From Devriesea agamarum (lineage in GTDB: Bacteria > Actinomycetota > Actinomycetes > Actinomycetales > Dermabacteraceae): a stretch of 64,000 nucleotides of DNA. Each line of letters opens with the position of its first letter. Position 1 is the stretch's first letter. A program made the position numbers and the translations under genes. The DNA lies in the NCBI RefSeq assembly GCF_900070355.1, contig NZ_LN849456.1, forward strand, positions 1,612,001 to 1,676,000, in the 5' to 3' direction. Shown in pieces: positions 1 through 64,000 of this stretch. Under the pieces are notes generated by a model. The model saw only the letters and a program-made list of their open reading frames with translations, made no database searches and had not been told where the DNA came from.

Positions 1-125
1 CGAATGCTACCGAGGCGGTGCACGGGCCTCAGAGCGGCCCGTCGAGCGCACCGCACTACCCTGCACACACTTAGGGTCAGGACAGAGCGTCGAGGGCCTG
101 GCAACGACGGGCTAAGAGTGGGCAG

Positions 126-210
126 GTGACCCGTGTTGGTTACGCGCGGGTGAGCACGCGCGAGCAGAATCCCGGCCCAGGAGGCAGAGCTACGCGGCGC
201 ATGCTGGACG
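126..210 (+). pseudogene. N-terminal remnant of a serine recombinase (resolvase)
   Basis: From the GTG at 126 the reading frame gives MTRVGYARVSTREQNP, the classic N-terminus of the resolvase/invertase family with the catalytic Ser in ARVST. After the NP codons the family continues as D-A-Q-E-A-E-L-R. Here QEAELR appears in the +1 frame from position 178, as expected if two bases were lost at about 174-176. Beyond about 210 no resolvase similarity can be recognised. The long open frame that continues rightward is therefore not a real protein. It abuts the 3' end of the MobA-nitrilase gene and is probably the edge of an old mobile element. The family call is confident; the right boundary is a guess. 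Confidence 0.75.
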
Positions 211-287
211 ATCACTCCCCCGGCCACTATCCACAGTTCCTTGACCAAAGGTCGGTCACAAGCGGACCCGCGCCCCCACCCAAGCCA

Positions 288-2030
288 TCACAACATCCGC
301 TTGCGATGCCGCAGGACCGGAAGACTTGTACGCACTCGCTCCACCTCCTGGGTGTCAATATCGACGACCAGAAGACCTGGTTCGCGTCCCAGTTCGGCGC
401 GCACACTACCGGATGGATCAACGCATCGGGACAGTCCTACGCCGCGCGGAACGCTGCGATGCTCACCCTTATGACCGCTGTCATCCTGCGGCGGGGCCTG
501 ATCGCAGGCCAACAGCCACACCGTGGCATCCATCGCCCGGGCGGACGTCAAAGTGCGCCACTGATCAGCCTTGCTTGGACCATCCGCCCAGGCCGCCGAC
601 AGGATCACCGCGTCAGCCCCCGCCTCAGCTAAGGCGATGAACTGGTCTGGGAATCGAAGGTCATAGCAGATGGCAATCCCAATCCGCAGGCCGCCAAGAT
701 CGAAGGTGACCAGATCGCGTCCAGGTTCTACCGTGTCGGACTCCTTGGCCCCGCGTGCGTCGTAGAGGTGAATCTTGCGATAGCTGAGCTGGGTCCGCAT
801 GCCGCGAACGATCAGTTCATTGCGCACCCGACCCTGCTCCCCCGGGGTGAATGATCCCGCGACGATCACCAAGCCATAGCGGGCGGCGAGTTCCGTGATG
901 TGCCGGTCGAACCGGGCTGAATCCTCGTGTGCGGCGCGCTGAAGGTCAGTGCCAAATGGCGTCAATGTTGCCTCAGGGAGCACCAGGAGCCGGGCCTGCT
1001 GCTTGGCGGCTCGGGCTGCCGCTTCGGCAATCCGGGCGATGGTGGCCCCAAAGTCCTCTGACACTTCAATCTGAGCGAGCGCCACCCGCAGAGCCCCCGT
1101 GCGGGTAGCGTCGGACTCGATTCGGCGCGCGGAGTCACAGTCGACGGCAGGGTCACGGTCACGATGACATTCCGTGTCGAGATGCCGCTTCCGGTCGAGG
1201 TGCCGTTCCCGGTCCCGATGGGTGTCCCGGTCGAGATGGATTCCCTGGTCGCGATAAACATCCCGGTCAAGACGGAAGTCGCGGGCCGGTTTGCGATCCG
1301 TGACGCGCTGCGGGACGGAATCGGGTTCCTGATCGCTGTGGCGACGGTGTTCGGGCCTATCGGTCTCAGTTGTGGCGGCGTTATCAGTTGTGGCAGCGTA
1401 CCGATTAGAGATATCACCCGCCTCTTGCGCCCCCAATTCCCGGGCGTCCTTCGGGGTATCGACATCGCGGATCCGGTCGGTCACCGTGCCGAGGCTGACC
1501 ACCGGGACCCGTGCATACAAACGTTTCATACTGCAACCGCTGACCGCCTGCGGAGTGAGCTGCGCACCGTCCGGCCTAGCCAGCTGCGTTAGAGCCTGCC
1601 GGAGCAGATCCACCGGCCACACCGAGCAGAGAAACTGCACATGCCCCTCACCGTCAACGACACTGCGCACCGCATCCGAGTCATCCGTAGCCAGCAGCCA
1701 CGCCACTAAATCCCGGTCAATGAGCGGCATATCGCCACCGAGCACCAAAACCCTACGGATCTGCGGGCCAGCTTCCTCGACCCCCCTGGCAAGCCCCGCG
1801 ACCGGACCCTGATGCGGAGGATCCTCGCGCACCACACGAATGGCGGGATCACCCTGGGGACCCGGACCCACCACCACCCGGTCGCACCCGCTGGCAGCAG
1901 CCAGCACCCGATCCCTGAGCGCCATGCCCCCAACGGTCAGCGCCGTCTTATCGATACCGTCCAAACGCTGCGCTCGGCCCCCGGTCAAGATGACCGCGAG
2001 AACATCGTCATACCGCTGCATAGGTTCCAT
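288..2030 (-). CDS. MobA-like nucleotidyltransferase fused to a nitrilase-superfamily amidohydrolase
   Basis: 580 aa with two enzymatic domains. Residues about 8-200 are MobA-like: the loop LTGGRAxRxxGxDK (15-28, with K28) and GGDMP (98-102) match molybdenum cofactor guanylyltransferases, which attach GMP to molybdopterin. Residues about 312-580 are a carbon-nitrogen hydrolase with the full triad E353 (LPEATL), K419 (YRKIH) and C455 (ICYDLRF). The family cleaves or transfers C-N bonds of small amides; the substrate is not predictable here. Between them lies a highly charged linker with seven hexads of the type H-L-D-R-x-x (253-294). The two domains share one uninterrupted frame. Whether the fused protein makes cofactor is unproven, since no other moa/mob gene is visible. 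The start is the ATG at 2030; an in-frame ATG at 2021 is an alternative. Confidence 0.85.
   Translation of the reverse strand: MEPMQRYDDVLAVILTGGRAQRLDGIDKTALTVGGMALRDRVLAAASGCDRVVVGPGPQGDPAIRVVREDPPHQGPVAGLARGVEEAGPQIRRVLVLGGDMPLIDRDLVAWLLATDDSDAVRSVVDGEGHVQFLCSVWPVDLLRQALTQLARPDGAQLTPQAVSGCSMKRLYARVPVVSLGTVTDRIRDVDTPKDARELGAQEAGDISNRYAATTDNAATTETDRPEHRRHSDQEPDSVPQRVTDRKPARDFRLDRDVYRDQGIHLDRDTHRDRERHLDRKRHLDTECHRDRDPAVDCDSARRIESDATRTGALRVALAQIEVSEDFGATIARIAEAAARAAKQQARLLVLPEATLTPFGTDLQRAAHEDSARFDRHITELAARYGLVIVAGSFTPGEQGRVRNELIVRGMRTQLSYRKIHLYDARGAKESDTVEPGRDLVTFDLGGLRIGIAICYDLRFPDQFIALAEAGADAVILSAAWADGPSKADQWRTLTSARAMDATVWLLACDQAPPQDDSGHKGEHRSVPRGVGLSRCVDPSGSVRAELGREPGLLVVDIDTQEVERVRTSLPVLRHRKRML
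1149..1274 (-). repeat. 18-bp coding minisatellite in the fusion linker
   Basis: Read on the minus strand, seven tandem 18-bp units encode RLDRDV, YRDQGI, HLDRDT, HRDRER, HLDRKR, HLDTEC and HRDRDP. The consensus is [HRY]-[LR]-D-[RQT]-x-x. Units are degenerate in DNA but keep the length exactly, so the frame is preserved. The result is an Arg/Asp/His-rich, probably extended linker between the MobA and nitrilase domains. Confidence 0.85.
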
Positions 2031-2105
2031 GCACCGATTGTGCCAAGCGGGTATGACATCTGGTGCCGTAGACTATGTTCGGTCTCATCTTCGGATGGGG
2101 CTGGA

Positions 2106-2178
2106 GCCCCCGTAGCTCAGGGGATAGAGCACTTCTCTCCTAAAGAAGGTGTCGCGCGTTCGAATCGCGCCGGGGGCA
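2106..2178 (+). tRNA. tRNA-Arg (anticodon CCT)
   Basis: A 73-nt cloverleaf can be folded by hand. The acceptor stem is GCCCCCG (2106-2112) with CGGGGGC (2171-2177), followed by discriminator A. The D arm contains GCTC...GAGC, and the anticodon stem CTTCT/AGAAG encloses loop CTCCTAA, giving anticodon CCT, which reads AGG. The T loop has the GTTCGAATC core. The 3' CCA is not encoded. A TATGTT hexamer about 25 bases upstream could be the -10 element, but no convincing -35 was found. Confidence 0.95.
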
Positions 2179-2238
2179 CTCCATCTACCAGCAGCGATGC
2201 TGGTCATCGCGCCACCTACTCGTTCTGCTCGGGCTCGT

Positions 2239-2256
2239 GTGTCACCTGTGTGACAC
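2239..2256. repeat. Perfect 7-4-7 inverted repeat
   Basis: GTGTCAC, a CTGT loop, then GTGACAC form a perfect dyad between the tRNA and its probable terminator. It could be a protein-binding site or a small hairpin in the tRNA trailer. No regulator can be assigned. Confidence 0.5.
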
Positions 2257-2273
2257 CCGCCTCGCTAAAAACG

Positions 2274-2308
2274 AAGCCCCGCGCCCACAACCGTGGGCAC
2301 AGGGCTTT
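2274..2308 (+). terminator. Hairpin downstream of tRNA-Arg
   Basis: An inner stem GCCCAC/GTGGGC with an AACC loop sits on an outer stem AAGCCC/GGGCTT, with a 3x3 internal loop. No clear U tract follows, so efficiency is uncertain. Its position about 95 bases after the tRNA suggests it ends that transcript. Confidence 0.5.
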
Positions 2309-2459
2309 CGAGCGACACCTGGCTTCGGTGCTCCAGAGGGGCACAATCCACCAGGCCACGATGGGGCACCGCACTATGTACCGATCCCAAAGGTTGTCGT
2401 CATCAGCTACTTTAACACGCTTAGAGAACTATCACCTACAACTATTCGTGAGCTCCGTC

Positions 2460-2657
2460 TTACGAGGGAGTCTTGACCGTCAAGGCGATCTCCACCTCTG
2501 AGGGATCGACATCGAGCCACAACGCAACGATTTCGCGTGCCACCTCCGGAGCCTTAGCCAAGCTCGCAGCTTGTCCGTACGCTCCGACCTCGGGAACCTC
2601 GATAAACCACCAGTGATCGCCATCTTTAACCACGGTAGCCTCATACTTCTTTACCAT
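2460..2657 (-). CDS. HicB-like small protein without a visible partner
   Basis: 65 aa from the ATG at 2657; GAAGG lies 5-10 bases upstream, and GTG or TTG codons just before it would add one or two residues. The sequence has the compact HicB-like fold: an N-terminal strand KYEATVVKDG, then WWFIEVPEVGAYGQA, a helix, and ALWLDVDPSEVEI. HicB antitoxins carry this RNase-H-like domain, usually followed by a DNA-binding domain and paired with a HicA toxin. Here there is neither a DNA-binding tail nor a HicA-like frame on either side. Such short orphan versions are common in actinobacteria. A role in toxin neutralisation is therefore doubtful, and I call the family only. Confidence 0.65.
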   Translation of the reverse strand: MVKKYEATVVKDGDHWWFIEVPEVGAYGQAASLAKAPEVAREIVALWLDVDPSEVEIALTVKTPS

Positions 2658-3169
2658 CAACACCCTTCTGCCCAGTTATATAAGCGCTTTCATGCAACGT
2701 TGCTGATTACGCGACACAAATTCAAAACTAACGTAGCAAGCCTAATCATTGTTACGCATCCCCGGGGCGCCTCATAGCCGGAAGCATCGAAAATATTCGT
2801 CCCAGGTACCTCCACCCCGCTGGCCTAGCGCGCATCACACCGTCAGCCACGACCAATATCTGCCTCGCCCGGGAAAACACTCCGATACCCTTTAAGGGAA
2901 ACCCTTCGCCGACCATCCGGGAGAATGCACCGCCGCAGGATGGGCTCTCTCCTCGCCGTCAAGCCCGCGTTACCGGTCGTCTAGGGCAAGCATGGATGCA
3001 TGCCTGAACGCGCCATCCCCTTCACCAAGCCCTACCTCAACCACCACCCCGAAACCCCTAGTCCCCGACCCACCTGTCGACTCCCTCACCGCCCCCTCTG
3101 CCAAGTCCCGCACCGCCCCCAACCGAACCACCCGCTTTCATCACCGCCCGCGCACACCCGAGGACCACT
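2658..3169. other. Gene-free stretch before the ABC exporter
   Basis: The left part (2660-2760) is AT-rich, with TATATAAC just upstream of the HicB-like gene, so that gene's promoter probably lies here. The right part (2990-3160) is C-rich and would encode only Pro/Ser/Thr-rich low-complexity peptide. I looked for a small precursor peptide gene to go with the exporter and found none that is convincing. Confidence 0.5.
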
Positions 3170-4900
3170 TTGACCCGCGTCATAAAGTTCATGGCATGGA
3201 TGTGGCTGCAAGCTTGGCGCGCAGCACCGCTACAGACCGTCGCAGTAGCAGCCATCAATCTACTTCTATCCGCTATTCCCGCTCTTCAAGTACTGGCAAT
3301 CTCTGCATATATCAGTGCTTTGACAACCGCCACGAAGTTCTCCGACACAACGTCGAGCTTTCTCGCACTGGTCCTGCTCATAGCGTTCACAGCGCCGCTA
3401 ACAAACATTGAGCTAACCCTGCAGACACGAGCGGTCGATCTCATTAAACTGCGGCTCGCCTCCGAAATGACCAGCACCATCGCGGGGCTCACTCCTCAAG
3501 AACTTTCCACTCCTGAAATCGCTGCCCAGATCGAGAAAGCCAACTCGGCGGCGCAAGACGAATTGCCTTCCCGCTTCGGTTTCATGGTTATTCTTCTTCG
3601 CGACACAATTGCCGTCATCGCCGTCATCATAAGTTTGGCAAGTATGTCTATCTTGGCGGCAGTGTTGGTCTGTCTCTCGTTGCTTCCAGCGTTTTATGCG
3701 GCGCACCGCGCCAACGGAATCAATATTCGACTCTGGGATTCGATCGGTCATCTTTATTGGCGCGCCCGTTATCTTCATCAGTTACTCGTCTCCGGAAGTA
3801 CATCGCGCGAGCTAAACTCACTCGGGGCTGCATCGAAGATAGGCGGTTTGGTATCGGATGTGTACACCTCGATTACAGATAAACGCAAGGAGACCTATCG
3901 TCCCTTGCTACTTGCGCGTCTCCTGGGTGGAGTCATCTCGTCCATCATCCTGGCAGTCGCTCTCATCGCGCTCACCTCGGGAGTGAACTACGGGCCGGTA
4001 GCGGCGGGCGGCGTGTACGGAGTCATGGCTGCGATGGGAACGGTCGGAGGGCTCGGCACGAATCTGGGTGCCATGATCGAATCGGTCGCGCCATATTCTC
4101 GATATACCGATCTGCAAAAGCTACGTCGTCCGGCGATACCTCATACCCATAAACCTCGTGTCACACAGTTGTCCGTGAGCGACCTAGAGTTCACGTACCC
4201 GAACGGCACCCGTCCATCCCTGACCGATTTCTCCCTCGAAGTGCGCAAAGGTCAGATCATTGCGGTAGTCGGAGTCAACGGCGCAGGCAAAACGACCGCT
4301 ATCAATTGCATACTGGGTTCCCTACAGCCTGACCGCGGTGAGGTCGTGGTCGATGGGGCATCCCAGTCCGCGATGACTGCCGCAGACTGGGGTAGTCACT
4401 TCGGTATTCTCACCCAAGAGTTCGGGAAGTACGAGCTGACCGTAAGGCAAATTCTCACGCTCGGAGCTGTAGAGCCAGCTCCTTGCGATGATCAACTGTG
4501 GGCAGCGCTCAAAGCGGCAGATGCCGAGACCTTAGTACGGTCTTTCCCGGACGGGCTCGATCAGCAGCTCGGAACCCAGTGGTCAGGTGGGGTCGGGATA
4601 TCCGGTGGGCAGTGGCAGCGGCTATCGCTGGCGCGGATCGTGCTGCGCGATGCACCTATTTGGATCTTGGATGAGCCAACCAGTTCTATTGACGCTGAGT
4701 CCGAACAGGAAATCTTTAAGGCGCTGCAACGAGACCGCGCAGATCGCATCACCATCGTCGTCTCTCACCGTGCATGGACCTTAAAAGGGATGGACGAGAT
4801 TATCGTGCTCGACAAGGGCCGGATCGTAGAGCGGGGCACCTATTCAGATCTGTTGACGCGCGAAGGTCGCTTTGCTGCGATCTTCGCCGAACAGGTCTAG
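3170..4900 (+). CDS. ABC exporter with fused membrane and ATPase domains
   Basis: 576 aa. Residues about 15-310 are a type IV ABC-exporter membrane domain with helices near 22-50, 63-82, 140-180 and 248-300. Residues 332-576 are the ATPase: Walker A GVNGAGKT (368-375), signature SGGQW (478-482), Walker B IWILDEP with D501 and E502, and switch H533. The layout resembles peptide or bacteriocin exporters of the NisT/SpaT type that lack the protease domain, but the cargo is unknown. It would act as a homodimer in the cytoplasmic membrane. The start is TTG at 3170 behind GAGGA (3160-3164); the ATG at 3191 is an alternative. The gene stands alone and looks lower in GC than its neighbours, which hints at acquisition. 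Confidence 0.85.
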   Translation: MTRVIKFMAWMWLQAWRAAPLQTVAVAAINLLLSAIPALQVLAISAYISALTTATKFSDTTSSFLALVLLIAFTAPLTNIELTLQTRAVDLIKLRLASEMTSTIAGLTPQELSTPEIAAQIEKANSAAQDELPSRFGFMVILLRDTIAVIAVIISLASMSILAAVLVCLSLLPAFYAAHRANGINIRLWDSIGHLYWRARYLHQLLVSGSTSRELNSLGAASKIGGLVSDVYTSITDKRKETYRPLLLARLLGGVISSIILAVALIALTSGVNYGPVAAGGVYGVMAAMGTVGGLGTNLGAMIESVAPYSRYTDLQKLRRPAIPHTHKPRVTQLSVSDLEFTYPNGTRPSLTDFSLEVRKGQIIAVVGVNGAGKTTAINCILGSLQPDRGEVVVDGASQSAMTAADWGSHFGILTQEFGKYELTVRQILTLGAVEPAPCDDQLWAALKAADAETLVRSFPDGLDQQLGTQWSGGVGISGGQWQRLSLARIVLRDAPIWILDEPTSSIDAESEQEIFKALQRDRADRITIVVSHRAWTLKGMDEIIVLDKGRIVERGTYSDLLTREGRFAAIFAEQV

Positions 4901-4905
4901 GACCA

Positions 4906-5727
4906 TTACCCGCGCCGCGTTAATCCCCCGGCGACGATCGCACCGATCACGACTAGAGTTCCCACCCCGATGCACCACAATCCCCAAGTGCCAAGACCCT
5001 GCTCGGCGCTTAAGGCAAATGCGTCGGTGAGCTGTCCGAGCAAGCCGCTGGTCGGCAAAACCGAGTCAAAAATATCCCCGGCGTGGATGCCCAGCCACCA
5101 TACGATGCCGCCCGATGCAGCCGTGAGCAGCCCTGCGGTCACCAGGAGCACGCGCCGACGGGTTCCGATCAGAACCGCCAAAATGGCGCACCCAATCGCG
5201 GCAAACCCTGCCCGGGGAGCCCAGGTGGTGAGCAGTCCGGCGTATTCGAGCGGAGCCCAATGGGGTAGGGATGCAATGTGCCAGCGGAGGTCTTTGGGCG
5301 GGTTGATCTGGACGCCGACGGTGTTGTGGACCGCGTCCGAAGCGCTCTGCGCAATCGGGTCCAGATCTAAGACGATTGGGATCGGGCCGGGAACAAACAG
5401 ATGGTCGTGCACTTCGCCCATGGTCGACATCCACACGGCGCCGACGGACGGGTCGGTGATGACGTTTCTCGCACCGGATCGCAGGCCGGGCTCGATGCGG
5501 CTTTGAATCCAAGACGGCAAGTGGGTCACATTCAGGAGCTCATGAACGGCGTTGTCGGCAATCTGCCCACGCACCGTGGGGCTGTCCCCCACCGGCCCAG
5601 CGATTTCTAGGAAACCCTGCCGGGAGACAACGTGGTCAGCTAGCCACACTCCAGGGCCGCTCAGCGTTCCAAGGACAAACGCAAGCACGAGGAGCCCCGC
5701 CGCGCACGTGTTTCGCAGGCCTTTCAT
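4906..5727 (-). CDS. Membrane protein of unknown function
   Basis: About 273 aa from the ATG at 5727. An N-terminal hydrophobic segment (GLLVLAFVLGTL) is followed by an extracytoplasmic region of about 130 residues. Then come three helices (near AAIGCAILAVLIG, VTAGLLTAASGGIVWWL and the C-terminal IGVGTLVVIGAIVA). The large external loop between TM1 and TM2 is the main feature. No family is recognised. A TTG at 5748 would lengthen it by seven residues but would run into the U tract of the upstream terminator, so I prefer the ATG although no strong ribosome site precedes it. It converges with the ABC exporter, with a 5-base gap. Confidence 0.65.
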   Translation of the reverse strand: MKGLRNTCAAGLLVLAFVLGTLSGPGVWLADHVVSRQGFLEIAGPVGDSPTVRGQIADNAVHELLNVTHLPSWIQSRIEPGLRSGARNVITDPSVGAVWMSTMGEVHDHLFVPGPIPIVLDLDPIAQSASDAVHNTVGVQINPPKDLRWHIASLPHWAPLEYAGLLTTWAPRAGFAAIGCAILAVLIGTRRRVLLVTAGLLTAASGGIVWWLGIHAGDIFDSVLPTSGLLGQLTDAFALSAEQGLGTWGLWCIGVGTLVVIGAIVAGGLTRRG

Positions 5728-5750
5728 GGCAGTAACTGTATCGGCCAAAA

Positions 5751-5787
5751 GGATCGGCCCGGGCGCTCAGTGCGCCCGGGCCGATCC
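5751..5787 (-). terminator. Strong rho-independent terminator after the NlpC/P60 gene
   Basis: A perfect 16-bp stem (5751-5766 with 5772-5787) has a 5-nt loop. On the minus strand it is followed directly by TTTT (5750-5747). It starts 19 bases after the stop codon of the NlpC/P60 gene. Confidence 0.9.
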
Positions 5788-5805
5788 TTAAAAGCTGTGG
5801 TGGTC

Positions 5806-6522
5806 TCAGCGACCGATGCGGATGTAGCTCCAGTTACCTGACCAAAGCTTGCGCTCTGAGGTGTCCTTGATGGAGTTTCCGGCGTCGATAATCATACCGT
5901 TGCCGGCGTAGATGCCGATGTGGCCCGGCTTGTAGACGAGGTCGCCGGGGCGAGCCTCAGACTTGGAGATGTGGCGGCCCATGGCAGCCTGGGCGGAAGC
6001 AGAGTGCGGCAGGGAGATGCCGTGCTGAGCGTAAACCCATGCGGTGAAGCCGGAGCAGTCCCAGCCGGAGGTGCTGGAGCCGCCCCACACGTAGCGCACG
6101 CCGATGCCGTTGCGGGCGGTGGAGATGATGGACGAGCCGGCGACAACCTGGTTGCCGGCGCTGCCGGAGTCATCGGAGGAGCCCTGCGCACGGTAGTTGG
6201 CCGAGCGAACGGACTTCTTTACCTTGGTCTTGGCGATGGACAGACCGGCGTCATCCGCGTCGTCGGAAATACCGGCGACAGCGGCGTCCTGCTGCTCAGT
6301 CACGGCAGGCAGCTGCACTGCCGGAGCGGCGGGTACCTGGAGTACGGCCTGGCCCGAGGGGGCGGCCTGAATGTTCGGAGCCTCATCGGCGATAGCAATG
6401 TTGCTGCCTGTCAGCAGAAGCCCTGCCGCCACGGTTGCACCGGCGACATTGCGACCGATTGTGGTCGCCGGAGTCACGGCACGCATCTCACGGCGGTGAG
6501 TGTTCGTCGAACCCTTGGTCAC
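5806..6522 (-). CDS. Secreted NlpC/P60 peptidoglycan endopeptidase
   Basis: 238 aa. A basic N-region and hydrophobic core (about 22-45, ending near IAIADEA) form a signal peptide. Residues 46-130 are an Ala/Pro/Ser-rich linker without recognisable repeats. Residues about 131-238 are an NlpC/P60 domain with catalytic C156 in WDCSGF and H201 in PGHIGIYAG. D213 stands where RipA-type enzymes have their third, acidic residue. The family cuts the D-Glu to diaminopimelate bond in peptide stems and works in cell separation. There is no coiled coil or SH3 domain, so this is a minimal version. It has its own terminator. The roughly 200-base leader was searched for a c-di-AMP riboswitch, common before such genes, without success. 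Confidence 0.9.
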   Translation of the reverse strand: MTKGSTNTHRREMRAVTPATTIGRNVAGATVAAGLLLTGSNIAIADEAPNIQAAPSGQAVLQVPAAPAVQLPAVTEQQDAAVAGISDDADDAGLSIAKTKVKKSVRSANYRAQGSSDDSGSAGNQVVAGSSIISTARNGIGVRYVWGGSSTSGWDCSGFTAWVYAQHGISLPHSASAQAAMGRHISKSEARPGDLVYKPGHIGIYAGNGMIIDAGNSIKDTSERKLWSGNWSYIRIGR

Positions 6523-6721
6523 TCTGAATCTCCCTGGCCCTCGAAGAGTTGTCTTCGTCCCGTCTTGGCAATAGCCCTGAACCTCGGACCGGTGACGGGA
6601 ACGGGCACCAGACCGTGAACGCCGTCTTCCCTACCACTGGCGGCGCGAGTACAACGTTACGAAACTTCAAACGGGTTTCGCGCCCTCAGAGCGCAATCTG
6701 TTCGAGACCTTGAAGAAGCCT

Positions 6722-7435
6722 TTACTCACCGTCGGCGGGCGAGACGAACAGGTGACCCGCATCGTGCCAACTCACCTCGTGAACGACGTCACCCGGACGC
6801 TCCAAACGCACCCAGTCGCCGATCACAGTAGCTGTTACTAAAGCTCCCGGAATCATGCCGTGACCTGCGAGAGCGCTGAGCTGTTCAGTGTCTGCCTGTA
6901 GCGGTTCACCAATCCGTCGCAGGATCACCGATGCGGAACGATGCGTATCTGAGTCGCCGACCACATTGGTTAGCCGCGTCACGCCGGTAAAGATGTCTTT
7001 ACCGGGATCTGTGATGCCGAGCACCTCCAATCCGGGGATTGGATTGCCGTAGGGGTCCACAAAGGGCGGTTTGATAAGGCTTGCGATCCGCCGTTCCACC
7101 GCCTCGCTCATCACGTGTTCCCACCGGCACGCCTCCTCGTGAACGTCGGCGAGGTCCAGTCCGATGAACTCAACCAGAAGCCGTTCAGCCAGCCGGTGTT
7201 TACGCATCACGGCGAGCGCCCGTCGCCGTCCCTCATCAGTAAAGGAGAGTTGACGATCTTCTTCGACCACGACCAGGCCGTCGCGCTCCATGCGCGCAAT
7301 CGTCTGCGAGACGGTGGGGCCCGAATGCCCTAACCGTTCCGTGATGCGCGCACGCATCGGAATAATGTCTTCTTCTTGCAGTTCAATGATGGTTTTGAGA
7401 TACATCTCGGTGGTGTCGATCAAGTCGCCACTCAT
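6722..7435 (-). CDS. ideR: DtxR/IdeR-family iron-dependent transcriptional regulator
   Basis: 237 aa, the usual length. Residues 1-70 form the winged helix, including the recognition region SGPTVSQTIARMERDGL. Residues 71-140 dimerise, and a C-terminal SH3-like domain follows. All metal ligands of DtxR are present with an offset of one: site 1 H80, E84, H99; site 2 M11, C103, E106, H107. Family members bind Fe(II), or Mn(II) in the MntR-like branch, and then repress uptake genes. The Cys in site 2 favours iron sensing. It is a single gene, with no iron uptake gene nearby in the window. The choice between ideR and dtxR as symbol is arbitrary. Confidence 0.9.
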   Translation of the reverse strand: MSGDLIDTTEMYLKTIIELQEEDIIPMRARITERLGHSGPTVSQTIARMERDGLVVVEEDRQLSFTDEGRRRALAVMRKHRLAERLLVEFIGLDLADVHEEACRWEHVMSEAVERRIASLIKPPFVDPYGNPIPGLEVLGITDPGKDIFTGVTRLTNVVGDSDTHRSASVILRRIGEPLQADTEQLSALAGHGMIPGALVTATVIGDWVRLERPGDVVHEVSWHDAGHLFVSPADGE

Positions 7436-7565
7436 CAGCTACTCCTTGGTGGGGGCACATTGCCTTTCGTGCCCTGCATGGCATGGGGTGTCTCAGAACC
7501 GGTCACCGCTAAGGACCGACCAGGTAGACGGCGTACCGCCAGTTTAGGCAGTCCGAACACGTACG

Positions 7566-8438
7566 TCAGCGCAAAACCACCGTACGGCGACCATCGACGA
7601 ATACCCGACCTTCGCAGTGCCAGCGCACCGCGTCGGTGAGCGCCGCAACCTCGGCGTCTCGTCCACGAGCAGCGAGTTCAGCCGGTGTATATCCGTGATT
7701 GACGGCGAGCACGTGCTGGGCAATGATCGGCCCTTCGTCTAGGTCTGAGTTGACGTAGTGGGCGGTCGCGCCAATCATCTTCACGCCCCGGGCGTGGGCC
7801 TGGTGATATGGCCGAGCTCCTTTAAACGACGGCAAGAACGAATGGTGGATATTGATGCACCGACCTGCGAGGTTACCGGTGAGCTGGTCAGACAGGATCT
7901 GCATGTACCGCGCTAGGATCACAAGCTCGGCACCGGTGCGCTCGACAAGATCCAGCAGAGCACGCTCCGCATCGGGCTTGGTCTGCGCGGTCACGGGCAC
8001 GTGGTGAAACTCGATCCCGTGCCAACGGGCGATTGGCTCATGGTCGGGATGGTTAGAGACCACGCCCACCACCTCAATTGGCAGATCCCCGGTCTGGGCG
8101 CGGAAGAGGAGATCGCGCAGGCAGTGTTCCGCCTTCGACGTCAGGATCAACACTTTGGTCCGGTATCCGGCGGGGCGCAGATCCCAGTCCATACCGAATT
8201 GCTCTGCCAGGCGAGCAAGGCTCTCGCGCAACGCTGTATGCGCATCGGGGTTCGGAAGTGCTACCTCCACCCGCTGAAAGAAACGTCCGCTCTGTGGATC
8301 TCCGAACTGGTGGGCCTCGCGAATATCACCGTCGTGATCGACCAGGACACTGCTGACCGCGTGGACTATGCCCACGCGGTCAGCGCATGAGAGCGTGAGA
8401 ACGTACCGGGATGGGGATGTAGGTTCGTGCGAAGTCAT
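7566..8438 (-). CDS. purU: Formyltetrahydrofolate deformylase
   Basis: 290 aa from the ATG at 8438 (MTSHEP). An N-terminal ACT domain (about 11-85, LTLSCADRVGIVHAVSSVL) precedes a formyltransferase-fold domain with INIHHSFLPSFKG and GATAHYVNSDLDEGPII, which carries the catalytic Asn, His and Asp. The enzyme hydrolyses 10-formyl-THF to formate and THF. This feeds formate-dependent purine synthesis by PurT or balances one-carbon units. The open frame runs 18 codons further upstream, but that part has no family similarity. No clear ribosome site precedes either start. It is transcribed leftward, alone. Confidence 0.92.
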   Translation of the reverse strand: MTSHEPTSPSRYVLTLSCADRVGIVHAVSSVLVDHDGDIREAHQFGDPQSGRFFQRVEVALPNPDAHTALRESLARLAEQFGMDWDLRPAGYRTKVLILTSKAEHCLRDLLFRAQTGDLPIEVVGVVSNHPDHEPIARWHGIEFHHVPVTAQTKPDAERALLDLVERTGAELVILARYMQILSDQLTGNLAGRCINIHHSFLPSFKGARPYHQAHARGVKMIGATAHYVNSDLDEGPIIAQHVLAVNHGYTPAELAARGRDAEVAALTDAVRWHCEGRVFVDGRRTVVLR

Positions 8439-8493
8439 CCCGGGAGGGTACCGCAGCGAGCGCACCGGCACATAACAACTACCGCACAGCAAT

Positions 8494-8533
8494 GGGGCCG
8501 GAGACCAGCCGCAATGCGGTGGTATCCGGCCCC
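8494..8533 (-). terminator. Hairpin between sucD and purU
   Basis: A 9-bp stem, GGGGCCGGA with TCCGGCCCC, has a long loop that can itself pair partly (CCGCA...TGCGG). No U tract follows on the minus strand. It lies about 150 bases after the sucD stop and 55 before the purU start. Confidence 0.5.
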
Positions 8534-8680
8534 TGGATGCTCTGTCGAGTTGTTTGCGCTGTTCAGGCCCGCTGGGAACCAGTCAGTCCCGTGGGCACTA
8601 AACGCACATCCTGGTCAAACTTGTGCACCTGAGATGCGCTCGTGCCCGCAGGTCCCGCTGGCATCGCACGAACACTGTGG

Positions 8681-9574
8681 TCATGCTCGTGCGCGCAGAA
8701 TCTCACGCATCAACTCGGCGGTTTCGGACGGAGTCTTGCCGACCTTTACTCCGGCAGCCTCAAGAGCTTCCTTCTTCGCGGCAGCCGTTCCGGCCGAACC
8801 CGACACAATCGCGCCCGCATGCCCCATGGTTTTACCTTCGGGAGCAGTAAACCCGGCGACGTAACCCACCACCGGTTTAGTGACGTGTTCGCGGATGTAG
8901 GCGGCGGCGCGTTCCTCGGCGTCGCCCCCGATTTCACCGATCATCACAATCGCATCGGTTTCAGGATCGTTCTCGAACGCTTCCAAGGCGTCGATATGGG
9001 TCGTCCCGATGACGGGGTCGCCGCCAATGCCGATGCAGGTCGTGAAGCCAAAGTCCCGCAGCTCGTACATCATCTGATAGGTCAAAGTGCCTGACTTCGA
9101 CACCAGGCCGATGCGCCCGGGACCGGTGATGTTAGCGGGGATAATGCCGGCGTTGGACTTTCCGGGGCTGATGATGCCCGGGCAGTTCGGTCCAATCAGG
9201 CGAGTCTTGCCGCCGGCAGCGAGCGCATAGTTAAAGAACTCGGCGCTGTCTTTCACCGGGATGCCTTCGGTGATCACGATGGCCAGTGGGATCTCCGCGT
9301 CGATGGCTTCGATCACGGCAGCTTTGGCGAACTTGGGTGGCACAAACAGGACCGACACGTTGGCGCCAGTTTTTTCCATCGCCTCAGCAACCGTCCCGAA
9401 CACGGGGACTTGCTGGCCACCGTCGAACGTCACGCTTTGACCAGCCTTGCGCGGGTTCACCCCGCCCACGATCTGGGTTCCCGAGGCGAGCATCCGCTGC
9501 GAATGCTTCATACCTTCCGAACCGGTCATGCCCTGGACAATGACTTTCGAGTTTTCATCGAGGAAAACGGACAT
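8681..9574 (-). CDS. sucD: Succinyl-CoA ligase, alpha subunit
   Basis: 297 aa, full length. The N-terminal CoA-binding Rossmann domain starts at [13 protein letters not shown]. The C-terminal ligase domain carries the phosphorylated His (H252) in [10 protein letters not shown], and [10 protein letters not shown] is the expected glycine-rich motif. With SucC it converts succinyl-CoA, ADP or GDP and phosphate to succinate, CoA and nucleoside triphosphate in the TCA cycle. It follows sucC after a 9-base gap, in the usual C-D order, so the two are surely cotranscribed. Nothing is unusual. Confidence 0.97.
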
Positions 9575-9583
9575 GGCTATTCC

Positions 9584-10750
9584 TCACTTTCCGGCGGCGA
9601 GCTCAGCGGCTTTGGCCGCGGCGCCGTCCATCGTGTCGACCAGGGTGACCAGGGGGTGAGCAGCCTCGGTGAGGATCCGCCGCCCTTCCTCAACGTTGTT
9701 GCCGTCCAACCGGACGACCAACGGTTTGGAGGCCGTATCCCCCAGTTTCTGCAGCGCGCCCACAATGCCATTGGCGACCGCATCGCACGCCGTGATCCCG
9801 CCAAACACGTTCACGAACACGGACTTCACCTGCGGATCACCGAGGATCACATCCAGCCCGTTAGCCATCACTTCGGCCGATGCACCGCCGCCGATATCGA
9901 GGAAGTTCGCCGGTTTCACCCCGTGCGCCTGCCCGGCGTAAGCCACCACGTCGAGAGTGGACATCACCAGCCCCGCACCGTTGCCGATCACCCCGACCTG
10001 ACCGTCGAGCTTCACGTAGTTCAGGTCCATTGCCTTGGCTTTGGCTTCTAACGGGTCCGCCGCTGCTTTGTCTTCGAGGGCCGCGTGATCGTCGTGCCGA
10101 AATTCGGCGTTGTCATCCAACGTCACCTTGCCGTCGAGGGCGATGATCTCTCCCTCACCGGTTTTCACCAGGGGGTTAACTTCCACCAGGGTGGCGTCTT
10201 CTTCACGGTAGACATTCCAGAGTTTCTGCAGAACCGGGATAACTTTTGCTGCGGTTTCCTCGTCAAAGCCTGCCTGTTTGACGATCTGGGCGGCTTTGTC
10301 GGCGTCAATGCCGACGTTCGGATCGACCGGAACCTTCGCGAGCGCTTCGGGCCGTTCGACCGCAAGCTGCTCGATCTCCATCCCGCCTTCGACCGAGCAC
10401 ATGGCGAGGTAACGCCGGTGAGCTCGATCGAGCAGCAGTGAAAAATAGTATTCCTCGGCGATATTCGCCCCAGCGGCGATCATCACGCGGTGAACGGTAT
10501 GGCCTTTGATATCCATGCCAAGGATCTGTGCGGCCTTGTCGTGGGCGTCCTCGGGCGACTTCGCCACCTTGACACCCCCGGCTTTACCGCGTCCACCGGT
10601 TTTGACCTGGGCTTTCACGACCACCACCGGGGTCGCGAGCTGTTGTGCTGCGGCCTTCGCGGCCGCGGGGTCTTCCGCAACGACTCCGGGGAGCACGGGC
10701 ACACCGTGCTTCTCGAAGAGGTCACGGGCCTGGTATTCAAACAGGTCCAC
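9584..10750 (-). CDS. sucC: Succinyl-CoA ligase, beta subunit
   Basis: 388 aa, the family length. An ATP-grasp domain begins at [19 protein letters not shown] and includes [18 protein letters not shown], which binds nucleotide. The C-terminal flavodoxin-like half has [13 protein letters not shown] and DIGGGASAE. It is the nucleotide-binding partner of SucD and the first gene of the sucCD unit. The 200 bases upstream are shared with the divergent small membrane protein at 10954, so both promoters should lie there. I could not pick out a convincing -35/-10 pair. Confidence 0.97.
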
Positions 10751-10953
10751 GGGTGTTGAGTCCTCTCGACTTCGAGTGTGGGCGGCAGGCCGGATCCCGG
10801 CCGAGGCATCCGCCCAGCGGATCGTCTACCACCCTATACGCCACCCCTGACAGAGAAGTGTCCGTCCTCCACAAACGGGCACCCGCGACGGGCACAACAG
10901 GCCAACACCACGTTCTCACTAGCCGAAAATAGCGAGCACCGTAGCATGGGGGC

Positions 10954-11175
10954 ATGGCCCGTCGATCCCGCACTCTCCGTCAGCGCATCGGAAATCAGCT
11001 GCTGTTCTCCATCGCTGTGCTCACTGTGCTGTTCTTTTTGCTGAAGTTCATCGGGATCCGCGTCACGATGCCGGGCCTGGTGCTATCGATTGTCATCACC
11101 GTCGCCCTCAACGTGGCCCTGTCGTATTGGAATGTCAACCGCTCCCCGAATCGCCCCAGAGACGAGCAGAGATGA
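10954..11175 (+). CDS. Small membrane protein
   Basis: 73 aa. The basic N-terminus MARRSRTLRQRIG is followed by two hydrophobic helices (about 17-36 and 39-60) and a short charged tail. It overlaps the next gene by ATGA (11172-11175), so the two are translationally coupled. It resembles the small DUF4229-type proteins of actinobacteria in size and topology, but I cannot confirm the family. It is divergent from sucC. A role as partner or anchor for the following protein is only a guess. Confidence 0.7.
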   Translation: MARRSRTLRQRIGNQLLFSIAVLTVLFFLLKFIGIRVTMPGLVLSIVITVALNVALSYWNVNRSPNRPRDEQR

Positions 11176-11654
11176 ACGACTGGCGAACCTATATGAAAGC
11201 GGCGCGCAACACCGTGCGCCAACAAGCTCCGGGAGCACGTGAAGCCGTCAAGCAGACGGTAAAGGACGCCGCACAGTCCGCTCGTGTGAATGCGAAAGCC
11301 GCAGGACACGTCCTGTCCTCCCACACCGAACAGACCCGAAAGGCAGTGCGCCAAGATGCCGCTGCCTACGTGGTGGTGGCGCATCGCAAGTTGAAACGAG
11401 CCCAGCTGGGTCGACGTCTGCTGGCGGCACTGCGCGACGCCCTGATCATGGGGGTCTCGATCACCGTGATCTGGTTTATCCTCAGCAAAACCGCTGTCAA
11501 AATTCCCTTCGAGTGGGTGCTGATTGGGATCATCTTGTTGATGGCTCTACGTTTCGTCGTCGCGTTTTCTCGAAAGCGGCCGGAATCGGACGAGGCTGAA
11601 GCAACCGGGGCAGAGCAATCCCCAGACGGCTCATCCGCACCGCCACAGCGCTGA
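11172..11654 (+). CDS. Membrane protein with an amphipathic N-terminal region
   Basis: 160 aa from the ATG at 11172, chosen because it overlaps the upstream stop as ATGA. Residues 1-85 are hydrophilic, Ala/Arg/Lys/Gln-rich and probably helical, with spaced ARxxVKQTVKDAAQSAR-type repeats reminiscent of apolipoprotein-like or LEA-like helices. Residues about 90-135 hold two transmembrane helices, and an acidic tail ends the protein. I do not recognise a family. Together with the 73-aa protein it forms a two-gene unit. Confidence 0.65.
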   Translation: MNDWRTYMKAARNTVRQQAPGAREAVKQTVKDAAQSARVNAKAAGHVLSSHTEQTRKAVRQDAAAYVVVAHRKLKRAQLGRRLLAALRDALIMGVSITVIWFILSKTAVKIPFEWVLIGIILLMALRFVVAFSRKRPESDEAEATGAEQSPDGSSAPPQR

Positions 11655-11699
11655 GACCTCCGTTCAGGACTGGCGGACCCTCGGTCCTACCATGAGTGC

Positions 11700-14465
11700 G
11701 TGACCGACGAGGCCTCCGCACCGACAGCCGACCCCACCCCATCCTCAAACCGCCCGCGACACAGCCCGCCCGGCGGTCGCCGATCCTGGCACCGGCAAGC
11801 TTCCCGCCCCATTTCATGGTGGCTCTTTGCCCTGGTGGTGCTCGCGTTTATTCATCCGTGGGTGCCGCAATCACGCTGGCTGCTGGTGCATATGGTGACC
11901 TTGGGTCTGATCACCACATCGATCATGATCTGGGGCCAGCATTTCACCGAAGCACTGTTAAAAATCCGTTTACCGGACTCAGCCCGGTCAGTTCAGGTGT
12001 GGCGAATCCGGGCGCTCACCGTCGGCATCATCGTGGTGGGCACGGGAATCATCGGAGGGTGGCCGTGGGTCACCGTAGCCGGAGCCGTGGTGGTGGGCGG
12101 CTGCGTCACCTGGTACGCCCTCGATTTACTCGGGCAGCTTCGGCGAGCGCTTCCCTCTCCATTTCGCAGCACCGTCCGTTTTTACATCACCGCAGCACTG
12201 TTACTCCCGGTGGGCGCCACGTTCGGGGCTCTCCTCGCATTTTCTCCTCCGAGCCCTTGGCAGGGGCGACTACTTCTCGCTCACCAGGCGATCAATCTGC
12301 TCGGTTTCGTGGGGCTCACGGCTGTGGGGACTCTGATCACCCTGTGGCCGACTGTCTTGCGGACCCGGATGGTTGCAGGCCAGGCGCAGACCGGTTATCG
12401 CGTGCTTATTGCCCTCGCGGCCGGGATGACGCTGATCGTGGCCGGGGCACTCCTCGGATTCACTGCACTGGTGGTCGCGGGCCTGGTGGTGTATCTAGCT
12501 GGGCTGCTGTGGTTTATGACAGACCTCGTGCGCTGTGCGCATGCTCAACCACCCGTCACATTCCCTGCGATGTCGATCGCGGCAGGGGTTCTATGGCTGC
12601 TCGGGACCTTAATTGGTCTGCTCGTGCTGCTTCTAACGGACCCTCACCGGGTGCTGGTGGCCGGTGATATCCAGGGCCTCACCGTCCCCTATGTTGCAGG
12701 CTTTTTGGTTCAGTTGCTCTTCGGCGCCATGAGTTACCTCATGCCTACAGTGATGGGTGGCGGCCCCGCGCCAGTGCGGGCTGGGCTGCGCGAAACGGAT
12801 CGGTTTGGGGTTGCCCGAGTCATCGCGCTGAACACCTCCCTCGTGCTGTACCTATTAATCCCCTCTTCAACGGTCCGAGTCGCCGTTGCTTTCGTGGCTT
12901 TCATCAGCTTGGGGATGTTCATTCCGCTCATTATTCGGATGGTCAAGGCCAATCTGCGGGCTAGACGGGATACCGGGCGCGCCCAGCAAGCCCTACACGC
13001 GCAGCACAAGACGCCGGACACAACGCCCAACCTGGCCGCACACCACGTGTCGAATGAGCACGAGACACCGGTGAACCGGCGACATTTTGCCGAAGCAGTG
13101 CTCGGGATCGGCACCGCGCTAGGTGCGGTCGCCGTGGGCCGGGCTGCCGACCCTGCACTCACAGGGCCCATCTCCTCCGCCACCTCTGATCCTGACGGAA
13201 ACACTCGCGCTATCCGTCCCACCGGGCATACGACGAGGATTAAAGTCACCGCATCGGGGATGAGGTTTCATCCCCAAAATCTCACGGTTCCGGTGGGTGA
13301 TCACCTGATACTCACCGTCACAAACACCGATCCGACGACCACACACGACCTGGCGTTGGATAACGGCGCTCAGACTCGGCGTCTGTCTCCCGGCGCATCT
13401 CAAACGCTCGACGTCGGGGTGATCCGCACCGATATACACGGGTGGTGCACCATCGTGGGGCACCGGGCGATGGGCATGGTCTTAAACATCCGGGCCCTCA
13501 GATCAGCTGGAACAGACCACACCGCCGCTGACACCCACGGCAACACGGATGCACACGACGAACAGCTTGTCGGCGTCCCCGAGCGCCAAACCGTCGATCT
13601 CACGGCACCTCCCGGGCCCCAGTACCAGCCTCGTCATGCCTTATTGCCCGCGGTTCCTCCCGGGCGACGGCACCAGATTGACCTCACCGCCGAAGAGGTC
13701 GACCGCGAGTTCGCCCCCGGATTTACCCAACGCGCCATGACCTACAACGGTCTAGTGATGGGACCGATCCTGCACGCACATGTCGGAGACGAGTTCGCGG
13801 TACATCTGGTCAATAAAGGCAGCATGGGCCATTCGATAGATTTCCACGCGGGAACGGTTTCACCGCAACCAAATATGCGCACCATCGCACCCGGGCAGTC
13901 ACTCGATTACGAGTTCACCGCCCATCGTTCCGGGATCTGGCTCTATCACTGTTCCACGATGCCAATGTCAGCGCATATTGCATCCGGAATGTTTGGGGCC
14001 GTGATCGTGCGTCCGCCGAGCCTGAGCCAGGTGGCTCGCGAATATGTACTGGTGCAATCTGAGGCCTATTTAGGTCCTCGCGGCGGGAACGTCGATATGC
14101 GCAAAATTGCTGATGAACGGCCGGACCTCACCATGTTTAACGGACACGCAAACCAGTATGTGCACGCGCCTTTGACTGCTCGGGTTGGAGAACGTATCCG
14201 GTTCTGGGTTCTCGCCGCGGGACCGAGCAGGGGCATAAGTTTCCATATTGTGGGCGCCCAATTCGACACCGTCTTTAAAGAAGGCGCGTACCTGTTGCGT
14301 CCGGATAACCCCGACCTTGGCGGATCCCAGGCGTTAGACCTCGCCTCATGCCAAGGAGGATTCGTTGAAACCGTGTTTGAACAACCCGGCACCTACACCT
14401 TCGTTAACCATTCGTTTGTTGACATGGAGCGCGGTGCCCGCGGACTGATCACCGTCACAACCTGA
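11700..14465 (+). CDS. nirK: Three-module copper protein: polytopic membrane domain, cupredoxin, NirK-type nitrite reductase
   Basis: 921 aa from a GTG. Residues about 38-415 contain roughly ten to twelve helices in an NnrS-like arrangement with scattered His. Residues 455-485 form another hydrophobic stretch after VNRRHF. A cupredoxin domain (510-600) has a complete type 1 site: H549, C583, H588, M593. The C-terminal part (about 650-921) is a two-domain copper nitrite reductase: type 1 H711, C751, H759, M764; type 2 H716, H750, H904; catalytic D714 and H849. Every residue needed to reduce nitrite to NO is therefore present. The extra cupredoxin may pass electrons inward, with the catalytic part outside the membrane. 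Related fusions are known from actinobacteria. No other denitrification gene is in the window. Confidence 0.88.
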   Translation: MTDEASAPTADPTPSSNRPRHSPPGGRRSWHRQASRPISWWLFALVVLAFIHPWVPQSRWLLVHMVTLGLITTSIMIWGQHFTEALLKIRLPDSARSVQVWRIRALTVGIIVVGTGIIGGWPWVTVAGAVVVGGCVTWYALDLLGQLRRALPSPFRSTVRFYITAALLLPVGATFGALLAFSPPSPWQGRLLLAHQAINLLGFVGLTAVGTLITLWPTVLRTRMVAGQAQTGYRVLIALAAGMTLIVAGALLGFTALVVAGLVVYLAGLLWFMTDLVRCAHAQPPVTFPAMSIAAGVLWLLGTLIGLLVLLLTDPHRVLVAGDIQGLTVPYVAGFLVQLLFGAMSYLMPTVMGGGPAPVRAGLRETDRFGVARVIALNTSLVLYLLIPSSTVRVAVAFVAFISLGMFIPLIIRMVKANLRARRDTGRAQQALHAQHKTPDTTPNLAAHHVSNEHETPVNRRHFAEAVLGIGTALGAVAVGRAADPALTGPISSATSDPDGNTRAIRPTGHTTRIKVTASGMRFHPQNLTVPVGDHLILTVTNTDPTTTHDLALDNGAQTRRLSPGASQTLDVGVIRTDIHGWCTIVGHRAMGMVLNIRALRSAGTDHTAADTHGNTDAHDEQLVGVPERQTVDLTAPPGPQYQPRHALLPAVPPGRRHQIDLTAEEVDREFAPGFTQRAMTYNGLVMGPILHAHVGDEFAVHLVNKGSMGHSIDFHAGTVSPQPNMRTIAPGQSLDYEFTAHRSGIWLYHCSTMPMSAHIASGMFGAVIVRPPSLSQVAREYVLVQSEAYLGPRGGNVDMRKIADERPDLTMFNGHANQYVHAPLTARVGERIRFWVLAAGPSRGISFHIVGAQFDTVFKEGAYLLRPDNPDLGGSQALDLASCQGGFVETVFEQPGTYTFVNHSFVDMERGARGLITVTT

Positions 14466-14487
14466 TCAGCGGGTGGAATCTGCGCTG

Positions 14488-15993
14488 TTATCGGGGGGCA
14501 GGCGATGCGCTGAGCGGATGGGCTCGACGCAGCGGAGTTCCCAGCACATAACCCACCAGCGCAAGCACGGTGATCACAGCGAGCGTACCGAGCGTCAACG
14601 CTTCAAAGGTTCCGCGTTCAACTTTCCACGTGCCGTGGAAGTCGTAAGGCAGGCCCAGCATGTGCTCGATCGTCCCGGGGAAAACCGTCGTCCAGGACCC
14701 AACCAGCACCCAGGCCAAACACAGCCCGCCGAGTGCCATGAACCCCAGGTTAGAGACCGGTGCTTTAAAGGACCTCGGCACATCCGGTCGCGAATACCGC
14801 AGGCGGATCACAGCCGGGATAATGATCAGATACGACAGTAAGAATGTGCTGATCGAAATATTCAGCACAATGTTGAACAAGGTCGCTGACGTTCCGTGCA
14901 CGCTCATCGCGGCCACTAAGAAGGCCGTCGCCACCACCCCGGAGAGCACGTTGACTCGTACCGGAGTGCCAAGGCTGCGGTGAAAGCGGCCAAAAAATCC
15001 TCCAAAGAAGGCACCGTCGGCCGCAGCGATGGCTTGCATCCGGTCAGAGACCAGCATCCACGATGCCCCGTGACAGACCGTGATAGCGACCAGGATCAGC
15101 GCCATTGCGGCGAGCATCGGCTCCTGGACGGGGCCGTACACGCTAAAGACCTCGCGCACCGCGTTCATCAGACCGTCGACCCCGTCGATCTTCTCCGCGG
15201 GAAGAACCCACAAAATCGCAGCGATCGGTATCAGGTAGCAGACCGCGGCAATCGCGCAGGCCCGCAACACCGAAATCGACACGTCTTTGGTAGCGTTTTT
15301 CATCTCCCCGGACGCTGAGTTCGGTGCCTCAAATCCGAGAAAAGAAAACAGCAGCAGCGGAACCACCGCAAAAAACCCGGTGAGGGTGGGGGTTAATGAT
15401 CCCAGCGACAGTGTTTGCGGACCTTTGAGGATCAGATAGAGAACAGCGGTCAGAACGAAGAACCCCAAGAAAACAATCTTGAGAACGGCACCTAGATTCG
15501 GCACCCACTTGGCCTTGTTCATGCTCACCACGGCAAAGAACACCGTGATCCAGATATAGCTGAGCTTCACTGCATAGTCACCAACACTGCCGTGGCTGAC
15601 CGGAATGAGGTACTGATCAATGGTCTCCGATGCGAGAAACGCCATCGATCCACCCACCCAGACCGGTTGCGTCACCCAAGTCAGAATCGACGCGACCGAA
15701 GCTAACGGGCGTCCGAAAGCCTCGCGCACCCACAAATACACCCCACCTTCGCCGATAAACGCCCCACCTGTTTCAGCGAAAATCAGCGCGTAGGGGACCA
15801 GGAAGAACAACACCAAGACCAAGCACCAGGTGAATGTCTGCGGACCCAGTGCTGAGACCGATCCGAGCATTTCCAGCCCGACCACAGCCGCAATAATGAG
15901 GAACAGGATGTCGAGCCGCCCCAGGGTCTTCTTCAGGTAGCGGTTTTGCTCAGCCGCCATAGCGGTCGAGGTCCGTTTATTGACAAGCGACAC
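14488..15993 (-). CDS. APC-family amino acid permease
   Basis: 501 aa from GTG at 15993, with AAAGGA about 10 bases upstream. Around twelve helices start at LDILFLIIAAVVGLEMLGS, with the APC signature region AETGGAFIGEGGVYLWVREAFG. The family imports amino acids, polyamines or their antiporter pairs with protons. The GEGGxYxWV motif resembles glutamate/GABA or putrescine transporters, but the substrate cannot be set from sequence. It is a single gene transcribed leftward and converges with the nirK fusion with a 22-base gap. Confidence 0.88.
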   Translation of the reverse strand: MSLVNKRTSTAMAAEQNRYLKKTLGRLDILFLIIAAVVGLEMLGSVSALGPQTFTWCLVLVLFFLVPYALIFAETGGAFIGEGGVYLWVREAFGRPLASVASILTWVTQPVWVGGSMAFLASETIDQYLIPVSHGSVGDYAVKLSYIWITVFFAVVSMNKAKWVPNLGAVLKIVFLGFFVLTAVLYLILKGPQTLSLGSLTPTLTGFFAVVPLLLFSFLGFEAPNSASGEMKNATKDVSISVLRACAIAAVCYLIPIAAILWVLPAEKIDGVDGLMNAVREVFSVYGPVQEPMLAAMALILVAITVCHGASWMLVSDRMQAIAAADGAFFGGFFGRFHRSLGTPVRVNVLSGVVATAFLVAAMSVHGTSATLFNIVLNISISTFLLSYLIIIPAVIRLRYSRPDVPRSFKAPVSNLGFMALGGLCLAWVLVGSWTTVFPGTIEHMLGLPYDFHGTWKVERGTFEALTLGTLAVITVLALVGYVLGTPLRRAHPLSASPAPR

Positions 15994-16062
15994 AAGGCAT
16001 CCTTTGTAGGGTGTTAAGACTGCGGCATTCTACCGGGCTGTAAAGCAACGCCCTCAATCCAG

Positions 16063-18720
16063 TTACAGCTTGGTGAGCGGCGCATAGCGCACGAGCAGGC
16101 GTTTCTTTCCGTGCGGCGCTTTGAACACCACTTCCACCTGGGTCTTTTCTCCCGAGCCGCTGACCGAGGTGACTGTTCCCATGCCGAAAGAATCATGGGT
16201 GACGCGATCCCCGACCGCTAGCGACGGGATTTGGTCCGCGTTGCGTGCGGGACGCCCGGATCCGAAGGACGGACGCGAGACATCTCGCCGCCCCTGACCA
16301 ATCCCCGCACCCACTAGGGATGGCCCACGACGTGTCTGCTCACGTCCCCAGGACTGTCCCTGGCTCGATCCGCTGCCCCAGGAGCTACTACCCGACAAAG
16401 AGCTACTGCCCGCCCGGGCCACATGCATAACCTCGTCGGGAAGGTCATCGATGAACCGGCTGGCTGGCATGTACTGGGTAGATCCCCAGGCGGCACGCAT
16501 CTGGGCACGGGTGATAAAAAGCCGTTCGCGAGCGCGGGTTAGACCCACATACACCAATCGTCGTTCCTCCTCCAGCTGCTCAGGATCAGCTAAAGAACGC
16601 TGATGCGGGAACGTACCGTCTTCCATCCCGGTCAAAAACACCACCGGAAATTCAAGACCCTTTGCCGTATGCAGCGTCATCAGGGTGACGAATTGGTCAT
16701 CTCCGTCGGGAATCTGATCCGAATCCGCCACCAGCGACACCTTTTCTAAAAACGCTTCGACTAAGCCCTGTTCGGACTGGTCACCAGCGATGTCGGTGAG
16801 GTCAGTGAGCTGGTCGGGACGGGCATCAGCCTCTGTCTCATCCCCCGCCAATGCCGCGAATTCTGACTCTGCTGCGGCCCCAGCCTGCTGCTCAGTTTCA
16901 AACTCTGCGGCAACCGCCACCAGCTCGGACAGGTTCTCCAGCCGCGACTCGTCTTGTGGGTCATCGCTCGCTCTCAGCTCCGCTTCATACCCCGTGCGCT
17001 GCAAAATAGCATCCAAAACGGTGGCCGGGCCCTCACCTCGATCCACCAGTTCGCGCAGCTCGGCGAGCAGTGCAGTGAAGTTTCGGATCATCCCCAGCGA
17101 CCGGGTGGCGATGCCGGGAGCTTCCTCAGCCCGTTCCAGCGCCTCGCCAAACGCGACCCGCTCCTGCTCGGCTAACAGTGCGACGGCTGCTTCTGCTCGG
17201 TCACCTATTCCCCGCTTGGGAACGTTAAGGATCCGACGCAGGTTTATTTCGTCGGCGGGATTAACCAGCACGCGCAGATAGGCGATAGCGTCCTTAATCT
17301 CACGGCGCTCATAAAAGCGGGTTCCGCCGACCACCTTGTAGGGCAACCCCACCCGAACCAGCTGGTCCTCCAACGCTCGGGACTGAGCGTTCGCGCGATA
17401 AAACACCGCGATATCGCCCGCTTGTCGGCCACCGTCAATTAAGGCGTCGATCTGCTGGCTGATATAGCGAGCCTCCGCCTGATCATCGTCAGCGACATAC
17501 AGGGTGATCTTGTCGCCCGCCCCATGGTCAGTCCAGAGATTTTTCTTCCGCCGCCCCGGGTTGGCTTCAATCACAGCATTCGCCGCGGTCAAAATGTTCT
17601 GGGTCGAGCGGTAATTCTGTTCGAGCACAATCGTGCGGGCCCGTGGGTAATCCTGCTCGAACTCGATAATGTTACGAATTGTCGCCCCGCGGAACGCATA
17701 AATGGACTGGTCAGAGTCACCCACCACGGTGAGGTCCACATGCTCATTTTCCCCCACAAGCTCGCGGATCAACGCATACTGGGCGTGGTTGGTATCCTGA
17801 TATTCATCAACCAGAACATGTCGAAAACGTCGCCGGTACCCCTCGGCAATGTCCGGGTGCTCGCGCAGCAAACGCACCACCAAACCGATCAGGTCGTCAA
17901 AGTCACACGCCCCCGCTAGGCGCAGCCGTTCGTCATAGGCCGCGTACACCTTGGCAATTGTTTTCTCCCACGGGTTCTTCGAGTTCTCTGCCTCGTCGGT
18001 GAACCGTTGCGGGCTAACCAGTTCATTTTTGAGGGAGGAGATTCGGGAGGCGAACCCGCGCGGCGGATTCTTTTTCGTATCGAGGCCGAGGTCCTTGCAC
18101 ACCGACTGAATCAGCCGCTGAGAATCCGCCGCATCGTAAATGGAAAACCCCGACGTCAGACCGAGCGCACCGGCATCTCGCCGAAGAATCCGGACACACG
18201 CCGAGTGAAACGTTGACACCCACATGGAGCGGGCTGCCGGACCGATGAGCGCCTCAACCCGCTCTTTCATTTCCGCGGCGGCCTTATTAGTGAAGGTAAT
18301 CGCGAGAATTTCCCCGGGATGCGCTTCCCCTGTCCGCAGAAGATGGGCAATGCGATGGGTCAGGACCCTGGTCTTGCCCGATCCGGCGCCGGCCACGATC
18401 AGCAAAGGAGACCCCCGATGCTCGACCGCTTCGCGTTGCGGCGGGTTGAGCCCCACCACCAGATCATCCGGGCTACCGCCCTGTACGGCAGCGGCAGCCA
18501 CCGGACCAGCTGCACGCTCAGCCCCATGGCCTGGGCGCACGATAGCCTCGCGATCTGGTCCAGCACCAGGCGCATCGCGTCCGGCGCCCAGACCGGAGGC
18601 ACCAACTGTCAGGTCAGAGGATTCAGGCGAGGGCTCGGGGGCATCAGAAGGAACCGCCGGATTCGTTGCGAAACGATCAAAGGCGGCGGGCAGCGGAAAG
18701 TCATCGAACAAAGAGCTCAT
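16063..18720 (-). CDS. pcrA: UvrD/PcrA-type superfamily 1 DNA helicase
   Basis: 885 aa from the ATG at 18720 (MSSLFDDFPL); the frame stays open further upstream but without similarity. Residues 1-90 are a disordered Pro/Ala/Glu-rich extension. Helicase motifs follow in order: Walker A AGAGSGKT (110-117), DEYQDT, GDSDQSIYAFRGA, EQNYRST, TLHTAKGLEFPVVFLTG and VGLTRARERL. A Ser/Gly-rich segment precedes a C-terminal domain (VGDRVTHDSFGMGTV), typical of actinobacterial and firmicute PcrA and implicated in RNA polymerase binding. It unwinds DNA 3'-5' in repair and replication restart. It is divergent from the membrane protein at 18838. The 70 bases before the start show no strong ribosome site. 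Confidence 0.95.
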   Translation of the reverse strand: MSSLFDDFPLPAAFDRFATNPAVPSDAPEPSPESSDLTVGASGLGAGRDAPGAGPDREAIVRPGHGAERAAGPVAAAAVQGGSPDDLVVGLNPPQREAVEHRGSPLLIVAGAGSGKTRVLTHRIAHLLRTGEAHPGEILAITFTNKAAAEMKERVEALIGPAARSMWVSTFHSACVRILRRDAGALGLTSGFSIYDAADSQRLIQSVCKDLGLDTKKNPPRGFASRISSLKNELVSPQRFTDEAENSKNPWEKTIAKVYAAYDERLRLAGACDFDDLIGLVVRLLREHPDIAEGYRRRFRHVLVDEYQDTNHAQYALIRELVGENEHVDLTVVGDSDQSIYAFRGATIRNIIEFEQDYPRARTIVLEQNYRSTQNILTAANAVIEANPGRRKKNLWTDHGAGDKITLYVADDDQAEARYISQQIDALIDGGRQAGDIAVFYRANAQSRALEDQLVRVGLPYKVVGGTRFYERREIKDAIAYLRVLVNPADEINLRRILNVPKRGIGDRAEAAVALLAEQERVAFGEALERAEEAPGIATRSLGMIRNFTALLAELRELVDRGEGPATVLDAILQRTGYEAELRASDDPQDESRLENLSELVAVAAEFETEQQAGAAAESEFAALAGDETEADARPDQLTDLTDIAGDQSEQGLVEAFLEKVSLVADSDQIPDGDDQFVTLMTLHTAKGLEFPVVFLTGMEDGTFPHQRSLADPEQLEEERRLVYVGLTRARERLFITRAQMRAAWGSTQYMPASRFIDDLPDEVMHVARAGSSSLSGSSSWGSGSSQGQSWGREQTRRGPSLVGAGIGQGRRDVSRPSFGSGRPARNADQIPSLAVGDRVTHDSFGMGTVTSVSGSGEKTQVEVVFKAPHGKKRLLVRYAPLTKL

Positions 18721-18837
18721 GGTGCGACCAGGATAGGCGCCCGACCCGACAAAGGACCTAAGCCCTTTTGGTGAGGCCATATGCCGGTACCTCTCGGTAA
18801 GATTCCAGGGAAGCCGACGACAAGAGGAGTACCGAGC

Positions 18838-20349
18838 ATGAGCGTCCCGCGCACGACGCCATCGCCACCCGATGCCGTCTCGTTGCATCGCGCGGCATCC
18901 ACATCGGCCCCCGACGCCCAGACTCTAGACACTCAGGTCCCCCAAATCCACGTTCCAGACATCCCGTTTTGGTCACGGCCCATCCAACCGGTCAACATGA
19001 TCGGTTCCATCGTGGTCGGCCCGATTATGGCCGCCCTCGGAGCCACCATCACCGCCATCATCCTGCTGGGCCTCGCCGTGATTGCGACGTTAACGGTTGC
19101 GCCCACCTGGCCCGACACCCCCATCCCACCCGGGCCGCTGCATCCCACGGTAGTTCCCGATCCCGGCCCGTTGTACACATTCCAGCTGATCATCGGGGTG
19201 ATCGCCCAGACCGTCGCCATCGGCTTCGGTGGCACACTGCGCGGGGATATCTCCATGTACAGCCCGTACGGGGCCAGCACCGGGATGTCTCTGGTCTACC
19301 GGATGCCCATTTTGATCATTCCCGTGATCACCATGCTGGTGGTGATCGGAACGAACATTGTCCTCAACCGCACAAGTCGTCCAACCAACCAGTTCGCTAT
19401 TGTGTCCTCTGCGCTGCTCGCCGGGATTTTCGCGATGATTGGCAGTTCCATCGCTATGTGGATCTTTGCGATTCCGTTCCCGCCGACCTCTTCCACAGTT
19501 GCCACCAATGAGCTGCGCACTGGAAACTATGGGGCGGCAGCAGGGGTGTTCCTGGTGGTTTTCGCCGGAACCCTGATCGGCCAGCAGCTAGGGGCGCGCA
19601 AACCCCTGGTCCCCATCCCGCTGATGCGCGATGTGTGCCGAGGCATTGGCACCGCCCTCACTCATCTGGTCACCCTGGCGTTACTGGGCGGTAGCATTGT
19701 GTTGATCACCCTGACCTGGGAGATTGCGACCCACTCGGGGCTAGCCAACGCCGCCGTGTTCTTGCTGATGTCCCCGTGGTTTGGTGTGACCATTGCAATC
19801 TGGGCAGCGGCGGTCGGCATGCTCGCGCCCGTGCATGGTACCCTCCCCGGCGAGACCCAGATGTTCGGCACCATCACATCCCTGGACCCATGGCACTGGA
19901 TCCCGCTGCTGGCGGCAGTGTTCGCTCTCGCGTTGGCCGCTGCAGCCATCCGCAATGCCACGCGGTTTCGCCAGCCTGAAGGAACCGATGTCAGCCGGAT
20001 CACTCGCATCGGCGGTTGGTTTGTACTTCCGGCGGCCTACGGGGCGCTTGCCCTATTGGCCCTGGTGGCGACCCGGAGCCGAGCCTGGGTGGATACCGGC
20101 GCTATCGGACAGATGCTGCTGGGGTCGCAGCCGCAGATCAGCTTCGATATTCAGCTGGTCGCGTGGGGACCTCTCGTGTTCATGCTGTGGGGCGGGATCG
20201 TAGAACTGCTGTCTCGGGCCATCGCACCGGCCCGCACCGCCCTGCGCACCCGCTCCCGTCCTCCGACACCGGTGCTGGTCATCGGAGCCAGCTATCTTGG
20301 ACTATTCACGCTGGTGGTTGCGATCGGGTTGATCGCCGCCCACTGGTAG
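18838..20349 (+). CDS. Polytopic membrane protein of unknown function
   Basis: 503 aa from the ATG at 18838, chosen because AGAGGAG lies at 18823-18829; an ATG at 18781 has no such site. About 50 soluble residues precede roughly ten helices, the first near NMIGSIVVGPIMAALGATITAIILLG. A Pro-rich loop (TWPDTPIPPGPLHP) lies between TM1 and TM2. In position (next to pcrA) it recalls the large DUF6350 membrane proteins of Micrococcales, but I could not confirm that from the sequence. No catalytic motif is visible. Confidence 0.75.
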   Translation: MSVPRTTPSPPDAVSLHRAASTSAPDAQTLDTQVPQIHVPDIPFWSRPIQPVNMIGSIVVGPIMAALGATITAIILLGLAVIATLTVAPTWPDTPIPPGPLHPTVVPDPGPLYTFQLIIGVIAQTVAIGFGGTLRGDISMYSPYGASTGMSLVYRMPILIIPVITMLVVIGTNIVLNRTSRPTNQFAIVSSALLAGIFAMIGSSIAMWIFAIPFPPTSSTVATNELRTGNYGAAAGVFLVVFAGTLIGQQLGARKPLVPIPLMRDVCRGIGTALTHLVTLALLGGSIVLITLTWEIATHSGLANAAVFLLMSPWFGVTIAIWAAAVGMLAPVHGTLPGETQMFGTITSLDPWHWIPLLAAVFALALAAAAIRNATRFRQPEGTDVSRITRIGGWFVLPAAYGALALLALVATRSRAWVDTGAIGQMLLGSQPQISFDIQLVAWGPLVFMLWGGIVELLSRAIAPARTALRTRSRPPTPVLVIGASYLGLFTLVVAIGLIAAHW

Positions 20350-20373
20350 TGCCGGGGCACAGCGCCGACGCGT

Positions 20374-20721
20374 TCAGCCTCCGATATGGAAAACGGCCAC
20401 CACAATATTGGCGATGATCAGAACCGGAATGCCGTACCACACAACCGGGTTCGTCTTCTCCCGACGATCCTTGGCCACAAAGGCAAACGCGGTCACAATC
20501 AGCGCCACCACGAGTTTGATGGTGTAGAAAAGATGCCCGCTGGCGGCACCCATGGACATGTTCACGACCATTGCCAGGGCGCCGAATACGAGAGCGCCAG
20601 CGGCGGCATGGGCGACAGCAGGGCTAATCTGCTTGGTACGAGCGGCCACAGCCCACGCACCGAGAGCAACGGCCCAGCACACGAGGTGGAGGATAACCAA
20701 GATTCCAATGACGATGTTCAT
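20374..20721 (-). CDS. Small four-helix membrane protein
   Basis: 115 aa with four hydrophobic helices (about 2-26, 38-60, 66-84 and 92-112) and a single charged loop, AKDRREKTNP. The family is not recognised; the topology suits a small integral membrane protein of the kind found singly in actinobacteria. Its stop lies 24 bases from the convergent gene at 18838, and its start is 22 bases from the divergent GH15-like gene at 20744. Those 22 bases are very short for two promoters. Confidence 0.7.
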   Translation of the reverse strand: MNIVIGILVILHLVCWAVALGAWAVAARTKQISPAVAHAAAGALVFGALAMVVNMSMGAASGHLFYTIKLVVALIVTAFAFVAKDRREKTNPVVWYGIPVLIIANIVVAVFHIGG

Positions 20722-20743
20722 ACCGGAAGTCTAAGGTGCTGAC

Positions 20744-22051
20744 GTGCCGTCACGACGTTCTGTTCTGCGCCGGACAGGCATGGTTGCGCTGGTCACAGCT
20801 TGCTCAGCGGGACTGGCTCAGCCGACAACGCCCGAGCGTGCCGCCCCGGGAACATCGTGGATACTGCGCAGCAGCGGCGTCGTGCGCCTGACCGACGGTC
20901 GTCTGGAAGCACTCCCGGGCCGCGGCCCCGCAGATCCGGTACAGCGTCGGCTCTGGCTTCCACGGTCACTGCGTGCCCGCATTGTCCCCTCCGCTCTCGC
21001 CGCTACCGCTGATCTTTCTCATGTCCCTTTTCAGCTTCGGACAATGGCCCGTCAAGCCCTCGCCGACCTGGATGTTCTCACTCTTGCCGACGGCACCGCG
21101 CTAGCATCCATCGCCCCGAACTGGCGGTACCACTGGCCCCGCGACGCCGCGTTCGTTGCCCTCGCGCTCACCGTGTACGGAGCTGCCGACCGCGGACTAT
21201 CCGTTCTTCAGCGCAGCGTGGGCTGTCTTAGCCCCGATGGCACCCTGGAGGCTCGATATCTCCCCGGATCCTGTTCACCGCCGGACCATCGCGGAGCGCA
21301 ACTGGACGGCCTGGGATGGACACTATGGGCACTTGACCAGTGGCGTCATCTCGCACCTGGGCAGGTCGCCGCTGACCGTGCCCGCACCGTTCAACATATG
21401 GCGTCGGCACTAGCTCGCGGTCTCACCCGTCACCTCGACCCGGTCACAGGACTTCCGAGCGCCTCCCCCGATTACTGGGAAGTTCCGACCTCTGCGCTCA
21501 CACTCGGAACAGCTGCCCCGGTGACCAGCGGGCTGTGCGCGGCCTCCCGACTGCTCAGCGACGTTGCCGAGGGCCGTGCTCTGCATATGGCTGCTCGCCG
21601 TGCCCACGCCTCTTTGCGAACCAGCTTTGGAACTCGTGGCTGGCCGCGCCGCGCTGATCGCCCCGGCCTGGACTGTGGCGTTGCAATGGTCTTCCCGCCG
21701 TTTCTTGCTGGGACGGGTGCAACAGACCAGGTCCGCGACCGAGCCCGGACGCGGCTCGCGGTTCCCATAGGGGGCATCCGCCCTGGGGAAGACTGGCACG
21801 ACTGGCTGACCTCGTGGACGCCGGAACTCGCGCTCTTTACCCTGGTCGATGCCTGTGCCGGACAGCGCGATAAAGCCCTTGGAGACCTCCGATTTCTTTC
21901 CCAGCATCTGACGGTGGCGGATTCTTTGCCGGAAAAGATCAACGGTTCCGGGGCTCCCGCAGGCGCTGCACCTTTGGCTTGGACAGCTGCCCTGGTGCTG
22001 TTGACCTTGAGTGTGCTTGCCGGAACCGATCTTACGCCCCCGACGCTGTGA
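20744..22051 (+). CDS. GH15-like glucoamylase-fold lipoprotein
   Basis: 435 aa from a GTG. The N-terminus SRRSVLRRTGMVALVTAC has a twin-arginine-like basic stretch, a hydrophobic core and a possible lipobox at C20, so it is probably exported and lipid-anchored. The (alpha/alpha)6 domain shows GH15 motifs: YHWPRDAAFVALAL (129-142), GAQLDGLGWTLWAL, DYWE with the putative acid E246, and SLPEKINGSG with the putative base E397, followed by PLAWTAALVLL. GH15 enzymes release glucose from alpha-glucans; trehalases also belong there. The domain is shorter than usual, and the substrate is unknown. Its 3' end overlaps the convergent glycosyltransferase by 20 bases. Confidence 0.78.
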   Translation: MPSRRSVLRRTGMVALVTACSAGLAQPTTPERAAPGTSWILRSSGVVRLTDGRLEALPGRGPADPVQRRLWLPRSLRARIVPSALAATADLSHVPFQLRTMARQALADLDVLTLADGTALASIAPNWRYHWPRDAAFVALALTVYGAADRGLSVLQRSVGCLSPDGTLEARYLPGSCSPPDHRGAQLDGLGWTLWALDQWRHLAPGQVAADRARTVQHMASALARGLTRHLDPVTGLPSASPDYWEVPTSALTLGTAAPVTSGLCAASRLLSDVAEGRALHMAARRAHASLRTSFGTRGWPRRADRPGLDCGVAMVFPPFLAGTGATDQVRDRARTRLAVPIGGIRPGEDWHDWLTSWTPELALFTLVDACAGQRDKALGDLRFLSQHLTVADSLPEKINGSGAPAGAAPLAWTAALVLLTLSVLAGTDLTPPTL

Positions 22052-23372
22052 CCAGCGCTATGGCCTGCGCGTAGAGCCGCATATGCTCAGCGACGCTGTC
22101 CTTCCACCCCGGTATCGGCGGCAGCGTGCGCGCGGCATCTCTGAAGGCCGCCAACTGTGGACCGGATGGATTTTGCGCGAAGTGGGCAAGGATCTGTCCC
22201 AGCTTGGCATGACTGTCGACCGAGATCACTGCGTTCTGTAAGCCTGCGCCCAATTCGCTCAGCGCAACAGAGTCCAGCGCATTTTTCGAGGCAGAATCCA
22301 ACTCGGTCTGCGGGATATTGTCGAAAAGGTCAGCTACCGGGGCCCCTGTGCGCACAATGATTGGCAATCCTGCTAACCGGGCCTCCAAAGCTGCTAAACC
22401 AAATGATTCGTCGGGGGACGGTGCAACAAAGACATCGGCCTGGCGATAGAGCTGTTTCAGTGCGTCGCGATTTTTCAGGCCGACAAAACGCACCACCCGA
22501 GTTCGGGTTACTGCCGAGGCCAGGTGTCGAAACGGCCCGGTTCCGCAGACCACCCAGTCCACCCCGCAGGTTGCATCCCGCGGCGTCAGGGTGTGCGATA
22601 AGCGCACAATATCGGCGACCCGTTTACGCGGCGCTAGGCGCATGGCTGACACCACCCGCAGCGCTCCGCCGGCTCGAATGACCGGGCGCTCTATATCCCA
22701 GTCGCCTGGATCAACCGCGTTGATCAACACTTTGACCGGGATGGGGGTTCCAAAGCAGCGCTGAGCCGCGAACGCCGCCCGGGCAGAGACCGCGGTCAAT
22801 ACCGCCCCCTGCCCTGACCGCAGCTGACGCGGGTACCACAGGGGCATGGTCTGTGTCCGCCCGAGCGGACCCAATGCCGGAAGAACTCGGGTCATCACCC
22901 CGGCAAGCACACTGTGCCAGGTGATGACCAGCGGTATGTGCGCAGCCAGGGCTATCTGGATTGCCTGGTTCGCAAATGGTGACACCAGACCGGCGTGAAT
23001 ATGCACCACGTCGGGTCTGATCTCGGCCAGTTCAGCGCTTAGCAGTCGATAGCCGGACGGGGTAACCGGCAGACCAGCAAAACCACGTCCCAATCTGCGA
23101 ATCTGCACCACATGGGAATGCAAATCCGATACTTGGTCTGCTGCTGGGTCTGATACTGAGTCTGATGGCGGGTTCGCTCCATCGCGTGAGGATGAGGGGG
23201 CGGGTGAGCCCGAGGTGGCAGGCAGAGATGGCGCACCGTGTGACTCCGCGGTGGCGGTGACGACGAACACTCGATGCCCGGCCCTAGCCAGGTGACGGGC
23301 AAGCGCCGCCACATGACGTTCGATACCGCCCACGCGCGGTTCATAGCAGTCGGAAACCAAAGCGATCCGCAC
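22032..23372 (-). CDS. GT4-family glycosyltransferase
   Basis: 446 aa. It begins MRIALVSDCYEPRVGGIERHV, the GT4 N-terminus with its glycine-rich acceptor loop. A Ser/Pro/Asp-rich insert (about 64-95) is followed by VHIHAGLVSPFA. The C-terminal donor-binding half has VSAMRLAPRKRVADIV and the nucleotide-sugar site PSPDESFGLAALEARLAGLPII, including the E-x7-E pair. It would move a hexose from an NDP-sugar to a lipid or glycan at the inner membrane face; PimB/MgtA-type mannosyltransferases are the nearest analogues. It is divergent from the flippase-like gene at 23449, 76 bases away, and the two may serve one envelope pathway. Confidence 0.85.
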   Translation of the reverse strand: MRIALVSDCYEPRVGGIERHVAALARHLARAGHRVFVVTATAESHGAPSLPATSGSPAPSSSRDGANPPSDSVSDPAADQVSDLHSHVVQIRRLGRGFAGLPVTPSGYRLLSAELAEIRPDVVHIHAGLVSPFANQAIQIALAAHIPLVITWHSVLAGVMTRVLPALGPLGRTQTMPLWYPRQLRSGQGAVLTAVSARAAFAAQRCFGTPIPVKVLINAVDPGDWDIERPVIRAGGALRVVSAMRLAPRKRVADIVRLSHTLTPRDATCGVDWVVCGTGPFRHLASAVTRTRVVRFVGLKNRDALKQLYRQADVFVAPSPDESFGLAALEARLAGLPIIVRTGAPVADLFDNIPQTELDSASKNALDSVALSELGAGLQNAVISVDSHAKLGQILAHFAQNPSGPQLAAFRDAARTLPPIPGWKDSVAEHMRLYAQAIALVTASGA

Positions 23373-23448
23373 GTCCGTATTTTATGCGGGCTCTTGGGAC
23401 GTTTACCGCCCGCCTTGGAGTTCAACCCGCATGCGAGAATAGTCGGCG

Positions 23449-24531
23449 ATGAACGAGCACAGGCCACGCGACCGCACGGCCACTTCTCCCCTGCGTCAAG
23501 CATTGCGTATCACGCTGTCAGCCATCGCGGTCATCATCCTGATCGGATGGGTTCTTCCCGCCGTCACGGGCACGAGCTGGCCGAGTATCGCGACCTCGCT
23601 GTCGCGCATCTCCATGCCATATCTGATTGCCCTGTTTGTTCTCGAACTGTGCGTGATTCTCACCTATGCCGTTGCGGTGCAGGTGGTGGTCCCTGGTCTT
23701 CGGTACTGGCACGGTTTACTCACCCATACGACATCGACCGCGATATCTAATTCCGTGCCGTTTGGTAGTGCACTGTCACTCGGGGCGCTGTATGCGATGT
23801 TGCGCTCATACGGGTTTTCGCGCAGCACCATCGCTTTAGCGGTCGCCTTGACCTCACTTGCCGATACCGTGGTCAAACTGGCCCTGCCTGTCGTGGGGCT
23901 GGCCGCGTTGGCTCTCGCTGGTCAGGCTGTTCCGCGCGGTGTGGCCTGGGCTGCTTTAAGTGCGGCCGTTCTGGGGGCTCTGGTTTTGGGGACCGTGATT
24001 GCGGTGGCGTGTTCAGCGCGGGCGCTGAGCGCGCTCACCACCTCGCTTCAGGACACAGTTCATCGCGTTTTCGCTCTCATGGGACGGTCCAGCACCCCCG
24101 ATTTGGTGACCCCCGCGCTGTCGCTCCGGCAACGGGCGACAACGATTATGCGACGCGGCTGGCACCGGCTCATCCTGCCTGCTACAGGTGTACGCGTTAT
24201 TCAGTTCATTATGTTCGTCGTGTGCCTGCGGGCTGTCGGCGAAGACATCGGATTAGCAGCGGCTTTCGCAACATTCGCTCTGGGCCGGCTGCTGGCGATG
24301 GTTCCCCTGACTCCTTCTGGCATTGGCATCACGGAGACGGGCACTGCCGCCGCCCTGGTCACGCTCGGTGCCGACCCAACCGCTGCCGTCTCAGCGGTGC
24401 TGCTGTTGACGCTGGCGACCACGGTGCTCCAAGTCCCGATCGGGGCGGTGACCGGCGGTATCTGGTGGGTACGACGGCACCACATCCATCCTTACGGCGA
24501 CGACATCAGCACACCAGGAGCATCCTCATGA
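23449..24531 (+). CDS. UPF0104/LPG-synthase-type membrane protein (flippase-like)
   Basis: 360 aa with about eight helices. It has the features of the lysylphosphatidylglycerol synthase transmembrane region: an early ISMPYLIALFVLELCVI segment, the SVPFGSALSLGALYAML motif, and MVPLTPSGIGITETG near the end. The GIGxxE-type motif is typical of the family. It lacks the cytosolic aminoacyl-transfer domain of MprF, so it is the stand-alone form thought to flip or scan lipid-linked substrates. It overlaps the MFS gene by ATGA (24528-24531) and is divergent from the GT4 gene. Confidence 0.82.
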   Translation: MNEHRPRDRTATSPLRQALRITLSAIAVIILIGWVLPAVTGTSWPSIATSLSRISMPYLIALFVLELCVILTYAVAVQVVVPGLRYWHGLLTHTTSTAISNSVPFGSALSLGALYAMLRSYGFSRSTIALAVALTSLADTVVKLALPVVGLAALALAGQAVPRGVAWAALSAAVLGALVLGTVIAVACSARALSALTTSLQDTVHRVFALMGRSSTPDLVTPALSLRQRATTIMRRGWHRLILPATGVRVIQFIMFVVCLRAVGEDIGLAAAFATFALGRLLAMVPLTPSGIGITETGTAAALVTLGADPTAAVSAVLLLTLATTVLQVPIGAVTGGIWWVRRHHIHPYGDDISTPGASS

Positions 24532-25787
24532 CCGGCCACACCAGTGCGAACGCAGCAGCCTGTCGGGGAGGCTACGGAGCCCTACCCAAGTTGTCGGGCA
24601 CCGCTTTTTTCCCCATTGCTTGGATTGCGCGCCTACCGGCAGCCATGATGCCCGTCGCGGTGATGACGCTGCTGGTTGCTACGACGGGCTCGTACACCAC
24701 AGCGGGCTACGGTTCCGGTTCTGTCGGTCTAGGGACCGCAATTGGGGCCCCGCTGCTCGGTCTGGCCGTGGATCGTTTCGGTCAACGTCGTGTGTTGGTG
24801 CCCATTGCGGTGCTGGCGTGCCTTGGGATTCTTGCCACCGTGATCCTGGCGGTCTACCGGGCCCCGACCATCGCGATCTGCGCTGCCTGTTTAATCGCCG
24901 GACTCGCTAACCCTCAGGTCGGGGTGATGGCGAGGTCGCGTTGGCTGCATCTGGCTGGGACCCCTACACATAACCCCGGCAAACGCGCCGGGTGGTATTC
25001 GCGGACCGTCGCGGCCGCGCTCGGCTATGAGTCGATGGCCGACGAACTGAGCTTCGTGGTGGGCCCGGTTTTGGTGGGGACGGTTTCTGCTCTGGCTGGG
25101 GATCCCGCGCCGCTGACCTTAGCTGCTGCGGCGACTGCCTTGTTTGTGATTTGGTTTGCTCTGCACCGCACGGCCCCGCCGTCCGTGCGAATGCATGCAG
25201 ACGCCGGCAGTTCCCAGGCCCCCGCCCGGGACATTTTTAGACTTCCTGTGCTGTCTCCCGTCATCGGGATGGCCTGTCAGGGTGCTTATTTCGGTGCCAC
25301 TCTCACCGCGGTGACTGCCATGGCCAATGCCACCGGGGATCCCGGACGGGCCGGTATTTTGTATGGCGCGATGGGATTGACATCCGCGGTGTTCGCGCTG
25401 ACCTTGGTGCGGGTACCCGACCGGATTAGTCTGCGCACTCGGTGGATCGTCTCCGCGGCGGTGATGACCGTCGGCGCACTCATGCTGCCGCTAGCCCATG
25501 GTCCGATCACGTTGATGCTGTGTCTCGCGCTCACGGGCTGCGGCGTGGGCCCGGCAATGGTGACGATGTTCGCGACCGCCGGTGCCACCTCCCCCGCCGG
25601 TCGAGCCAGTTTGGTGATGACCCTCATGTCTGCGGCTGTGGTGACGGGACAAGCCCTAGCTTCGCCGCTGACTGGACGTTTGGCGGACCATGGGGGCTAC
25701 GCCGCGGTGGCGTGGGTTCCGGCGCTGTGCGGCTTGCTGGTGGCCTTGGCGGCCATCTTTACTCGCTCGCACCGTTCTTCGCAGTAA
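24528..25787 (+). CDS. Major facilitator superfamily transporter
   Basis: 419 aa from the ATG at 24528, which overlaps the preceding stop and has AGGAG at 24516-24520. Twelve helices are predicted, with the MFS loop LAVDRFGQRRVLVPIAVL between TM2 and TM3 and its weak repeat LVRVPDRISLRTRW in the second half. The absence of soluble domains fits a drug or metabolite exporter; no substrate can be assigned. It is translationally coupled to the flippase-like protein, so they are made together. Confidence 0.87.
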   Translation: MTGHTSANAAACRGGYGALPKLSGTAFFPIAWIARLPAAMMPVAVMTLLVATTGSYTTAGYGSGSVGLGTAIGAPLLGLAVDRFGQRRVLVPIAVLACLGILATVILAVYRAPTIAICAACLIAGLANPQVGVMARSRWLHLAGTPTHNPGKRAGWYSRTVAAALGYESMADELSFVVGPVLVGTVSALAGDPAPLTLAAAATALFVIWFALHRTAPPSVRMHADAGSSQAPARDIFRLPVLSPVIGMACQGAYFGATLTAVTAMANATGDPGRAGILYGAMGLTSAVFALTLVRVPDRISLRTRWIVSAAVMTVGALMLPLAHGPITLMLCLALTGCGVGPAMVTMFATAGATSPAGRASLVMTLMSAAVVTGQALASPLTGRLADHGGYAAVAWVPALCGLLVALAAIFTRSHRSSQ

Positions 25788-25840
25788 GTCTTGCCGCCAG
25801 AACACCAGGCTAAGAAATCTGTTCAGGTGGGTGGCAGTAG

Positions 25841-26821
25841 TTAGCGTTGCCCGAAGGCTCCTACGGCCCAGCGTCGCACTGCCTGGAACGCTGCCGAGCG
25901 GGCGTCGAGGTCGGAGCAGAATACGTCGTGGCGCGCGCCCTCAACCCTGATTGTGGTTACGCACCGTCCTAGACGCGGGGCACGGGCAGCGATCGCTTTC
26001 ACGCTGAGAACGACATCGGCACGGCGCATATCGCGATGAAACCAGGCTCCGAAGCGGGTCCGGGTTGAGCACAGAACGAGCACGGGAATAGTGAGGTCAA
26101 GTCCGCGCGCGAGCCGACGCTGGCCTTTGAGCACTGCGGCCAGGGTCCTCGCGGGCAGCGGGTATCCGCCATCGGGTTTCAGCGACCGGTCATAGTCCCA
26201 TTCCCCGCCGTAGACGCGATGCACAGTGCGGGCATAGAACGGGAATCCGCGCGATGTGACGGTGGCGTGGGAATGTATGCGGGCTCGGGCTTTGACGAAG
26301 GGCGTCATAAACGATCGGCCCGCCGATCCCAGGTAGAACTCAAGCCACGGCGAGTTTAAAACCAACCCGGTTACCGCGTCTCGATGTCGCGCAGCCCATA
26401 GAGCTGCGATTAAGCCGCCGGTGGAGTGTCCAACAACGAGAAGACGCCGCTCGCGTCCAATGACGGCGCGAGCGGCATCAATGTCCTCGTCATACTCATC
26501 CAGCGAATTCACGGACGTTGGGGTCTGCCCGGGCCTCAAGCTACGCCCGTACTTGCGCAGATCCAACGCGTAGAACTCAGCTCCTAGGGAGCTGAAAAAC
26601 TCCGCGACGTGACGCTGGAAGAAATAGTCGGACCAGCCATGCAGATATAAAACGGAGACTCCCGTTAAAGGTCTGCACACCGAATTCGCAGAAACAGAAG
26701 GAGGCTGGTAGCGAACTAGCGTCGCGAACAGCTCTCCCTCGTCATCTCTTCCAAGAGAAAGCGGGCGTGCTGAAAAACCCTCACCCAGCACATCTGGGTC
26801 GAATCCTTGTGGCACACCCAT
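25841..26821 (-). CDS. Alpha/beta hydrolase, monoacylglycerol-lipase-like
   Basis: 326 aa, cytoplasmic (no signal peptide). Oxyanion-side motif YLHGWSDYFFQRH (59-71), nucleophile S133 in GHSTGG, an Asp-bearing strand near the C-terminus and the catalytic His in EGARHDVF complete the triad. The Hydrolase_4/MGL type cuts esters of lipids or small molecules; the substrate is not known. The ATG at 26821 has GGGAGAG four bases upstream. That site can be sequestered in a hairpin (see 26825-26868). It lies downstream of bldC in the same direction with a 61-base gap. Confidence 0.85.
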   Translation of the reverse strand: MGVPQGFDPDVLGEGFSARPLSLGRDDEGELFATLVRYQPPSVSANSVCRPLTGVSVLYLHGWSDYFFQRHVAEFFSSLGAEFYALDLRKYGRSLRPGQTPTSVNSLDEYDEDIDAARAVIGRERRLLVVGHSTGGLIAALWAARHRDAVTGLVLNSPWLEFYLGSAGRSFMTPFVKARARIHSHATVTSRGFPFYARTVHRVYGGEWDYDRSLKPDGGYPLPARTLAAVLKGQRRLARGLDLTIPVLVLCSTRTRFGAWFHRDMRRADVVLSVKAIAARAPRLGRCVTTIRVEGARHDVFCSDLDARSAAFQAVRRWAVGAFGQR

Positions 26822-26824
26822 CTA

Positions 26825-26868
26825 CTCTCCCGCAGGCGATCTCAACGAGATCATCCTAAACGGGAGAG
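26825..26868 (-). promoter_or_regulatory. Nested hairpin that can pair with the hydrolase ribosome binding site
   Basis: The outer 8-bp stem is CTCTCCCG (26825-26832, plus strand) with CGGGAGAG (26861-26868). The inner 6-bp stem is GATCTC/GAGATC with a 3-nt loop (26838-26852). In the minus-strand transcript the 3' arm contains GGGAGAG, the probable ribosome site of the gene starting at 26821. The 5' arm lies 15 bases after the bldC stop. There is no U tract, so translational control or mRNA stabilisation is likelier than intrinsic termination. Confidence 0.55.
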
Positions 26869-26882
26869 CAGCGGACGGACGG

Positions 26883-27086
26883 TCAGGAACCGTCAGCCTC
26901 GGTATTCTCATGCAGCAGCGACTCGACCTCGCTCTGACGGTAACGGCGATGTCCGCCGAGGGTGCGAATTGACGAAAGCTTGCCCGCCTGCGCCCACCTA
27001 GTCACCGTCTTCGGGTCGACCCGGAAGAGCTGCGCGACCTCGGCTGGCGTAAGTAGCTTCTCTGAAGTCTCGTGCTCGGGGGTCAT
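26883..27086 (-). CDS. bldC: BldC-like MerR-type DNA-binding protein
   Basis: 67 aa made only of a MerR-type winged helix-turn-helix: LLTPAEVAQLFRVDPKTVTRWAQ, then GKLSSIRTLGGHRRYRQSEV. The family in streptomycetes controls entry into development and binds head-to-tail on direct repeats. In unicellular actinobacteria the role is less clear. The start ATG has GGAGGAG seven bases upstream. A long (1.1 kb) gene-free region precedes it, which may carry its control elements. It has no effector domain, so it must act by binding alone. Confidence 0.9.
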   Translation of the reverse strand: MTPEHETSEKLLTPAEVAQLFRVDPKTVTRWAQAGKLSSIRTLGGHRRYRQSEVESLLHENTEADGS

Positions 27087-27492
27087 GCGGCTCCTCCACT
27101 ACGGCCTATACACCGCCATGGCGTTTCCATGACGGTAGTAACGACATATCACCTATTAGAGCATACGCTCTAGAACCTCAATGATATATGCCCAACGATT
27201 CTATAGGAAATCACACGAATTGCAGTTGATGTGAACTCATTACATAACTGAGCTAGCGCGGCTTTGCCATACATAAGTATGGATGTAAAAGGCTTTCCCT
27301 TCGATAACCAAACGATCACGACGCCCTGATCGATTACCGCTGATCAGCTCGCTATAACTGGCTCTCGAAACTCATCGCTTACCCCGATTGACACCCAATC
27401 AACCCCTGTGACGTCCGCCTCTAAAGCGCTCGCCACACGGGTTCACGATGCGAACCTCGGCCTCCAAAAATCTCTCAATGTGAACAGATTTC

Positions 27493-27523
27493 TCTCACAC
27501 TGTTTCTCAGGGTTCTCACACTG
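27493..27523. repeat. Direct repeat TCTCACACTG, 21-bp period
   Basis: The 10-mer TCTCACACTG occurs at 27493-27502 and again at 27514-27523, two helical turns apart. A partial copy (TCTCAATGTG) lies 20 bp earlier at 27473. The spacing would place bound proteins on one DNA face. Confidence 0.55.
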
Positions 27524-27724
27524 ACCCCAACGACGGGACCTCAGCCGCCACTCGAGAGCCTTCCATGCGGGCCCTAAGTCCCTAAATAGTGACCGTTCAC
27601 TGCGCACCAAAGTTCCGTCAGTGAACACCTAAGCACCAGCCTTAGATCCTTAATGCCCCACTGACCGCACCGAAGTGCCGCACCAACCCCTGGGTGATCT
27701 CACTCATATAACCCGCACCCGATT

Positions 27725-27925
27725 CCGAAATGCGACCCGAGACCATACAGACCGTCACACCCCTCATACACATGCACCTCACATACACACATACCCCTCA
27801 CGTACATGCACCCCACATACACGCCCGCACTCCCTCACAATCATGGCCGCCATCCACATGCCCGCCGCCCCTCACACGTATTCCCGAATCACCTCACACA
27901 TACCTACATTCCCCGTACACACGCC
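27725..27925. repeat. CA-rich low-complexity tract
   Basis: The plus strand is composed largely of C and A with recurring CACATACAC, CATGCAC and CCCCTCAC words of irregular spacing. It is not a CRISPR array (no constant repeat or spacer length), and the frames through it would encode only biased peptide. Confidence 0.6.
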
Positions 27926-28104
27926 CCCAGGCCGTCAAGGTCCCCACCTGCGCCTTAAACGGCCCCTCTTGACCGACTTCCCCGACTTCCCGCGCGCGAC
28001 GACCCCTTAAAGCCCCTCAGAGAGCCCTCCACACTTCTTACAGCGCGCCCCACCCGACCCTCTGGACCCCAAAATCCGACATCTACGCGGCGTTCCTCAC
28101 CTTC

Positions 28105-28134
28105 AGTTTCATTTAGAGCCCGTGACGCTATACT
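28105..28134 (+). promoter_or_regulatory. Probable promoter of the DUF3073 gene
   Basis: A good -10 hexamer, TATACT, lies at 28129-28134, about 70 bases before the start codon. The best -35 candidate, AGTTTC at 28105-28110, is weak with an 18-bp spacer. It would give a leader of about 60 bases. Confidence 0.45.
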
Positions 28135-28204
28135 CTTAGGAGACGCGACAAGACATTCAGGCGGGCACCCATGCCCGAAAGTTGAAGCACAGGGGGTCTG
28201 ACCC

Positions 28205-28399
28205 ATGGGGCGTGGCCGGCAGAAAGCCAAGCAGACCAAGGTGGCACGGGACCTCAAGTACTACAGTCCCCCCACCGACCTCACCGCCCTGCAACGCGAG
28301 CTCCAGGGCAAGAGCGCATCCTCAGCAACCGAACAGTACGACGATGATGAGGATTACGCCGACGAGGGCCAGGCAGTGCAATCGAGCCGCAAACGCTGA
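28205..28399 (+). CDS. DUF3073 protein
   Basis: 64 aa, a full-length member of an actinobacterial family found near the pur genes. The basic start MGRGRQKAKQTKVARDLKYYSP is the conserved signature, followed by an acidic tail with a run of Asp/Glu (DDDEDYADE). It is soluble and probably binds nucleic acid through its basic half, but no function has been established for the family. An AGGGGG element precedes the ATG. It is monocistronic, with a strong hairpin immediately after the stop. Confidence 0.9.
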   Translation: MGRGRQKAKQTKVARDLKYYSPPTDLTALQRELQGKSASSATEQYDDDEDYADEGQAVQSSRKR

Positions 28400-28410
28400 A
28401 CTCAGCGTAT

Positions 28411-28459
28411 AGAACAAGGTCGGGCCAGGTTCACATGAACCCTGGCCCGACCTTGTTCT
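28411..28459. terminator. Long perfect hairpin after the DUF3073 gene
   Basis: A 19-bp perfect stem (28411-28429 with 28441-28459) has an 11-nt loop that can pair partly. It starts 11 bases after the DUF3073 stop. The 3' arm ends TTGTTCT rather than in a clean U tract. It is symmetric, so it could also stop leftward transcripts coming from purM. Confidence 0.8.
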
Positions 28460-28691
28460 ATGTCCATAGCCTTCGACGCCCACAGCCCATAAGAGCCGTC
28501 GGATCCCAAACAGGCCATCACATCCCCAAAAAGCAGGCGTATCCCAAGCAGGCAGGCGTATCCAGCACACTCCTCGCCATGACATCTCTCGGGTCCGACG
28601 CGGCCCTCGCCGCCTAGCCCCAGGGTGAAGACGCCCCCAACGTGGAGCCGTCCCACAACCCGCGAGCGCGTGCGTTAACCCCGCGCAAGAC

Positions 28692-29834
28692 TCACAGGGG
28701 CCAGCCCGGATATTGGCCCGTGAGCGCAACAGCGCCGCCATCGACACCTTTGGCCCCACTCACGACGATATCGAGGCCCTGAGCGCCCTGTGCAGTCCCG
28801 GGATGGGGCTCCTGCACAATTGAGCCGAGCCGGTGAGTAGCCAACCCGCGCTGCGCCAAAAGATCCACCGCCTGCGCGACGCTGTCCGGGGCGAGAACCG
28901 CCACCATACCGATCCCCATGTTCAGAGTCGCTTCGAGGTCAAGCTGCGGCACCGCTCCCCAATCCCGCACATGATCAAAGATCGGCCCCGGCACCCAGCT
29001 GCCGCGGTCAATGTGCGCGGTCAGACCGCGCGGCAACACCCGGGCGAGATTAGCAGCTAGACCACCGCCGGTAATGTGACTGAAGGCACGCACCACCTCG
29101 GTGTCCATCTCGTCAATCAAGAACAGCAGGTCCGCCGCATAGATCTTGGTGGGTTCGAGCAGCTCCGCTCCGACCGTGCGTCCGAGGAGATCGTCGTGCT
29201 CCTCATAGCCGACTCCTGCCCGAGCAAGCGCCGCTCGCACCAGCGAATAGCCATTGGAATGCAAGCCCGAGGACTCCAAGCCGAGAACCACATCACCGGG
29301 TTGAACCCGATCAGGTCCGAGCAGTGCGTCCGCTTCCACCACACCCACGGCAGCGCCAGCCACGTCGTAGTCATCCGGGCCCAGCAGCCCAGGATGTTCC
29401 GCTGTTTCGCCACCCACCAAGGCACAATCGGCCAGTCGGCACCCGTCTGCGATGCCACGCACGATGTCGGCGATTCGATCCGGCACCACTCGGCCACAGG
29501 CAATGTAGTCAGTCATGGCCACCGGGCGGGCCCCACACACCACGATGTCATCCACCACCATGGCGACCAGATCCTGTCCGATCGTGTGGTGAATATCGAG
29601 GGCTTGGGCAACCGCAACCTTGGTCCCCACCCCGTCGGTGCTCGACGCCAGCAGTGGTCGCCGATAGTTCTTGAACGAGGACACATCCACCAGCCCCGCA
29701 AAACCACCGATCCCTCCGAGCACGGATGGCCCGTGGGTTGCCGCAACCGCTTCCTTCATCAGCGCCACAGCGGTGTCACCAGCATGGGTATCCACACCTG
29801 CGCTGGCATACGTGACGGGACGTGCCTCGGTCAT
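28692..29834 (-). CDS. purM: Phosphoribosylformylglycinamidine cyclo-ligase (AIR synthetase)
   Basis: 380 aa from the ATG at 29834 (MTEARPVTYASAGVD), with AAGGGA upstream inside the end of purF. The frame runs 25 codons further up, but that part is the reverse reading of the purF tail. Motifs: YASAGVDTHAGD, the ATP loop GVGTKVAVAQ, and DIVVCGARPVAMTDYIACG. It closes FGAM to AIR with ATP, step five of purine synthesis. It is slightly longer than the usual 345-355 aa because of a C-terminal extension (SGAKGVDGG onward). It is the last gene of the purA-purF-purM run, four bases after the purF stop. Confidence 0.95.
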   Translation of the reverse strand: MTEARPVTYASAGVDTHAGDTAVALMKEAVAATHGPSVLGGIGGFAGLVDVSSFKNYRRPLLASSTDGVGTKVAVAQALDIHHTIGQDLVAMVVDDIVVCGARPVAMTDYIACGRVVPDRIADIVRGIADGCRLADCALVGGETAEHPGLLGPDDYDVAGAAVGVVEADALLGPDRVQPGDVVLGLESSGLHSNGYSLVRAALARAGVGYEEHDDLLGRTVGAELLEPTKIYAADLLFLIDEMDTEVVRAFSHITGGGLAANLARVLPRGLTAHIDRGSWVPGPIFDHVRDWGAVPQLDLEATLNMGIGMVAVLAPDSVAQAVDLLAQRGLATHRLGSIVQEPHPGTAQGAQGLDIVVSGAKGVDGGAVALTGQYPGWPL

Positions 29835-29838
29835 GTAT

Positions 29839-31323
29839 TTAGCATCCCTTCTGTTCAAGAACGTTCTTTCCAAGCCCTTCGGGATCCGGCAAAGCCACCG
29901 GATAGTCACCGGTGAAACAAGCGGTGCATAGGCGTTCTGGCGGCTGCCTAGTCGCTTGGATCATGCCGCTATCAGAGATGTAACCCAGTGAGTCTGCGCC
30001 AATAGACCGGCAAATTTCGTCCGTGTTAAGCCCATTGGCAATGAGCTCAGCACGCATCGCGAAATCAATCCCGTAATAGCAGGGCCAGGTCACCGGAGGA
30101 CTAGAAATACGGACGTGAACTTCCTTTGCCCCAGCTTCACGCAACATCCGCACCACAGCGCGCTGCGTATTACCGCGCACAATGGAGTCGTCGATCACCA
30201 CCAGGCGCTGTCCGTCAATGACTTCGCGCAACGGGTTCAGTTTCAAACGGATACCGAGCTGCCGGATGGTTTGAGACGGTTGAATAAACGTCCGGCCTAC
30301 ATAGGCATTTTTCACCATGCCCTGGCCGTACGGGATACCCGATTCCTGCGCGTAACCAATCGCGGCGGGTGTCCCGGATTCGGGAGTGGGGATCACAAGG
30401 TCAGCCTCCACCGGGTGCTCCCGGGCCAGTTCCCGGCCCATTGCGATACGGGCTGCATTCACATTGCGCCCCGCAATGGTGGTGTCGGGCCGAGCGAGAT
30501 AGACGTACTCAAAGACGCATCCCTTGGGCCGAGACGGCTGCACCTGCTCGCTATGTAAGCCCTGTTCGTCGATGCTGATCAGTTCCCCCGGAGCGATCTC
30601 GCGCACGAACGACGCTCCACAGATGTCTAGCGCGGCGCTTTCTGAGGCGACCACCCACCCCCGCTCCAGACGACCCAGCACCAGCGGACGGATCCCTTCT
30701 GGGTCGCGGGCTGCATACAGCGTGGTTTCGTCCATCAGCACAAAGCAATAGGCCCCGCGCAGACGCGGCAGCAGATCGATCACCGCTTCGTGCAAGCTCC
30801 CCGGGGTATCCAGCAGCGCGGTAACGAGTGCGGTATCCGTGGTGTTTCCGCGATGAATTTCACCCTTGCGTCGCGCAGGCTGTGCGGCCTCGCTCTGCTG
30901 GTCCCGCGCGGTCAACAGGTCACGCAGTTCCCGCGTGTTCACCAGGTTACCGTTGTGGGCTAGAGCCACGGTGCCTTCATGCCGCGCCCCGAGCGTAGGT
31001 TGAGCATTCGCCCAGGTAGAGCCCCCGGTTGTCGAGTATCGGGTGTGCCCAATGGCGATATGCCCGGTCAGCGATCCAAGCGAGCTTTCATCGAAGACCT
31101 GGGAGACCAGCCCCATGTCCTTGTAGACCAGGATTTTTTCGCCGTCGCTAGTAGCGATCCCGGCGGATTCCTGGCCCCGATGCTGAAGCGCATATAGGCC
31201 GTAGTAGGCGAGTTTTGCGACGTCCTCACCCGGGGCGAAAACTCCGAAGACGCCACACGCATCTTGCGGGCCCTTCTCACCGGGAAGGAGGTCGTGGTTC
31301 AGGGTTCCGTCACCGCGTGCCAC
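29839..31323 (-). CDS. purF: Amidophosphoribosyltransferase
   Basis: 494 aa. A 22-residue propeptide precedes C23 in DACGVFGVF, the N-terminal nucleophile exposed by self-cleavage. The class II glutaminase domain (23-about 260) has LQHRGQESAGI and HNGNL. The PRTase domain has VVIDDSIVRGNT, the PRPP loop. Conserved cysteines in WPCYYGIDF and LCTACF suggest the Fe-S cluster of the Bacillus-type enzyme. It makes 5-phosphoribosylamine from PRPP and glutamine, the committed step of purine synthesis. It lies 18 bases after the small membrane protein and four bases before purM. Confidence 0.96.
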   Translation of the reverse strand: MARGDGTLNHDLLPGEKGPQDACGVFGVFAPGEDVAKLAYYGLYALQHRGQESAGIATSDGEKILVYKDMGLVSQVFDESSLGSLTGHIAIGHTRYSTTGGSTWANAQPTLGARHEGTVALAHNGNLVNTRELRDLLTARDQQSEAAQPARRKGEIHRGNTTDTALVTALLDTPGSLHEAVIDLLPRLRGAYCFVLMDETTLYAARDPEGIRPLVLGRLERGWVVASESAALDICGASFVREIAPGELISIDEQGLHSEQVQPSRPKGCVFEYVYLARPDTTIAGRNVNAARIAMGRELAREHPVEADLVIPTPESGTPAAIGYAQESGIPYGQGMVKNAYVGRTFIQPSQTIRQLGIRLKLNPLREVIDGQRLVVIDDSIVRGNTQRAVVRMLREAGAKEVHVRISSPPVTWPCYYGIDFAMRAELIANGLNTDEICRSIGADSLGYISDSGMIQATRQPPERLCTACFTGDYPVALPDPEGLGKNVLEQKGC

Positions 31324-31341
31324 GGCACCATGGTGCCATAT

Positions 31342-31743
31342 TTAGGCGCTGGGTCCGTCCTCGCGGGTATCGGCGAGATGGCCCTGGTTCTCGCTGGGCT
31401 CAGCGGATTGCAGACGACGGGCATACAGCATGTCTAGGATCACGCCGATGATGCCTCCGACAGCTCCGATCAGAAGTGCCCCCAGCACCGCGAAATACAG
31501 AACTGCCGCCGGGCTAGAGCCCTTCGAGAACAGCGCGAGCACCACACCCGCGACCACTCCGAGCAGGATGAATACCAGCAGAATCGACCCGATGCGAGGT
31601 GCTCGACCGCGCCGCACATAAACGACGCGAGCGGTGCTGTCACCGGTCTCACCACTGTGATCAGCCGGTTCGTTGCGATCCCGAGTCCGGTCGGAATCAC
31701 CGATCGTGCGATCGGGGCTGCCAGTCACATCCTCGTTGTTCAT
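31342..31743 (-). CDS. Small two-helix membrane protein inside the purine operon
   Basis: 133 aa. A charged, probably disordered N-terminal part (1-48) leads into two helices (about 52-72, GSILLVFILLGVVAGVVLALF, and 80-106) and a hydrophilic tail. The start ATG overlaps the cutC stop (31740-31743), so it is coupled to cutC. It resembles short uncharacterised membrane proteins seen upstream of purF in actinobacteria. No function can be assigned, and a link to purine synthesis is positional only. Confidence 0.72.
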   Translation of the reverse strand: MNNEDVTGSPDRTIGDSDRTRDRNEPADHSGETGDSTARVVYVRRGRAPRIGSILLVFILLGVVAGVVLALFSKGSSPAAVLYFAVLGALLIGAVGGIIGVILDMLYARRLQSAEPSENQGHLADTREDGPSA

Positions 31744-32507
31744 TGCCCCTCCACCGCGTCAACCGCCGCCGTCACAATCGCCGGATCGGTGAGCGTGCCA
31801 TCACACATGGTCTTACCGCGCGCCGACAAATGCACATCCCGCACCCCGGTCTGTGCGAGCACCTGACGGATATCTGCGGGGCGCAACCCGCCTCCGGCCA
31901 TCACGTCCAGCAGCCCATCCCCGGCGTCCTGCATCCGGGCGAGGTCAGTGAGTCCGTCGATCACCCGCGGCGCCCCGCCGGAGCTCAAAGCCCGGTGAAA
32001 TCCCATGCTGACCAGGCGGTGAATGGCATCGACTCGCTGCTCGGTGCCGTTCAGTTCGTCCAACGCTCGATGGAAGGTGAGGACGAGCCCACGCACATCC
32101 TCGGTGGCTGCTGCTAGTGCGGCGTCACGAATGTGTTCAATTGCTTTGAGGTCCACTCCAATCTGCGATGCGCTCGATCCGTGCTGCAATGCCCCGATCA
32201 CGACGCCCGCGGCTCCGGCGTGCACCGCGTCGGCGGCCTGCTTAGCCATCAGCTCGACTTCGTCTTGGTGGAAAAAGAAGTCCCCTGGACGGGAACGGAT
32301 CAGAACATGAACGTCGAAGGTGTCCCGTGCCTCCCGCGCTTCAACCAGCTCACGGGCTCGGGCAACGCACTGGCGGGTGAGGTCAGCCGACGGGGTGAGT
32401 CCCCCGCAGTCGAGGTCAACGCACAGTTCGACGCGGCTGGCTCCATGCCTAGCTGCGACTTCCAGCCCTTTAACGTCTTGGACGGCAATTTCGACGGCAA
32501 CGGTCAC
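31740..32507 (-). CDS. cutC: CutC-family TIM-barrel protein
   Basis: 255 aa, the typical length. The PF03932 signature is clear: VEIAVQDVKGLEVAARHGASRVELC, then VHVLIRSRPGDF, GVVIGAL and TFHRALDEL, with SGGAPRVIDGL near the end. The family was named for copper tolerance in E. coli, but a direct role in copper handling is disputed, and a sugar-phosphate or nucleotide-related activity has been suspected. Here it sits within a purine operon, between the SCP2-like gene (15-base gap) and the membrane protein (4-base overlap), which argues for a metabolic job. Confidence 0.9.
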   Translation of the reverse strand: MTVAVEIAVQDVKGLEVAARHGASRVELCVDLDCGGLTPSADLTRQCVARARELVEAREARDTFDVHVLIRSRPGDFFFHQDEVELMAKQAADAVHAGAAGVVIGALQHGSSASQIGVDLKAIEHIRDAALAAATEDVRGLVLTFHRALDELNGTEQRVDAIHRLVSMGFHRALSSGGAPRVIDGLTDLARMQDAGDGLLDVMAGGGLRPADIRQVLAQTGVRDVHLSARGKTMCDGTLTDPAIVTAAVDAVEGQ

Positions 32508-32522
32508 GGGGGTCTCTCCTCA

Positions 32523-32975
32523 TTAGTGGTCAGCAGGGGCGGTGGCATCGCTACCCGCACGACGATCCTCCTGCGTATCCGCGCAGCACGCAGCGTGGGC
32601 GGAAAAGCCTGTGATGACGGGAAGCAGTCCGCGTAGGTCACTTCGTTCACCGCTCGCATGCAAGGCGCCCGACTGACGGGCGTCCTCCCAACGCATACGA
32701 CCGATAGCCAGAGCGAGCCATGTGTCGGCATCGGTTTCGACCACCGCCGGCGGGGTTCCACGGGTGTGGCGAACTCCGGCGACAGCCTGAACCACCGCGA
32801 ACGGGGGCACCCGCAGCTCAACCGCGCCGCCCGGTGACCGCTCGGCGAGCAAGCCTGTGGTGTACCGGACAGCGGTTGCAACAATTGCCCTGGGCACCGA
32901 TCCTGCGGGGTGTTCAGCCCACGTCTTCACGGCGATCTTTCCCTGATCCGGGTCGATCTTGGCGCGCGGTGACAA
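32523..32975 (-). CDS. SCP2-like (sterol carrier family) protein
   Basis: 150 aa. It matches the bacterial sterol-carrier-family proteins that actinobacteria keep beside purine genes: the N-terminal KIAVKTWAEHPAGSVPRAIVATAVRYTTG, a strand ELRVPPFAVVQAV, and TDADTWLALAIGRMRWEDARQSGALHASG in separate segments. The fold has a hydrophobic tunnel, but no ligand is known for this subfamily. It lies nine bases after the purA stop and 15 before cutC, so it is part of the same unit. It ends in a His/Cys-bearing, disordered tail. Confidence 0.85.
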   Translation of the reverse strand: MSPRAKIDPDQGKIAVKTWAEHPAGSVPRAIVATAVRYTTGLLAERSPGGAVELRVPPFAVVQAVAGVRHTRGTPPAVVETDADTWLALAIGRMRWEDARQSGALHASGERSDLRGLLPVITGFSAHAACCADTQEDRRAGSDATAPADH

Positions 32976-32984
32976 CGGATAACC

Positions 32985-34295
32985 TCAGAGACTTACCTGG
33001 CGCGATGAGTCGGGCAGCAGATCGTGCACCTGAATAATCTGTTCGCGGCCCGGGCCGACCCCAATCACGGAGAAACGACAGCCGGACAGCTCTTCCAGGC
33101 GGGCGATATACCGTCGGGCATTGTCGGGTAGGTCCTCCAGGGTGCGGGCGCCGGTGATGTCCTCGTCCCATCCGGGCATGGTGTCGTACACCGGTTTGGC
33201 GTGGTGGAATTCGGTCTGAGTCATCGGCATCTCACGGTGAAGTACGCCGTCGACGTCGTAGCCGGTGCAGATCGGGATCTCTGCTATCCCGGTGAGCACG
33301 TCGAGTTTGGTGAGCACAATGTCGGTGAAGCCGTTAATCCGGGTTGCGTGGCGAACCATCAGCGCATCGAACCAGCCGCAGCGCCGCGGACGACCGGTAT
33401 TCACACCAACTTCCCCGCCGACTGTCTGCAGGAACTCTCCCCACTTGTCGTGCAGCTCCGTGGGGAAGGGCCCTGCCCCCACCCGAGTGGTGTACGCCTT
33501 GACGATACCGACCACCCGGTCGATACGAGTGGGGCCTATGCCAGAACCGGTGCAGGCACCGCCCGCGGTCGGGTTCGATGAGGTCACAAACGGATAGGTG
33601 CCGTGGTCGACGTCCAGGAACGTCGCCTGACCGCCTTCCATCAACACCACCTCGCCGCGATCCAACGCCTCATTCAGGAGCAGCGTCGTATCGACCACCA
33701 TCGGTCGAACGCGTTCAGCGCGTTCCAGGAAGTAGTCGAGTATTTCGTCAACCTCCACCGCCCGGCGATTGTAGAGCTTGACCAAAAGTTCGTTCTTTTG
33801 CCGAAGTGCACCTTCAATTTTCTGGCGCAAAATCGACGGGTCGAACAGGTCCTGCACCCGAAGGCCCAGCCGCCCTACTTTGTCCATATAGCTGGGACCG
33901 ATGCCGCGGCCGGTGGTGCCGATGGCTCGTTTACCGAGGAATCGCTCGGTGACCTTATCCATGGTCTGGTGATAGGGCGCAACCAGGTGGGCGTTGGCAG
34001 AGATCCGCAGACGTCTAGCATCCAGGCCGCGGGCAATCAGGCCGTCCATTTCCTCAAACAGCGCTTCTAAGTTCACCACCACCCCGTTGCCTATCACCGG
34101 GGTCGCGTTCGGGCTGAGAATACCTGCGGGCAAGAGTTTGAGCTCAAACTTCTCACCGCCGACCACCACCGTATGACCAGCGTTATTGCCGCCATTGGGT
34201 TTCACAACATAGTCGACGTAGGGGCCGAGGAGGTCTGTCGCCTTGCCCTTCCCCTCGTCTCCCCACTGGGCTCCGACGATGACGATCGCGGGCAT
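32985..34295 (-). CDS. purA: Adenylosuccinate synthetase
   Basis: 436 aa, full length. It starts with the GTP loop [11 protein letters not shown], including catalytic D13, then GGNNAGHT with H41, and continues with [13 protein letters not shown] and SSNPTAGG. It joins IMP and aspartate with GTP to form adenylosuccinate, the first step from IMP to AMP. As first gene of the tight purA-SCP-cutC-membrane-purF-purM run it links the branch enzyme to the early pathway. The DUF3151 gene lies 79 bases upstream in the same direction and may share its transcript. Confidence 0.97.
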
Positions 34296-34374
34296 GATCG
34301 GTCCTTCTCTCTGACGGGTACCACCGATGGGTGGCTAATATGGCGCGAAGCGCCGCGAGTCTATCAGGGGCGGG

Positions 34375-34878
34375 TCATTGACGTGGCAAACTCAAGCTGG
34401 GGTCGCACTCGGCTACGAAGGTCGCAATCCGCTGTACCTCGTCGCGTTCGCCGATGAGCTCAGCGGCCTGTCCCAACGCCATCAGGGCCCGCAGAAATCC
34501 TCGGTTCGGACCGTGCTTAAACGGCACGGGTCCCTGCCCTCGCCAACCCGCGCGACGAAGCGCGTCCAGACCGCGATGGTATCCGGTGCGCGCATACGCA
34601 TAGGCGGCCACGGCCTCCCCTTTTTCTAGTGCCTGTTCAGCGAGCACAGCCCAGGCCAGGGATGCCGCCGGGTACGCCGCGGCGAGGTGCTCGGCAGATT
34701 CACCGGAAGCTAGTCCCAGGGACACCGTGGAATCCGGATGGTCCTCGGGAAGCAGGGTGGCGGGGATCGGCAACAGGTTGGCTCGAGCGGCAGGAGGCGG
34801 GCCTGCGGACGCTGCTGACTGAGCGGCCCGCTGCGGGGTGGGGTTATGTGCTGCTGGGGGCGTGGGAGTGTCGGCCAT
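34375..34878 (-). CDS. DUF3151 protein
   Basis: 167 aa. A Pro/Ala-rich start (1-33) is followed by the conserved DUF3151 core: NLLPIPATLLPEDHP, SLAWAVLAEQALEKGE, YAYARTGYHRGLDALRRAGWRG, and the ending RIATFVAECDPSL. The region 62-150 looks like helical repeats similar to TPRs. The family is actinobacterial, usually beside purA, and has no known activity. Its start is 39 bases from the divergent kinase-like gene at 34918. Confidence 0.9.
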   Translation of the reverse strand: MADTPTPPAAHNPTPQRAAQSAASAGPPPAARANLLPIPATLLPEDHPDSTVSLGLASGESAEHLAAAYPAASLAWAVLAEQALEKGEAVAAYAYARTGYHRGLDALRRAGWRGQGPVPFKHGPNRGFLRALMALGQAAELIGERDEVQRIATFVAECDPSLSLPRQ

Positions 34879-34917
34879 GCTGCCATGGTAGAACCCGGCA
34901 CCTGATAGGAATATGCC

Positions 34918-36198
34918 ATGGAACGTTCGCCCGACGGCTCCGACGTCCTGACCGGGCCGGGAGCTGAGGACCTCCTGCGATCTGCACTATCCGGCGCCGG
35001 TGGCAGGTTGCGCAGCTGGGACCTCGACCATGTCGATCATCGTCCTGGACGCTCGACGACCGCATTGTTTCGGGCGTGCGTCTCCTGGCCCGATCTCGAC
35101 GGGCCGTCCGCACCAGCGCGCGAGGAACTGTTTGGGGCCAGCGCCCATGTCGGTGAGCATGAAACACATGTGGCAACCCCTGATCAGTCACTCGTGCTCA
35201 CCAACGGCGATTTCAACGTGCGGATGTGGCGATATCCGCACGATCCGTGGCTTCCTGCTCTGCCCAAGGTCAGTTATCCAGATGCTCTGCCCACCACTCT
35301 TCGCGATCTGGGGCTGAACCCCGGCACATCCCCGACTGAAGCTATTCCGACGGAGGTTATCTCTTATCGGCCAGGGCGCCGAGCGGTTTTACGGGCGAGT
35401 CTGCCCACCGGGGCCGTGTTTTTAAAAGTGGTGCAGCCTCATAAAACAGCGCGGATTGTGCAACGTCATGGACTGCTCGCGGAGGCTGGAGTCCCTGTTC
35501 CGCAGGTGCTCGCCCACGGTGAAGGCCTGGTGGTGTTGCGCGAGCTTCCGGGTAAACCTTTGGCTTTAGCGGTGCTGGAAGAGGGCGCGCAGGCGTGCCG
35601 TGGCGACGATTTAGTGGCGTTGCTGGACCGCATGCCCCGCTCACTGTTTTCCTTGCCCCCGCACCGGCCATGGACCGAGTCAGCTGAGTTTTATGCCAAT
35701 GTCGTGGCATCAGCCCTTCCTACTTTGCGGCCTCGCGTGGATGCGGTGGTTCACCAGATCCGGTCCGGTTTAGAGGCGGTGGATCGACGAATTGGTTTAA
35801 CAGCGCACGACGTTGTGCACGGCGATTTCTACGAAGCTCAGATTTTCGTGGATCGAGGCCGTGTGGTGGGGATGCTGGATGTGGACACGGTCGGTCCGGG
35901 ACGCCGAGCCGATGATCTGGCGTGTCTGCTGGCGCATGTGAGTGTGTTGGCGAGCTATGGGGAAAGTGGCCGGATTAGCGCTGACATATATTCCCGGATT
36001 AACGCCGCATTGGAGTCGTGGTATCGCGTATTCGCGGCGCGCACTGATCCACAGGAGCTCGCGCTGCGCACAGCGGGGGTTTTACTGTCACTGGCTACTG
36101 GCCCGCACCGACAGCAGGATGAGAATTGGCGCGACGCTACGGCTGCTTTGGTGGAGCTAGCGGAGCGATGGGCACACCCCAGCACAGCCGCAGGCTAG
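34918..36198 (+). CDS. APH-like phosphotransferase
   Basis: 426 aa. The N-terminal part (1-about 130) is unlike known domains. A kinase-like fold follows: a beta-rich lobe with RAVLRASLPTGAVFLKVVQP, the invariant Lys in FLKVV, then a linker with LRELPGKPL. The catalytic loop is VVHGDFYEAQIFVD (D in HGDF), and the metal site is MLDVDTVGPGRRADDLA. The family phosphorylates aminoglycosides, sugars (maltokinase), choline or other small alcohols; the substrate here is unknown. It is monocistronic, divergent from DUF3151. Resistance should not be inferred from the fold alone. Confidence 0.82.
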   Translation: MERSPDGSDVLTGPGAEDLLRSALSGAGGRLRSWDLDHVDHRPGRSTTALFRACVSWPDLDGPSAPAREELFGASAHVGEHETHVATPDQSLVLTNGDFNVRMWRYPHDPWLPALPKVSYPDALPTTLRDLGLNPGTSPTEAIPTEVISYRPGRRAVLRASLPTGAVFLKVVQPHKTARIVQRHGLLAEAGVPVPQVLAHGEGLVVLRELPGKPLALAVLEEGAQACRGDDLVALLDRMPRSLFSLPPHRPWTESAEFYANVVASALPTLRPRVDAVVHQIRSGLEAVDRRIGLTAHDVVHGDFYEAQIFVDRGRVVGMLDVDTVGPGRRADDLACLLAHVSVLASYGESGRISADIYSRINAALESWYRVFAARTDPQELALRTAGVLLSLATGPHRQQDENWRDATAALVELAERWAHPSTAAG

Positions 36199-36300
36199 GG
36201 TCGTAGAGCTGGATGTTGGTTCCAAGCCGGTGATCAAGGTATGGCCAGCGACAGCGTTGCCAGCCGGGCTGTGGAGCCGTACCGCTTTTACACTGGGCGC

Positions 36301-36741
36301 ATGCGCGCAGTTATTCAACGGGTGAGTTCAGCTCGAGTCCGGGTCCCCTCCTCAGACAACACCGCCGAGGTGGTGGGCCAGATCGATGGCCCGGGCTTAC
36401 TCGTGTTACTGGGTGTCACCCACGATGACGGTCCCGAGCAGGTGGCAACCGTGGCCCGCAAGATCTGCGAACTGCGGCTGCTCGATGGAGAACGCTCCGT
36501 CGAGGACACAGGCGGCAGCGTCTTAGTAGTGTCCCAATTCACACTATATGCGGATGTGCGTAAGGGACGCCGGCCGTCCTGGAACCGGGCAGCTCCGGCT
36601 GATATTGCCGAGCCTCTTGTTGAGCAGGTGATTGACGCCATCCAGGCCCGAGGCGTTCCCGTGCACACAGGCCGTTTTGGGGCGCACATGCTGGTAGATC
36701 TCACCAACGACGGCCCGGTCACGATTTTGCTCGACGTGTGA
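36301..36741 (+). CDS. dtd: D-aminoacyl-tRNA deacylase
   Basis: 146 aa from the ATG at 36301 (MRAVIQRVSSARV); the frame is open for 20 codons upstream without similarity. It has the DTD motifs: SQFTLYADVRKGRRPSW and, at the C-terminus, GAHMLVDLTNDGPVT, which supplies the Gly-cisPro-like substrate gate region. The dimer removes D-amino acids (and glycine mischarged on tRNA-Ala) from tRNA. It lies 70 bases before gpmA in the same direction. Confidence 0.95.
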   Translation: MRAVIQRVSSARVRVPSSDNTAEVVGQIDGPGLLVLLGVTHDDGPEQVATVARKICELRLLDGERSVEDTGGSVLVVSQFTLYADVRKGRRPSWNRAAPADIAEPLVEQVIDAIQARGVPVHTGRFGAHMLVDLTNDGPVTILLDV

Positions 36742-36811
36742 TCACGCGCTGACCTTTGATGTGCTGCGCAGCGCTTCGCATCTCAGGACGCTGGCACCGT
36801 AGGCTGATCAC

Positions 36812-37558
36812 ATGACCTACACACTGGTGCTGCTCCGCCACGGCGAGAGCGAATGGAATGCGAAGAACCTCTTCACCGGCTGGGTGGATGTCCACCTGTC
36901 GGAGAAGGGCCGCGAGGAAGCCGTCCACGGCGGTGAGCTGATCAAGGAATCCGGGATCCGCCCGGATGTCGTCCACACCTCCCTGTTGCGTCGGGCGATT
37001 ATGACCGCCAATCTTGCGCTGGATGCCGCTGATCTGCACTGGATCCCGGTGCGCCGCGACTGGCGTTTGAATGAGCGTCACTACGGTGCTCTGCAGGGTC
37101 TGAACAAGACCGAGATCCGCGATAAATACGGCGACGAACAGTTCATGGCCTGGCGTCGTTCCTACGACACCCCGCCGCCGGACATCGAGTTCGGCACCGA
37201 GTTCTCCCAGGACACGGACCCGCGCTACGCCGATCTGGGCGATGCGATGCCGAAGGCCGAGTGCTTGAAGGATGTCGTGGCTCGGTTCCTGCCGTACTGG
37301 GAAGAGGGCATCAAGCCTGACCTGAAGGACGGCAAGACGGTGCTGATCGCGGCACACGGTAACTCCCTGCGTGCGCTGGTGAAGTTCCTGGACGATATCT
37401 CCGACGAGGAAATCTCCGGTCTGAACATCCCCACTGGTCAGCCGCTGGTATACGAGCTGGATGAGGACTTCAAGCCGGTCACTAAGGGTGGCCGCTACCT
37501 GGATCCGGTGGCTGCGAAGGCTGCCGCCGAAGCCGTTGCCAATCAGGGCAAGAAGTAA
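36812..37558 (+). CDS. gpmA: 2,3-bisphosphoglycerate-dependent phosphoglycerate mutase
   Basis: 248 aa, the family length. The phosphohistidine H10 lies in [10 protein letters not shown], followed by [26 protein letters not shown] and the second catalytic His in [14 protein letters not shown] complete the site. It interconverts 3- and 2-phosphoglycerate in glycolysis and gluconeogenesis. The codon choice is strongly biased toward G/C-ending codons, as expected for a highly expressed gene. A strong hairpin follows 97 bases after the stop. Confidence 0.97.
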
Positions 37559-37654
37559 TCGGGTAACTACACCCTGACCCAGGGAGTGCTAGCTGGTGGC
37601 GGCAGGTGATATGCCGTCACTGGGAATGGACTCACTGAGTTCTCACTGACAAGC

Positions 37655-37708
37655 ACAGCGCGATGCCCTATCTGAGGTCGAAAAGCCTCGGATAGGGCAT
37701 CGCGCTGT
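37655..37708. terminator. Bidirectional hairpin between gpmA and the HerA-like gene
   Basis: A 23-bp stem with one mismatch position (37655-37677 with 37686-37708) has an 8-nt loop, TCGAAAAG. Two convergent genes end on either side, so it can serve both. No long U tract follows. Confidence 0.85.
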
Positions 37709-37724
37709 CTAGATAAAGCGGAAT

Positions 37725-39395
37725 TTACCGTCGGCGGCGAGATCGGGTTCCAAACAGCGACCGAGTAATTTCCCGGCCTAGAACCGTCCCTGCCGACCGC
37801 AAGAATGATTTCACCGCGGGGTGGTCGAAGAAGCCTTCGGGTTCCGTGCGAGACCTGGTACGGGTCGACGTAGCGGTACGAGTTTTAGGTGCTGGGGACG
37901 AGCGCCGCGGCTCGCGATCGGCACCCGCATCGGATGCATCCTTCGGGCCGGAACCACCCGATGTGCCGGCGCCTCCCGGTTCCCCCAACCCGCCAGGCGT
38001 CCCTGCCTCGCTTGCCGCGGGGTGCATTTGGCGCTCAGCTCGCGCCGTCAGCAGTTCGTACGCGGATTCACGATCAACCACCGGTTCATAGATAGGCCGG
38101 ATCGATGATGCGCCCACAATGCGCTGAATCTCCTGCTCAGGTGCCGGAGCCATGGATGAGAGCGGAGCCCGCACGGCGACGCGAGCCACCGGAGTTGGAG
38201 CTCCCTTCTCGCTCATCACGGTCACCACAGCTTCACCTGTGCCCAGCGCAGGGATCACCTCAACCAGGTCATATGAGCTGGTCGGGAAGGTGGAGGCGGT
38301 TGCTTTCAGCGCTTTAGCATCATCGGGTGTGTACGCGCGCAAAGCATGCTGCACCCGGTTTCCGAGCTGGGCGAGAACATCAGCCGGAATATCCTTCGGA
38401 GTCTGGGTGATGAAGAAAATGCCGACGCCTTTGGAGCGGATCAGCCTCACCGTCTGTACCACCTGGTCCAGGAATGCCTGGGAGGCATTTTTAAACAGGA
38501 GGTGAGCTTCGTCGAAGAAGAACACCAGCTTGGGCTTGTCCTGGTCGCCAACTTCAGGCAAATCTTGATAGAGGTCAGCGAGCAGCCACATCATGAACGT
38601 GGAAAACAGCTCGGGCCTGCTGGCAACTCCCGGCAATTCGAGGCAGGAGATCATGCCGCGTCCCGCAGAGTCCGTGCGCAGCAGTTCTTGGGTATCAAAG
38701 GCCGTTTCACCAAAGAAAGCATCCGCGCCGGACGCCTCTAAGGCCGTGATCTTGCGCAGAATCACCCCGGCGGTCGAGGTGGAAATACCGCCGATTCCTT
38801 TCAGCTCTGGCTTTCCCTCATCCGAGGTCAGGAATTGGATGAGTGCCCGCAGATCTTTGAGATCTAATAGCGCCAGTCCGTGAGTGTCGGCATAGTGGAA
38901 AATAAGACCGAGTGAGGACTCTTGGGTTTCATTGAGCTGTAACACTTTGGACAGCAACACTGGCCCGAAATCTGTGACGGTGGTGCGAATCGGCACCCCG
39001 ATGCCCTGTCCTCCTAAGGAATAAAACTCGGTGCTTCCAGCAGCCGGAGCCCAGTCCTGTCCGCGGGCGGCGGCCCGTTCACGAATCGCTGGCGAGTCCT
39101 CGCCCGGCACCGCGATTCCCGAAAGGTCACCTTTCATGTCCGCGACGAATACCGCGGTGCCTGCCGCTGCCACCTGTTCGGCGATAACTTGCAGCGTTTT
39201 TGTTTTTCCCGTCCCCGTGGCACCAGCAATCAGGCCGTGTCGATTCAACATACCTAGCGCTAAATAGACCGGAGCATCGGCGACCGGTCCATCATCGGCT
39301 AGCACCGCCCCCAGGTGAATCCTCGTGCCGTCAAAGGCATAGGCCGCGGCGATGTCCGCGGGATCAACTGTCGCGGTCTGCGAATCGGATGTCAT
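37725..39395 (-). CDS. HerA-like ATPase of the YjgR (DUF853) family
   Basis: 556 aa. The N-terminal FDGTRIHLGAVLADDG precedes Walker A GATGTGKTKTLQ (about 58-69) and FVADMKGDLSGIA. A Walker B-like LVFFFDEAHLLF and ITQTPKDIPADVLAQLGNR follow, all characteristic of the YjgR branch. Residues about 460-520 are a disordered Gly/Ser/Arg-rich segment before a short conserved tail. HerA-type ATPases pump DNA as hexamers, but the YjgR branch acts without NurA, and its role is unknown. The start has AGGAGA seven bases upstream. It stands alone. Confidence 0.9.
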   Translation of the reverse strand: MTSDSQTATVDPADIAAAYAFDGTRIHLGAVLADDGPVADAPVYLALGMLNRHGLIAGATGTGKTKTLQVIAEQVAAAGTAVFVADMKGDLSGIAVPGEDSPAIRERAAARGQDWAPAAGSTEFYSLGGQGIGVPIRTTVTDFGPVLLSKVLQLNETQESSLGLIFHYADTHGLALLDLKDLRALIQFLTSDEGKPELKGIGGISTSTAGVILRKITALEASGADAFFGETAFDTQELLRTDSAGRGMISCLELPGVASRPELFSTFMMWLLADLYQDLPEVGDQDKPKLVFFFDEAHLLFKNASQAFLDQVVQTVRLIRSKGVGIFFITQTPKDIPADVLAQLGNRVQHALRAYTPDDAKALKATASTFPTSSYDLVEVIPALGTGEAVVTVMSEKGAPTPVARVAVRAPLSSMAPAPEQEIQRIVGASSIRPIYEPVVDRESAYELLTARAERQMHPAASEAGTPGGLGEPGGAGTSGGSGPKDASDAGADREPRRSSPAPKTRTATSTRTRSRTEPEGFFDHPAVKSFLRSAGTVLGREITRSLFGTRSRRRR

Positions 39396-39458
39396 CGTGA
39401 TCTCCTGAGGTGGGAGGATGCGCCGGATGCGGCAACTATGAGTGTGTGTACAGGTACG

Positions 39459-40373
39459 TTATCTCCGCCGCCTGGATGCCGCTAAAGCGTCAAAGACGGT
39501 ATCCCATAAAATAGCGCGCCGCGCCGGGTCTTTTGCCTGCCGACCCGTGCGTCCATCGGGCTGAAAGCGGTGGAAATAGGTTCCCGATGGTGCGGTCAAG
39601 TCATCGGCGGCTAAATGCACCAGTGGCCTAGCACCTTCGTCGTTGTCGATCATCATGTGTCGCGCGATTTTGGAACGGTACATCGGACCGTATATGCGCG
39701 ACGTTGCGGCAAAGGATGAGGCCACCACCCCGGGATGCACCGAGTATGCCCGCAGGCCCGATCCCGCGGTGCGTCGGGCGAGTTCACGAGTCATCATGAC
39801 GACGGCGAGTTTCGCATTGGCGTAGGTGCGCATCTGGTGGTAGCTACCTGAGCCACCGGTGAGGTCACCGAGGCGGATCCGGCCGATGTTGGAGGCCGCG
39901 GAAGACGTGGTCACTACTCGCACATCGTGGGTTCGGGCGTTTTCCAGCAGGGTCGGCATGAGCAGGTCGAGCAGATAGAAGTGAGCGATCAGGTTGACCT
40001 GCATGGTTTCTTCAAAGCCGTCTTCTGTAATCCGCCTCGTGGGGAACAGCCCACCCGCGTTGAGCAGCAGGGCGTCCACGCGCGGTACCTGATCGGATAG
40101 TTGTGTAGCGAGGGCTTCGACATCATCCAGTCTCGCCATGTCCGCAAGAATGGCGGTGCCGTTGACACTGTCGGCGACCGCCCGGGTGCGGTCTGGGTCG
40201 CGCCCGACCACTATCAGGTGCGCTCCCCTGGCCGCCAGCTGTCTCGCTGCCGCGGCACCGATGCCTGAACTTCCGCCGGTCACCACCATGACGCGGTCTG
40301 CGAGGTCGCGTACCGGATACTCAGATTCTTGGTCCGGCGACGAGCTGTGAGATGGCGGTAATACAGGCGACAT
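39459..40373 (-). CDS. Short-chain dehydrogenase/reductase
   Basis: 304 aa from the ATG at 40373; an in-frame ATG nine codons further up (40400) cannot be excluded, and neither has a clear ribosome site. The Rossmann fold has TGGSSGIG (32-39) with a following R for NADP, NAGG, a catalytic Ser in TTSSAAS and the YANAK Tyr-Lys pair. The length and C-terminal part (GTYFHRFQPDGRTG) suit the retinol-dehydrogenase/oxidoreductase-like branch. Substrate unknown. It is transcribed leftward, between the HerA-like gene and the nitrilase. Confidence 0.85.
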   Translation of the reverse strand: MSPVLPPSHSSSPDQESEYPVRDLADRVMVVTGGSSGIGAAAARQLAARGAHLIVVGRDPDRTRAVADSVNGTAILADMARLDDVEALATQLSDQVPRVDALLLNAGGLFPTRRITEDGFEETMQVNLIAHFYLLDLLMPTLLENARTHDVRVVTTSSAASNIGRIRLGDLTGGSGSYHQMRTYANAKLAVVMMTRELARRTAGSGLRAYSVHPGVVASSFAATSRIYGPMYRSKIARHMMIDNDEGARPLVHLAADDLTAPSGTYFHRFQPDGRTGRQAKDPARRAILWDTVFDALAASRRRR

Positions 40374-40535
40374 GGGGCGATGATAGCCGAGCAGCGGCAA
40401 CAGTTTGGAACTCGTTTAAGAGCGCAGGAGGAGGGGTTTCCCGCGCGATACACTGCACCCTAAACCGCACCCCCAGCGCTATATAGCAAATGCGCTGATA
40501 CCAACCGATATATCAGCATGCGAGTTGGCTGATCG

Positions 40536-41417
40536 CTATTTTCGACGCGTTGACCTAATAAACGGCTCGTCCACGTCGCTGCCGATCAAGAGCTGATATT
40601 TTCCTGGCCGCCTAAACGCATTGCCGTGCACCTCGCATTGCCGGTATTCCCGGATCAGGTCCAGGTCGAACTCCGCCATATAAATACCTTCATCACCCGG
40701 GGCTTCCAGGATGCACATGTCGTCATAGCGCGCCGATTGCGGTCGGTATGCCACTCCGTCAAAGGCGTTTGAATGACCATTACAGTCTGGCTCATTATCG
40801 GGGTAATTACAGGTGGCAAGCCCCATCATGTTTTCGTAGGCCCGCGCTCGAAGTTGGGATAAACGGTTGATCTCCATGGGACAGGCGTTGGGGACTAACA
40901 CAATTTCGGCACCTTTGAGCATCAAAACTCTGGCGCTCTCGGGAAATTCTCGGTCATAGCAGATCATCGCCCCAATTTTGACGATGCCGCCCTCCGTATC
41001 CAGGTCGGTGACATAAAAATCGTCCCCCGCTGTGAGTGCTCGTTCCACATCAAAGTCGCAGGTGTGTACCTTTGCGTAGTCAAGAACCCGCTTTCCGTGG
41101 CGATCAAACAGGGTAATCGAGTTTTTCGGGCCGGTTGCGCAAGCTTCCAGGTATGTGATCCCGATGGCCATTCCAAGCTGCTGGGCACAAGCACCAAAGG
41201 TATTTACAAAGTCGCTATCCGCAGATATCGCGTCCGCTTGCCATTCTTCGGCGGGCCGGTCATAGATGTCGTAGCCATTGCTCCACATCTCCGGGAACAG
41301 AGCGATATCTGCTCCCATGGACTTCGCCTCTGCACAGGCTCGTATCCCCTTTTTGACGTTGCCATCGAGGCTGTCAGTTGACGCAATTTGCAGTAACGCT
41401 ACGTTGAGATCACTCAT
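40536..41417 (-). CDS. Carbon-nitrogen hydrolase (nitrilase superfamily)
   Basis: 293 aa. The triad is complete: Glu in LFPEMW, Lys in YAKVHTCDFD, Cys in MICYDREFPES. The region PNACPMEINRLSQLRARAYENMMG is typical of the carbamoylputrescine amidase-like/aliphatic amidase branches. The enzyme would hydrolyse a small amide or carbamoyl compound in the cytoplasm. The ATG has GGGAGGAA immediately upstream. The gene and its flanks (40400-40535) look markedly richer in A/T than the neighbours, which suggests transfer. It is unrelated at the sequence level to the nitrilase half of the fusion at 288, apart from the superfamily motifs. Confidence 0.88.
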   Translation of the reverse strand: MSDLNVALLQIASTDSLDGNVKKGIRACAEAKSMGADIALFPEMWSNGYDIYDRPAEEWQADAISADSDFVNTFGACAQQLGMAIGITYLEACATGPKNSITLFDRHGKRVLDYAKVHTCDFDVERALTAGDDFYVTDLDTEGGIVKIGAMICYDREFPESARVLMLKGAEIVLVPNACPMEINRLSQLRARAYENMMGLATCNYPDNEPDCNGHSNAFDGVAYRPQSARYDDMCILEAPGDEGIYMAEFDLDLIREYRQCEVHGNAFRRPGKYQLLIGSDVDEPFIRSTRRK

Positions 41418-41461
41418 GTTCCTCCCGCCTTCCTGCCCGGCAATTCGCGTGTTTCTTTAAC

Positions 41462-41498
41462 GCAGAAAACCCGCATTAACAGCGGGTTTTCTGCTTTT
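41462..41498. terminator. Rho-independent terminator between guaA and the nitrilase
   Basis: A perfect 13-bp stem, GCAGAAAACCCGC with GCGGGTTTTCTGC, has a 7-nt loop and is followed by TTTT (41495-41498) on the plus strand. On the minus strand it lies just after the guaA stop, where the T-rich arm TTTTCTGCG precedes TTAAAG. Function for guaA is likely. Confidence 0.85.
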
Positions 41499-41501
41499 CA
41501 T

Positions 41502-43109
41502 CTATTCCCATTCAATGGTTCCCGGGGGCTTACTGGTCACGTCCAGCACCACCCGATTGACCTCCTCCACCTCGTTGGTGATCCGGGTGGAGATCCGGGA
41601 CAGCACATCGTAGGGCAGTCGCGCCCAATCCGCCGTCATCGCATCATCACTGGTCACGGGCCGCAGCACAACCGGATGTCCGTAGGTGCGGCCATCCCCC
41701 TGCACGCCAACGCTGCGCACGTCCGCGAGCAACACCACGGGGCACTGCCAGATATCGCGGTCCAGACCCGCGGCGGTCATTTCCTCACGCACAATGGCAT
41801 CCGCGGCGCGCAGCAAATCCAGGCGGTCCTTCGTGACTTCGCCAATGATGCGGATCCCGAGCCCTGGCCCGGGGAATGGCTGACGCCAAACAATGTCGTC
41901 AGGCAATCCCAGCTGTGCACCGACCGCGCGCACCTCATCCTTAAAGAGGGCGCGCAGGGGTTCCACGAGTTCAAATGTGAGGTCATCTGGCAGACCGCCA
42001 ACATTGTGGTGGCTCTTAATATTTGCGGCACCTTCCCCGCCACCAGATTCGACCACGTCGGGGTAGAGAGTGCCTTGCACCAGGAAGGCCGTCTGTTCAG
42101 CGTGAGAGTCCTCGCCCTGACCAGTTACTACGCCTGCCTCGCGGAGAATATCCGCCTGGGCCTGCTCAAAGCAGCGGATGAACTCCCGACCGATGATTTT
42201 GCGTTTTTCTTCCGGGTCGCTGACACCGGCGAGCGCCGTGAGGAACTGATCAGCAGCATCAACCACCACGAGTTTCGCTCCGGTGGCTGCTACGAAGTCG
42301 CGTTCAACCTGCTCAGTTTCGCCCTGGCGCATGAGACCGTGATCGACATACACGCAGGTGAGTTGGTCCCCGATGGCGCGCTGCACGAGCGCGGCCGCCA
42401 CCGCCGAGTCCACTCCTCCGGACAGGCCGCAAATGGCGCGTCCGGTGCCAACCTGCGCGCGGATGCGTTCAATCTGTTCGTCAATGACATTGTTGGTGGT
42501 CCACGACGGCTCAATGCCGGCTCCCCGATACAGGAAGTTTTCCAGCACCTCCTGCCCTAGATCAGAATGACCAACCTCGGGATGCCACTGCACCCCGAAT
42601 AGACGGCGCTCGGGGTCCTCGAAGGCAGCGACAGGGCTACCTGCGGAGCGGGCGATCACGGCACATCCCTGCGGGGGCTCGCTCACGCAGTCGCCGTGGC
42701 TCATCCATACATGCTGGTCAAGGCTCTGGCCCGAGAGCAGAACCGAGGTGCCATTCAGGGCTGACAGGCGGGTGCCGCCGTATTCGCGGGTTCCTGTTTT
42801 CTCGACGGTGCCGCTGAGTTCCTTTGCCATGGCCTGGAAGCCGTAGCACAGGCCGAGAACGGGAACTCCCGCAGACAGCAGAGCCGCATCCAGACGTGGT
42901 GCGCCGTCAGCATAGACGGATGATGGTCCGCCGGACAGGATGATGGCCAGCGGTTGCTTGGCCAGCATTGCCTCAGCCGACATGGTGTGAGGCACGATCT
43001 CGGAATAGATGCGAGCTTCGCGCACCCGGCGGGCAATGAGCTGGGCGTATTGTGCGCCGAAATCGACAACAAGGACGGGACGGTGATCGGTGGTGGTCAC
43101 GGAACTCAT
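41502..43109 (-). CDS. guaA: GMP synthase (glutamine-hydrolysing)
   Basis: 535 aa. The class I amidotransferase domain (about 11-200) has C88 in GLCYGFQAM and the His-Glu pair in WHPEVGHS. The ATP-pyrophosphatase domain has the PP-loop [12 protein letters not shown], and the dimerisation tail ends KPPGTIEWE, as in all GuaA. It converts XMP to GMP with glutamine and ATP. It follows SURF1 and DUF3817 on the same strand after a 164-base gap, so it may have its own promoter there. A clear terminator follows. Confidence 0.97.
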
Positions 43110-43273
43110 CCTAAACGCCCGCGGCCTTGCGGCTTGCCCACATACCTGTATCTGGCTGCGGCGTTAGCCGTTTTTAAACCGCCAGCTACAGGGCTGAGAA
43201 GTCCCTTCCCCACCCCCGGGGATACGCCTCTAGCCTCCGCGTCAACTCCACAAGGCTCTTGTCTTTTCCAGAG

Positions 43274-43690
43274 CTAGTCGTGGGCCGCTTGTTCGCGTCG
43301 TTCTGCGAGCTCACGCTCCACCAGCTGGCTGGTCCACTTCTCTCCAAAGAACGACAGGATCGGCACAACGCCGAACAGCATCAACAGCAACATGCGCGGA
43401 AGCGCCCACCGCATTTTCAGCCATAGGTCAAAGCAGAGGACAACGTAGATCATGTAAATCAAGCCGTGGATCGGCGACCATTTTTCGGCGACCCAGGCCC
43501 ACGTTGCATGGGATCCGCTGGGATCGGGGAAAACCAGGTACTTCATGACCATGATCGCGACCAGCAAAAGCAGCGCAATACCTTCAACGATGGAAGCGAC
43601 CTTGAAGCGGGCTAGAGCGGTGCGGATTCGCGCATCCTCGTTCTTCTCACCGGGGGTGACATCCTCGGGGACCGGGATGAACTGCGTCAC
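43274..43690 (-). CDS. DUF3817 membrane protein
   Basis: 138 aa with three helices (about 32-52, 70-90 and 96-115) and charged ends. The core RFKVASIVEGIALLLLVAIM and the WSPIHGLIYMIYVV segment, with its central His, are the DUF3817 signature. Family function is unknown. Its start codon overlaps the SURF1 stop by four bases, so it is coupled to SURF1. Such neighbours point to the membrane or respiratory chain, but that is inference. Confidence 0.87.
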   Translation of the reverse strand: MTQFIPVPEDVTPGEKNEDARIRTALARFKVASIVEGIALLLLVAIMVMKYLVFPDPSGSHATWAWVAEKWSPIHGLIYMIYVVLCFDLWLKMRWALPRMLLLMLFGVVPILSFFGEKWTSQLVERELAERREQAAHD

Positions 43691-44688
43691 GTCGGGTTCC
43701 TCTCACAGTTTTGATCGGCGGGGGTCTTAGATTGAGCGGGCAACGGTTCCGGTGTTACCGGGCGAGAACCACCGTTGCTCGTATGCACCTGCATATCCTT
43801 AAGCCGGGCCTGCATTTCATCACGGTAGGTCTGCCGGACCATCCTCCACCAGAGATAGAGGAAGAAGCCAGCGAACAGGATCCACTGGACCGCATAACCG
43901 AGATTTTGAAGGTTCAGACCTTGGGCAAATGCGCTCTCAGGCCGGGGCATAGCGTGTAGCGGCATTGGCGAACGGCGAGCAGGTGCTGTGGCATTGCCCG
44001 TACCTGCCGTTTCACCCGCAGCGGCAACCGGACTGGAGGAGGCCACGAAACCGCTGTACATCGGCCCACCCCACACGTTCAGCAGCGCCTGGGTCGAAAT
44101 CTCTCCCGCCAGGCCATCGCCAATGATCCCCTGCTGGGCAGCCTCGGAGGCTTCAAGCCATCCCGACACCGTCACTGTTCCCGACGGCGGCGGCGCAATC
44201 GCTTCTTTTATTTCCTTCAATGCAGCACCGTCGTGCCCGCTAGCAGGACCCTCCTGCCCGGCCTCAGCCGATCCTCCCCCACCGCCACCGGCAGTTCCAT
44301 CCGCCTCCGCGCCGGGTGGCATCTCGACCCAGCCGCGGACGACCGGTAACAAAGCCGTGTCAGATCCGTGGTGAACCCGTAACGCCGTCACCACGAGCAC
44401 GGCATTGCGCTCCTCAATGCGCCGGTCCGGAATAAGTATTTGAAGCGACGGATCGAACGTTCCTCGCGCCTCAATGCGCCGACCGGATGCCTCGTTGGTC
44501 ACAGCTTGGCTCGGGGTGAGCACCTGATCCAACGGCACGGGGTGTTCAGCGTCAGAGGTTGACTGGGCAGTCAGCGCCCGATGCGCACGATCCCACTGCC
44601 AGGACGCAAGCAGCCCACAGACAGTGGCTATGGCCATCATCAGGGTGAGTATCCCCAGAAATCGAGGACGCAAGGCAACGCGCAGCAT
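43687..44688 (-). CDS. SURF1-family protein
   Basis: 333 aa. A first helix (about 10-28, FLGILTLMMAIATVCGLLASWQ) and a last one (about 268-290, AVQWILFAGFFLYLWW) frame a periplasmic-side domain with RIEARGTFDPSLQILIPDR and PVVRGWVEMP, the SURF1 pattern. A Gly/Ala/Glu-rich insert (about 128-160) is unusual in length. SURF1 helps assemble haem-copper oxidases by handling haem a. It is cotranscribed with DUF3817 through a 4-base overlap. No oxidase gene is in the window. Confidence 0.88.
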   Translation of the reverse strand: MLRVALRPRFLGILTLMMAIATVCGLLASWQWDRAHRALTAQSTSDAEHPVPLDQVLTPSQAVTNEASGRRIEARGTFDPSLQILIPDRRIEERNAVLVVTALRVHHGSDTALLPVVRGWVEMPPGAEADGTAGGGGGGSAEAGQEGPASGHDGAALKEIKEAIAPPPSGTVTVSGWLEASEAAQQGIIGDGLAGEISTQALLNVWGGPMYSGFVASSSPVAAAGETAGTGNATAPARRSPMPLHAMPRPESAFAQGLNLQNLGYAVQWILFAGFFLYLWWRMVRQTYRDEMQARLKDMQVHTSNGGSRPVTPEPLPAQSKTPADQNCERNPT

Positions 44689-44821
44689 TTAGTCATCGTA
44701 AGTGCCGCCTGTGACAACCGACGCATCCCCTCTCTCAGCAGACTGTGACCGTGTCCACGCTTTGGGATCACCAAGACCATTCATCCTGATACGTCTCAGA
44801 CCGGCGTCCTATCCTGAGAAC

Positions 44822-46951
44822 GTGACCCACAGTGTGTACATTGCCTCGTCCGAAGGACGGTCCGGTAAATCAACCGTGGCCCTTGGCCTGCTCGACGCGC
44901 TCGTCGCAGCATCTGAGAACGTCGGTGTTTTCCGCCCCGTCCACCAGTCCTCTGACCACCGCGACAGCGTGGTAGACCTCCTGATCTCTCACCCCGGCAT
45001 CACCCAGAGTTACGAGGACGCGCTCGGCGTGCCCTACGCCCTGATGCACAGCGACCCGGACGCCGCTCATGAGCAGATCATGCGCCGCTACCAGCTCCTG
45101 CGGGAACGCTACAGCGCATTGATTGTGCTCGGCTCGGATTACGTTGACGTATCCAACCCCGGCGAGCTCGCCTTTAACGCCACCGTCGCGGCAAACATCG
45201 GTGCCCCCGTGATCCTCGTGGTCAACGGCTTAGGCCGCACCCCCGACCAGGTTGCCACCCTGGCTACGGTTGCCCGCTCCGAGCTGGCTGCGCACCATGC
45301 AGATCCAATCGCGGTCATCGCCAACCGGGTAGATCCCGCCGAACCCGATGCGGTACGCGACGCACTGACCTCGCAGCTCGCCGCACAGGAAGCCGACCCA
45401 CAGGCCGTTCTGGTCAGCATCATCCCGGAAAACCCGGTGATCACCGCGCCGACCGTCCAGATCTTGAAGGATGCGGTGGAGGGTGAACTTGCCCAGGGCA
45501 ACCCGGAGTGGCTGCACCGCAACTCTCTCGGTGTGGTGATCGCAGCGATGAGCTTGCCCAACGTGTTGGAGCGGTTGACGGAAAACTGCACCGTGATCGC
45601 CCCCGGTGACCGCCTGGATATCCTCCCCGGTCTCTACCTCGCGCAGCAGTCGGGAACGTTCCCAACCCTCGCGTCGATCATCCTGACCGGCGGATACGAG
45701 CCCCCGGCGGAGTTCTCCCGGCTGCTGTCGGGCCTCACCCAGGATCTGCCGGTGATCATCACCGAACATTCCACCTTCGACGCCGCCCAACGAGTTGCTA
45801 ACGCCACCGGTCCGCTGACGGCTGATGCGCCGCAGAAGATGGAAGCTGCCCGACGCACCTTCGCTGACCATGTCGATACCAAGGCACTGCTCAAAGCCGT
45901 CGACGTGGCCAAGTCGGATGTGGTCACCCCGATGATGTTCGAGTTCGAGCTTCTGGCTCGCGCCCGCGGAGAGAAAAAGCGGATCGTCCTGCCGGAAGGC
46001 GATGAGCCGCGGATCCTAGCCGCCGCAGAAACTCTTCTGGCTCGCGGTGTCGCCGATCTGATCCTGCTCGGCGAAGAAAACGAGATCCGGTCTAAGGCTT
46101 CGCAGCTGGGGCATGACATCACCGCCGCCCGAGTGGTATCCCCCCATGACCCGGAGCTGGTGGAGAAATACGCCGCCGAGTACGCGCGGCTGCGCGCCAA
46201 AAAGGGTGTCACACTCGAACAGGCTCGCGAAAAGATCCAGGACGTCTCCTACTTCGGCACCATGATGGTCCACATGGGCGAGGCTGACGGTATGGTCTCC
46301 GGCGCGGTGCACTCCACGGCCCACACCATCCGCCCGAGCTTTGAGATCATCAAGACCAAGCCGGGTGCGAAGATCGTCTCCTCGGTGTTCCTCATGTCGC
46401 TCCAAGACCGGGTACTCGTCTACGGCGACTGCGCGGTAAACCCGGATCCGACCGCCGAACAGCTCGCCGATATCGCCGCCCAGTCCGCGCAGACCGCGGT
46501 CCAGTTCGGTATCGATCCTAGGATCGCCATGCTGTCCTACTCGACCGGCACCTCCGGGACCGGCGCTGACGTGGATAAAGTGCGCGAGGCCACCGACCTG
46601 GTCCGATCCAGCCATCCCGACCTCAATGTCGAAGGCCCCATCCAGTACGACGCTGCCGTGGATGCTTCCGTGGCTAAGACGAAGCTGCCTGACTCCGCGG
46701 TCGCCGGACGCGCCACCGTTTTCGTGTTCCCGGACCTCAATACGGGCAACAATACGTACAAGGCCGTGCAGCGCTCCGCTGGAGCCATCGCAATTGGCCC
46801 TGTGCTTCAGGGCCTAAACAAGCCGGTCAATGACCTGTCCCGAGGCGCGCTGGTGGACGACATCATCAACACCGTCGTCATCACCGCAATTCAGGCGCAA
46901 GCTGCCGATCAGCAGACCACCCACAACACCACCTCTCAGGAGAACGCGTGA
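44822..46951 (+). CDS. pta: Phosphate acetyltransferase, long form
   Basis: 709 aa from the GTG at 44822 (V-T-H-S-V-Y-I-A-S-S), where the P-loop domain begins; 40 more codons are open upstream without similarity. Order: AAA_26 domain with GRSGKSTVALG, a central DRTGG domain, and a C-terminal PTA_PTB domain with RIVLPEGDEPRIL, SYSTGTSGTGADVDKV and VFPDLNTGN. It converts acetyl-CoA and phosphate to acetyl phosphate. The long form is often feedback-regulated through its N-terminal half. It overlaps ackA by GTGA (46948-46951), so both are coupled. Confidence 0.95.
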   Translation: MTHSVYIASSEGRSGKSTVALGLLDALVAASENVGVFRPVHQSSDHRDSVVDLLISHPGITQSYEDALGVPYALMHSDPDAAHEQIMRRYQLLRERYSALIVLGSDYVDVSNPGELAFNATVAANIGAPVILVVNGLGRTPDQVATLATVARSELAAHHADPIAVIANRVDPAEPDAVRDALTSQLAAQEADPQAVLVSIIPENPVITAPTVQILKDAVEGELAQGNPEWLHRNSLGVVIAAMSLPNVLERLTENCTVIAPGDRLDILPGLYLAQQSGTFPTLASIILTGGYEPPAEFSRLLSGLTQDLPVIITEHSTFDAAQRVANATGPLTADAPQKMEAARRTFADHVDTKALLKAVDVAKSDVVTPMMFEFELLARARGEKKRIVLPEGDEPRILAAAETLLARGVADLILLGEENEIRSKASQLGHDITAARVVSPHDPELVEKYAAEYARLRAKKGVTLEQAREKIQDVSYFGTMMVHMGEADGMVSGAVHSTAHTIRPSFEIIKTKPGAKIVSSVFLMSLQDRVLVYGDCAVNPDPTAEQLADIAAQSAQTAVQFGIDPRIAMLSYSTGTSGTGADVDKVREATDLVRSSHPDLNVEGPIQYDAAVDASVAKTKLPDSAVAGRATVFVFPDLNTGNNTYKAVQRSAGAIAIGPVLQGLNKPVNDLSRGALVDDIINTVVITAIQAQAADQQTTHNTTSQENA

Positions 46952-48147
46952 GCAGCACCAAAGTCCTCGTCGTCAACTCGGGCTCGTCCTCGATCAAATT
47001 CCAGCTACTGGATCCCGTGACCGGCCAGGTCGACGCGTCAGGCATTGTTGAGCGAATTGGTCTGGCCGACGGCATCTACTCGATTAAGGCGAACGGCGAA
47101 AAGAAAGAGTTCTTCGAGCCGGTTCCCAATCACGAGGTCGGCATGCAGAAAATGCGCCACGCCTTCGACGTGGTCGGCATTGAGCTCACCGAGCAGACTG
47201 TCGCGGCCGTCGGCCACCGCGTAGTCCAGGGCGGTTCAGTGTTCTCGCACGCCACGCTGATTGATGACACCGTGCGCGATCAGATCCACGACCTGGGCAA
47301 ACTGGCCCCGCTACACAATTACGCTGCGGTGGACGGTATCAACGGCGCTAAGAAACTGCTGCCAAACCTGCCGCACGTGGCCGTGTTTGATACCTCGTTC
47401 TTCTCGGAGCTGCCCGCATCCGCGCGCAACTACGGGATCAACAAAGAGGTTGCCGCTGAGCATGCCATCTACCGTTACGGCGCCCACGGCACCAGCCACG
47501 ATTACGTCTCCCACGAGGTGGCTGCCTTCCTCGGCCGAGATCTCGCGGACACCAACACCATCGTGATGCACCTGGGCAACGGGGCATCGGCCTCGGCTGT
47601 CCAAGGTGGACACCCGATCGACACCTCCATGGGGCTGACCCCGCTGGAGGGCCTGGTGATGGGCACTCGCTCAGGCGACATTGACCCCAGCGTCTATGTG
47701 CATCTTTTCCGTCAGGCGCAGATGAGCCCGGAAGAGGTCGACACGTTGCTGAACAAGAAGTCCGGCATGATGGGCCTGTGCGGGTTCAGCGACTTCCGCG
47801 ACATCGAGGACGAGGTGGAAAAGGGCAACCCTGATGCCTCAGTAGCGGTGGACGTATACGTCCACCGACTCAAGAAGTACATCGGTGCCTACTCATTCCT
47901 CATGGGGCGCTTGGATGTGCTCGCCTTTACCGCGGGTATCGGCGAGAACGCCTCGTTCATCCGCGAACGCGCCTGCCAGGGCCTTAAAGGTTTCGGCATT
48001 GTGCTGGATGCGGACAAGAATGCGCTGCGCACCGGCGAGCCGCAGATCATTTCTGCTGAGGATTCCGCGGTCACCGTGGTTGTCTTTCCCACCAATGAGG
48101 AACTTGCGATCGCGCGTCACACCGTCGAGGTAGCCGGCTTAGCCTAA
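46948..48147 (+). CDS. ackA: Acetate kinase
   Basis: 399 aa, full length, from a GTG that overlaps the pta stop. The ASKHA fold is clear: VVNSGSSSIKFQLLD at the N-terminus, GHRVVQGG, DTSFF, HGTSHDYV, HLGNGASASA, and FTAGIGENA near the end. It makes ATP and acetate from acetyl phosphate, the last step of overflow metabolism, and works in reverse for acetate uptake. A perfect 16-bp hairpin after the stop ends the operon. Confidence 0.97.
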   Translation: MSSTKVLVVNSGSSSIKFQLLDPVTGQVDASGIVERIGLADGIYSIKANGEKKEFFEPVPNHEVGMQKMRHAFDVVGIELTEQTVAAVGHRVVQGGSVFSHATLIDDTVRDQIHDLGKLAPLHNYAAVDGINGAKKLLPNLPHVAVFDTSFFSELPASARNYGINKEVAAEHAIYRYGAHGTSHDYVSHEVAAFLGRDLADTNTIVMHLGNGASASAVQGGHPIDTSMGLTPLEGLVMGTRSGDIDPSVYVHLFRQAQMSPEEVDTLLNKKSGMMGLCGFSDFRDIEDEVEKGNPDASVAVDVYVHRLKKYIGAYSFLMGRLDVLAFTAGIGENASFIRERACQGLKGFGIVLDADKNALRTGEPQIISAEDSAVTVVVFPTNEELAIARHTVEVAGLA

Positions 48148-48190
48148 GCAGCCCACCTTCTCGGATCGGCTGTCACGCCGCACTAACCGC

Positions 48191-48226
48191 CAGTGGCCGG
48201 GTCTCGTATTCGAGACCCGGCCACTG
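48191..48226 (+). terminator. Hairpin terminator of pta-ackA
   Basis: A perfect 16-bp stem (48191-48206 with 48211-48226) has loop TATT and starts 43 bases after the ackA stop. No U tract follows, as is common in actinobacteria. Confidence 0.85.
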
Positions 48227-48420
48227 CAATTGAGGCGTCACACAAAAACTATGCGCTATAGAGAGACAGGATCTGCCCAGACCACATCATCCCTTGTGCC
48301 ACATATACGGACCTCTGAACATGAACGCCATATGGCAACACTCGGCGGAATAGAACGGGTGGATATACCCGGTACACTGTCCATTACCACATTTACATGA
48401 CTATTCCTGGAAGTTCTCAC

Positions 48421-49025
48421 ATGTCATCTCCTATGCAGCCCTCCTGGCAGCACCCGCCGTCGCAGCCGGGCCCATACGCTCCGCAGGTTCCTCAGAAAAA
48501 ACGAGGCCTGAAGAGGATTATCTTGGTGCGCTCGGCGTCGTCGCCAATCTGATCGCATTCTTTATAGTCCCCTCCATGGTGGCAACCGCAGCCGGTGCAG
48601 CAACTACCGCCAGCATCACCAACGACCAGATCCAGGTAGTCGATGCCGCACACGCTATTCTCCCCGGCGCCACTGAGACCACGGCCTACCTGGTCCTTGC
48701 CGCACCACAAGACGCGCCGAATGTCGTGTGCACCGACACGAAATCGGTGGCGAAACTACAGAAAATGAATCCGACGCCTTCGAGGTATTCGGTTGAGGGC
48801 GTGCAGCTCGACCTGATATATATGGTCAGCGAATCGAAGGCTTCGCAGGTAGAGCTGCAATGCAGTGGAGCAGAAGCAATCGCTTACGCCAAAGCAGATC
48901 TTTCCAGTTCTATATATATCGCTTTAATTACACATATTTTTATTGCTGGATTGGGCGTTATTGCGCTGGGTCTGTTGATCTGGGGAATCATCGCCCTCGT
49001 GCAGACCTCACAGAAGCTACCGTGA
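48421..49025 (+). pseudogene. Small Pro-rich membrane protein broken by a one-base frameshift
   Basis: From the ATG at 48421 the frame reads a Pro/Gln-rich start (MSSPMQPSWQHPP) to QKKRGLKRII and then stops at 48552. The following frame, open to 49025, continues without a good start as LGALGVVANLIAFFIVPSMV, an obvious transmembrane helix. Adding one base at 48522/48523 would join them into a 201-aa protein. It would have a Pro-rich cytoplasmic N-terminus, one helix, an external domain of about 110 residues and a second helix (SIYIALITHIFIAGLGVIALG). No protein family is recognised. A relic of the same gene lies at 49262. Either a real mutation or a sequencing error would explain the break. 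If it is translated from the ATG at 48576, only the second part is made. Confidence 0.72.
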
Positions 49026-49090
49026 GCCACCTGCGGTGACTAGAGGACAGATTTGGCCCGACTGCCAAATCTGCACCTTGAGATTTCAGC

Positions 49091-49128
49091 GGTTATGCTC
49101 ACCGATTTGAAGGTCGGTGGGCATAACC
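49091..49128. terminator. Hairpin after the frameshifted gene
   Basis: A 15-bp stem, GGTTATGCTCACCGA with TCGGTGGGCATAACC (one wobble or mismatch pair), has an 8-nt loop. It starts 66 bases after the stop at 49025, without a U tract. Confidence 0.6.
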
Positions 49129-49261
49129 AGCGCTGCGGGGCTTATTTAAAAATCAAGGTCAGCCGCTCACTCTTACAAAATGGACGCATGAGATTGCCGA
49201 CCCTAGTCCAAGGCGGTTTCTTGATTTTTACCCATATCTAGATTTTCCTAGAAGTTCTCAC

Positions 49262-49578
49262 ACGTCCTCACCCATGTAGCCCTCTTACCCATACCAGCCT
49301 CCTCTGCCGAACCCATATGCCCCCACGGCAGCTCGCAAAAAGCGTGGCCTCAACGTAAATCCCGTCGAAGGGATTTACGTGATCACCGAACCTGAATACA
49401 AGCAGGTTGAGCCGTAAGGTAAAGGTGAAAGCACAATTGCGTACGCCCGAATTGATTGCTCCGGCTTCATCACTGCCGGCCTCATCTACTCTGTTATTTC
49501 GTTATTACTGTTTTTTGTGCGCTTAGCCTGCTCATCTGGGGAATCGTCGCCCGAGTGAGGTCCTCCCGGATGCCTTAG
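49262..49578 (+). pseudogene. Decayed second copy of the small membrane protein gene
   Basis: The 17 bases before 49262 (TTCCTAGAAGTTCTCAC) match those before the start of the copy at 48421 with one change. The start codon is ACG instead of ATG, and the sixth codon is TAG instead of CAG. The reading frame then gives PYAPTAARKKRGLN, homologous to PYAPQVPQKKRGLK. It jumps straight to VEGIYVITEPEYKQVEP, matching the later VEGVQLDLIYMVSE...QVE segment, so the first helix and about 60 residues are deleted. A further stop follows, and the tail (LLIWGIVARV, then TAG) matches the end of the other copy. It is plainly non-functional. Confidence 0.8.
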
Positions 49579-49753
49579 GCTGATTTCACGGCCAGCTTAG
49601 TTATGGTCACAGGCGACAGATAGGAAGCGGCATGTGGCGCACTAAGCTTGAATTTGCTGCTCTAGTCCTAGCCCCGGTTTCCCATCCCCTAGAGGTACGG
49701 AACCCGGTCATCGAGTTAGCTGTGTTGACTAATCTGAGCCGGACGTTTTTGGG

Positions 49754-50191
49754 TTAGCCATGCGACTGATCCGGGCCGTCATCGTGACGATGAGCACGGC
49801 CACGGGTCTGAGCACCGGTCAGCATGGACAACTGCATTAGCGCGCCGTGAGGTGCCTCCACCCGGTGCACAATATACGCGGGTAGGTGCACAAACCCTCC
49901 TGGTACTACACGCTCCGTGCGGCCACCAACCGTAAATTCGATAGCTCCTTCGAGAACCTGCACCAGTATGGGATGCGCCGCTTTGTGGTCTGCCAACACC
50001 TGACCGGGTGCAAACCGAAACATGATCACATTCACACCGTCGCCAGTCAATATCCGCTGAGCACCTGGACCGTTTTCCCGCGGGGCTACCTCGACGGTAG
50101 TGGCGTTCATTGCGGTGAGTAAATCTTCTGACCCGGCCTGGTGGGCTTCCCGCTGCACCCATGCACGGCCTTCGCTATCCCATGTGGTCAT
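49754..50191 (-). CDS. Cupin-domain protein
   Basis: 145 aa from the ATG at 50191, with GAGGGGATATGAC just upstream; a TTG at 50206 is weaker. A single cupin barrel: VIMFRFAPGQVLADHKAAHPILVQVLEGAIEF has the first motif with its H and E positions in part, and PGGFVHLPAYIVHRVEAPHGA the second with H. The sensor-like RERKxxHxH tail is replaced by a His/Asp-rich end (GRAHRHDDGPDQSHG). Such small cupins bind a metal or ligand and often act as sensors. No specific role is known. It is single, transcribed leftward. Confidence 0.8.
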   Translation of the reverse strand: MTTWDSEGRAWVQREAHQAGSEDLLTAMNATTVEVAPRENGPGAQRILTGDGVNVIMFRFAPGQVLADHKAAHPILVQVLEGAIEFTVGGRTERVVPGGFVHLPAYIVHRVEAPHGALMQLSMLTGAQTRGRAHRHDDGPDQSHG

Positions 50192-50303
50192 GTCATATCC
50201 CCTCAAGAACCTGTTGCAGGTACTCTCAATAGCGGTAATGCTTTATAGTCGGCACCACTTGTAGTCGGTAACCACAGATTTCCACGGTCACAACCAAGAC
50301 CTG

Positions 50304-51416
50304 TTAGCCAGCGACGACAACTTCAACCCGCTGAAACTCCTTAAGATCGAGGTAACCCGTGGTGGCCATCGCATGACGCAAAGCCCCCACCAGGTTCGTC
50401 GTGCCGTCAGCGGCCAGACCAGGCCCGAACAGAATCTGTTCCATCGGTGCCACGGTGCCGACGTGCACGCGATGTCCGCGCGGCAAGATCGGGTGGTGCG
50501 CTTCACTCCCCCAGTGGAAACCGCGGCCGGGGGCCTCGGTGGCGCGCGCGAGTGCCGCCCCCACCATGAGACCGTCGGCCCCGCATGCGATGGCTTTGAC
50601 TAGGTCTCCGGAGCGCCCGAGCCCGCCATCAGCGATGACATGCACGTACCGGCCACCGGATTCATCCATGTAGTCGCGTCGAGCTGCGGCAACGTCGGCT
50701 ACGGCGGTGGCCAGCGGAACCTTCACCCCGAGGGTTTCCCAGGTGGTATGTGCTGCTCCGCCGCCAAAGCCGACCAGCACACCAGCTGCGCCGGTACGCA
50801 TCAGGTGCAACGCGGCGGTGTAGGTGGCGCATCCTCCGACGATCACCGGCACGTCGAGTTCGTAGATGAAACGTTTGAGGTTGAGCGGTTCGCGATTGCC
50901 CGAGACGTGTTCTGCCGAGACGGTGGTCCCGCGAATGAAGAAAAGGTCAACTCCTGCGTCGACGACTGTTTTCCAGTGTTCCTGGGTGCGCTGCGGGGAC
51001 AGGGCCCCGGCGGCGGTGACACCGGCTTCCCGCAGTTGCCGGATGCGTTCGGTGATCAGTTCCGCTTTCACCGGTTCGGCATAGATTTCTCGCATCCGCT
51101 CGGTCACTCGCTCTTCCGGCAAGGATGCGATGTCTTCGAGCAGCGGGGTCGGATCTTCATATCGGGTCCAAAGACCTTCAAGGTCCAGCACCCCGAGCCC
51201 ACCGTGTTGTCCAAGATCAATCGCGACGTCGGGAGAGATCGCAGAATCCATCGGGGCGGCGATGATCGGAATGTCGAAGTGATAGGCGTCTACCTGCCAA
51301 GCGGTCGACACGTCCTCGGGATCACGGGTCCGGCGCGATGGCACCACCGCAATGTCGTCCAAGGAGTAGGCCCGGCGGGCTCGCTTATTGCGTCCGATCT
51401 CAATCTCGCTCATCAC
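50304..51416 (-). CDS. guaB3: GuaB3 family, IMP-dehydrogenase-related protein
   Basis: 370 aa, a TIM barrel without CBS domains. It matches the actinobacterial GuaB3 group: IEIGRNKRARRAYSLDDIAVVPSRRT in parts, DVSTAWQVDAYHFDIPIIAAP, GEPLNLKRFIYELDVPVIVGG, RTGAAGVLVGFGGG, and YLDLKEFQRVEVVV at the end. The loop that carries the catalytic Cys in true IMP dehydrogenases (GSxCxT) is replaced by VGFGGGAAHTT, so the Cys is missing. Its reaction is thus uncertain (GMP-reductase-like activity has been proposed). The canonical guaB is 4.3 kb downstream in the window. Confidence 0.88.
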   Translation of the reverse strand: MMSEIEIGRNKRARRAYSLDDIAVVPSRRTRDPEDVSTAWQVDAYHFDIPIIAAPMDSAISPDVAIDLGQHGGLGVLDLEGLWTRYEDPTPLLEDIASLPEERVTERMREIYAEPVKAELITERIRQLREAGVTAAGALSPQRTQEHWKTVVDAGVDLFFIRGTTVSAEHVSGNREPLNLKRFIYELDVPVIVGGCATYTAALHLMRTGAAGVLVGFGGGAAHTTWETLGVKVPLATAVADVAAARRDYMDESGGRYVHVIADGGLGRSGDLVKAIACGADGLMVGAALARATEAPGRGFHWGSEAHHPILPRGHRVHVGTVAPMEQILFGPGLAADGTTNLVGALRHAMATTGYLDLKEFQRVEVVVAG

Positions 51417-51608
51417 GTGGTCGAGTCTATCGGTGATAGTTCCCCGCGCGGCTACGACCTGCCCGTCATCACCGAACTACCCCGCCGATCCGCCATAGCC
51501 AGTGTGGCTATCGCCGCTGCGGTACCCCAAGCACCGGCTCATCCGCGGCCGTTAATATAAAGCCCTGAGCGGTGGGCTGCGCCGCCTCGCCGCGGGAACA
51601 GAGGACCT

Positions 51609-52319
51609 TTACAGCGGCCACACCACCTCGACATCCGCCGGCTTGCCCTTTTGCCGCAGGTAATTGTTGAAGTTCTCCGCCCAGGCCCTGTGCATCGACA
51701 CCTGTTCGCGATGCAGTTCATCCAGGCTGACCTGGGCAATTTTGGTGTGTTTAGCCGCCATGGCGCGCAGCACATCGAGCGTTGCCGACACGTCAACATC
51801 GGCGGTATGCATCTCGCCGTTCTGGGTGACGCCGTAGAGCTCGCACAGTGTCGACAGAGTGCGTTTGCCCTTGCGGAAGCGGTCTAAGGAGCGGTCTAGC
51901 ACCAAAGGGTCCACCACGGGTGCGATGTCGTGCCCAAGCCGGTCGGTCACGGTCGGCAGATTATTGCGGCGCAGCTCATGTTCCAAGATCTTGAGGTCAA
52001 ACGACCCATTGAAAGCAACCAGCGGAGTGCCATCGCCGAGCGCTTCAGCGATCAAGGCCGCCATCTCATCCAAGGCGGCGGCAGGCGGCTGCCCATAGGT
52101 ACGGGCGTGCTCAGTGGTGACATGGTGAACAGCCTGCGCTGCTTCAGGAATTGGTATCCCCGGATCAATCAGCCAGGTCGCTACCACTTCGCGATCCCTG
52201 CCAGGCCCTGTCGAATACACGAGTGCGGCTGTCACTATCCGGTCAGAGGTCACATCCGTGCCCGTCGTCTCCGTATCGAAACCGAGCAGAGGACGGTCGA
52301 GCCAGCAGGTCGCATTCAT
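51609..52319 (-). CDS. DEDDh 3'-5' exonuclease (DnaQ/epsilon-like)
   Basis: 236 aa from the ATG at 52319, where MNATCWLDRPLLGFDTETTG begins; ten more codons are open above. The exonuclease motifs are Exo I FDTETTGTD, Exo II FNGSFDLKILEHEL and Exo III HTADVDVSATLDVL, giving Asp-Glu, Asp, His and Asp. It is a stand-alone proofreading or repair exonuclease of the DNA polymerase III epsilon type. It lacks the polymerase-binding tail seen in E. coli DnaQ and ends with a short basic segment. Single gene, leftward, divergent from bioB with about 130 bases between. Confidence 0.88.
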   Translation of the reverse strand: MNATCWLDRPLLGFDTETTGTDVTSDRIVTAALVYSTGPGRDREVVATWLIDPGIPIPEAAQAVHHVTTEHARTYGQPPAAALDEMAALIAEALGDGTPLVAFNGSFDLKILEHELRRNNLPTVTDRLGHDIAPVVDPLVLDRSLDRFRKGKRTLSTLCELYGVTQNGEMHTADVDVSATLDVLRAMAAKHTKIAQVSLDELHREQVSMHRAWAENFNNYLRQKGKPADVEVVWPL

Positions 52320-52451
52320 AGTGGCAAGCCTAGTCGGACGGTATGACATTCCTCGCTGACTCTGTGCCTGGGCCTACCGCAGGCCGACACGGCCACGACT
52401 TATAGATTTCGCTGATGCCTCTATATCCGCGTGGTCCTTTACAGTGGCCGG

Positions 52452-53642
52452 GTGACTCATTGCCCTGATGATCTTGCCTCAGCCGTTCTCGCCGGACACA
52501 CCACGACGCGCGAGGAAGCACTCGACCTCTTGCGCACCCCACCAACCGGTGTCCCGGCATTGGTTGCGGCCGCACATCGTCTGCGAACCGCGGCCTTTGG
52601 CACCGAAGTAAAGGTAAATTACCTGGTCAATTTGCGGTCGGGGCTGTGCCCAGAAGACTGCGGATACTGCTCACAGCGACTGGGGTCAGCCGCCGATATC
52701 CTCACCTATTCCTGGCTCAGTCCCGAGGAAACACTTCGGCAAGCGCAGGCGGGAATCGCTGGCGGTGCCCGCCGCGTGTGCATGGTGGCATCCGGGCGCG
52801 GACCATCGACACGGGATGTTGAGCGTGTTGCCGGCACCGTGGAGGCGTTGAAAGAAACTCACCCCGAGGTCGAGGTGTGCGCGTGCCTCGGCTTTGTGGA
52901 TGAGGCCAAGGCACAGCGTCTGCGCGAAGCCGGGGTCGATGCCTATAACCACAACCTCAATACTTCCCGCGCTCAATACGATTCGGTATGCACCACGCAC
53001 ACGTACGATGACCGCGTCGATACCGTGCGCGCATCCCGGGAGGCGGGGCTCTCCCCGTGCTCAGGACTCATTACCGGCATGGGAGAGAGCGACGAAGACC
53101 TCGTTGACACCGTGCGAGAACTGGTGGCGCTCGACGTCGATTCGATTCCGGTGAACTTCCTGATGCCGTTCAAAGGCACCCCCATGGAAGGCCGCTGGGA
53201 ACTCACGCCCCTGCGCTGTCTTACGGTGCTGTGTATGGTGCGTTTCCTCGCGCCCCGCACTGAGATCCGCATTGCCGGGGGCCGAGAAATCCACCTGCGG
53301 TCCCTCCAGACACAGGCGTTGTACGTCGCGAATTCGCTATTCCTTGGCGACTATCTCACCAGCCAGGGACAGGCTGCGCGAGCCGATCTGGAAATGATCC
53401 GCGATGCAGGGCTCACCCTCGCCGGAGGGACAGACCTAACCGCGCTGCTAGCGCGTATCGACGCCGACACTGCGACGCAATCTAGCCCCACCCGTCCCTG
53501 CGATACCGAGGCCTGCGACAGCGGGACCTGCGGCGACAACCCCACCGACGGCGAGAATCCCACCGATGCCGGTGGCCATAGCGTTCCCCCGCTCGCACTG
53601 CGCCGCCGCGGCGCCGGGACCGACCTGGCACCCAACGCATGA
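52452..53642 (+). CDS. bioB: Biotin synthase
   Basis: About 396 aa from the GTG at 52452; the frame starts at GTG 52431, and neither start has a clear ribosome site. The radical SAM cluster GLCPEDCGYCSQ has C66, C70 and C73, followed by NHNLNTS and IPVNFLMPFKGTPM, all typical of BioB. It inserts sulfur into dethiobiotin. The C-terminal about 55 residues (after DLTALLARID) are Asp/Thr/Cys/Pro-rich and end RRRGAGTDLAPNA, a tail also seen in actinobacterial BioB. It is the first gene of bioB-bioA-bioD and overlaps bioA by four bases. No operator for BirA- or BioQ-type repressors could be spotted in the 130 bases upstream. Confidence 0.95.
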   Translation: MTHCPDDLASAVLAGHTTTREEALDLLRTPPTGVPALVAAAHRLRTAAFGTEVKVNYLVNLRSGLCPEDCGYCSQRLGSAADILTYSWLSPEETLRQAQAGIAGGARRVCMVASGRGPSTRDVERVAGTVEALKETHPEVEVCACLGFVDEAKAQRLREAGVDAYNHNLNTSRAQYDSVCTTHTYDDRVDTVRASREAGLSPCSGLITGMGESDEDLVDTVRELVALDVDSIPVNFLMPFKGTPMEGRWELTPLRCLTVLCMVRFLAPRTEIRIAGGREIHLRSLQTQALYVANSLFLGDYLTSQGQAARADLEMIRDAGLTLAGGTDLTALLARIDADTATQSSPTRPCDTEACDSGTCGDNPTDGENPTDAGGHSVPPLALRRRGAGTDLAPNA

Positions 53643-54962
53643 ACAGCCTGATCGCACGAGATCGCGGACTGCTCTGGCACCCGTATGCGCCCCTAGATGG
53701 TCCGCCTCTGTACGAGGTGACATCCGCGCAAGGTGTCCGGCTCACACTCCGCGATGCAAATGGCTCCACCCACGAGGTGCTGGATGCCATGTCTTCATGG
53801 TGGTGTCAGGTCCACGGATATCGCCACCCCGTGCTCGACGCCGCAGCCCACGACCAGATCGACCGTTTCAGTCACGTCATGTTCGGCGGTCTGACCCACG
53901 GTCCAGCGGTCGAACTCGCTGAACGTCTAATCAGGCTGACGCCAAACCCGCTCGCGCACGTGTTCCTGGCCGATTCTGGTTCAGTCGCCGTAGAGGTCGC
54001 GTTGAAACTGTGCGTCCAGGCGCAACAGGGGCGTGGGCACTCTGAACGAACCGCTATCGCAGCTATCTCCGGTGGATACCACGGTGACACCACGGGAGCG
54101 ATGAGCATTTGCGACCCCCACGATGGAATGCACCATCTGTTTCACGGCTTAGTCAGCGACCAGGTCTTTCTCCCCCGCCCACCCGCGCCCGCCGACGGCG
54201 AAGGCATAGACCCCGACACAAGCTCTGACGAATTCGCCCTCTGGACGGCGGCGACCCGCACGATCATTGACCGACACCACCATCGCCTCGCCGCGGTGTT
54301 CTGCGAACCAGTTCTTCAGGGCGCAGGGGGCATGCGCGTGTACGATCCACGCTGCCTGACAGTGCTACGCGACCTGTGCGATGAGTACGGGTTACTGCTG
54401 GTAGCCGACGAAATCGCCACCGCATTCGGCCGCACTGGAACATTATTCGGCTGCGATCACGCCGAGGTGGTTCCCGACATCATGTGCGTGGGGAAGGCAC
54501 TGACCGGGGGTTACCTCACCCTTGCCGCGGTCATCACGACGTCCGAGGTCGCCGACGCGATTGCGTCCTCAGCGCCCGGAGCCCTTCTCCACGGCCCCAC
54601 ATTCATGGGCAATCCTTTAGCCTGCGCGGTGGCAGGCGCGAGCCTGGATCTGCTAACGACAGCGGGGTCCGGATCGGCATGGACGGATGAAGTGCCACGG
54701 GTGGAAGCAGCTCTACGCACCTATCTCCGTCCCGCCGCAGCTTTGAGCTGTGTGGACGAGGTGAGAGTGCTGGGCGCCGTCGGCGTCATTCAGCTCAACC
54801 GTCCGGCCGATGTTCCGAAACTCACCGCGGCTGCTGTTCGCCGAGGAGTTTGGGTTCGTCCGTTCCGCAACCTCGTCTACACGATGCCCCCGTATCTGAT
54901 CACTGACGATGAGGTGCGGCGCGTATCTAGCGGCATGATCGAGGCGATTGCGGAGGTTCACG

Positions 54963-54973
<11 letters not shown>
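53639..54973 (+). CDS. bioA: Adenosylmethionine-8-amino-7-oxononanoate aminotransferase
   Basis: 444 aa, from an ATG that overlaps the bioB stop (ATGA). A fold-type I PLP enzyme: LLWHPYAP near the start, DAMSSWWCQVHGY, the SGGYHGDT loop, ADEIATAFGRTG, and K286 in CVGKALTGG as the PLP Lys. It moves an amino group from SAM to KAPA to give DAPA. All motifs specific to BioA (for example the W-W pair) are present. The 3' end overlaps the start of bioD by 11 bases. Confidence 0.95.
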
Positions 54974-57259
<2,286 letters not shown>

Positions 57260-57268
57260 CTACCGGCG

Positions 57269-58237
57269 TCAGGCGTCCTCGCGAGCACGGGTACGGATGG
57301 ATGATCTCTCACCGCGTCGCCACGCATCGAAGTCGGCTTGAAATAACGCCGCATCACTCTCATATTCGGGAAGCCACGGCATCCCCGCCTGCCGGGCACC
57401 TTCGTATCGTCCCCAGCATCGAAGCTGGGCGAGATCGCGGGCCAGAATGTCTCTGCGCGCTGGCGAGATCGGCTGACCCGCCATGCGTTGTAACATCCGC
57501 AGTCCGTTCCACGAGGCGTCATCCCAGCCGATATGGGGCACCGCCCAGGTGGTGCTGTTCTGCATAGCACACGCCACAGTCGCCGATGCCAGGTAGCCGC
57601 GGGGGAGATTCTCGGGGGTCGGGGTGGCCTCGCGGTGCGATGGGGCGGGAACGGAGGTTGGGTCGGAATATGGCGGATGGGCATCGGGGGCGCACAGAGT
57701 AACAATTGCGCTCCCCCGTGCTCGGGCATCGGCGTCCGCACAGATCACATCCTGGGCGGACACAACCTCCTCGTTCCCGCGGGGGAACTTGGTTCGGATG
57801 AGTCCGCGTAGCTGGATGCACCCGGTCGCGGGGTCAAGCACAATCACGCGGTGCCTTGCGCCCATGGTGAGCAGGACGATGATCGCAAAGAAAACCCAGA
57901 TAGCTATCCAGGCCGCGATCATCTGCCACCAGGGGTTCTCGAAGGGCCCTCCCAATACGCCCGGAACCCAGACCCAGCCCTCGACCATCCCGATGCGGCG
58001 CAGCAGCTCCCACACGCTAGAGACGGGCGGGGCTAAGAGCAGAGCAAGGGTGCTCACCCCGATCAGGAGGGCTGGAGCGACGCGCGCAATGAATGACGGC
58101 CCCACGAGGACGTGGCCTTGGCGGGTGCGGCGTAGACGGGCTGCTCCATCAGCGGCCTCAACATCGCGGGTCGAGCTAGCGCCTGCCGATACGTCAGCTG
58201 AGGCGCGCACCTCGTGGGGCTGGGATTCGGGGTTCAC
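57269..58237 (-). CDS. Membrane protein with a PH-like C-terminal half
   Basis: 322 aa. Two helices (about 50-72 and 108-130) sit in the N-terminal half. The following segment (GARHRVIVLDPATGCIQLRG) is a beta-rich PH-like start, as in the protein at 60803, and the rest is soluble with a Pro/Ser-rich insert. It is not assigned to a family. The start ATG overlaps the Rlu stop by four bases (58234-58237), so it is coupled to it, and guaB follows 18 bases downstream. Confidence 0.65.
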   Translation of the reverse strand: MNPESQPHEVRASADVSAGASSTRDVEAADGAARLRRTRQGHVLVGPSFIARVAPALLIGVSTLALLLAPPVSSVWELLRRIGMVEGWVWVPGVLGGPFENPWWQMIAAWIAIWVFFAIIVLLTMGARHRVIVLDPATGCIQLRGLIRTKFPRGNEEVVSAQDVICADADARARGSAIVTLCAPDAHPPYSDPTSVPAPSHREATPTPENLPRGYLASATVACAMQNSTTWAVPHIGWDDASWNGLRMLQRMAGQPISPARRDILARDLAQLRCWGRYEGARQAGMPWLPEYESDAALFQADFDAWRRGERSSIRTRAREDA

Positions 58238-59457
58238 TGGTCGTCTTCCGGCCAGGCGGCGAGCCGACGACGGCTAGTGAAGTGGTGGTCAATGCCGGTG
58301 ATGGGGTCGGTAAAGGCCAGAGCCCTGGCGAGCAGCTGCAACGGATAAGAATGATCAACACTTATCGACACCTCTTTGTCGAGAGTCGCACAACCATCGC
58401 CCGCGCGAGCATCACCATCGTCTGCGCGAGCGCCACCAGCCCCGAGAGCATCGGCAGACCGGTCAGCATCAGGGGTCTCAACAGGCCCGTCCACCCGGCG
58501 ATGATCAAGCGCAGGGCTGGCCTCCCCATATAGCGGGTCAGCAAGGATGGGCCAGCCGATGCTCGCAAGGTGAACCCGCAGCTGGTGGGTCTTCCCTGTA
58601 TGCGGGAACAGCTCAACCAAACCGAGCACCGGATCCGATCCGTCCGGGCTACTAGAGCGGGTCATATCCAGGAGGGTGTAGTCGGTGCGGGCGTTGACCT
58701 CACCGGGCACGATGCTGGTTCTCAGGTCTCCACGGGGCTTGACCAGACGATTTGCTATCACCCCACGTGTTCCCAGCACGCCGCCAGCACCCACCGCCCC
58801 ACATGTATCCGGCGCCCCTTGGATGTCCGCCACTCCGCGTAGGCGCAACCCCTCGCAGCCGGCCTCGTCGTCGGGAAGCGCAACGACGGCGCGGTAGGTT
58901 TTCGTGACCTCCCCGCGTGCAAACAGAGTCTGATAGATGCCACGATCCTCTGGGCGTTTACCGAACACCAGCACCCCGGCGGTGCCAAGGTCGAGCCGAT
59001 GCAACGGCACCAGATCCATGTTCTGATGAGCGCGCCGGAGCCTGACCAGCACGGAACTGAGCACATGGCGTCCGCGCGGCATGGTCGCCATGCCATGGGG
59101 TTTGTCGATAACAAGCAGGTGATCGTCCTCGTACAGCACGGGCAACGGCTGATCGGGCACCTCTTCGGGGGCGAGTTCCCGGTAAAACGCAAGCATCAGA
59201 CCGGGAACGCAGTGATCGGTCGGCATGACGGGCACGCCATCCCAGCGCAGCACCTCACCGTGACGCATGCGCTGGTCTAGGTCAGTCACCCCCGGCGATG
59301 CTAGGGGCGGGAAGCGTTGCAGAAGATAGTCGCGGATCGTCAGCCCAGTTGGGACATCGCGCGGCAAACACACCTGGATCGGGTGCAGTCCGTCCCGGGC
59401 AGGTAAGGGGCAGGCGTCGCGGCGTGCGCGTCGAGTCCGGCTGCGCCCCCGGCTCAT
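58234..59457 (-). CDS. RluA-family pseudouridine synthase
   Basis: 407 aa from the ATG at 59457, which overlaps the preceding stop (ATGA). The catalytic Asp D156 lies in LHRLDLGTAGVLVFGK, with YEDDHLLVIDKPHGMAT upstream and GKTHQLRVHLASIGWPILADPLYGE downstream in separate stretches. The enzyme isomerises uridine in rRNA or tRNA; the exact site is not predictable. A low-complexity Ala/Gly/Asp insert (about 320-365, DALGAGGARADDG) is uncommon. The N-terminal 20 residues are Arg-rich, perhaps for RNA binding. Confidence 0.88.
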   Translation of the reverse strand: MSRGRSRTRRARRDACPLPARDGLHPIQVCLPRDVPTGLTIRDYLLQRFPPLASPGVTDLDQRMRHGEVLRWDGVPVMPTDHCVPGLMLAFYRELAPEEVPDQPLPVLYEDDHLLVIDKPHGMATMPRGRHVLSSVLVRLRRAHQNMDLVPLHRLDLGTAGVLVFGKRPEDRGIYQTLFARGEVTKTYRAVVALPDDEAGCEGLRLRGVADIQGAPDTCGAVGAGGVLGTRGVIANRLVKPRGDLRTSIVPGEVNARTDYTLLDMTRSSSPDGSDPVLGLVELFPHTGKTHQLRVHLASIGWPILADPLYGEASPALDHRRVDGPVETPDADRSADALGAGGARADDGDARAGDGCATLDKEVSISVDHSYPLQLLARALAFTDPITGIDHHFTSRRRLAAWPEDDQ

Positions 59458-60800
59458 ACCGGGTTTTCGTGACGGCGCCATGCAGGCGAGGTGGCCAGGT
59501 GTGCCAGGGCGAGACCGAGAGCTGCTGCCAACACCACTTGAACGGCGTCAAATCCGAGCACCAAGGCTTGGGTGACACCCGAGTCTGCGCCACTGGACAG
59601 CATGGAATACGCCTTGTACATGGTGAAACCGGGGATCATGATGACCACCGCTGGTACCGAAATCGACATGCGCGGAACATGCACGGTGCGCGCGACCACC
59701 CACGACGCAATACCGATCAGCACGGTCGCAAAAAGCGTGGCAAGTTGCAGCGGCATACCATTTTCGGAGAGCGCATAGCGCAGGGAGTTAGCGACGAGAG
59801 AAATAGACGACGCGATGATGGCGATCTTCCACGGAGAATTAAAGATCACCGCGAAACCGAACACCCCGACGAAGGTCGCGACCGCTCGCAACGGTAGCTC
59901 CCACACAAAGGGAAGCATCAGCCCAGGAGAACCGTGTCCGGCCACTCCTGCCGCCTCAGCCACCACCCAGATGCTTGCAGCCCCCGCCAGGACGATCATG
60001 ACCGAATAGGCCAGACGTGCAATTCCAGCGCTGAAGTCCTGGCGCACCATATCCAGCACGCCGGTGATCATCGGAAAACCGGGGACGAGGAAGAGCACCG
60101 CAGCGAGGTATCCCGACTCATGACCTGGTCCGATCCATCCGAGCGCAGTCGGGACCCCGACCGCCAGCAGGTACACAATGCTAGTGATCAGACCGGCCAG
60201 GATGGTGATGAGCACATGGTTCCACACCCGTCGTTGGAGCGTTTTCCGGAACGCTTGGCCGATGGTCGCGGCAATAAAGACACCTATCATCTCGACTGGG
60301 CCGCCGTGGTTTAGGAAGGAGAATCCGGTGCAGGCCACGCCAGCGGCGAGCGCGTTCACGAGCCGCGACCACTGCGGTGGTCTGCTTTTGATGTCGTCGA
60401 GTTGCCGATAGATTTCGGCGGCGCGCACCCCGTCGGGCAGGGTTTCCACCATGCGCTGCGTGGACCATTGCACGGCGACATCGACCCCGGAGTGCGAGGG
60501 CTGGGTGATGCGGGTGCGGTAACGACCGTCGAGGGTGGCGGTCGCGGTGATGTCGGTAAAGGTCACGATGGAGTGGAATGAGTCCAGTCCGAGCGCGTGC
60601 GCGGTGCGGGCCATCGCCCATTTCACCCGATAGGACGCCATGCCTGCCCCGAGCAGCGTCGCCCCGACTGCGGCGGAGGCTTCGGACCGCACGGTCAGCG
60701 AATCCGCTAGGGCGGGTACAGGGTGGGTGGTCGTGGGGACAGCAGAGCGGGTGCTCGTGGGGGCAACAGCACGGCCCGCTGTCTCGGGTTTGTCAGTCAC
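59454..60800 (-). CDS. ThrE-like threonine/serine exporter
   Basis: 448 aa from the GTG at 60800, with GGGGAG seven bases upstream; a GTG at 60806 would overlap the preceding stop. The cytoplasmic N-terminal part has GATLLGAGMASYRVKWAMARTAHALGL and a serine-protease-like pattern of the ThrE_1 domain, then about ten helices (ThrE_1 plus ThrE_2). The family exports L-threonine and L-serine with proton motive force in Corynebacterium. It is second in the run PH-like/ThrE/Rlu/membrane/guaB, linked by short overlaps on both sides. Confidence 0.88.
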   Translation of the reverse strand: MTDKPETAGRAVAPTSTRSAVPTTTHPVPALADSLTVRSEASAAVGATLLGAGMASYRVKWAMARTAHALGLDSFHSIVTFTDITATATLDGRYRTRITQPSHSGVDVAVQWSTQRMVETLPDGVRAAEIYRQLDDIKSRPPQWSRLVNALAAGVACTGFSFLNHGGPVEMIGVFIAATIGQAFRKTLQRRVWNHVLITILAGLITSIVYLLAVGVPTALGWIGPGHESGYLAAVLFLVPGFPMITGVLDMVRQDFSAGIARLAYSVMIVLAGAASIWVVAEAAGVAGHGSPGLMLPFVWELPLRAVATFVGVFGFAVIFNSPWKIAIIASSISLVANSLRYALSENGMPLQLATLFATVLIGIASWVVARTVHVPRMSISVPAVVIMIPGFTMYKAYSMLSSGADSGVTQALVLGFDAVQVVLAAALGLALAHLATSPAWRRHENPV

Positions 60801-60802
60801 GT

Positions 60803-61465
60803 TCACACTCCCCAAATTTCAAAGGTCACCACGTATTGCGCGATGTAGACCGCGATGAGGACAAGCATCGCCAGACGCGGATGACGTTCCACCAGGGTGA
60901 GAGCTCCGGGGACGGTCCGGTTCATGTCGCGAGGGGTGATGGATGAGATGTCTTCGCACCTCACTCCGTGCGCCTGCGCTTGCCTACGCACCTCCGCTTG
61001 AGCGTTTTGCCCAAAGAATCGGCTGGATAGGTTGGCGTAGCGTCTGGTTCCCGCTCCCATCACGATCACAGATTCGTAGGACGCGTCTTCTGGTGTCATA
61101 AGTTCGGCGGGGCTGAGGCTTCGGCTGAGGTCGCGGATAAACCAGATTGTCGAGATGTCTTTCCAGGCGACGGTGGCGCTGCTGACGATGCCTCGAACCC
61201 GCAGTCCGGTATTGCTGACGCAGAGCCGAGCTGCCATGGTACGCACTACGAACACGATGGCGATCAGTGCGAAGAGGATCCATAGCGCTGCGGGCAGCGT
61301 GAACAGGAGATCATGAAAGAGCCGTGGGTCCTCCCATAGCTTTTGCCCCACAAAGCTGACGATCACCATGAATTCGAGGATCACCACGAAAACTATGGCG
61401 GCGACGACTGCGCCGATCTTCGCGGCATACGGGGGACGGAAGGTGCGTTCTGCTTCCTGCCTCAT
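60803..61465 (-). CDS. PH-domain-like membrane protein
   Basis: 220 aa from the ATG at 61465, with AAGGAGA about eight bases upstream; the frame runs further up without similarity. Two helices (about 17-40 and 54-77) are followed by a beta-rich domain (ARLCVSNTGLRVRGIVSSATVAWKD), as in bacterial PH-domain families, and a last helix near the C-terminus (LAMLVLIAVYIAQYVV). Function unknown. The stop overlaps the ThrE start region. The architecture echoes that of the 322-aa protein in the same run. Confidence 0.7.
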   Translation of the reverse strand: MRQEAERTFRPPYAAKIGAVVAAIVFVVILEFMVIVSFVGQKLWEDPRLFHDLLFTLPAALWILFALIAIVFVVRTMAARLCVSNTGLRVRGIVSSATVAWKDISTIWFIRDLSRSLSPAELMTPEDASYESVIVMGAGTRRYANLSSRFFGQNAQAEVRRQAQAHGVRCEDISSITPRDMNRTVPGALTLVERHPRLAMLVLIAVYIAQYVVTFEIWGV

Positions 61466-61576
61466 CACCCGATTCTCCTTGAGTCGTAACCTTTGCTCAT
61501 CCACAACCATCCTAGGATCTGACCGGCCCGGTTCCCGGTAGCATTCCGAGGGTCCGCACCGTATAGAGGAGCTTCT

Positions 61577-62395
61577 ATGCAGGCATCCCGTCATGTTCCG
61601 CTAGTTCCCACTTCGGGGGGACGACCTGCGGTTATCGTCTCTCTGACCGGGGTGGATCCTGCGATTTTGCGCTGTCAGGCGCGCGCGGCGTCCGCGGCGC
61701 CATGTGACATAGTCGAATGGCGGGTGGATCTGCTCCGCAACCCCGACGATCTCGTCCCCTGTACCCCCACCGATCTCACTCGTGTCCCTCACGACGATCC
61801 CGTCGAGCCCATAACGGCACCGCCTGGACTGCTGGAGTTGGGCCATGAGCTGCGCGCTCTGATCGCCCCGAAGCCGCTTCTACTCACGGTGCGTACGCGA
61901 ACCGAAGGCGGGGCGGCAGATCTAGATACCGTGGCCTATGCCCAGACGGTGGTTTCACTGCTGCCCGCCGCCGATGCGGTCGATATAGAGCTGAATCGCG
62001 GGGAACAGGCCGCACAAATGATTCTCAAGGAAGCGGTGGCGAACGGCGTGTTTTCTATCGCCTCGTTCCACGACTTTGGTGGCACACCGTCGCGCGCACG
62101 GCTGCACGCGGTGTTTTCGAGGATGCATACCTTGGGTGTAGATGCATGGAAAGTGGCAGTGACCCCGGGCGATGCGAATGACGTGCTGCGCATGCTCACG
62201 GTGTGCCGCGAGGTGACCGTGCAGAATCCGAAAGTTCCGGTGATCGCGATTTCGATGGGCTCGCTAGGTGTGGTGACCCGCATTGCCGGGCATGTGTTCG
62301 GCAGTGCCGCCACATTTGCCGCATTGGGTGATGCCGCGAGCGCCCCGGGGCAGCTGGACGCGGATCGTCTCTGTGAGGCATTGGATTTGTTCTGA
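61577..62395 (+). CDS. aroD: 3-dehydroquinate dehydratase, type I
   Basis: 272 aa from the ATG at 61577, with GAGGAG about eight bases upstream. Type I TIM-barrel enzyme: E48-W-R50 region in DIVEWRVDLL, catalytic H165 in IASFHDFGGTPS and Schiff-base K192 in DAWKVAVTP, then ISMGSLGVVTRIAGHVFGSA. It dehydrates 3-dehydroquinate in the shikimate pathway; type I is less common in actinobacteria than type II. It stands alone and is divergent from the PH-like gene. A hairpin follows. Confidence 0.94.
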   Translation: MQASRHVPLVPTSGGRPAVIVSLTGVDPAILRCQARAASAAPCDIVEWRVDLLRNPDDLVPCTPTDLTRVPHDDPVEPITAPPGLLELGHELRALIAPKPLLLTVRTRTEGGAADLDTVAYAQTVVSLLPAADAVDIELNRGEQAAQMILKEAVANGVFSIASFHDFGGTPSRARLHAVFSRMHTLGVDAWKVAVTPGDANDVLRMLTVCREVTVQNPKVPVIAISMGSLGVVTRIAGHVFGSAATFAALGDAASAPGQLDADRLCEALDLF

Positions 62396-62463
62396 CCAGC
62401 CCTTAGCGGAAGCGCGCCACACCACCATTCACAACAACCGCGCCCTACCAAATCTCCATATGG

Positions 62464-62499
62464 CAATGCCCCGGCCACCATAGGGTGACCGGGGCATTG
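62464..62499. terminator. Hairpin between aroD and groEL
   Basis: A 16-bp stem (62464-62479 with 62484-62499, one mismatch) has a 4-nt loop. It lies 68 bases after the aroD stop and 30 before the groEL stop, so it can serve both convergent genes. Confidence 0.85.
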
Positions 62500-62528
62500 C
62501 GCCTACGGGCGTGAAGCGCCGGGGCCGA

Positions 62529-64000
62529 TCAGTGCGCGTGGCCGGGGGCGGCCGGCGCGGCTTCTTCCTCGGGCTTGTCGACGACCAGCGTCTCGGTGGT
62601 GAGCACCAGCGCGGCGATGGAGGACGCGTTGCGCAGAGCGGAACGAGTCACCTTCACCGGGTCGATGATGCCCTCAGCGAGCAGATCGACGTAGTCGCCG
62701 GTGGCGGCGTTCAGACCGTGACCGGGCTGAGCTTCCTTCACCTTTTCGACCACGACGTAACCCTCGTGGCCGGCGTTTTCGGCGATCCAGCGCAGCGGCT
62801 CAACCAGGGCCTTGGCCACGGCGCGCACACCGACGGCCTGGTCGCCACTGGTTCCGAGGTCGCCGTCCAGCGCTTTGACGGCCTGCACCAGGGCAGAGCC
62901 ACCGCCGGACACGATGCCCTCTTCGATGGCGGCGCGGGTTGCAGAGACCGCGTCCTCGATGCGCATCTTCTTTTCTTTGAGCTCGACCTCGGTGTGGGCG
63001 CCCACCTTGATGACGGACACGCCGCCTGCGAGCTTGGCGAGGCGCTCCTGGAGCTTCTCACGGTCCCAGTCGGAGTCGGTGCGCTCAATTTCGGCGCGGA
63101 TCTGTGCGACGCGATCGGCCACAGCTTCGTCGTCACCAGCGCCACCCACGATAGTGGTGGTCTCCTTGGTGATCACGACGCGGTGGGCGGTGCCGAGCAC
63201 CTCCAGGCCGACGGACTTCAGGTCGAGGCCGATATCCGAGCTGACCACCTGTGCGCCGGTGAGGATCGCGATGTCCTGCATCATCGCCTTGCGGCGGTCG
63301 CCGAAAGCCGGAGCTTTCACAGCAGCGCCCTTGAAGGTGCCGCGGATACGGTTAAGGACCAGGGTGGACAGAGCCTCGCCCTCGACATCCTCAGCGATGA
63401 TGAACAGCGGTTTGCCAGTGTCGATAGCCTTTTCCAGGACTGGCAGCAGATCAGCCAAAGCGGAGATCTTGCCCTGATTGATCAGGATGTTGGCATTCTC
63501 CAGAACGACTTCCTGCCGGTCTGCATCGGTGACGAAGTGGGGCGAGATGAAGCCCTTGTCGAACTGCATGCCCTCGGTGAAGTCGAGCTCCATCGCGGTG
63601 GTGGAGGACTCCTCCACCGTGATCACGCCGTCCTTGCCAACCTTGTCGAAGGCTTCGGCGATGAGCTCGCCGATTTCGCGGTCCTGGCTGGAGATCGCAG
63701 CAACGTTCGCGATCTGCTCTTTGCCCTCGACGTCCTTCGCCAGCTCGGAGAGCTTCTGGGAGACGGCCTCAACGGCCTCTTCCATGCCACGCTTGAGAGC
63801 GGAGGGGGCGGCGCCGGAAGCGACGTTACGCATGCCTTCGTGCACGAGTGCCTGGGCCAGAACGGTCGCGGTGGTGGTGCCGTCACCAGCGACATCGTTG
63901 GTCTTGGTGGCAACCTCTTTGGCTAGCTGAGCGCCGAGGTTCTCGAATGGGTCCTCGAGCTCAACTTCGCGCGCAATGGTCACGCCGTCGTTGGTGATGG
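62529..64000 (-). CDS. groEL: Chaperonin GroEL (5' end beyond the window)
   Basis: 490 residues are visible; about 48 N-terminal residues lie past position 64000. The first codons in the window read [19 protein letters not shown], the standard GroEL segment. [20 protein letters not shown] and, near the end, [15 protein letters not shown] follow; the catalytic Asp is in the [13 protein letters not shown] stretch. It folds proteins in the cytoplasm with GroES and ATP. The C-terminus is [13 protein letters not shown], without the GGM repeats of the classical tail. Codon bias is strong, as in highly expressed genes. The internal long open frame on the opposite strand is a shadow. Confidence 0.97.

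Follow-up and report, generated by a model that had tools for sequence, protein, structure and literature searches.

The closest described systems are the fused NirK-type copper nitrite reductases (CuNIRs) of actinobacteria. Excerpts of Decleyre 2016 (PMC4770552) describe the NirK of Cutibacterium (Propionibacterium) acnes as a protein of ~900 amino acids, in which an N-terminal transmembrane (TM) domain of ~400 amino acids "of unknown function" is followed by a C-x4-H-x4-M cupredoxin and then by NirK. According to the same excerpts, the actinobacterial NirK of that study all carry the cupredoxin, and the TM domain is absent in some. The excerpted parts of Schwartz 2022 (PMC8756737) deal with other Nir fusions, in Chloroflexi. 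The TM-cupredoxin-NirK layout in actinobacteria is already published, and the Devriesea agamarum gene analyzed here, which has no architectural difference from the P. acnes type, is a further member.

A cupredoxin likewise precedes NirK in the three-domain CuNIR of Hyphomicrobium denitrificans (2dv6, 6tfd, 6tfo), and both of its copper parts align with those of the Devriesea model. The rmsd over both copper parts is ~21, and therefore the relative arrangement of the cupredoxin and NirK differs in the models. The solved Hyphomicrobium chain consists of the copper parts only. We know of no membrane domain for that enzyme. In the passages of PMC4770552 that concern it, the N-terminal cupredoxin is considered too distant from the core to pass electrons on, and a mutant without cupredoxin copper is reported to be more active.

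What is new here is the predicted fold of the membrane domain, its two invariant histidines, the life of this module both beside and without NirK, and a genome in which no NO reductase was detected.

One reading frame encodes the membrane and copper domains

The gene lies in the 64,000-nucleotide stretch of DNA that was analyzed (the window), as a single unbroken ORF of 921 amino acids with a GTG start (Table 1). It is the sole match in its own 2.96-Mb single-contig genome and has no internal stop. When one genome per species was scanned, 522 of 527 pattern matches proved to encode a relative, and the best 80 of these 522 stretches, with identities of 41 to 59%, were kept as fused loci. A single open frame spans nearly the entire query in all 80, so that the original prediction of one protein rather than two holds for this gene and for its best 80 relatives. 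A chance fusion was ruled out, as all three parts are in one frame in every kept locus. The record names of these best 80 loci are those of Brachybacterium, Cutibacterium, Dermabacter, Rothia, Kocuria, Nocardioides, Mycobacterium, and other actinobacteria, with one record labelled as an unverified Bacillus; the Cutibacterium loci are 51 to 53% identical to the query.

The multi-helix membrane part was also foreseen correctly: twelve long helices, and one more ahead of the cupredoxin, were counted from the predicted model. The twin arginine ahead of the thirteenth helix, which Tat export would need, is present here, but a pattern search found RR in only 35 of 81 sequences.

Table 1. Features of the nirK locus, in window coordinates
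Feature	Position	Strand	Basis
Small membrane-type ORF, 73 aa	10954..11175	+	No Pfam match; similar small gene in place in L181, L182
Small ORF, 160 aa, end 45 bp before nirK	11172..11654	+	No Pfam match; cluster of four loci; similar gene in L181, L182
Whole gene: membrane domain, cupredoxin, and NirK	11700..14465	+	ORF; 80 one-frame relatives of the same make-up
Twelve-helix membrane domain, predicted heme-copper oxidase/NO reductase subunit I fold, residues 25-435	11772..13004	+	Models; fold matches; no Pfam family
Membrane part modelled by itself, residues 36-425	11805-12974	+	Predicted model
H64, invariant, helix 2	11889..11891	+	49/49 fused, 40/40 separate rows
H195, invariant, helix 6	12282..12284	+	49/49 fused, 40/40 separate rows
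Thirteenth helix, residues 459-483, twin arginine just before	13074..13148	+	Predicted model
Type 1 cupredoxin, residues 505-600 (H549, C583, H588, M593)	13212..13499	+	PF13473; invariant ligands
NirK domain, residues 640-921 (282 residues)	13617..14462	+	Profile, sequence, fold, conserved ligands

Both copper domains have their full sets of ligands

The C-terminal part matches TIGR02376 over residues 656 to 919 (144.6 bits, E = 4.2e-42), under the equivalog cut-off of 296.3. This model fits the phylum poorly, because only 5 of 396 genomes reach the cut-off, whereas 159 match it to some extent at E 0.001. The solved structures nearest by sequence are CuNIRs (E = 1.5e-40), as are those nearest by fold to the predicted model (Z up to 33.2); the fold list obtained with the full-length protein holds CuNIRs only, as one domain fills that list. 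Alignment to the Geobacillus CuNIR places the type 1 ligands at H711, C751, H759, and M764, the type 2 ligands at H716, H750, and H904, and the catalytic residues at D714 and H849. All of them are invariant in a 60-sequence alignment, save M764, which is conserved in at least 90%. The prediction of a complete NirK is thus borne out for every type 1, type 2, and catalytic residue. The second type 1 copper domain proposed to precede it is present as well, as a PF13473 match whose four ligands (Table 1) are invariant in 60 sequences.

The membrane domain is predicted to adopt an oxidase fold

AlphaFold2 modelled the membrane domain from 49 sequences with a mean pLDDT of 94.1 and a pTM of 0.92. 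The top Foldseek match of this model is subunit I of a cbb3 oxidase (E = 1.8e-5). Structural alignment with VIA-align gave a Z of 32.3 over 379 of 390 residues with CcoN and Z values of 29.0 to 30.8 with two cytochrome c NO reductases (NORs), and all 50 VIA-align matches listed are heme-copper oxidases and NORs. The models thus predict a heme-copper oxidase/NOR subunit I fold from end to end. The fold shared with CcoN and NorB extends over 363 to 381 of 390 residues (Z 29 to 32), at an identity of 8 to 12% and with no match by sequence. No oxidase was found when the membrane profile was compared by sequence with solved structures, and a Pfam scan of the membrane part alone returned no family, bar one chance-level match at E 1.1. 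Three matches to SemiSWEET (E 0.02 to 0.04, ~75 residues) were taken as chance. A tblastn search of a collection of 72,556 plasmid records at E 1e-3 gave no match to the domain.

In oxidases and NORs, the histidines that bind heme and CuB or FeB are located in helices 2, 6, 7, and 10; of the oxidase helices, number II supplies a ligand to the low-spin heme and number VI one to CuB. Across the 49 fused sequences, 21 residues of the membrane domain are invariant and the rest varies. H64 and H195 are the only invariant histidines, and both are also present in all 40 alignment rows of separate membrane genes (see below). Their helix numbers and depth suggest that they correspond to the oxidase ligands of helices II and VI. 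Neither helix 7 nor helix 10 has an invariant histidine in the 49 fused sequences or the 40 separate rows, and the complete oxidase/NOR site is therefore absent. A complete NO reductase within the same chain was ruled out on these grounds, the ligands missing from both sets.

NnrS is a polytopic membrane protein linked to NO metabolism, and the membrane part had been called NnrS-like. It is likewise polytopic, but this label found no support in the sequence: membership in PF05940 was rejected, with no match at E 1 for the protein or at E 10 for the membrane part. Comparison by profile to five NnrS proteins yielded probabilities of 0.3 to 0.5%, in a weak test that likewise missed the COX1-family protein of the same genome (0.4 to 0.9%); a distant kinship with NnrS may still exist. 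Across 198 genomes of the phylum, PF05940 had one weak match and zero above the cut-off.

The membrane module also exists as a separate gene

The membrane profile matches 54 of the 396 genomes of the phylum, in 59 rows, 8 of which are fused (L092-L096, L098-L100). From the 51 non-fused rows, 40 separate loci were examined, G028 (L097, L183) was examined on its own, and 10 rows were left out; the 40 rows of the separate alignment are 39 of the 40 loci plus L097, with L140 dropped for an internal stop. Flanking genes are the calls of a simple ORF caller. A NirK-type gene lies near the separate membrane gene at 9 of the 40 loci, versus a chance expectation of ~0.1 (441 kb of loci, about one good NirK per 3 to 4 Mb), and seven of these nine are strong matches (L125, L128, L138, L139, L144, L145, L159). 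A cupredoxin of the fused-family type is also found near it at 9 of 40 loci. The strongest sign of a joint function of the parts is L139, in which NirK, cupredoxin, and membrane protein are consecutive on one strand, as a split version of the fused chain. The other copies, 31 of 40, have no NirK-type gene within the examined flank.

In L153 (7185-8891), genes for a cupredoxin (PF13473) and for an HTH regulator come after the separate membrane gene, with no NirK in the examined stretch, an arrangement that may reflect a non-nitrite use of the module. In L159 (7322-7831), a regulator of the Rrf2 family (PF02082), to which the NO sensor NsrR belongs, lies beside separate nirK and membrane genes; its cluster is represented in 4 of the 40 separate loci.

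The module is retained after probable loss of the copper domains

The gene is matched in 23 of 39 close genomes. In G397 and G401, which represent two species of one sister genus in the same family and are drafts (96 and 98% complete), the match is confined to the membrane part; in G421 it is limited to residues 470 to 907. The membrane-only orthologues are intact genes for 435 amino acids (L181:5977-7284 and L182:5938-7245), and their setting is that of the window, with two small genes and a sucC/sucD-like region ahead of the membrane gene. A tblastn search of 800 bp downstream of them detected no trace of copper domains. In a tree built by a quick method with SH-aLRT, the pair sits inside the fused clade (support of 96 for the 8-row set), and the copper domains were therefore most likely lost. 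Between the genes of the pair, dN is 0.044 and dS is 0.491, a sign of purifying selection. The module thus serves some purpose in the absence of NirK, and this argues both against a mere anchor and against the feeding of NirK as its sole role.

Gene neighborhood

The two small ORFs ahead of nirK (Table 1) are probably its operon partners, judging from their place. Another polytopic protein, A3, is encoded on the same strand at 48 of the 80 fused loci and ends 600 nt or less upstream of the membrane domain; the A3 model was itself built from sixteen of the counted loci. A3 (e.g., L006:6830-8005) has invariant histidines of its own, the three members that were scanned match no Pfam family, and its likeness to the module is weak, with hhalign probabilities of 24% (A2) and 75% (deeper alignment). 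An HTH regulator is found in the examined flank of 51 of the 80 fused loci. This regulator looked SufR-like, but a Cys pattern matched 13 of 51, and we do not claim an Fe-S cluster for it. Within the window there is neither A3 nor the HTH regulator, and the two small genes precede nirK instead. A further neighbor cluster occurs in 20 of 81 sources, and its one tested member is a DUF2249 protein. On the other side, an amino acid permease gene (PF13520; window 14488-15993, minus strand) is convergent with nirK.

Nitrate, nitrite, and NO in the genome

The original prediction had pointed to the rest of the genome as the place to look for narG, and a narG gene was indeed found at genome positions 1685294-1688890, which is ~59 kb after nirK ends and 9.3 kb beyond the end of the window. 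The row of ORFs around it (L091:7707-15996, genome 1683707-1691996) begins 7.7 kb past the window end and would, by the sizes of the genes other than narG, be narK-narG-narH-narJ-narI. The genome also encodes nirB, above its cut-off. We classed 25 genomes of the family by eye as having the full fusion (17), the membrane part only (2), or neither (6). With no correction for kinship, narG is above its cut-off in 10 of the 17 full-fusion genomes versus 0 of the 8 without full fusion; it is missing in 7 of the 17. The organism's own narG and this co-occurrence in the family make nitrite from nitrate respiration a likely substrate.

The genome has one COX1-family protein, in a 584-codon frame, whose score suggests the usual aa3 oxidase. 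There was no match to a second member of that family, a possible NorB or qNor, and globins of PF00042 and PF01152 are absent. With one COX1-family protein and neither globin, the earlier remark that NO made here would need another outlet is strengthened, and NO probably leaves the cell.

Electron supply to NirK and alternative roles of the membrane domain

The evidence tips slightly in favor of a membrane-tethered CuNIR whose electrons come most likely from the quinone pool and pass through the membrane domain and the cupredoxin to NirK. In its favor count the conserved copper and catalytic residues, the CuNIRs that come nearest among solved structures, the fold match of the membrane model, the two histidines kept in fused and separate rows, the linkage of the split parts in other lineages, and the occurrence of narG with the fusion in the family. 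In the route that we infer, the N-terminal domain would take electrons from its donor, most likely the quinone pool, with H64 and/or H195 possibly binding a heme or copper for this step, and the cupredoxin would hand them from the membrane domain to NirK. The C-terminal domain, presumably a trimer as in other CuNIRs, would then reduce nitrite to NO at the outer face of the cytoplasmic membrane, and NO would exit by diffusion. The notion of a self-contained enzyme with its own relay is thus plausible and is helped by the split versions found elsewhere; it is weakened by the lack of an identified heme or quinol site and by the ability of the module to outlive NirK. Several results speak against a relay. 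A bis-histidine heme as in oxidases needs a ligand in helix 10, where there is no invariant histidine, the examined flank contains no NirK-type gene for 31 of the 40 membrane genes that stand alone, and two relatives keep the membrane part with no NirK or cupredoxin match. The excerpts of PMC4770552 on Hyphomicrobium, in which the cupredoxin is considered too distant and the copper-less mutant more active, point the same way. The missed TIGR02376 equivalog cut-off and the 7 of 17 fused genomes without narG also count against this reading as a whole. A more far-reaching version, which we put forward tentatively and consider somewhat unlikely, treats the membrane domain as an offshoot of the heme-copper oxidase fold that has abandoned O2 and NO chemistry and serves as a quinol-to-cupredoxin module for electron entry. 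The fused form would then be a single-chain quinol:nitrite reductase, and the separate form would feed other actinobacterial copper proteins.

The membrane domain might instead handle NO or a metal, as NnrS is thought to do in NO tolerance or in copper or heme loading, without donating electrons, and NirK would use an ordinary outside donor. The persistence of the module alone in two NirK-less species, with its low dN relative to dS, the majority of separate copies without a nearby NirK-type gene, and the absence of an NO reductase or tested globin from the genome would all be consistent with such a role. However, the L139 gene row and the way in which the domain is permanently joined to an electron carrier suit a relay better, and no profile kinship to NnrS was found, although that test is weak; we therefore regard NO or metal handling as rather unlikely. 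A simpler role, holding the copper domains at the membrane, would agree with the variable sequence of the domain, bar a few residues, and with its lack of a proved cofactor site. For this purpose one helix suffices, however, and the thirteenth is already present; moreover, 21 residues are invariant in 49 sequences and selection maintains the domain after NirK loss, which makes a mere anchor very improbable. We give as little credence to the C-terminal part being a two-domain multicopper oxidase for another substrate, such as a metal or a phenol. Pfam assigns it only to Cu-oxidase and cupredoxin families, the TIGR02376 cut-off is missed, and 3gdc, which is titled "multicopper oxidase", matches at a Z of 31.8; yet the protein has the catalytic Asp and His of NirK, both of them invariant, and CuNIRs come first both by sequence and by fold. 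In addition, the Y-H-C-x7-H-x4-M pattern lacks the second His that follows the Cys in laccases.

The enzyme itself is ordinary, and the membrane module is the point of interest. Among the titles and abstracts listed in searches of an open-access library, which covers few subscription papers, none names the fold of the actinobacterial NirK TM domain. To our knowledge, the electron donor of NirK in actinobacteria has not been established, and an oxidase-fold module with two invariant histidines makes this question directly testable. If the proposed passage of electrons from the quinone pool through the membrane domain is wrong, there is still a role to be found for a Pfam-less membrane family that persists without NirK; if it is right, an oxidase fold would be at work although it has lost most of its known metal sites.
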